DNA from: a virus | IMG/VR virus record: IMGVR_UViG_3300021373_001281 | Coordinates: 1-22,037 of that record | DNA length: 22,037 bases | Direction: 5' to 3' (one strand) | Shown here: piece by piece, positions 1-22,037 of the stretch | Position numbering within the stretch: position 1 is the stretch's first letter | How the letters are laid out: every line of letters begins with the position of its first letter | The notes under the pieces: generated by a model | What the model was told of the DNA's origin: nothing | Seen by the model: only the letters and a program-made list of their open reading frames with translations | Databases searched by the model: none | Made by a program: the position numbers and the translations under genes

Positions 1-281
1 TCCTTTACTAGATCGGGTATTTTGTCGGAGTCTGTCAAATAACCATCAATATATAAATCAGATCGTGGAAATTGCAAAGACTGAGTTTCAATATATTTTA
101 TCCCGCGAAATGGTTGCTGTTCGAAATAATCCATCGACAAAATAAGCAACTGAGATTCGTCTCCGTATGTTCCGGAGATTGTAATATTACGATCGCCGCA
201 GTATTGAGTGAACTCGGCAGTCGTTACATAACTGTTTGCGTTTGCGACGATCGAGCCGTCTTCGACGATTATTGTTGCCAT
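1..281 (-). CDS. Putative head-completion/adaptor protein (DnaT_2-like), 3' end missing
   Basis: The reading frame starts at the ATG at 279-281, just 3 nt after the stop of the small upstream gene, and stays open to the window edge, so about 93 N-terminal residues are visible and the C-terminus is missing. The protein opens with an MATIIVEDGSIVANANSYVT-like segment. From memory this is the usual start of phage proteins filed as 'DnaT-like ssDNA-binding' (DnaT_2). Those genes typically sit right after the major capsid gene, and by position they act as head-tail adaptor or head-completion proteins rather than replication factors. The position here, two genes after the coat gene, fits the structural reading. 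The family assignment rests on the N-terminal pattern only; the structural role is inference from gene order. Confidence 0.6.
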   Translation of the reverse strand, partial: MATIIVEDGSIVANANSYVTTAEFTQYCGDRNITISGTYGDESQLLILSMDYFEQQPFRGIKYIETQSLQFPRSDLYIDGYLTDSDKIPDLVK

Positions 282-284
282 CGT

Positions 285-446
285 TTAGCTCTCCGATTTG
301 AGCTTTCGGGTTTTCTTTGGTGTTACTTTTGGCTTTGCCGCCTTCTTTTCACCGAACAACTTCATTGTCTTCGGATCAAAATCTGATTCGTTAATGATTA
401 TGCACTTTCCATCTCTGTCGATCTGAACTGTGGGTAATGGTTGCAT
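285..446 (-). CDS. Small lysine-rich protein between coat and adaptor genes
   Basis: A 53-residue frame from ATG (444-446) to TAA (285-287). An AAGGG ribosome-binding sequence precedes the ATG by about 8 nt. The N-terminal half is hydrophobic/acidic (MQPLPTVQIDRDG, then an isoleucine run), while the last 20 residues are very basic with KKAAKPK and PKKTRK patches. Small proteins of this kind between capsid and head-completion genes are common in phages and may be structural or decoration components, but I do not recognise this one. Support comes from the good ribosome-binding site, the snug fit between two head genes (the next ATG begins 3 nt after its stop) and the lack of any other frame in the gap. 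Function unknown. Confidence 0.7.
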   Translation of the reverse strand: MQPLPTVQIDRDGKCIIINESDFDPKTMKLFGEKKAAKPKVTPKKTRKLKSES

Positions 447-468
447 TTTTGTTTCCCTTTAAGGATAC

Positions 469-488
469 GGAGCGCCCGAAGACGCCCC
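469..488 (-). promoter_or_regulatory. UUCG-capped hairpin after the coat gene
   Basis: Ten bases beyond the coat stop codon, the minus-strand transcript can form an 8-bp stem (GGGGCGUC with GGCGCUCC, including two G-U pairs) closed by a C(UUCG)G tetraloop. No U tract follows, so it is not a standard intrinsic terminator. It could protect the coat mRNA 3' end, mark a processing site, or reduce readthrough into downstream genes. The fold is visible in sequence; the role is inference. Confidence 0.55.
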
Positions 489-498
489 GAAATCACTT

Positions 499-1629
499 TT
501 AACCAAGTAGAACAGCCATATGCTCTGGCTTGATGGCAGAAACACCCCAAGCAAGTGCAACTTCGAAATGAACTTGGCGATACTCTTTGTACATTGACAC
601 TTCGAACGTGATGCCGCTTCGCGGATCAGTCATCAACATAACGTCTTCAGCAAGATCGCCCTCAACTGGCCTTGCTGGAGCGCGAGTTACTAGAACGATT
701 GCGCTTCTGTTGAAAGCCATGTTTGCCGCGTAGTCGTTGCCGACAGTCATTGCAACGCCTGAAGCAACCGCTTCCTGTAATCCTGGCGCGGCGATTGTGA
801 CGTTGCCGCCAGATAATGCGCTAGTTACAAGATACTTGTTTGCGTCTCCAGCAAAAGTAACAACATCACCAGCAACAACAGTTCCGGTTCCGCCTGTTAG
901 TCCAATTACAGTTGCGTCTTTTGCTTGAATTCCATCGGTAACATAGCTTGAGCCAGTTCCTTTGGTATGAGCGTATGATTGAGCCGACTCTCGAATATCG
1001 AGTCCAGCAGTTGAAAGCATAACGCCCTGACGAAGCATTGAGTCATTGCCCTGAACATCAACGCGGCTTTGTAGACCAAGCATTGAAGCACCGGCCGCAG
1101 AACTAACAACTAGCTGGTTGTTTGTTAACGGAGCGCCGTTGTCCTTTAGAATTCTAAGAGAATTGGAAGCGTCGCTGAAATCGCCAGCAGTTCCGAACGG
1201 AGTTGTTCCAGCAGTGCCGAATGCGCGAGAAGCCTCAACGTACAAGCCAGCAAGATCTGCCTCAACTTCGTTGGTTAGAGTTCGCATCGCTTGAGCGAAT
1301 TGATTCTGGAGAAGACTGTTATATCCGCCGCCAGTGTTCAAACCGCGTTGCTCTTCTCCGTTGTAACGAATAGGAACGCCACGCGACTTCGAAATGCTCA
1401 AAGTCTTGTTTGTTACAGTCTGATCGCCAGTATCCGGCGCTTTCTGCGCTGGAGTGATGTCAGCCGCCGCAGATGCCGGAGCAACCGCGCTTCGAATGGT
1501 TTGTCCTTTGGCCGCACGCTCCGCATTCGCGTCGAGTGTTACCGCTGGTATCATTCCGACCAATTCACGCGAGACAGTGTCAAGCGCCTCATAAAGATCG
1601 GGAGTTAAGTTTGTTAATGTATTAGCCAT
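499..1629 (-). CDS. Major capsid protein, P22 coat (gp5)-like
   Basis: A 376-residue protein that builds the icosahedral head shell. The opening MANTLTNLTPDLYEALDTVS followed by ELVGMIP and, later, ISKSRGVPIRYNGEEQ matches my recollection of the P22 coat family, in which the N-arm precedes an HK97-type fold. It is somewhat shorter than P22 gp5 (about 430). Gly/Ala/Thr-rich stretches around residues 130-150 and 240-290 suggest beta-rich insertion-domain regions. It is encoded right after the scaffold gene, as is usual for procapsid assembly modules. The start ATG (1627-1629) follows a weak AGGT ribosome-binding sequence, so translation may depend partly on coupling or mRNA level. The order scaffold, coat, head completion supports the call; the finer family label is by pattern recognition. 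Confidence 0.9.
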   Translation of the reverse strand: MANTLTNLTPDLYEALDTVSRELVGMIPAVTLDANAERAAKGQTIRSAVAPASAAADITPAQKAPDTGDQTVTNKTLSISKSRGVPIRYNGEEQRGLNTGGGYNSLLQNQFAQAMRTLTNEVEADLAGLYVEASRAFGTAGTTPFGTAGDFSDASNSLRILKDNGAPLTNNQLVVSSAAGASMLGLQSRVDVQGNDSMLRQGVMLSTAGLDIRESAQSYAHTKGTGSSYVTDGIQAKDATVIGLTGGTGTVVAGDVVTFAGDANKYLVTSALSGGNVTIAAPGLQEAVASGVAMTVGNDYAANMAFNRSAIVLVTRAPARPVEGDLAEDVMLMTDPRSGITFEVSMYKEYRQVHFEVALAWGVSAIKPEHMAVLLG

Positions 1630-1645
1630 GTTTTTTACCTATAGA

Positions 1646-2317
1646 TTAGTCTGAGATGATGCCGCCGTCTTTAATGAACTGCATCTTTTTAGATGCCGCC
1701 ATATTATCAAAGTCGGCTCGATTAAGTGATTTCGTGGCCCCGCCACTAGCAGAACTCGTCGCACCTCCCCCAGAGGCCGATGAGCCGTCAACCAAAAACG
1801 GATATTCCTTTGCGAGATGGTCCATTAATGCCGAAGAATCAACTTCCATTCCGCCGACCAAGAATTGAACCTTATCGCCATCATGCCGAGCATACTTTGA
1901 AGCATAGTCGGCAAGAACTTCCGCTCTCTTGGCGTCTGATTTCGCTAGATGCGAACCAATACCGTGAGCGGCGATATTAATGTCTTTTTGTTGGATCTTT
2001 GTCGTGAACTCTTGCAACTCCTTGTCCTTCTCGGCAAGTTGGGCCTGTGCTTGTTCCCATAGATTTTTAAATTCGCCCTTTTCTTGAGCTGTGCTGACCT
2101 CTTGTTGCTGTTTCTGCGACTCTAATTCTTTTGCGCGTCGCTTTGCGTCTTTCGCTTCGTCCATTAACTGCTGAACTTTTACTTTGAGACCGCTGGTATC
2201 CTCTGGTTCGGGAATGCCTTCGACTCGCAAGATATACCGATCACCTTCCTGTTTGTAAAGTTCTTGAACTGATTCGTCGATTTCGTTTATATCTTCGACC
2301 GCGTATTGTAACCCCAT
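1646..2317 (-). CDS. Capsid scaffolding protein
   Basis: A 223-residue internal scaffold expected to guide coat assembly and then leave the procapsid. Residues about 43-112 are highly charged (many K, E, Q) and predicted alpha-helical/coiled coil, the usual scaffold signature. A Gly/Ser/Ala-rich linker lies at about 178-194, and a short basic C-terminal helical segment at 198-220 (ADFDNMAASKKMQFIKDGG) resembles coat-binding tails of other scaffolds. It sits immediately upstream of the coat gene, 16 nt apart. The start ATG (2315-2317) follows a leader with two GGG-loop hairpins, the second of which holds the only purine-rich ribosome-binding sequence (GGGG, about 10 nt upstream), so translation may be structure-controlled. 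No protease gene or protease motif is visible nearby, so scaffold release may be non-proteolytic as in P22; that is inference. Confidence 0.85.
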   Translation of the reverse strand: MGLQYAVEDINEIDESVQELYKQEGDRYILRVEGIPEPEDTSGLKVKVQQLMDEAKDAKRRAKELESQKQQQEVSTAQEKGEFKNLWEQAQAQLAEKDKELQEFTTKIQQKDINIAAHGIGSHLAKSDAKRAEVLADYASKYARHDGDKVQFLVGGMEVDSSALMDHLAKEYPFLVDGSSASGGGATSSASGGATKSLNRADFDNMAASKKMQFIKDGGIISD

Positions 2318-2321
2318 TGTG

Positions 2322-2353
2322 TTGTACCCCGTACAATTATGTCACCCCGTGAC
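2322..2353 (-). promoter_or_regulatory. Tandem GGG-loop hairpins in the scaffold mRNA leader
   Basis: On the minus strand two perfect inverted repeats with the same 3-nt loop lie back to back: GUCAC-GGG-GUGAC (2341-2353) and UUGUAC-GGG-GUACAA (2322-2336), separated by 4 nt. Both present the sequence ACGGGGU. The second contains the likely ribosome-binding GGGG for the scaffold ATG at 2315-2317. If the promoter at 2363-2368 is real, the first stem starts within a few nucleotides of the RNA 5' end. Possible roles are a translational operator, a 5' stabilising structure, or a DNA operator. Confidence 0.6.
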
Positions 2354-2362
2354 GTTTCGCCG

Positions 2363-2390
2363 ATTATATCACTTTTTGGTAAAAGTAAAC
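2363..2390 (-). promoter_or_regulatory. Sigma70-type extended -10 promoter for scaffold-coat genes
   Basis: Minus-strand TATAAT (2363-2368) is preceded by TGA, giving the extended TGnTATAAT form. A weak -35 (TTTACT at 2384-2389 or GTTTAC at 2385-2390) lies 15-16 nt upstream. The predicted start is around 2356, giving a leader of about 40 nt made almost entirely of the two hairpins. It lies in the only gap between the morphogenesis block and the scaffold gene, where high expression of scaffold and coat would be needed. Confidence 0.65.
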
Positions 2391-2405
2391 ACAATCGACC
2401 CGTTT

Positions 2406-2597
2406 TTACTTGACATCGTTTTCCGGCGTTATGTCATAAAGATCTTTTAAGATACCGAGAACGCCTTTTTCGAGTTTTGGAAATTCTTCTGCAATCTCTA
2501 GCGCATCATCGAGCGAATAATAAACATCTGAAATCGTATCTTCTGGATCTAATATATCAAGATCCGAAATCTTTGAATTGTTTGGCGTATTCTGCAT
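2406..2597 (-). CDS. Small acidic protein, unknown function
   Basis: A 63-residue, strongly acidic protein (many D and E, few basic residues) with an ILDPEDTISDVYYSLDDALE-type helical stretch. The ATG is preceded by a good GGGGGA ribosome-binding sequence about 8 nt away. The first 41 nt overlap the end of the MuF-peptidase gene, suggesting translational coupling. Acidic small proteins next to toxin-like or peptidase-bearing head proteins could be partners or inhibitors, but nothing in this sequence proves that. I do not recognise the family. Confidence 0.7.
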   Translation of the reverse strand: MQNTPNNSKISDLDILDPEDTISDVYYSLDDALEIAEEFPKLEKGVLGILKDLYDITPENDVK

Positions 2598-4416
2598 TTA
2601 TCAAATCCCCCATCTGTTTCGCCAATGGTCTCGGCGTTGGATTGTTAATATATTCGGCCCAGCTCTCAGCGATGAACTCGGCGATATTCTTGTTTCCGTA
2701 CCGACTCAGAACTTCGCCCATATTCTCCCTATTTTCCCTAAACAACTTCTGAAGTTCCGGGTTCTTGCTTAATTTGAGCATATAGTCGATCTGGTGACCG
2801 ATCTCGTGATCCATTACTGATCGAAGAGTAGCGGTTCCTTCTGGATGCCATTTGCTGGCGACATCATTCTTTAGCCCTTCTTTAAATTGATCGACCGCTG
2901 ATCTTTTGCCCCATTTTTCGTTGTAAGCAATCCCGTCAACGTCTTTGAAGAAATCAGCCGCTATTCCGCGATTTTTATCTCTAGCGAATGCGTAAGTCCT
3001 CCCCGACGTTTTTGTTTTCTTTGCGTATTTTTTAGCCATTGCATATTTTTCTGCTGGACTTTTATTGGGGTGCATTGCTCTAATTTGAAAAAGAGTATAT
3101 TCAAAAGTTCCTTTATTCCATAATCTTCCGTTTTCTTGAGCTGATCCAATAAAACTCATTCTTCCCTTTAGTGCTGGCATTCGTTCGATATTCTCAAGCA
3201 TAGATTTATTCATCTCGTTGGCTACTTCTATATCTAGCTTTCCGAATTTAGCAACTCGCGCCAGACCGTTGTCGATAGCATACTTTTCTGCTTCTTTTAT
3301 AGTCTTCGCTGAAGCAAACTTCTTCTTCTGATCTGGAATCTTGGATTTTCCTGGCGACTTCACACGACTGACCACTTTCGGTTTTTTGCGAACCTTTGTT
3401 GCTCCATCAAGAATTCGAAGTTGCTTGAGAGATACCGGATTGCCATTAGCATCAACGAAATCGTCGAGACTGATCTTTCCAGCATCAAACAAAGCCGCTC
3501 TCTCTTTGCCGAGAACCTGAACCCTGAAATCTTTTGGCTGATCTTTCAACCAACCGCTATAAGTTCGCTTTGCTGATACTGGCCCGTCCATGCTGGCCCG
3601 AGTTCCTTCAAGCCCTTCTTTTTGGAATCGATCATCTAGCGCCGGAACGCGGAGACTTCTGCAATTCCAATGTCGCGGAGTCTGCGGCGGCTCATCAAAC
3701 CCGAGAATCTTGCCATCCAAAGCCGCGCATCCGAGCGTTGTCCGGCCATCCAGCACCGAAACGTACTCTTCGCCCTTCAGAATATCGTTGTTAGCTCGAT
3801 TCACTGCGGATCTGGCCTCTGAGCTTATATGGTTAACGCTAGTTCGAACCAGTGCTTCAGCTTGCCGCTTGTGTTTATTGGTAGTTCTAACAATCTCGCC
3901 AGTAAGTTGTTGGACGGTTGCGCCATCAACCATTCCGCGCTGGATCGTTCTGGTGACTTCTGCGGCTTTATCTGTCGAGAACTGAGTAACCGCTTGGTTC
4001 AGCGTCAAAGATTGAATCACGCTTCCCTGCTTGCCGCTTACAGCTAACTGCATCGGCTTCTGCGTTACCAGAGATCGGAGTTGCTCGGATGCCGGAAGTG
4101 TTACTTCAGCAGTCGACGCCGCGTTCAATGTCTTAACCGCGAACTCTGCTTCGTACTCTGCGAACTCGGAAGCGTTCTTTGTAAGATCGCCGCCGAGCTT
4201 TTGGAGAGCATCTTTCTGCAAATCAACAATCTGATCGAGTTTTCTTGTTAATGATCGGGTTTGCGTTAAATCCTGAATACCATCTAAGCGTTCAATTATC
4301 TCTTTCTGAGCGCCGTCGAGATACTTGACCAAATCCTTAACTTGGCCTCCCGCGTATCTCTGGACGTAAATTTGATGCCTTACACCGGCATTTAGCAGAT
4401 AATTGTTCGCACTCAT
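2557..4416 (-). CDS. MuF/SPP1 gp7-like head morphogenesis protein fused to a zincin-like peptidase
   Basis: A 619-residue, two-part minor head protein. Residues about 180-260 carry the MuF (phage Mu F/SPP1 gp7) hallmark: an ALVRTSVNHISSEAR helix, then VLDGRTTLGCAALDGK and PPQTPRHWNCRS with paired cysteines (C230, C252). Such proteins join the portal and are packaged in the head. A lysine-rich linker (340-370) leads to a second domain. Near the C-terminus lies HEIGH (537-541) followed by a glutamate-rich AEFIAESWAEY helix at 579-589; HExxH plus a downstream Glu (E580, E584 or E588) is the zinc site of zincin metallopeptidases. MuF proteins with C-terminal enzymatic or toxin domains are known, so this domain may act inside the head or enter the host with DNA. 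The ATG abuts the portal stop. MuF confidence is high; peptidase activity is inferred from the motif. Confidence 0.85.
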   Translation of the reverse strand: MSANNYLLNAGVRHQIYVQRYAGGQVKDLVKYLDGAQKEIIERLDGIQDLTQTRSLTRKLDQIVDLQKDALQKLGGDLTKNASEFAEYEAEFAVKTLNAASTAEVTLPASEQLRSLVTQKPMQLAVSGKQGSVIQSLTLNQAVTQFSTDKAAEVTRTIQRGMVDGATVQQLTGEIVRTTNKHKRQAEALVRTSVNHISSEARSAVNRANNDILKGEEYVSVLDGRTTLGCAALDGKILGFDEPPQTPRHWNCRSLRVPALDDRFQKEGLEGTRASMDGPVSAKRTYSGWLKDQPKDFRVQVLGKERAALFDAGKISLDDFVDANGNPVSLKQLRILDGATKVRKKPKVVSRVKSPGKSKIPDQKKKFASAKTIKEAEKYAIDNGLARVAKFGKLDIEVANEMNKSMLENIERMPALKGRMSFIGSAQENGRLWNKGTFEYTLFQIRAMHPNKSPAEKYAMAKKYAKKTKTSGRTYAFARDKNRGIAADFFKDVDGIAYNEKWGKRSAVDQFKEGLKNDVASKWHPEGTATLRSVMDHEIGHQIDYMLKLSKNPELQKLFRENRENMGEVLSRYGNKNIAEFIAESWAEYINNPTPRPLAKQMGDLINAEYAKQFKDFGS

Positions 4417-5787
4417 TTAGATCGGCGATTCCTGAGTTATGTCCGAGATAATATCTTCCGGCGTTCCTTCAGATTGTATCCATCCGGCATCGATAAGCCG
4501 TCGGATTATGTCGATCTTCGGCATTACTCCGGCGTCATTACCCTGAATCATCGCCATAATTTCCTGTGGCGCAATTGTGTCTGCGTAGAAGTCGCTATTC
4601 AGAGAGAAAGTGATCTCTGCTTCAGAATCCGCAATAAACGCCCGACAATCAGCAAGAACCGAAGAAAATGATTCGTCCATGTTACCGACCAAAGTATCGA
4701 GCATCGAGTTTTCTGAGGTTGCTTGAATTCGCGCTTCTTCCGCAGTTCTTTGTCCGGTCTTGGTTATGATCTTCGCGCCGATCTGAACCATGATCTGCTC
4801 TTTGTGCGTCATCTCTGCACCGATAGCACTAGCGGCATTTAACTGCAAAAGCTCCGCCTTCCCGCCCTCTGATAACACTAGACCAGAGTTTTCGCCAACT
4901 GTAATCCCGCCAGGATTTGCTGATTGAAATGCTTCTGGACTCATATCTGTGGAAACAACCAGAGTTCCGCCACCATGAACCGAGAGATTATTCTCTTGAT
5001 CTGCCGAGTTCCGGAAATGCCCAATATTTACTGTCGCAATATCATAAAGAACTGGCTCGTCGACGTCTGGCATATTGTCCCGTGAACCAATGAAGTGAAA
5101 CGGAATATAATCAAACGGTTTTCCATTAGATCCGCGAATCGTGATTTCCTCAGTAATCGGATCGCAACTCTCATCATAAAGTTGCTGTGTATATTCTTTG
5201 TTATCCTTTAGCCTGAGAACTCTGTATCGATCGACATAATCCCAAGTGAACTCATCATAATGAACTGGTGCATTCTCTTTCAGAACTATCATTCCCAACT
5301 GTCGACGGCCATTAATAACGTGAACGTGCCAGTTGATAATTGATTCCGCTGTATAAGTCGCGATATGCGGTTGCAACTGCATAGAACGAACTTGCTCAAT
5401 AGTAAGAGACTCGTCAACCATCGGATAATCAGCTAACAAACCAAATCGGCCGGTCTCCATTACTTCATCTGCCGCCAACTTCGCGACCTGAACCAATGAC
5501 TGGCCAGAACCGTCAGCATTTTCAAGCATGAAATCCATATCTGGCGGAAGCTCTATTCGTGGCGGCAATCGGAAGATCGCACCCTTCAAACCTTCGCGAG
5601 TTCGGCCCGTGTAGTTTGTATATATCGCTTTCTGGACGCGATTATAATATTGATCTTGCTCTTCTTGAGTGCGACGCGGAATATAATCTCTGGCATCTTC
5701 GAAACTCAGACCATTGGCCGCGTTTCGAGTTAACTTCCATTTGTTTAGATTCTTGTCGTACTCAGCATTAGTTTCTGAACATGGCAT
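4417..5787 (-). CDS. Portal protein (DUF4055-like)
   Basis: A 456-residue protein expected to form the dodecameric DNA-entry ring at one head vertex, bound by terminase during packaging. The pattern GLKGAIFRLPPRIELPPDM, a long helical middle, and TGRFGLLADYPM fit the DUF4055 family, which I associate with portal-like proteins. The order small terminase, large terminase, portal, MuF protein is classic and independently supports the role. The ATG (5785-5787) has an AAGGTGA ribosome-binding sequence about 5-6 nt upstream, and the stop is immediately followed by the ATG of the MuF gene. Confidence 0.85.
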   Translation of the reverse strand: MPCSETNAEYDKNLNKWKLTRNAANGLSFEDARDYIPRRTQEEQDQYYNRVQKAIYTNYTGRTREGLKGAIFRLPPRIELPPDMDFMLENADGSGQSLVQVAKLAADEVMETGRFGLLADYPMVDESLTIEQVRSMQLQPHIATYTAESIINWHVHVINGRRQLGMIVLKENAPVHYDEFTWDYVDRYRVLRLKDNKEYTQQLYDESCDPITEEITIRGSNGKPFDYIPFHFIGSRDNMPDVDEPVLYDIATVNIGHFRNSADQENNLSVHGGGTLVVSTDMSPEAFQSANPGGITVGENSGLVLSEGGKAELLQLNAASAIGAEMTHKEQIMVQIGAKIITKTGQRTAEEARIQATSENSMLDTLVGNMDESFSSVLADCRAFIADSEAEITFSLNSDFYADTIAPQEIMAMIQGNDAGVMPKIDIIRRLIDAGWIQSEGTPEDIISDITQESPI

Positions 5788-5798
5788 AATGTCACCTT

Positions 5799-7037
5799 TT
5801 ATATGCTGAAGTTTATTGGTATATGAGCCATCGGTTTGACGATTGGCATTTCGTAAGCGATCGGATACGTTGCCGCATCAATCGCATGGTCTAATCCTGA
5901 ACTCTTATCTGGCATCCCGTTTTTGTCATACGCTAATTGCTCAAAAGACTCTGATAATGATTTGCATTTTAACGCATTAACAAAGAGCAAACCATTTTCG
6001 AAAGATGCGTTCGTGGCCATTACCCTGTCCTTTATCGCTGGGTTTGACTTCTTCGCCCTGACAGCGAACCCTGCTTGCTCGATTAAAGCGATGTCGGAAG
6101 TGCTGGCATTGACAGTCTTCCGCGCTCGTCCTGAAGCATCTGGATAAATGGTTATATAGTGATCTTGGTATCTTTCGAGAATGACTCGAATCATATCTGG
6201 CGTATCGTACATATCAATCAACTCATCGACTGCGTGCCATTCTTCGCCTCTCTGAACATAAACGATCGCGCATTGCTGGGTTACGTTGAAATCGCATCCG
6301 ATAAACAGCGGCTCGCCATCTTGAATTGTTTCCTGGGAGTCGCATTCGTGCCGAGAATAACCGCAATAAACCGAACCCTGCGTAAGATTGACGAACTGCC
6401 CGTCCAGATAAGCCGTCAGCAGTTGCTCGGGATATATATCGCGCAGTGAATCAATGTAACCATCTGGGAGATGCGGATTTGAGTCTGTCGGCGCTTGAAT
6501 GATCTCGTAACCCTTCGCTGGATCTTTCTTCCAAGCGTCATAAACAAAGCGAAATCCTTCTGGCGTTGTCGTAACTCCGATCGTGTTCGGCTTGCCCGAT
6601 GGCTTAGTTTGACGATTTCTTGCGATAACTTGCCGCCAAACGTGCGCCGCGTTCGTCTTATTCAGTGTATCCAGTTCGTCAATATCGGCGTCGGCGTGTT
6701 CATATCCAACAATTCGATTGGGGTTCTCCATCGATCGAAAGATAATGGATCCGTATCCCTGAATGGTGATCTGGTTGATTGGCGTCTTTTGTAATCGATA
6801 TGGTAATCCCATCGCTGTGAGTATTTCTTCGAATCGCGGCCAAGCGATAACGCGAATGAGATCATAAGTCGGTTCGTAAAATCCGCGACTTGTTCCTGGA
6901 TTGGAAATTAAACCAAAAATCGACCGCAAAATGGCCGCTTCCGTCTTACCAGCGCCGAATCCAGCAACAAGCGCCGGAAATCGAGCCTCAGAGACCATAT
7001 AGTTGTACTGCGGCAGTGTTGGCTTAATCTGCGCCAT
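5799..7037 (-). CDS. terL: Terminase large subunit (ATPase/nuclease)
   Basis: A 412-residue DNA-packaging motor. The N-terminal ATPase has a Walker A loop GFGAGKT (26-32), a Walker B strand ending IDE with D120-E121, and a coupling motif GVTTTPEG (154-161). The C-terminal RNase H-like nuclease shows the expected acidic residues: D249 in FIGCDF, D300 in IYPD and D383/D387 in GLDHAIDA. It is a little shorter than many large terminases (often 450-550) but all core motifs are present. Its first codons overlap the small terminase gene by 14 nt, which suggests coupled translation and a stable ratio of the two subunits. Packaging strategy (headful or site-specific) cannot be read from the window. 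Confidence 0.95.
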   Translation of the reverse strand: MAQIKPTLPQYNYMVSEARFPALVAGFGAGKTEAAILRSIFGLISNPGTSRGFYEPTYDLIRVIAWPRFEEILTAMGLPYRLQKTPINQITIQGYGSIIFRSMENPNRIVGYEHADADIDELDTLNKTNAAHVWRQVIARNRQTKPSGKPNTIGVTTTPEGFRFVYDAWKKDPAKGYEIIQAPTDSNPHLPDGYIDSLRDIYPEQLLTAYLDGQFVNLTQGSVYCGYSRHECDSQETIQDGEPLFIGCDFNVTQQCAIVYVQRGEEWHAVDELIDMYDTPDMIRVILERYQDHYITIYPDASGRARKTVNASTSDIALIEQAGFAVRAKKSNPAIKDRVMATNASFENGLLFVNALKCKSLSESFEQLAYDKNGMPDKSSGLDHAIDAATYPIAYEMPIVKPMAHIPINFSI

Positions 7038-7392
7038 CTGGCTTTACTATCTGGAGAGTAATATTGCTGTTGGTCTGATCGTTATCTGTCTCGCGCCATC
7101 CGGCTTGAGTTTTCAGATAAAAGATTGCCGCTGAAGTGTTGCCATCTTCCGCTTGCATAACGAGAGACTGGCCCATTCGATTGATCGCTTTGGCCTTTCC
7201 CCTTTTATAAGCATCACTTACTTCTTCTTGACGGCCTTCGATCTCTCTGAATGTTGTCTCAGAGACACCCATATAATCGGCAGTTTGTTTTTTGGATAGA
7301 ACAGCGGCCAGAGCTTCGACCTGTGCGACTTCAGTATTAGTAAACTTAATAAGAGGACGGCCGCCGCCATCTCCCTGATTTCCTTTTTTCAT
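7024..7392 (-). CDS. terS: Terminase small subunit
   Basis: A 122-residue protein that would recognise the packaging site and load the large subunit. A helix-turn-helix-like region spans about 20-55 (VEALAAVLSKKQTADYMGVS, then ETTFREIEGR), followed by a basic helix (DAYKRGKAKAINRM) and a segment SAAIFYLKTQAGWRET. The last pattern is frequent in small terminases of this type. The ATG (7390-7392) follows GGGG at good spacing. It lies directly upstream of and overlaps the large subunit gene. Confidence 0.88.
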   Translation of the reverse strand: MKKGNQGDGGGRPLIKFTNTEVAQVEALAAVLSKKQTADYMGVSETTFREIEGRQEEVSDAYKRGKAKAINRMGQSLVMQAEDGNTSAAIFYLKTQAGWRETDNDQTNSNITLQIVKPDGAD

Positions 7393-7410
7393 TTGACGCC
7401 CCGCGTTTAT

Positions 7411-7438
7411 GATAGCGACACCCCAAGCATCGCCTATC
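7411..7438 (-). promoter_or_regulatory. Bulged hairpin upstream of terminase genes
   Basis: Minus-strand GATAG-G-CGA (7430-7438) pairs with TCGCTATC (7411-7418), 8 bp with one bulged G and an 11-nt loop. A start from the nearby -10 would fall near 7435, cutting into the 5' arm, so the full hairpin would form only on readthrough transcripts from the methyltransferase side. It may act as a DNA operator or RNA element; role not determined. Confidence 0.4.
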
Positions 7439-7441
7439 GCG

Positions 7442-7450
7442 AGTATACCA
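7442..7450 (-). promoter_or_regulatory. Extended -10 promoter for the packaging/head genes
   Basis: Minus-strand TGG-TATACT: a -10 hexamer with one mismatch at 7442-7447 preceded by the TG of an extended -10. No good -35 is visible at the usual distance. It is in the short gap between the methyltransferase stop and the small terminase start, so it would drive the terminase and head genes. Confidence 0.45.
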
Positions 7451-7458
7451 CAAAAACG

Positions 7459-8346
7459 TTATTTTTGGTTTTCGTCTATTTGCATATAAGCCTTTATGAT
7501 TTCCGCCGCCGCTTGCGGAACGATGCTGTTACCCGCTCCGCGCAACGCCCCCACTCTTGAGGATAACCCATCAACCAGAGGGAAAAGTTCGGGTTCAGTA
7601 GGGACAAGTCGGATTCGACCATCTCTGCATTTGATTGGTTTTGCGCTTCTCCAAGAAGATTGAACGTCGTCGTCAATCGTGCGGCTCCTCCAAGCGTTGT
7701 TCCTCTCTTCGAGTTGCTCGATGCCGACCTCTCTCCCTGTACCTGAATATTGTCCTGAGTCGTTACTGTCGGCCAAATCGCCAGTTTGGTTATATTCGGA
7801 AGCTCTTGCTTTCCGACTCCCGCCGAACCCCTGCCATCGCTGTGGATCGGAGTCGGCCACAATCCACAATCTTGATCTTCTATGTAATGCCCCGACACCA
7901 CTAGCTGGGAGAACAAACGCCCCGATGGAGTAGTGTTCTGTTTCCATATCCTTCTGGACTTCATCAAGCCATCCGCTTTTGATAGATGTTGCAACTTGCT
8001 CCATAAAGACAGTTGAAGGTTTGCACTTCCGGATGAGCTGGAAAAAAGATGGCCAGAGATGCCGCTCGTCGCTTCTTCCTTGTTTTTGTCCAGCGTTTGA
8101 GAATGGCTGACATGGTGGAGAACCTGTCCAAACAGGTCGATCTGGTCTCCATCCTGAGAGTTGCAATGCTCTGCTCCAGCCTCCGATTCCGGCGAAGAAA
8201 TGGCATTGAGAGAATCCGGCGAGATCTTGCGGTTCGACATCTTTAATACTCCGAGTATCAACTTCCCCGTCCGGAATGAATCCGCCTCTGATTAACTCTC
8301 TGAGCCATTCAGCGGCGAAATCATCCCACTCGTTGTAGTAATTCAA
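7459..8346 (-). CDS. DNA (cytosine-5) methyltransferase, phage type
   Basis: A 295-residue C5-cytosine methylase using S-adenosylmethionine. Motif I HFFAGIGGWSRAL (49-61) binds the cofactor; motif IV SPPCQPFSNAG (76-86) holds catalytic C79; motif VI is MEQV (115-118) where most enzymes have ENV; motif VIII is HRRSRLW (155-161); and motif X is RVGALRGAGNSIVPQ (264-278). The short stretch about 165-245 is the presumed target-recognition region, so the recognised site is unknown. The start is TTG at 8344-8346, overlapping the upstream stop as TTGA. The first residues MNYYNE match the usual N-terminus of phage enzymes of this type, which supports this rare start. No restriction enzyme partner is adjacent, so it is probably an orphan methylase protecting phage DNA or modulating expression. 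Confidence 0.9.
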   Translation of the reverse strand: MNYYNEWDDFAAEWLRELIRGGFIPDGEVDTRSIKDVEPQDLAGFSQCHFFAGIGGWSRALQLSGWRPDRPVWTGSPPCQPFSNAGQKQGRSDERHLWPSFFQLIRKCKPSTVFMEQVATSIKSGWLDEVQKDMETEHYSIGAFVLPASGVGALHRRSRLWIVADSDPQRWQGFGGSRKARASEYNQTGDLADSNDSGQYSGTGREVGIEQLEERNNAWRSRTIDDDVQSSWRSAKPIKCRDGRIRLVPTEPELFPLVDGLSSRVGALRGAGNSIVPQAAAEIIKAYMQIDENQK

Positions 8347-8798
8347 GACGGGTATATTGATTTCAATATTTCATTAAACGGAGAAGCGACGTTGATGTTC
8401 CGAGATTCGATCGGCGGCTCAATGAACTCATTCCCTGCGTTTCTCTCTTCCCATATCGTCCATGCTACGTCGTCATATTGGAATAGAACATCAACGGCTT
8501 TAGCTATAAGCATCTTATAGAGCTTCGAAGAGATCGTTGAAAGCATTGTTTCGTGATAGGTATCGACTCCGTTTCTGGAGCTTTTCATCATTGCTATAAA
8601 GAAGAAGTCTTTCGCGAGTTCTTCGTCTCCATCTATAGCTTCATAAAGATATGACTGGTCGCCATAGCTTTGCATGAATTGAAGTGTTGTCTCTATTGCT
8701 GACAACTTCGGATCGAACTCGCCGAACTGGATATAATCATCCAAGTGATCCGCGATATGTCTTTTAATCATTTGATCTAGTTTTGCTGTTGTTCTCAT
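8343..8798 (-). CDS. Conserved-looking acidic phage protein, unknown function
   Basis: A 151-residue, mostly helical, acidic protein with no membrane segment and no cysteine pattern. The ATG follows a strong GGGAG ribosome-binding sequence in a leader of the repeated type (GGGAGAAAGTAAAATG). Its stop overlaps the TTG start of the methyltransferase gene, so the two are probably translationally coupled. I recognise no domain. Membership of the early small-gene cluster suggests a host-interaction or regulatory role, but this is only positional inference. Confidence 0.75.
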   Translation of the reverse strand: MRTTAKLDQMIKRHIADHLDDYIQFGEFDPKLSAIETTLQFMQSYGDQSYLYEAIDGDEELAKDFFFIAMMKSSRNGVDTYHETMLSTISSKLYKMLIAKAVDVLFQYDDVAWTIWEERNAGNEFIEPPIESRNINVASPFNEILKSIYPS

Positions 8799-8814
8799 TT
8801 TACTTTCTCCCAGT

Positions 8815-9177
8815 TTAATTTAACAAAAGGTTTTTCTTTAAAGCATATTCCCGATTAACGGGTTTGTTGTCGAAGACGTTGTTGGAATCAAATATCAGTT
8901 CCTTGCTGTCTTCGTTTTGTCGAAGTATCCCAACCATTCGAACAGTTTCTCTCAATGGTTGCTCTTCCGATACTTTATGAATGAAAAGACAATCAGCAAT
9001 CATCCAAACATTGCCATCGTCTCCGTTGAAGTATTCTATCTGATCGCCGAGAAGCGGCTCAAACTCTCTCCAAGAAGAGATTTGATGCTTTTTCAGATGA
9101 ACGCAATTTAAGGATTCTTTCTGTCGCCTTACAGCTTCATCCAAATCTTTAGCCTTAAAAATAGTAATCGCTTCCAT
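8815..9177 (-). CDS. Small phage protein, unknown function
   Basis: A 120-residue soluble protein. The N-terminal half has an AKDLDEAVRRQKES helix, and the middle an IEYFNGDDGNVWMIADCLFI stretch that looks like a beta-sheet. A GGGG ribosome-binding sequence lies 8 nt upstream of the ATG. The gene starts 2 nt after the preceding gene ends, in the same operon. No family recognised. Confidence 0.75.
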   Translation of the reverse strand: MEAITIFKAKDLDEAVRRQKESLNCVHLKKHQISSWREFEPLLGDQIEYFNGDDGNVWMIADCLFIHKVSEEQPLRETVRMVGILRQNEDSKELIFDSNNVFDNKPVNREYALKKNLLLN

Positions 9178-9179
9178 AA

Positions 9180-9404
9180 TTAACCCCGAGCTATTGAATG
9201 AGTTTCACATTTTACAGATGGATTATAATTCGGCCAACCATAACGGCCATCGGTTTCAGAGAATAGCTGAACCTGATCGCAATATAAAATCTCTTGATTG
9301 ATTTCGTCTTCGAGATCGAAAGCGCCAACAATAAGAAAAGCCGTCAACAGCAAAATAAAAAGAGCAAAATAAAGCGAATTAGTTATTAGTTTTCTGTCGC
9401 TCAT
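9180..9404 (-). CDS. Small single-pass membrane protein
   Basis: A 74-residue protein with one transmembrane segment near the N-terminus (about 10-28, LYFALFILLLTAFLIVGAF), preceded by lysine and arginine, so the C-terminal part is probably periplasmic. That part has two cysteines and the pattern ILYCDQVQLF then GRYGWPNY. From memory a similar YC..V.L....GW.NY pattern recurs in small membrane proteins of many phages of unknown function. I chose the ATG at 9402-9404: a perfect GGAGG lies 8 nt upstream, and it overlaps the previous stop as ATGA. A longer frame from 9419 is less likely. Superinfection exclusion is possible but untested. Confidence 0.8.
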   Translation of the reverse strand: MSDRKLITNSLYFALFILLLTAFLIVGAFDLEDEINQEILYCDQVQLFSETDGRYGWPNYNPSVKCETHSIARG

Positions 9405-9703
9405 TTGATCGACCTCCATTCAAGAAATTTTAAAACAAGATCGAAATTATCTGTCTCAAAAACTGGCGGCTCACCCTCTCCGTAACTTACAACAACCGCG
9501 AATCGCTTCAGCAAATCCTCATTCTGACCGGTCGCTTCCATAGTGTTTTCTGCGCGAACCGAAAGATCGTGACTGTCTATGAAAATTTGAACGCCGTCTT
9601 CGTCTTCTGTTGTAATAAAAGACGGAAGCAAGTCATTCGCATAACTAACATTTACCCATTTGCTGGGAATTTTTAAATCGCTGTAATATTCTGACCATTT
9701 CAT
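9401..9703 (-). CDS. Small acidic phage protein, unknown function
   Basis: A 100-residue acidic protein with alternating strands and helices, and no cysteines or membrane segment. The ATG is preceded by GGGAGATATATAA, one of the repeated leaders. Its end overlaps the next ATG by 4 nt, and the ribosome-binding site of that gene lies inside its last codons. No domain recognised. Confidence 0.75.
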   Translation of the reverse strand: MKWSEYYSDLKIPSKWVNVSYANDLLPSFITTEDEDGVQIFIDSHDLSVRAENTMEATGQNEDLLKRFAVVVSYGEGEPPVFETDNFDLVLKFLEWRSIK

Positions 9704-9716
9704 TTATATATCTCCC

Positions 9717-9923
9717 TTATAGATTTTTTAGTTTGGCGGTTTTTGGCAATCTCTTTTTGCCGAGAGTTGGGCTGTAAAAATGCAACCACTTAGTTCCTTC
9801 TTTGTAAATCCAGCCGCTCGTATAACCAAACTCAGAATGATAAGTAACTGGAAGCCAGCCGCGATTTTTAACCTTGCGAACAGTTGGGTTCTTAATATAG
9901 TAAGTTGATTTGTTCAATTTCAT
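9717..9923 (-). CDS. Small basic protein, unknown function
   Basis: A 68-residue basic, aromatic-rich protein (repeated Y, W, K, with GWLPVTYHSEFGYTSGWIY), probably a small beta-barrel-like fold. The start is ambiguous: the ATG at 9921-9923 directly abuts GGGAG with no spacer, whereas the in-frame TTG at 9915-9917 has a proper 6-nt spacing. The TTG (66 residues) may be the true start. A UUCG hairpin lies just upstream. No family recognised. Confidence 0.7.
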   Translation of the reverse strand: MKLNKSTYYIKNPTVRKVKNRGWLPVTYHSEFGYTSGWIYKEGTKWLHFYSPTLGKKRLPKTAKLKNL

Positions 9924-9936
9924 CTCCCGAGAAAGT

Positions 9937-9952
9937 GCCCTCCGAAGAGGGC
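9937..9952 (-). promoter_or_regulatory. Intergenic UUCG hairpin
   Basis: Minus-strand GCCCUC-UUCG-GAGGGC: a perfect 6-bp stem with a C(UUCG)G loop, 8 nt after the previous stop and upstream of the next ribosome-binding site. No U tract follows, so it is not an intrinsic terminator by the standard rule. Candidate mRNA stabiliser or processing site. Confidence 0.6.
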
Positions 9953-9959
9953 GATTGGT

Positions 9960-10463
9960 TTATTTTTCCGTTAAATAATTAAGCACGATATACTGAGCTA
10001 AAGCGAGTCGTTCTCGCCCTTTGTTGCAATGCTCAACGTCATACAATAAAGCGGATTCCATATAAGCGTCGGCGTCATCTAGCAAATGATCAACTAAATT
10101 TACCAAGCGTTTTTTATTTTTTTTGAAATGCTTAACCAAATCTTTAACTTCTGAAAGAGTTCTTCCATGCTTTTCTTCGAACTCCGGATCAATCAACTCA
10201 ACACGGCCTTCATAGTCACAAATATAAGCAAATGGAATGTAACCGATTTCGCCAACTCGCGCATTGTCATCGGATCCGCCATCGATCTCAACTTCGATTG
10301 TGTAACCTTTGAAAAGTTGATGGCCAGTCTCGGGATGAGTAATCCATCCTTTGTCAATAACTTTGCCCTGCATATAAATATCTTTTCGAACGCTTGATGG
10401 CTCGAAATCAAACCCTTTAATAGTCTGACCAATTTCTGCAACATTTTCGTAATTTGTTTCCAT
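9960..10463 (-). CDS. Phage protein, unknown function (first gene after an internal promoter)
   Basis: A 167-residue acidic protein: a beta-rich N-terminal half (KGYTIEVEIDGGSD, VGEIGYIPFAYICDYEG) and a helical C-terminal half ending with a charged helix. The ATG (10461-10463) follows GGGAGATACTAAA, a leader nearly identical to that of the annealing-protein gene. As the first gene after a promoter and in front of small unknown genes, it is probably expressed early. No domain recognised. Confidence 0.8.
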   Translation of the reverse strand: METNYENVAEIGQTIKGFDFEPSSVRKDIYMQGKVIDKGWITHPETGHQLFKGYTIEVEIDGGSDDNARVGEIGYIPFAYICDYEGRVELIDPEFEEKHGRTLSEVKDLVKHFKKNKKRLVNLVDHLLDDADAYMESALLYDVEHCNKGRERLALAQYIVLNYLTEK

Positions 10464-10503
10464 TTTAGTATCTCCCGATTGGTTAATTTTTCGTTCTGTT
10501 GGG

Positions 10504-10534
10504 ATTATACTGCGCTACCTAAAACCAAAAAGCA
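10504..10534 (-). promoter_or_regulatory. Promoter candidate for the small-gene operon
   Basis: Minus-strand TATAAT, a perfect -10, at 10504-10509 in an AGTATAATC context also seen at 17751-17756. The -35 is poor: CTTTTT at 17-nt spacing, or TTGCTT (10529-10534 region) at about 19-20 nt. Start expected near 10497. It is in a 111-nt gap after the helicase gene. Confidence 0.55.
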
Positions 10535-10574
10535 AACATTTTTGTTAACTTTTTACACCTTTTTGTTGTCCTTG

Positions 10575-12056
10575 CTAAAACTTCTTATATTTCCGTGACT
10601 TAGCGGATGCGATTTGTTGCGATTTTATCCAGTTTTCGACCTCCGGAACGATTTCTGCGTTTAAATTTACCGCCAAACCCTTCGGCCAGACTTTAAATTT
10701 GCGTTTGTAAGAATGCGCCGCCCAGCCATCTTTCCAACCCTTTTGGCGCGAGTGACGGAGTAAATTTGAGTACCACATTGATTTCTGAAACTTACTTGGC
10801 GGCTCTGGCTTATCGTCAATTCTGACCAGCATCGTGCTATCCGATTCTAATCTCTCGGTTATTGTTAACTCGTACCCGCACGAAGAGCATCGAAGCCCCA
10901 TCATAATCTGCTGGCATCTTGGACATTCACGAACCGATCCGTCCTCTTTCTTTTTCTTTTCGAGTTGGTTCTTCTCTGCGAATTTACGCTCGCCATCATC
11001 TAATTCTGAGACGTTCATTGATTCCGCATATCCGAACCGATTAACATTTCCGGCGTGATCCAGATAAATCGCATACGGCTTGGATTCGTGGAGTCTTTGA
11101 ATTCGTCCGGCTCTCTGCTGATATGCGATCGCGGATCTGCTCGGCGAACAGTCGATCAAACACCGGCTTTGCGGACTGTCGTATCCCACCCCAAGCAATT
11201 TGGAGCAACTGAGAATCTTGAACTCTCCGGCATCGTGGCCGCGATACAACTCAATCCGATCTTTTTCTTCTGTATACCCGTCGATATGTTGAGCCGAAAC
11301 TCCGGCCAACCTGAACATTTCAACCAAATATTTTGAATGCTTAATCGATGGCGAGAAAGCGATTGTTTGAGAGTTCTCCCCATGCTCTAACCAGTTACGA
11401 ATAATATCGCCAGTGAGTTGCTGGTCTTCTTCTGTCGCTCGGGCCAGCTCGTTTGGATCGTAGTCACTGCCGCCCGTAGCAAGAGCTTTGGCTTTTATGC
11501 CTTTCGTGTCGACTTTTGCTCCGCCGTAATAATGAACCGGCGCGAGATAACCTTTTTCCAAAAGTTCCGCGGCCGTGATTGGTACGACCAGATCATCCCA
11601 ATATTTTTTGAGTCCTTTAGAATACGGAGTCGCGCTCAACCCTACAAATTTCACGTTGGTATATCGTTCCATCAGCGCGATAACTGTCTTCCACGGCGTA
11701 TGAGCTTCGTCAACGATAGCGAAATCAAACTCTGGCGGTCGCCTTCGTCTGGCGATTGTTTGAATTGATGCGATCTGAACCGGCTTTGTGGGATCTGTCA
11801 TCCAGTGATCGGCTTGAATAACTCCGTAGTCCAGCCCCATCGCGGAAAAAGCGTCCATCGTCTGCTGAACCAGCTTAACCCGATCCGCGAGAAAGATTAC
11901 TCGCTTGCCGCGTTCTGCCGCGCATTTCATCATATAAGCGGCCGTTACTGTCTTGCCGAAGGAACAGCAAGCCGCGAGCATTACCGTTCTGTTTCCGCGT
12001 GCGAAAGAGTCGCGGATCATTTGAACAGATTTTTCCTGGTGACTTCTCAGTTGCAT
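10575..12056 (-). CDS. Superfamily 2 DEAD/DEAH-type helicase with C-terminal zinc ribbon
   Basis: A 493-residue ATP-driven helicase from the chosen ATG at 12054-12056. Motif Q-like RSHQEKSV comes first; motif I is CCSFGKT (30-36), an unusual Walker A with S-F before GKT; motif II is DEAH (116-119); motif III SATP (141-144); and motif VI QQRAGRIQR (313-321). After a lysine/glutamate linker (365-371) sits CPRC...CSSC (C378, C381, C390, C393), a zinc ribbon probably binding nucleic acid, then a basic C-terminal tail. A GGGAGG ribosome-binding sequence lies 8 nt before this ATG, so the longer frame from 12128 is less likely. The roles most consistent with the family are branch migration, origin unwinding or replication restart. 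It follows the structured RNA region directly, with a 71-nt gap to the last predicted stem. Confidence 0.9.
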   Translation of the reverse strand: MQLRSHQEKSVQMIRDSFARGNRTVMLAACCSFGKTVTAAYMMKCAAERGKRVIFLADRVKLVQQTMDAFSAMGLDYGVIQADHWMTDPTKPVQIASIQTIARRRRPPEFDFAIVDEAHTPWKTVIALMERYTNVKFVGLSATPYSKGLKKYWDDLVVPITAAELLEKGYLAPVHYYGGAKVDTKGIKAKALATGGSDYDPNELARATEEDQQLTGDIIRNWLEHGENSQTIAFSPSIKHSKYLVEMFRLAGVSAQHIDGYTEEKDRIELYRGHDAGEFKILSCSKLLGVGYDSPQSRCLIDCSPSRSAIAYQQRAGRIQRLHESKPYAIYLDHAGNVNRFGYAESMNVSELDDGERKFAEKNQLEKKKKEDGSVRECPRCQQIMMGLRCSSCGYELTITERLESDSTMLVRIDDKPEPPSKFQKSMWYSNLLRHSRQKGWKDGWAAHSYKRKFKVWPKGLAVNLNAEIVPEVENWIKSQQIASAKSRKYKKF

Positions 12057-12127
12057 CTTTTTGGCCTCCCGACCGAACATTTCTGTTAACTTTTTAAACG
12101 ACGCGCACGCCCCGTCTTTTTCTCCCA

Positions 12128-12560
12128 TAGAGGTCAGCCGCTATATCCTACAACTGGACCCTACGTTCGCCGAAGCGAATGGCATAAGCCATGATACTCA
12201 ATATCCCGATCCACAATGGTGAATCGACTCCCCGTTCCTTTCGGAACTGCGGCATTTGGATAAAATCTCTCACACTCTGCCGAGTTATCTCTATGGTCGC
12301 GAGCCGTCAGACGGGAAGGACGGGCATCGCATTAGTGAGTGTTCGATCGTCGCCTTTCGGCCGCTGTTTAAAGCCCCAGCTCGGCATTTTCAGAGTTTCG
12401 GTCTGAGTTACACACCGACTAGCATTTCGCCAGTTTTTTGACGGGTTCGTTCTTTGCGGGATTCTTGCGTAATGTACTGCCAAATGGGATAATTCCAATT
12501 ATCGGAACCCGATAGGCTAATCCTTGATAGTACATCGGCCAGAGTCCCTATTACTCGCCC
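12128..12560 (-). ncRNA. Candidate large structured noncoding RNA (new or unassigned class)
   Basis: About 430 bp with no credible reading frame, more GC-rich than neighbours, between a terminator and the helicase gene. Read as minus-strand RNA it contains GUUCC-GAAA-GGAAC (12234-12247), GCC-GAAA-GGC (12352-12361), UUCGC-UUCG-GCGAA (12166-12179), AUGGC-UUAU-GCCAU (12179-12192), UAUCGG-GUU-CCGAUA (12500-12514) and UCAGA/UCUGA (12390-12406). Longer-range pairs are AUGUACU (12529-12535) with AGUACAU (12472-12478), and UAGGGUC (12157-12163) with GACCUCUA (12128-12135, one bulge). A possible pseudoknot pairs UGCCGAG (12380-12386) with CUCGGCA (12278-12284) and ACACUC (12337-12342) with GAGUGU (12272-12277), the two 3' strands being contiguous. 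GNRA and UUCG loops occur only on this strand. Ends are approximate; no clear promoter was found. Function unknown. Other explanations: a long structured leader of the helicase mRNA, or an intron relic. Confidence 0.6.
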
Positions 12561-12591
12561 GACTGGTTACAGTTTAATCTGTATTCCATAG

Positions 12592-12624
12592 AAAAGCCAG
12601 AGACCTCCCGCTCTGGCTTTTTTT
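12592..12624. terminator. Strong intrinsic terminator, probably bidirectional
   Basis: A perfect inverted repeat of 11 bp, AAAAGCCAGAG (12592-12602) with CTCTGGCTTTT (12611-12621), and an 8-nt loop. Plus strand: seven T residues follow the GC stem (12618-12624). Minus strand: four T follow, directly after the stop of the 80-aa gene. It would end the recombination/replication operon before the structured RNA, and would also stop any plus-strand transcript. Confidence 0.85.
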
Positions 12625-12865
12625 ATGGCTTATATTTATAAGCCAACAATTTAATCAAATGCTCTCGATTTTCTTTACTGTCAGATCGCAATCTTCTGAG
12701 CCGAACTTTTTCGTTGCGAGACTCAAACCATTGTTCCGGTAGGTGAGAACCTTCGGTAACGGCCCCATCTTTGATGAATTTGATTTTTCCGCCGCTTGCC
12801 AGGAATTTATCTGTATCTTTTTTGATGATTTCCCGAAGTTCGTCCTTGTCTGCTTTGTGATTCAT
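12623..12865 (-). CDS. Small basic protein with an FLASGGKI motif
   Basis: An 80-residue basic protein, the last gene of the operon, with its stop touching the terminator. The motif DKFLASGGKIKFI (about 19-31) resembles small phage and bacterial proteins with a conserved 'F...GG.I' turn, some annotated as transcriptional regulators; this is from memory. The C-terminal third is arginine/lysine-rich, consistent with nucleic-acid binding. It overlaps the previous gene by 4 nt. Regulatory function is possible, not demonstrated. Confidence 0.75.
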   Translation of the reverse strand: MNHKADKDELREIIKKDTDKFLASGGKIKFIKDGAVTEGSHLPEQWFESRNEKVRLRRLRSDSKENREHLIKLLAYKYKP

Positions 12866-13044
12866 TCTATAAACCTCTCGCGATAAATGGCTTCTTCAAA
12901 TCTCTCGCACTCTTCGCAAAACCAGCCGATCCGATATGGTTGATACGTCTGATCTGTTGTTCGGTAATTGTACCCGATCACTTGATTCGCAACCGATCCA
13001 CATAAACAATTTTTGCTTGTTAGGTCATCGGAAGAGTCTTTCAT
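12862..13044 (-). CDS. Small zinc-ribbon-like protein
   Basis: A 60-residue protein starting at the ATG 13042-13044. It has a pair of cysteine sets, NCLCG near residue 13 and FCEEC near residue 41, which suggests a four-cysteine zinc site. An acidic C-terminus (CERFEEAIYRERF) follows. A longer frame from 13098 exists, but the extra 18 codons sit wholly inside the NinG gene and lack a ribosome-binding site; the selected start has a weak AAGAG about 9 nt upstream. Function unknown. Confidence 0.65.
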   Translation of the reverse strand: MKDSSDDLTSKNCLCGSVANQVIGYNYRTTDQTYQPYRIGWFCEECERFEEAIYRERFIE

Positions 13045-13600
13045 AAAGTTTAGCTCTTTTTGTGAATATTTTCTTAACTCGATCAAGATACTCGGCATCG
13101 AATTTTCTTGGCGAGTTGTCTGCTTCTAATCGCTGTATTCTATCCAGACCGATCCGATCGATCAATCCGTTTCTGTAGCCAATTACATTTCCCGATTGAT
13201 AGCGATTGCAATAGGCTAGTTGGCTGTGGCAATTAAAAAGATTAAATTTTAGGTTCGGCGCAGAACCCCGCGACCGATAATGCCCAGCGTCGACCGCCCC
13301 GCCATGCTTCAGATCTCCCTGAGAGCGCCCACAACAAACGCATGGCTTTCCGGCATCTCTTATCCTTACAAATCGGTTAAACGCCTTCTGAGCGTCCTTT
13401 GTTCGCTCTGAGTTGGTTTTCAAGCCTTCTTTTCTCTTTTTTGTTTCTTTTCGCTTTTCTCGGCTTACCATTTTTTGAGCGGCCGCCGATCTTGAGTATT
13501 CAACCAGATGCTCTATACAACAAAAAGCCCTCAAACTGCCAATAATTGCCGACTCTGCTTCAATCTTTTTTCTACAAAGAGAGCATCGCCGCGTTCTCAT
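13025..13600 (-). CDS. ninG: NinG/Rap-like recombination endonuclease
   Basis: A 191-residue homologue of lambda NinG (Rap), a structure-specific nuclease acting on recombination joints. An N-terminal zinc knuckle (C6, C9, C27/C28, H31) precedes a basic linker, followed by CVCCGRSQG (87-95), AGHYRSRGSAPNL (105-117) and FNCHSQLAYCNRYQSGN (121-137). The last two are the HNH-like core of this family. In lambda, Rap works with the Red system and Orf; here DUF1071, YqaJ and NinB genes are in the same operon. The ATG overlaps the stop of the 58-residue gene upstream (ATGA). Confidence 0.9.
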   Translation of the reverse strand: MRTRRCSLCRKKIEAESAIIGSLRAFCCIEHLVEYSRSAAAQKMVSREKRKETKKRKEGLKTNSERTKDAQKAFNRFVRIRDAGKPCVCCGRSQGDLKHGGAVDAGHYRSRGSAPNLKFNLFNCHSQLAYCNRYQSGNVIGYRNGLIDRIGLDRIQRLEADNSPRKFDAEYLDRVKKIFTKRAKLYERLFR

Positions 13601-13773
13601 TTTTTGATATCAAGATGATCGCAATACGGCTTGATATATCTGCGCCAGAACTCCAACTGAACGGCTATCAGCTCGTTATAAGTCTCTTTGACGATCTTTT
13701 GATCGCAATTCGCCAATCCTTCTCGAAGTTGATCTTCGGCTTTATGCACTGGATCCCATAAGTTAACAGTCAT
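13597..13773 (-). CDS. Small helical protein, unknown function
   Basis: A 58-residue frame missed by longer-ORF lists: ATG at 13771-13773, TGA at 13597-13599. A near-perfect AAGGAGG lies 5 nt upstream, the best ribosome-binding site in this operon. It overlaps the upstream nuclease stop by 11 nt and the NinG start by 4 nt, so all three are coupled. The protein (MTVNLWDPVHKAEDQLREGL then an aromatic helix with EFWRRYIKPYC) is mostly helical. No family recognised. Confidence 0.8.
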   Translation of the reverse strand: MTVNLWDPVHKAEDQLREGLANCDQKIVKETYNELIAVQLEFWRRYIKPYCDHLDIKK

Positions 13774-14296
13774 CACTGCCTCCTTGTTTCGACAAAATAA
13801 ATTCTAATCTTTCTAATTCTGATAAATCTTTAACATACGCAAAAGTCGCGTCGACTCGCTCGATATGCGTTTCGGTTTTTTGTCCGGCAATTACTGAATG
13901 ACCAATAGATTCCCAGAAATCTTCTTTCTCGGAAAATCCGAGCAAATATATATCGTGATCATTGCAATACGCAAAAACATACAAATCACATTTTTGATTC
14001 TTTTGTGAATCAGGAATTCGAACCATATAATTCGACTTTGGAACTCCATGCGTTTTTTTGGTCTTTACATCAATGCGATAGTCGCCGATTAAAAAATCGT
14101 AATTTTTCGAGTCATCGGCGCAATATTCGAAATCAATGCCGAGATCGGTCAACCATCGACCAAATGCCATCTCTCCCAGCGTTCCAGTTATCTGCCCAGA
14201 TCCTTTGGCTAATATCGTTCGAGAATTAAACGCTTCGCCCGTATGCTTGAGATGAGCGTAATTAAGCCAGTTTATTCTAATTACATATTTAATCAT
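13763..14296 (-). CDS. PD-(D/E)XK-fold endonuclease-like protein
   Basis: A 177-residue protein from ATG 14294-14296 (a TTG nine codons earlier is possible). A conserved helix GTLGEMAFGRWL (38-49) with E42, then NYDFLI with D67 and RIDVKTKK with D76 and K78, gives the E...D...DxK layout of restriction-endonuclease-like nucleases. Later strands CDLYVFAY and IYLLGF complete the typical core. Placed between NinB and NinG, it may resolve or trim recombination or replication intermediates, taking the slot of a junction-resolving enzyme. Its last codons contain the ribosome-binding site of the following gene. Confidence 0.65.
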   Translation of the reverse strand: MIKYVIRINWLNYAHLKHTGEAFNSRTILAKGSGQITGTLGEMAFGRWLTDLGIDFEYCADDSKNYDFLIGDYRIDVKTKKTHGVPKSNYMVRIPDSQKNQKCDLYVFAYCNDHDIYLLGFSEKEDFWESIGHSVIAGQKTETHIERVDATFAYVKDLSELERLEFILSKQGGSDDC

Positions 14297-14696
14297 TTCT
14301 TGATGGCCATTTTGGAAGCTCAACGCCTTTCGTCTGAGCCAAATGTCGACAAATAGTTTCGTGAATCTCGATATACTCTGCCCGTTTTGCGTCCTTCGTC
14401 GACTCTTCGCCAGTCATTAGTCGCTGAATTGGTCGCCAAAGATGGTCCTTCGCTGATTGCAAAGTCCACGGAATATCGACTTCTGGTTTCAGAACCTTTT
14501 TCATATCCAGCCCTTTTTCATTTAAGAGTCCGGCGACTTGCCCCAGCCATAAATGAAGCGCATTATTTTGAGCGATTGTTCTTGGTTTTTCCGTCGAGTA
14601 TTGGATCTCGATATGACCGTGTTTCTCAAACAGCTCTTCTACGCGAGCAATAAATTGATTTTTAGCTTCTTCGTTTTTTATCGTCCATCCGATCAT
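14289..14696 (-). CDS. ninB: NinB/Orf-like recombination mediator
   Basis: A 135-residue homologue of lambda NinB (Orf), a DNA-binding recombination mediator that loads the annealing protein or RecA in place of RecFOR. The family pattern is plain: KPRTIAQNNALHLWLGQVA (37-55), then MKKVLKPEVDIPWT, and LWRPIQRLMTGEESTKDAKR (86-105). Length is close to lambda Orf (146). It sits next to the primase (stop of the primase abuts the ATG) and uses a GGGAGAATTTTAA ribosome-binding leader that lies within the end of the primase gene. Confidence 0.92.
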   Translation of the reverse strand: MIGWTIKNEEAKNQFIARVEELFEKHGHIEIQYSTEKPRTIAQNNALHLWLGQVAGLLNEKGLDMKKVLKPEVDIPWTLQSAKDHLWRPIQRLMTGEESTKDAKRAEYIEIHETICRHLAQTKGVELPKWPSRND

Positions 14697-15605
14697 TTAA
14701 AATTCTCCCGTAAAATCTGCAAAATCTTTTCCTAAAACTTCCGGTACATGGACCGCGCATTCAACCCTTTGATGAAGTCTACGGGCCAAATTATAAGCAA
14801 CGCATTGGCCAGTAAAAGATCGATCTGCGTCGGCGAATATATGTAAGGTTGAGACCTGATTCGGCGGCTCGAATTTTTCAAGCATTCCCGCAGTTGCCGC
14901 CGCCCAGCATGGAATCTCGAAGTTTCTCATAACAGCGAGCGCCGTCTCGATTCCTTCAGCAATCGCCATCTCTGGATAAACGCCGGTTAATCGAATCGCT
15001 CCTCCCGTCATCGTTCTGGATGGCGGCATAATCTTCTTCGGCGAGCTTACTTCCGCTTTCTGGCCGTCTGGCGTTAAATAGGTGATATGAATCGTCGCTG
15101 GTAATCCGTCTTTGTCAGAGAAGACGCCAACCATCGCCGGAAACTTTCCGAGCGACTTTCCGTCTTCCCAGTATTCCAGAGCTGGATGAAATCCGAGTTT
15201 TCGAGAATTTGATAATCGTCGATTCCTAAGATATAGAATCTTCGCGTTGATTTGCGATTCGTAATCAAGCCCGCTTCTGATTTCTTGAAGTCTTTTTTTA
15301 TTCCTGGAGAGATCTTTCGGTTTGGCTTTTTGCGGTTTGATTCCGCCTACCATCTCTTTAATTTCTGCCGCCACTGCCGATTTGCTCATCCCAGTGATCT
15401 CTGCGGCAAGATCCCAGCCGCTTCCGTTCCCGCATTGATTGCAGAAATATTTGCCGTCGCCATTGTGATCGGTAAATCGAAAACGGTCCTTACCGCCGCA
15501 CATTGGGCAAGGACAATGCTTGCCATTAAGAATCGAATTATCAACGCCGAGTCTTTGCAAAATTTCCGCCCATCGATTTCGAGACATTTGCATCAAATCA
15601 TTCAT
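14697..15605 (-). CDS. DNA primase with zinc-binding and Toprim domains
   Basis: A 302-residue primase that would synthesise RNA primers. An N-terminal zinc ribbon HCPCPMCGGKDRFRF (30-44) with YFCNQCG (53-59) supplies C31/C33, C36, C55 and C58. A Toprim domain follows with AIAEGIETALAV (214-225; E217) and HIFADADRS (255-263; D259, D261). There is no helicase domain, unlike phage P4 alpha or T7 gp4, so unwinding must come from another protein such as the SF2 helicase at 10575-12056 or the host. The gene starts 8 nt inside the regulator gene. No DNA polymerase is in the window. Confidence 0.88.
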   Translation of the reverse strand: MNDLMQMSRNRWAEILQRLGVDNSILNGKHCPCPMCGGKDRFRFTDHNGDGKYFCNQCGNGSGWDLAAEITGMSKSAVAAEIKEMVGGIKPQKAKPKDLSRNKKRLQEIRSGLDYESQINAKILYLRNRRLSNSRKLGFHPALEYWEDGKSLGKFPAMVGVFSDKDGLPATIHITYLTPDGQKAEVSSPKKIMPPSRTMTGGAIRLTGVYPEMAIAEGIETALAVMRNFEIPCWAAATAGMLEKFEPPNQVSTLHIFADADRSFTGQCVAYNLARRLHQRVECAVHVPEVLGKDFADFTGEF

Positions 15606-15825
15606 GGTACAAATCCAAGAAATCGGCCAAGCTCAATCCAAAAACATTGGCAATCTGAACAGCTTTCGACAACTTGATATCTTCGCTCTTCTGCCATCGA
15701 CTCACCTGTTGCGGAGCAACTCCAACCTCTCGCGCAATATCTGAAAGTCTGGTGTGTGAGCTTGACTGAGCTTTGCGAATAGCTTTGCCAAAATCGATTT
15801 TTTCTGACATATTGGTTGTGCTCAT
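15598..15825 (-). CDS. Cro/CI-family helix-turn-helix regulator
   Basis: A 75-residue DNA-binding protein with a single HTH (26-49: RLSDIAREVGVAPQQVSRWQ, then KSED). It begins at ATG 15823-15825 after GGGGAGAAAGTATAAA; a longer frame upstream lacks support. No C-terminal cleavage or oligomerisation domain is present, so it is Cro-like in size rather than a full CI repressor. It reads in the same direction as the primase and is probably the switch that times the replication genes. Three GTAAA/TTTAC inverted repeats just upstream are candidate operators. Confidence 0.88.
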   Translation of the reverse strand: MSTTNMSEKIDFGKAIRKAQSSSHTRLSDIAREVGVAPQQVSRWQKSEDIKLSKAVQIANVFGLSLADFLDLYHE

Positions 15826-15833
15826 TTTATACT
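15804..15833 (+). promoter_or_regulatory. Plus-strand promoter candidate inside the regulator leader
   Basis: CTGACA (15804-15809, one mismatch to TTGACA) and TATACT (15828-15833, one mismatch) with an 18-nt spacer. The predicted start at about 15840 is only some 20 nt before a strong plus-strand terminator, so only a very short RNA would be made. The -10 also overlaps the AT-rich spacer next to the regulator ribosome-binding site, so chance is possible. Confidence 0.4.
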
Positions 15834-15839
15834 TTCTCC

Positions 15840-15898
15840 CCGAAGTAAAGTGTAGTTTACCCGATGCGGATTTATTCAGAGCCGCATCGGGTTTTTTT
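15840..15898 (+). ncRNA. Possible short antisense RNA over the regulator leader
   Basis: If the promoter at 15804-15833 and the terminator at 15860-15898 are both used, a plus-strand RNA of about 59 nt results. Its first part includes GUAAA and UUUAC, which can pair, followed by the terminator stem. It would be complementary to the 5' leader of minus-strand transcripts that cross this region into the Cro-like gene. Compare OOP or Sar antisense RNAs in lambdoid phages. Not proven. Confidence 0.35.
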
Positions 15899-15963
15899 AT
15901 GGGTAATTTGTAAAAAAATTTACTAAGCAACTAGATGCTCGCGTAAATAATCTTTATTTTTAC
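15845..15963. repeat. GTAAA/TTTAC inverted repeats, candidate operators
   Basis: Three inverted repeats share the same half-site: GTAAA-N6-TTTAC (15845-15860), GTAAA-N4-TTTAC (15910-15923) and GTAAA-N11-TTTAC (15943-15963). They occupy the only gap between the Cro-like gene and the SSB-like gene. The different spacings weaken the case for a single binding mode, and AT-rich sequence favours chance matches. The first site also overlaps the leader of the antisense RNA candidate. Confidence 0.4.
15860..15898 (+). terminator. Strong intrinsic terminator reading on the plus strand
   Basis: A perfect 10-bp stem CCCGATGCGG (15860-15869) with CCGCATCGGG (15882-15891), a 12-nt loop, then seven T residues. 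On the minus strand there is no T tract, so it acts on plus-strand RNA only. This is odd, as all protein genes are on the minus strand. For minus-strand mRNA it is a leader hairpin before the regulator gene. Confidence 0.82.
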
Positions 15964-15966
15964 CGA

Positions 15967-16224
15967 TTAAAAAGGAATATCCTCATCGAATTTTGTTCCA
16001 ATATTTTCGCTTTTTTGTTCTTTTTTAGCAACAATTTGGCTATCTTTACTTTTTAGCTTCAGATCAAACGCTGGCGACCTTTCGTGCGTCGAAGTATTCC
16101 GAAAAACATTCACGAAATATTTTTGCCCGTCGATCTCGCAATCGCCCGATAAAACCATATCTTTATCGTGCCGCTGTTCGTGCTTCCATAAAGCACCTTT
16201 TAAATTATTGTCATATTCGCTCAT
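15967..16224 (-). CDS. Small SSB-like protein with acidic DEDIPF tail
   Basis: An 85-residue protein. Residues about 9-55 (GALWKHEQRHDKD, DCEIDGQKYFVNVF, AFDLKLKSK) resemble the DUF736 pattern, a small beta-barrel-like fold; this is from memory. A lysine/glutamine-rich linker ends in the final FDEDIPF, nearly identical to the SSB C-terminal tip (D-D-I-P-F) that recruits repair proteins in bacteria. It starts inside the stop of the exonuclease gene (ATGA), after a GGGGAATAATCA leader. Likely role: coating single strands made by the exonuclease for the annealing protein. The tip is clear in sequence; the OB fold is inferred. Confidence 0.75.
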   Translation of the reverse strand: MSEYDNNLKGALWKHEQRHDKDMVLSGDCEIDGQKYFVNVFRNTSTHERSPAFDLKLKSKDSQIVAKKEQKSENIGTKFDEDIPF

Positions 16225-16844
16225 TGATTATTCCCCTGTAAATTAATTACCATTTGATTTATAGACTCAACCGCATCGAAAACCAGAGCTTCCAGCTCCC
16301 CGATGAAATCTTCGTCCCGTTCAACGCGAATAAGAAGCGGCTTGATGTTTTCCGCATAACACAAAAAATCACACCATTTTTTATTCGTGATCCATAATTG
16401 CCCCTGAACTTGGGCAACGTATTCGATAGGCATTCGTTCTTTTTTATTAAACTCTCGCCAATATTTAACCATTGTATGCGGCTGTGGGCATTTGATCTCC
16501 AGAATTCCGTCAGTTCCATCGATCAAACCGTCTGGAGATGCTCCGGCTTCGATACTGTCGTGCAAACAAAGACCAACTTCCGAGACTTTGCAATCATACA
16601 TAAACTCGTAATATTCCCGAGCTTTGGGTTCGGTATCGATCCCATATTGCATCGCCGCAGATACCGGAATGAACTTGCTCTGACCGGTCAGCTTCTCCGC
16701 AACCAGCTCGTCGACATAACTGTCTGCGGATGCCGCACGTTTGCCGGTCGATGTTATGATCCGGCCAAAAGAGCTGGCCGTTGGTACACCTATGCGCGCT
16801 TCGTACCATGCATCAGTGCGTTGTTCGTGATTTAATACTCTCAT
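16221..16844 (-). CDS. YqaJ/lambda-exonuclease-type recombinase exonuclease
   Basis: A 207-residue nuclease expected to chew 5' ends of double-stranded DNA, leaving 3' tails for annealing. The lambda Exo core is visible: DAWYEARIGVPTASSFG (11-27), YGIDTEPKAREYYE (67-80), GASPDGLID (101-109) with D105, and GILEIKCPQP (113-122) with E116 and K118; then AQVQGQLW (144-151). It overlaps the 81-residue gene by 32 nt but has its own AGGGG ribosome-binding sequence 8 nt upstream. Lies one gene downstream of the annealing protein. Confidence 0.93.
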   Translation of the reverse strand: MRVLNHEQRTDAWYEARIGVPTASSFGRIITSTGKRAASADSYVDELVAEKLTGQSKFIPVSAAMQYGIDTEPKAREYYEFMYDCKVSEVGLCLHDSIEAGASPDGLIDGTDGILEIKCPQPHTMVKYWREFNKKERMPIEYVAQVQGQLWITNKKWCDFLCYAENIKPLLIRVERDEDFIGELEALVFDAVESINQMVINLQGNNQ

Positions 16845-17058
16845 CTTCTTTTCCCCTGTATTTCGATTGAATATGTTTGCAAATATCGACGAAATGATCT
16901 TGCCAAAATTCCGACCAGTTGGCCGTGAAAAAGGTTGTTAGAACTGCCAGCCTTTTAACGATTTCTTCGTCGTTGTTTCCAGCAAGAGACAAATCTTCTT
17001 GCATTGCGTCCAAAGCATTTTGAAAAATCTTGTAATCTGCTTTGTCGTCTTCGCTCAT
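16813..17058 (-). CDS. Small acidic helical protein of the recombination operon
   Basis: An 81-residue acidic protein, nearly all helix (DAMQEDLSLAGNNDEEIVKR), between the annealing protein and exonuclease genes. The ATG overlaps the annealing-protein stop (ATGA). By position it could be a partner of either recombination protein. No domain recognised. Confidence 0.75.
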   Translation of the reverse strand: MSEDDKADYKIFQNALDAMQEDLSLAGNNDEEIVKRLAVLTTFFTANWSEFWQDHFVDICKHIQSKYRGKEDESIKSRTTH

Positions 17059-17705
17059 TTTGATTTCTCTTTCAAATCAGATTTAGCCATTTCTTTTTCT
17101 TGCTCGGATTTTTTTATCTCCAGTTTTTCAATTGCAACTTTTGAATTGGCGACAGTAAGATCAGAAATCGAATCGACTTTAAAATAACTTAAAAATATTT
17201 TTTCGTCGGATTTGGTGAGTTCCATCAAATCGTTAATTTTCTTTAATTCATCGATTCCGATTTTTTGGTTTTCTTGAGCTTGAGCTTGCTTTTCTTTTTC
17301 TGCTTCTTTATCGCTCGCGTCCGTGTGAATATCTTCTCCGGCATATATATGATGGCCAAGCCCAAACATCGCCAAGCATTTAACCAAGCATCTCATTTTC
17401 GCTGTGTTCATTTGAAAAGAATTTGGATTCGAAATGGCTTTGTTTTTGTAGTCCATAACTGGCAACCACATTTGCCGAGAAAGTTGTCCAATGCTTACAG
17501 TACAAAAAACCATCACCGAACCATCCGGCATAATGTCCGGATCTTGAAAAGAATATTCAGCATGGGGATAGTGTTCCATCAAAACACCCCAAGCCCAAGC
17601 CCACGAAAGAAAGTTCAAGTCTCCTTTCTTTTCAATTTTTTCGCTAACATCGGTCTGGCTTAATTCTTGCCAAACTTCCGTAAAAGTAACTTGTTTACTG
17701 GTCAT
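17055..17705 (-). CDS. Single-strand annealing protein (DUF1071/Sak3-like, Rad52 superfamily)
   Basis: A 216-residue recombinase. The DUF1071 hallmarks are present: NFLSWAWAWGVLMEHYP (31-47), a beta-rich middle, and NTAKMRCLVKCLAMFGLGHH (100-119) followed by IYAGEDI. The C-terminal 80 residues are a lysine/glutamate-rich, coiled-coil-like tail, perhaps binding the SSB-like protein or the exonuclease. It is the first gene after a good promoter and uses the GGGAGATACTATT leader. Together with the YqaJ exonuclease it forms a Red-type two-component recombination system. The superfamily label is from memory of this family; the motif is clear. Confidence 0.88.
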   Translation of the reverse strand: MTSKQVTFTEVWQELSQTDVSEKIEKKGDLNFLSWAWAWGVLMEHYPHAEYSFQDPDIMPDGSVMVFCTVSIGQLSRQMWLPVMDYKNKAISNPNSFQMNTAKMRCLVKCLAMFGLGHHIYAGEDIHTDASDKEAEKEKQAQAQENQKIGIDELKKINDLMELTKSDEKIFLSYFKVDSISDLTVANSKVAIEKLEIKKSEQEKEMAKSDLKEKSK

Positions 17706-17750
17706 AATAGTATCTCCCGTTAAATCCGCGAAATGCGAATCTTAGGTCCG

Positions 17751-17778
17751 ATTATACTAAAATGAGATTAAATAACAA
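17751..17778 (-). promoter_or_regulatory. Promoter for the recombination/replication operon
   Basis: Minus-strand TATAAT, perfect, at 17751-17756, and TTGTTA (17773-17778) as -35, 16-nt spacer. Start near 17744, giving a leader of about 39 nt ending in GGGAGATACTATT before the annealing-protein ATG. Context AGTATAATC is shared with the promoter at 10504-10509. Confidence 0.65.
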
Positions 17779-17800
17779 CCAAATGGATGAAAGGTTTGTA

Positions 17801-18202
17801 TCAATACGTCCAGATGTTGGGTCTCGGTGCATGAACGTCCGAATCTGTTGCAATGTCGAGATGAATGAATCTTCCCGATCCTTTCTGATTTACGCCGATG
17901 CCGGTGAAAAGGCCAGAGTTCATGGCGATTTTAAGAAGATGAATTGCTTCTTCCCGATTGACTCCAATATCGACTGCCATTCCGAGAGCGTGAGATCCGA
18001 CAAAATCCTTCTTGGCTTCTGCCGGATGAATCGGACATCTGTATCCACTGGTGATGACAAAAGGAAAGTCGCACATTGTTCGAAGTGCTTGAACAGCATC
18101 GAGCAACTCGTCGGAAATCTCTCGCCCCGACGAATCGCATTTGCCGCACTTACAACGAAACTCTGCTCGCGTAAAATTTCTGTAAGCTAATTTAGCCAGC
18201 AT
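17801..18202 (-). CDS. Endolysin: zinc D-Ala-D-Ala-type peptidase (M15 family)
   Basis: A 133-residue peptidoglycan-cutting peptidase. N-terminal cysteines C17, C19 and C22 (EFRCKCGKC), then ITSGYRCPIHP (50-60), SHALGMAVDIG (70-80) with zinc ligands H71 and D78, and RFIHLDI (111-117) with H114: the peptidase M15_3 layout. No signal peptide, so release needs a holin. The start ATG overlaps the end of the holin-like gene by 11 nt, so both are likely co-expressed. It ends about 25 nt before the -35 of the next operon, without a terminator. Confidence 0.92.
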   Translation of the reverse strand: MLAKLAYRNFTRAEFRCKCGKCDSSGREISDELLDAVQALRTMCDFPFVITSGYRCPIHPAEAKKDFVGSHALGMAVDIGVNREEAIHLLKIAMNSGLFTGIGVNQKGSGRFIHLDIATDSDVHAPRPNIWTY

Positions 18203-18449
18203 TGATAAACTTCGTCACTGCCGCTTCGATATGGTTGTCAACGAAATCGTCGGCTTTCTCGATTGCTTCGTCGGCAATGTCGGCATATTTTGCCGCAGTT
18301 AAAACCGCTTCTTTTACTGCCGCAAATTTGTCTGATCCTTTTCCGGCTTCTGGCATCTGCTCTTCCGCCTGAATAACCAGATCTTTAATTGATGCGATCA
18401 AGAAAAGAACAAATCGCGCTATTTCGAACGCTAGTTTAATTTTTCCCAT
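18192..18449 (-). CDS. Small membrane protein, possible LLH-type holin
   Basis: An 85-residue protein with one N-terminal hydrophobic helix (8-25, FEIARFVLFLIASIKDLV), then a charged linker (QAEEQMPEAGKGSDK) and an amphipathic alanine/valine-rich helical tail. The hydrophobic helix-then-GKG pattern resembles phage holins of the LLH family; this is by memory. Its overlap with the endolysin gene supports a lysis role. It may instead be a regulator or partner of the 3TM holin at 20844-21251. Uses a GGAGAAAGTAAA leader. Confidence 0.6.
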   Translation of the reverse strand: MGKIKLAFEIARFVLFLIASIKDLVIQAEEQMPEAGKGSDKFAAVKEAVLTAAKYADIADEAIEKADDFVDNHIEAAVTKFINAG

Positions 18450-18450
18450 T

Positions 18451-18828
18451 TTACTTTCTCCGTTTTGGTTGTTTAGAAAATTGCTTTCCCTTCTTTAAGT
18501 CGGCACGTTTTTTTCGAGTCGTAGCCGCGTACTCTTTGTCACTCATTGCATCTCGTTTTTTCTTTGGGAGATAACGCTCGCCAGTTGCTTTCTTTCCCTG
18601 CGTCGACGGCTTTCCCGATTTAGTTCCCCAATCCTCTTTTGTCCATTTCGTAAGAGATTTTTGAGTCGCAGTCTTTGGCGATTTATATCCGCCTCCGGCC
18701 TTCTTGTATTCCAAAGCAAGCAACTGAGCTTTCCTGGCGCTCCACTGACCAGATTTTCCGCCTTTAGAACTGGCCATAACTTTATTTTTGAGTCGCTCTC
18801 GGAGCTTTGGCTTGTCATAAGTCGCCAT
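18451..18828 (-). CDS. Very basic DUF5872-like protein
   Basis: A 125-residue protein, lysine/arginine about one third, no hydrophobic segment. Recognisable blocks are KPKLRERLKNKVMASSKGGK, GQWSARKAQLLALEYKKAGGG, KSLTKWTKEDWGTKSGKPS and GERYLPKKKRDAMS. From memory this matches DUF5872, which I recall mainly from algal giant viruses and marine phages. Its charge suggests binding to DNA or an acidic surface. It lies among other small basic genes here. Function unknown. Confidence 0.75.
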   Translation of the reverse strand: MATYDKPKLRERLKNKVMASSKGGKSGQWSARKAQLLALEYKKAGGGYKSPKTATQKSLTKWTKEDWGTKSGKPSTQGKKATGERYLPKKKRDAMSDKEYAATTRKKRADLKKGKQFSKQPKRRK

Positions 18829-18908
18829 TATTTTTTCTTCTTTGGCTTAATTTTTTTAATTTGTTTTGCTGGTTTCTTGTATTTATAAGATCCTTTTGAT
18901 TTCATCAT
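18828..18908 (-). CDS. 26-residue lysine-rich peptide
   Basis: ATG 18906-18908 (or the second ATG at 18903-18905) to TAA 18828-18830. 13 of 26 residues are lysine, ending in KKIKPKKKK. GGAG lies 5 (or 8) nt upstream. The ATG abuts the stop of the previous gene, and its stop overlaps the next ATG (TAATG), so it fits the operon exactly. Too short for most gene finders. Possibly a DNA- or RNA-binding or membrane-active peptide. Confidence 0.65.
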   Translation of the reverse strand: MMKSKGSYKYKKPAKQIKKIKPKKKK

Positions 18909-19151
18909 TTATTCTCCAAATTTCATATAAACGCCAGCGGCCAAAAGTGCCAAAAAAGCCATTGTAAAAAACCGAGCGACTGTCTGCCCGATTGTTTTTT
19001 TAGTATCGCGCCACGCTTCCAGCAACGACCTGATTTCTCTCATGTCGTCATAAGCGTCTTCGTCGCATAATCCAATATCCTTCAACGCTTCTTTTGCTCC
19101 GCGCTTTGCGGCTCTATCAATCAGTATTTCAATCTCTGAGTCATTCATCAT
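18909..19151 (-). CDS. Small membrane protein, DUF6127-like
   Basis: An 80-residue protein with a soluble N-terminal half (DRAAKRGAKEALKDIGLCDE, then MREIRSLLEAWRDTKKT) and one C-terminal transmembrane helix (about 56-76, TVARFFTMAFLALLAAGVYM). The layout matches my memory of DUF6127. The family is common near phage tail or lysis genes; a holin-accessory role is possible. The start may be either of two consecutive ATGs. Overlaps the previous gene by 11 nt. Confidence 0.75.
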   Translation of the reverse strand: MMNDSEIEILIDRAAKRGAKEALKDIGLCDEDAYDDMREIRSLLEAWRDTKKTIGQTVARFFTMAFLALLAAGVYMKFGE

Positions 19152-19332
19152 ACTGCTCGCCAGTATTTATTGGAACAATCCGCAATCCAGTCTTCGACGG
19201 TTTTTCTGTCGAAATAGCCGGATCATACGCTTCAATAATTCCCATAATTTCCATAATTTCATCGGGAGAATAAGCTCCGGCGCTGTAGTAAATAATCGAC
19301 AAAATTATTTCTGTCGCGTCGTACTTCACCAC
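19141..19332 (-). CDS. Small acidic protein, unknown function
   Basis: A 63-residue protein beginning with GTG (19330-19332, or the next GTG that overlaps the previous stop as GTGA). A hydrophobic helix (IILSIIYYSAGAY) precedes an acidic helix (DEIMEIMGIIEAYD), then a loop. Overlaps the genes on both sides. No domain recognised. Confidence 0.65.
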   Translation of the reverse strand: MVKYDATEIILSIIYYSAGAYSPDEIMEIMGIIEAYDPAISTEKPSKTGLRIVPINTGEQYDE

Positions 19333-19607
19333 TTTACTCGATCAGCCCAATAAGCGCCCGACATCTTGCCCTTTCGGATGTTTTTGGCGTGCCGAGCTTT
19401 GAACGATGCTCTTCTAGCTTTGTTCTCTTTGCTCTCGTTCTTTTTGGCGGGAGAGCCTTTGACTCCCTGCTGGCCAAATCTAATCAATTTAACATCGTCC
19501 CCATCTTTGGCGAGAACAATATGGCTTTTTTTCGAGTGTGATGGCGTCTTCTTTGGCTTGTTATACCCAGATAACCCGTATTTCGTCAGTCTTGGATCTT
19601 TTGCCAT
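19326..19607 (-). CDS. Basic DUF6321-like protein
   Basis: A 93-residue basic protein with VKLIRFGQQGVKGSP (39-53), RRASFKARHAKNIRKGKMSG (65-84) and a final AYWADRVKW. The RFG...FKARH...YWA pattern corresponds, from memory, to DUF6321 and related domains found in marine phages and algal viruses. AAAGGA lies 9 nt before the ATG. Probably binds nucleic acid; function unknown. Confidence 0.75.
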   Translation of the reverse strand: MAKDPRLTKYGLSGYNKPKKTPSHSKKSHIVLAKDGDDVKLIRFGQQGVKGSPAKKNESKENKARRASFKARHAKNIRKGKMSGAYWADRVKW

Positions 19608-19629
19608 AAATAACCATCCTTTTAATGCA

Positions 19630-19657
19630 ATTTTATCACATTAATTGTAAAAATTAA
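19630..19657 (-). promoter_or_regulatory. Weak promoter candidate before the lysis-region genes
   Basis: Minus-strand TGA-TAAAAT (extended -10, hexamer at 19630-19635) and TTAATT (19652-19657), 16-nt spacer. The context GTGATAaAAT resembles the promoter at 2363-2368. AT-rich sequence makes chance likely. Confidence 0.35.
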
Positions 19658-19658
19658 T

Positions 19659-20843
19659 TTAGATTTCGTGGTCTGGATCATAATCTTCGCCCAAAATTTC
19701 GTATTCGTGCCGGATTGCTATACCGCCAGATCTGCGATAAACGATTTGGTTCATTATGCTTGGCGACTTATAACCCTTCGATGCGTGCCATCCATCCGCT
19801 GGAGCGAGTGTTCCGAATCTTTCGATTATTACTGAATTATCAAACTGCTCTGCCAGTTTCGAGTGAAAGTGTCCGAGAATAAAATATCGGTGAGTTGTCT
19901 TCGACCAGACTTTTAAACGCGGAAGCATATCAGCGAGCCTTCTGCTTGGAGCTTTGTCGCCGTGAGTGACTGCAAGCAAATTGTTTCCGAAAGTCAGATA
20001 ATGGAAAAAACCATGCGGTTCTAATATTGTGACTCTTGGCTCTTTTGAGTAATAAAAGCTCAATATCATCGCCACGGCGATCGCTGTATCAGAATCGTGA
20101 TTTCCGCGTGCCATTACTACGGATATTTTTCCATGTTTCTCCATCATCCGAGTAACTGCGTATATAATTGTTTGAGCGGCAATTCTCATTACTTTTTCGA
20201 TACGAGTATCAACATCGAGCGGCGTCAGGTTGGCCGTTGTGTTTTTGTGGGAGTTTGCGTGCATGAAGTCGCCAACGTTTATTAGAAGAGCTTCTTCGGC
20301 CTCTGGAGCGGCATCAACGAGATAATCGATTGCTTCAATAATTTCAGCAGAAGCGATCTTTGAATCAAAGTTTCTTTCTCTCGTTTCTGAAGCATCTCCG
20401 CGCATTCCAAGATGAGCGTCGCCAATAATAATCGATGGAAGAAGATCTTTTGATTTTCCTTTCTTCGATTTTTGCGGAGTTTTCTTGACTGGCACGATTT
20501 GAGTTGAAAGCTCTTCGACGAACGCCTTAATTGCGCTTTGTTTTTCAGCAGTTTCTAGCTTTCGCTTGGTTTTAAGCCAAGCCCGATTCCCGCTATCATC
20601 TTCGAGATATATTGATCGCCCAATAACATACTCGCCTTCAGGAACGTGATCGGTTGCGTCCCAGGAATCTGACCAGCCAGAAGCGGATGCCGCACCTTTT
20701 ACTGTTGCTACTATATTCCTAACAGTTCCGTGAGTAATCCCAAGGACTTCAGATGCTTTTATAGAATTTTTTCCGCACTCTTCCCAAGCTCCGACAACTT
20801 CCGCCTGTCGCTCGGTTTTTGCGAAATCTACCAGCTTGCTCAC
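19659..20843 (-). CDS. Calcineurin-like metallophosphoesterase with N-terminal HTH
   Basis: A 394-residue enzyme. An N-terminal HTH (about 15-50; IKASEVLGITHGTVRNIVAT) suggests DNA binding. The catalytic metallophosphoesterase domain begins near 136: GDAHLG (141-146), NVGDF (189-193), RGNHD (246-250), THGDK (293-297) and GHFH (324-327) provide the two-metal site of Mre11/SbcD-like or cyclic-nucleotide phosphodiesterases. Such proteins recur in phages, possibly as a nuclease or nucleotide hydrolase. Start is GTG at 20841-20843, directly after the holin stop. The substrate cannot be deduced. Confidence 0.88.
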   Translation of the reverse strand: MSKLVDFAKTERQAEVVGAWEECGKNSIKASEVLGITHGTVRNIVATVKGAASASGWSDSWDATDHVPEGEYVIGRSIYLEDDSGNRAWLKTKRKLETAEKQSAIKAFVEELSTQIVPVKKTPQKSKKGKSKDLLPSIIIGDAHLGMRGDASETRERNFDSKIASAEIIEAIDYLVDAAPEAEEALLINVGDFMHANSHKNTTANLTPLDVDTRIEKVMRIAAQTIIYAVTRMMEKHGKISVVMARGNHDSDTAIAVAMILSFYYSKEPRVTILEPHGFFHYLTFGNNLLAVTHGDKAPSRRLADMLPRLKVWSKTTHRYFILGHFHSKLAEQFDNSVIIERFGTLAPADGWHASKGYKSPSIMNQIVYRRSGGIAIRHEYEILGEDYDPDHEI

Positions 20844-21251
20844 TTATCTTTCTCTCTGAACGCCTTTGAGTTTCTCGGCGGTTCTCATTCCGCCCAAACC
20901 CAGCATTCCCAGAAGAACCGGCATCATTGTTTCCATTTCAATCAGATCGAGCTGAATTCCCATCTGAGCAAAATCCAGCCCCAGATTGATAAATGGTATT
21001 AAGATGAAGTTCAACAACATGGCGAGTGAACAAACCCATCCGATCGATGGACGCCAGCCAGCTATAAAAAGAGACTGATGAGCGGCTTCCACTTTGTTAA
21101 CTTCTATCTGAGCGAGAGCTTGCTCGTTGGCTTGCTTCTCTGCCAGTGTTGCAATCTCGTGAGCTAGTGCCGCTTTTTGATCTTTATCCTGTACGAACTT
21201 GCCAATAATTGACTCTACTGGTCCTGCTAAAGAAGAAATGAGTGATAGCAT
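20844..21251 (-). CDS. Holin, 3TM gene-transfer-agent type
   Basis: A 135-residue membrane protein. After an alanine/glutamine-rich helical stretch (20-58), FIAGWRPSIGWVCSLAMLL (62-80) and NFILIPFIN form the first two hydrophobic segments, and PVLLGMLGLGGMRTAEK (111-127) the last. The GWRP and LLGMLGLGGMRT signatures fit the GTA 3TM holin family (PF11351). It should open the inner membrane for the M15 endolysin, although the two genes are about 2.6 kb apart. The phosphoesterase GTG follows its stop directly. Confidence 0.88.
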   Translation of the reverse strand: MLSLISSLAGPVESIIGKFVQDKDQKAALAHEIATLAEKQANEQALAQIEVNKVEAAHQSLFIAGWRPSIGWVCSLAMLLNFILIPFINLGLDFAQMGIQLDLIEMETMMPVLLGMLGLGGMRTAEKLKGVQRER

Positions 21252-21260
21252 GATTCTGTC

Positions 21261-21758
21261 CTATATATTTGTAAAAATAAAATTTAATAGATACGCTAAA
21301 ATGCCTAACCCTGCGCTAATCGCTATCCCTGCGAAAATTAAATCTTTTATAAACTTTTGTTTTTTTGCCGCTTCTCTTGCGACTTGTAACCGTCGCGCTC
21401 TTTCAACTTGTCTAATTCGAAGCATTTTTGAATATAAAGCCTGACCGCCTCTCTCTCGCCAAAATAGTTCTTTGACTTTTTCTTCGAGTTCTTTTGCTTT
21501 TTTTTCTGCTCTAACAACCTCAAAGGCATAGGCTTCTACGCTTCCCTGATTAAAAAGTTTATTGGCGGCAGATGGGTTTTTTGCTTTGGCGGCGGCAACA
21601 TCGAGATCATTTTTGGCACTAAAAAACGAAGATATAGGTTTCGCCATATCCTCAATATCGAAACCCAAACCTTCAAGTTCTTTTTTTCGCTCAATGCCGA
21701 CTTTGAGAAGTTTGTAAGCACGATCAGCGGCGGCAACGGCTAAAGAGATTTCAATCAT
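21261..21758 (-). CDS. Coiled-coil protein with C-terminal membrane anchor
   Basis: A 165-residue protein. Helical throughout, with a charged coiled coil at about 72-100 (VVRAEKKAKELEEKVKELFW), a basic stretch (RIRQVERARRLQVAREAAKK), and a C-terminal transmembrane helix at about 140-162 (FAGIAISAGLGILAYLLNF). This topology, next to a holin, could be an Rz-like or virion-associated internal protein, but neither is shown. AAGGCAACGCG is upstream of the ATG. Confidence 0.7.
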   Translation of the reverse strand: MIEISLAVAAADRAYKLLKVGIERKKELEGLGFDIEDMAKPISSFFSAKNDLDVAAAKAKNPSAANKLFNQGSVEAYAFEVVRAEKKAKELEEKVKELFWRERGGQALYSKMLRIRQVERARRLQVAREAAKKQKFIKDLIFAGIAISAGLGILAYLLNFIFTNI

Positions 21759-21776
21759 CGCGTTGCCTTATTGCCC

Positions 21777-22037
21777 TTACTCTGGATCTCGCGGATCAAC
21801 CCAACCGTCAACGAGTGAGAACGTTCCATCTTCTGCACAAGTGTATTTGCAACCAAACCAATCATCAGGTTCAGTAACGCCTGTGATCAGTGTTGCATTG
21901 TTACGGTTTAAATCGCCAATAACAAAATCTAAGTTATTGGTATCGCCCATCTCAATTTTATCATCTAGCATTCGTACTTCGTAATCATCTGCAACAAGAT
22001 ATTTGGAAGTGTTAGTTTCGTTATCAATAATCGTTTT
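21777..22037 (-). CDS. Virion or tail-associated protein, N-terminus outside the window
   Basis: A frame open to the right edge, so the start is not visible; 86 C-terminal residues can be read. It is acidic and beta-rich, with VADDYEVRML, NNLDFVIGDLN, DDWFGCKYTC and a final LVDGWVDPRDPE. The KYTC..DGTFSLVDGWVDP ending resembles small uncharacterised phage proteins found near tail genes. A shorter frame starting at 21971 is possible, but the upstream sequence continues the same frame without a stop and makes sense as protein. Confidence 0.65.
   Translation of the reverse strand, partial: KTIIDNETNTSKYLVADDYEVRMLDDKIEMGDTNNLDFVIGDLNRNNATLITGVTEPDDWFGCKYTCAEDGTFSLVDGWVDPRDPE

Follow-up and report, generated by a model that had tools for sequence, protein, structure and literature searches.

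What is encoded in the one sizable gap between genes of the window, the whole 22,037-nt linear fragment of an uncultured tailed phage (an IMG/VR record) that was analyzed? The main genes of the window are on the minus strand and include Sak, YqaJ, primase, NinB-like, NinG, helicase, terminase, portal, and head genes. A sequence-only reading had proposed that the gap, at positions 12128 to 12560, holds a large structured RNA on the minus strand. The structured RNA was borne out by covarying homologues, and promoter-like sites point to the minus strand, but the proposed extent was too short, as the RNA reaches further in the 3′ direction: positions 12100 to 12566 of the minus strand are predicted to encode a structured noncoding RNA of ∼460 nt. 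A probability of roughly 0.75 is given to the gap holding a representative of a new family of large phage RNAs, with this fold and a promoter-headed transcript.

Folding of the minus strand gave a z score of −3.18, with 0 of 100 shuffled sequences folding equally well, and the plus strand scored more weakly (z = −2.03). The helicase open reading frame (ORF) extends to 12128, but in relatives that lack this ATG or are frame-shifted the helicase begins at a ribosome-binding site and ATG matching position 12056. Position 12128 was therefore rejected as the real start, and the noncoding stretch therefore extends to ∼12057. Across ten homologues, each of the three reading frames on the RNA strand was interrupted and indels were mostly of 1, 2, or 22 nt, so the RNA stretch was judged not to be coding. 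Neither ARAGORN nor Rfam called a tRNA or tmRNA in the gap, and a weak BLAST similarity to a phage tRNA-Ser (E = 0.1) was not supported.

Homologues in the same position were found in ∼20 close phage contigs, and dozens of uncultured phages from metagenomes carry the family beside a replication helicase. A scan by helicase gave nine loci and an alignment-based scan gave 80, while two DNA patterns returned 13 and 43 contigs. Where enough upstream sequence was present, strongly diverged subtypes were found upstream of nearly all examined helicases at least 52% identical to that of the window, the noncoding stretch often lying directly upstream of the helicase and sometimes one or two ORFs away. 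Subtypes A (that of the window) to F were defined by sequence similarity and reading; some of the more diverged loci (in groups B, C, and D, and locus L039) are beyond the reach of the nhmmer models and were judged by reading of the sequence. On this comparison, the family consists of conserved, base-pairing, noncoding RNAs of about 460 to 510 nt with a predicted pseudoknotted core. By nhmmer there was one copy per contig and no second RNA in any phage. DNA similarity searches with four subtypes against 50,697 phage records found no isolate with the RNA, and an exact 21-mer around the GAAA hairpin was absent from viral contigs. Searching bacterial and archaeal genomes with the helicase alignment gave only relatives of 31 to 36% identity, without a detectable copy of the RNA, and five isolates with helicases ∼30 to 35% identical had no equivalent annotated element. 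In Pseudomonas phage PS-1 (L163), a 613-nt unannotated gap (1924 to 2536) precedes a distant relative of the helicase.

The proposed structure of group A, based on an alignment of ten sequences, contains 94 pairs in 21 helices. Standard pairs made up 94.5% of the cells, compared to 86.8% after shuffling. Two-sided compensatory changes were present at 27 of the 94 pairs, against 12.4 after shuffling and 4 to 7 with the partner slid, and the covariation score was 0.248 against at most 0.069 with partners slid; since the structure was drawn with the same sequences in view, the slide control is somewhat overstated, the two-sided counts being less affected. G-U pairs were tolerated across many helices. 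The strongest helices were the bulged GCGA/UCGC hairpin, the GAAA hairpin, the AUGGC/GCCAU hairpin, and the closing helix PA (Table 1). All of the minus-strand hairpins noticed in the sequence-only reading, including those with GAAA and UUCG loops, were present and have homologues elsewhere, most with compensatory changes and the CGC/GCG stem invariant; its bulged GCGA/UCGC hairpin corresponds to H10 and carries two-sided changes in relatives. The 8-bp helix PA (CCAUAGAG/CUCUAUGG), which occurs in relatives as CCGCAGA/UCUGCGG and CCGCAAA/UUUGCGG, had no part in that reading; with it, the RNA runs further in the 3′ direction.

Table 1. Coordinates of the predicted RNA, its elements, and flanking features in the window
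Feature	Position	Strand	Remarks
Helicase gene	10575..12056	−	PHROG 16, Pfam ResIII/Helicase_C; start assigned via relatives; ribosome-binding site ∼12065-12070
Structured RNA, group A (predicted)	12100..12566	−	nhmmer homologues and covariation; 5′ end placed by promoter, 3′ limit by last helix
Possible 3′ hairpin H18	12100..12116	−	weak: pairs mostly unchanged or broken
Closing helix PA, 3′ strand (CUCUAUGG)	12125..12132	−	covers spurious ATG at 12128
Hairpin H17	12136..12155	−	two-sided changes at 3/5 pairs
Hairpin H16, CGC-UUCG-GCG, C(UUCG)G loop	12168..12177	−	stem invariant
Hairpin H15 (AUGGC-UUAU-GCCAU)	12179..12192	−	two-sided changes at 4/5 pairs; 100% paired
Hairpin H13 (GAUUCAC/GUGGAUC)	12208..12225	−	two-sided change at 1/7 pairs; 94% paired
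Hairpin H12 (GUUCC GAAA GGAAC)	12234..12247	−	length and sequence vary in relatives
Helix b, strand b′ (GAGUGU)	12272..12277	−	inside PA; 0/5,000 permutations (groups A and D)
Helix a, strand a′ (CUCGGCA)	12278..12284	−	as for strand a
Closing helix PA, 5′ strand (CCAUAGAG)	12289..12296	−	two-sided changes at 3/8 pairs
Bulged hairpin H10 (GCGA/UCGC and CCGUC/GACGG)	12299..12330	−	two-sided changes: outer 4/4, inner 2/5
Helix b, strand b	12337..12342	−	0/5,000 permutations (groups A and D)
GNRA hairpin H6 (GCC GAAA GGC)	12352..12361	−	innermost pair CG, AU, GC, UA, or UG in relatives
Helix a, strand a	12381..12386 (7 bp with 12380)	−	perfect in window; 88% paired in group, two-sided changes 0
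Hairpin H4 (ACUGGC/GCUAGU)	12418..12434	−	two-sided changes at 2/6 pairs; 100% paired
5′ domain stem H2 (GAUGUACU/AGUACAUU)	12471..12536	−	compensatory and one-sided changes, hairpin H3 included
Hairpin H3, inside stem H2	12500-12514	−	
5′ hairpin H1 (GAGU/ACUC)	12542..12556	−	nearly invariant in alignment
Putative RNA promoter, −10 element TAAACT	12571..12576	−	TATACT in relatives; window copy weak
Intrinsic terminator (GCCAGAG...CTCTGGC, T tract)	12590..12625	−	closes upstream operon, just before RNA promoter
Gene with SutA RNA-polymerase-binding domain, 80 aa	12623..12865	−	PF20661, E = 1.1e-5, below curated cutoff

The two interleaved helices of the sequence-only reading were both found where it had placed them, with differing outcomes. 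Helix a is conserved only: covariation does not support it, and it is broken in several relatives, which leaves it a candidate helix and its coaxial stacking with helix b a proposal. Within group A, helix b changes on one side only, but the inclusion of group D and the mosaic locus L026 revealed compensatory change, with strands ACACUC/GAGUGU, GCACUC/GAGUGU, GCCGAUC/GGUCGGU, and GCCAG/CUGGC. In this set (A, D, and L026), strands paired with their own partners gave −13.9 kcal/mol, compared with −11.8 for swapped strands, and none of 5,000 permutations did as well; some flanking pairs are counted in these energies, and strands exchanged between close relatives do not make independent trials, so that the permutation count is not a strict probability. 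Since strand b precedes PA and strand b′ lies inside it, helix b crosses PA to form a pseudoknot. Group F has a counterpart of the same topology, in which a strand before the closing helix pairs within that helix, the strands being, among many alternatives, UGCAGUC/GACUGCA, GCAACC/GGUUGC, GUUAAACGCC/GGCGUUUAAC, and GCCCAG/CUGGGC (own versus swapped strands, −15.4 versus −9.5; 0 of 5,000 permutations). The predicted pseudoknot is thus supported by compensatory change in groups A and D and in group F. Covariation in homologues, the absence of which would have refuted the sequence-only reading, was found in the group A alignment, in helix b across groups A and D, and in group F.

Groups E and F differ greatly from group A, and no sequence match spans all groups. 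Common descent of groups A and F is nevertheless likely on the basis of position, topology, and mosaic intermediates. Locus L026 joins a group A 5′ part to a group D 3′ part, and L087 and L072 have a group E 5′ part, followed by a 3′ part whose likeness to group C was judged by eye. Such comparisons show that the 5′ and 3′ modules of the RNA recombine between phages. RNAs with modules of different subtypes were noted at L026, L087, L072, and L067, the mosaicism of L072 and L067 being judged partly or wholly by eye. Separately, L057, L089, and L091 carry an extra hairpin (GGAAUAAAA...UUUUAUUCGGAUG) at the same site of the group F core. In RNAs of groups E and F, the strand at the very 5′ end has two potential partners, one nearby and one distant (e.g., at L055 from ∼2062 and at L089 from ∼878; for instance, GUGUUGG with CCAGC or CCAACAC), and may thus serve as a switch between two states.

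The position of promoter-like sequences suggests where transcription would begin. Of 37 distinct loci, 35 had their best sigma-70-like −10 element ending 1 to 9 nt ahead of the first helix; individual promoter scores were often unremarkable, that of the window included, and it is the regular position that constitutes the evidence. Minus-strand transcription is therefore inferred to start at the first helix from a sigma-70-type promoter of its own, with a probable start site at ∼12564. The gap had also been described as isolated by a terminator. Such a terminator exists immediately upstream of the promoter, but it belongs to the preceding gene, and none follows the RNA. Its hairpin is conserved in group A, and 7 of 9 distinct upstream regions of this group scored as terminators. 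Downstream of the RNA, no terminator was found within 250 nt in 35 distinct loci except for one weak site at +222, and so the RNA probably forms the start of a longer transcript. At L121, a terminator-like hairpin that the scan did not count follows the RNA.

In group A, the gene order NinG, small gene, SutA-like gene, RNA, helicase was constant wherever the sequence reached. The SutA RNA-polymerase-binding domain (PF20661) was matched in relatives with E values down to 1.6e-10, several above the curated cutoff; the gene directly precedes the RNA in groups A, C, and D, and SutA-like homologues adjoin the RNA at L003, L026, L029, L034, and L037. No SutA-like gene preceded the RNA in the group E and F examples scanned. 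The downstream side varies: the RNA is followed directly by the helicase, by one or two intervening ORFs, or by Sak, the helicase then being on the other strand. The distance from RNA to gene ranges from tens of bases to ∼1 kb. The last arrangement is that of L123 and L144, in which the RNA reads into Sak. The genes of these two loci are arranged divergently, with helicase, primase, and terminase on one strand and the RNA followed by Sak and YqaJ on the other (L144, 4041 to 6091).

As far as Rfam and the searched literature show, this RNA family is undescribed. Searches of Rfam 15 with cmscan found no family match for the window at E values up to 10, none for 20 relatives at the gathering cutoff, and none for eight subtypes at E values up to 1; the introns, RNase P, tmRNA, riboswitches, and other families of Rfam 15 gave no match at the gathering cutoff, and the literature search found no description of the RNA. 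The sequence-only reading had likewise been unable to assign it to a class and had pointed to Rfam, where no hit that would reclassify it emerged. Very few RNAs of such size and complexity are known in bacteria or phages. Among them are the phage-linked GOLLD and ROOL, which are longer than the present RNA and whose roles are still unknown. The comparison that had been drawn with these two holds as a likeness, the present RNA also being phage encoded. GOLLD and ROOL are large, ornate RNAs whose stems are backed by covariation (PMC12286853), as is the present one. The likeness does not extend to membership: the GOLLD and ROOL covariance models matched neither the window nor its relatives or subtypes, and the present RNA is shorter (about 460 to 510 nt) and has other neighbors. 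The name of the ssNA-helicase RNA motif suggests an RNA motif before helicase genes; the present RNA, compared with it by name only, gave no Rfam hit at permissive thresholds.

The favored mechanism, to which we give a little under an even chance, is a folded RNA released from a leader and working in trans. The RNA would be made from its own sigma-70-type promoter, with the first helix at the start, and would form the first part of a transcript continuing into the helicase or other replication genes. Processing would then set the folded leader free, or the leader would persist as a protected, stable 5′ fragment; because no intrinsic terminator is present at the 3′ end, a free RNA would require processing. 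In the infected cell it would then work in trans, either serving as a structural scaffold or binding proteins of the host or the phage. The variable downstream gene and distance argue against a switch for one gene and likewise against a 5′ untranslated leader controlling the translation or stability of the next gene, as a riboswitch or by autoregulation of the helicase. The group A RNA does end just before the ribosome-binding site of the helicase, but at L123 and L144 it reads away from the helicase, and no conserved helix masking the ribosome-binding site was seen, so such control of the next gene seems rather unlikely. It is very improbable that the fold acts as single- or double-stranded DNA, e.g., as a replication origin recognized by the helicase. 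The element does lie beside replication genes in one copy per contig, and covariation alone cannot separate RNA from single-stranded DNA; nevertheless, promoters are aligned to the first helix, G-U pairs are tolerated, and GAAA and UUCG loops are typical of RNA. The modest single-sequence fold score would suit a chance fold in a gene-poor gap, but this was refuted by the covariation results, and together with the conserved place and the frame-breaking indels they leave virtually no room for it or for an unannotated coding region.

That the RNA always heads its transcription unit fits a cis-acting leader equally well, and this is the second-ranked reading after release and action in trans, one that we hold tentatively. 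As it is being made, and perhaps jointly with the SutA-like protein encoded just upstream, the RNA would modify RNA polymerase leaving the promoter, by antitermination or control of pausing, as in the lambda Q/6S leader and HK022 put, and thereby time replication and late genes. The RNA begins at the predicted start site without a 3′ terminator, and the order NinG, small gene, SutA-like gene, terminator, promoter, leader, operon recalls lambda, where the order is nin, Q, pR′, leader and the leader (6S RNA) starts at the promoter and ends in a terminator. Like that leader, the present RNA follows NinG and a small regulator gene, precedes a long operon, and starts at a promoter, as judged by sequence. 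It differs in being much larger and far more structured and in having no terminator at its end, and the gene beside it is SutA-like (groups A, C, and D) rather than Q-like. SutA is described as acting on RNA polymerase (PMC9300723), which favors a cis role where such a gene stands directly before the RNA; its absence before the group E and F examples scanned speaks against one. The HK022 put RNA is likewise a nascent structured RNA directly after a promoter, but put RNAs are far smaller and simpler than the present one. Terminator-like sites in the region of the downstream operon were at chance level (16 found, 13.3 expected), and antitermination judged by an excess of terminators was accordingly unsupported.

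A bolder and, in our estimate, improbable reading would combine these elements into a modular RNA machine, in which a pseudoknotted leader of ∼500 nt, made at the head of the replication operon and with its 5′ and 3′ domains shuffled between phages, would act with a phage SutA-like protein to reprogram host RNA polymerase. Whichever mechanism applies, the family is well sampled in sequence and covaries clearly, with a predicted start site, swapped domains, and consistent neighbors, and it offers concrete objects for cryo-electron microscopy and infection experiments. The recurring SutA-like gene provides a testable link to transcription control.

Elsewhere in the window, a 255-aa ORF (7494 to 8261, minus strand) overlaps the C-5 cytosine methyltransferase gene (7459 to 8346, minus strand) in another frame. 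This could be a genuine case of overlapping genes, or else an artifact of clustering; a similar ORF is present in L003 (7277 to 8017), and both frames match DNA methyltransferase PHROGs.
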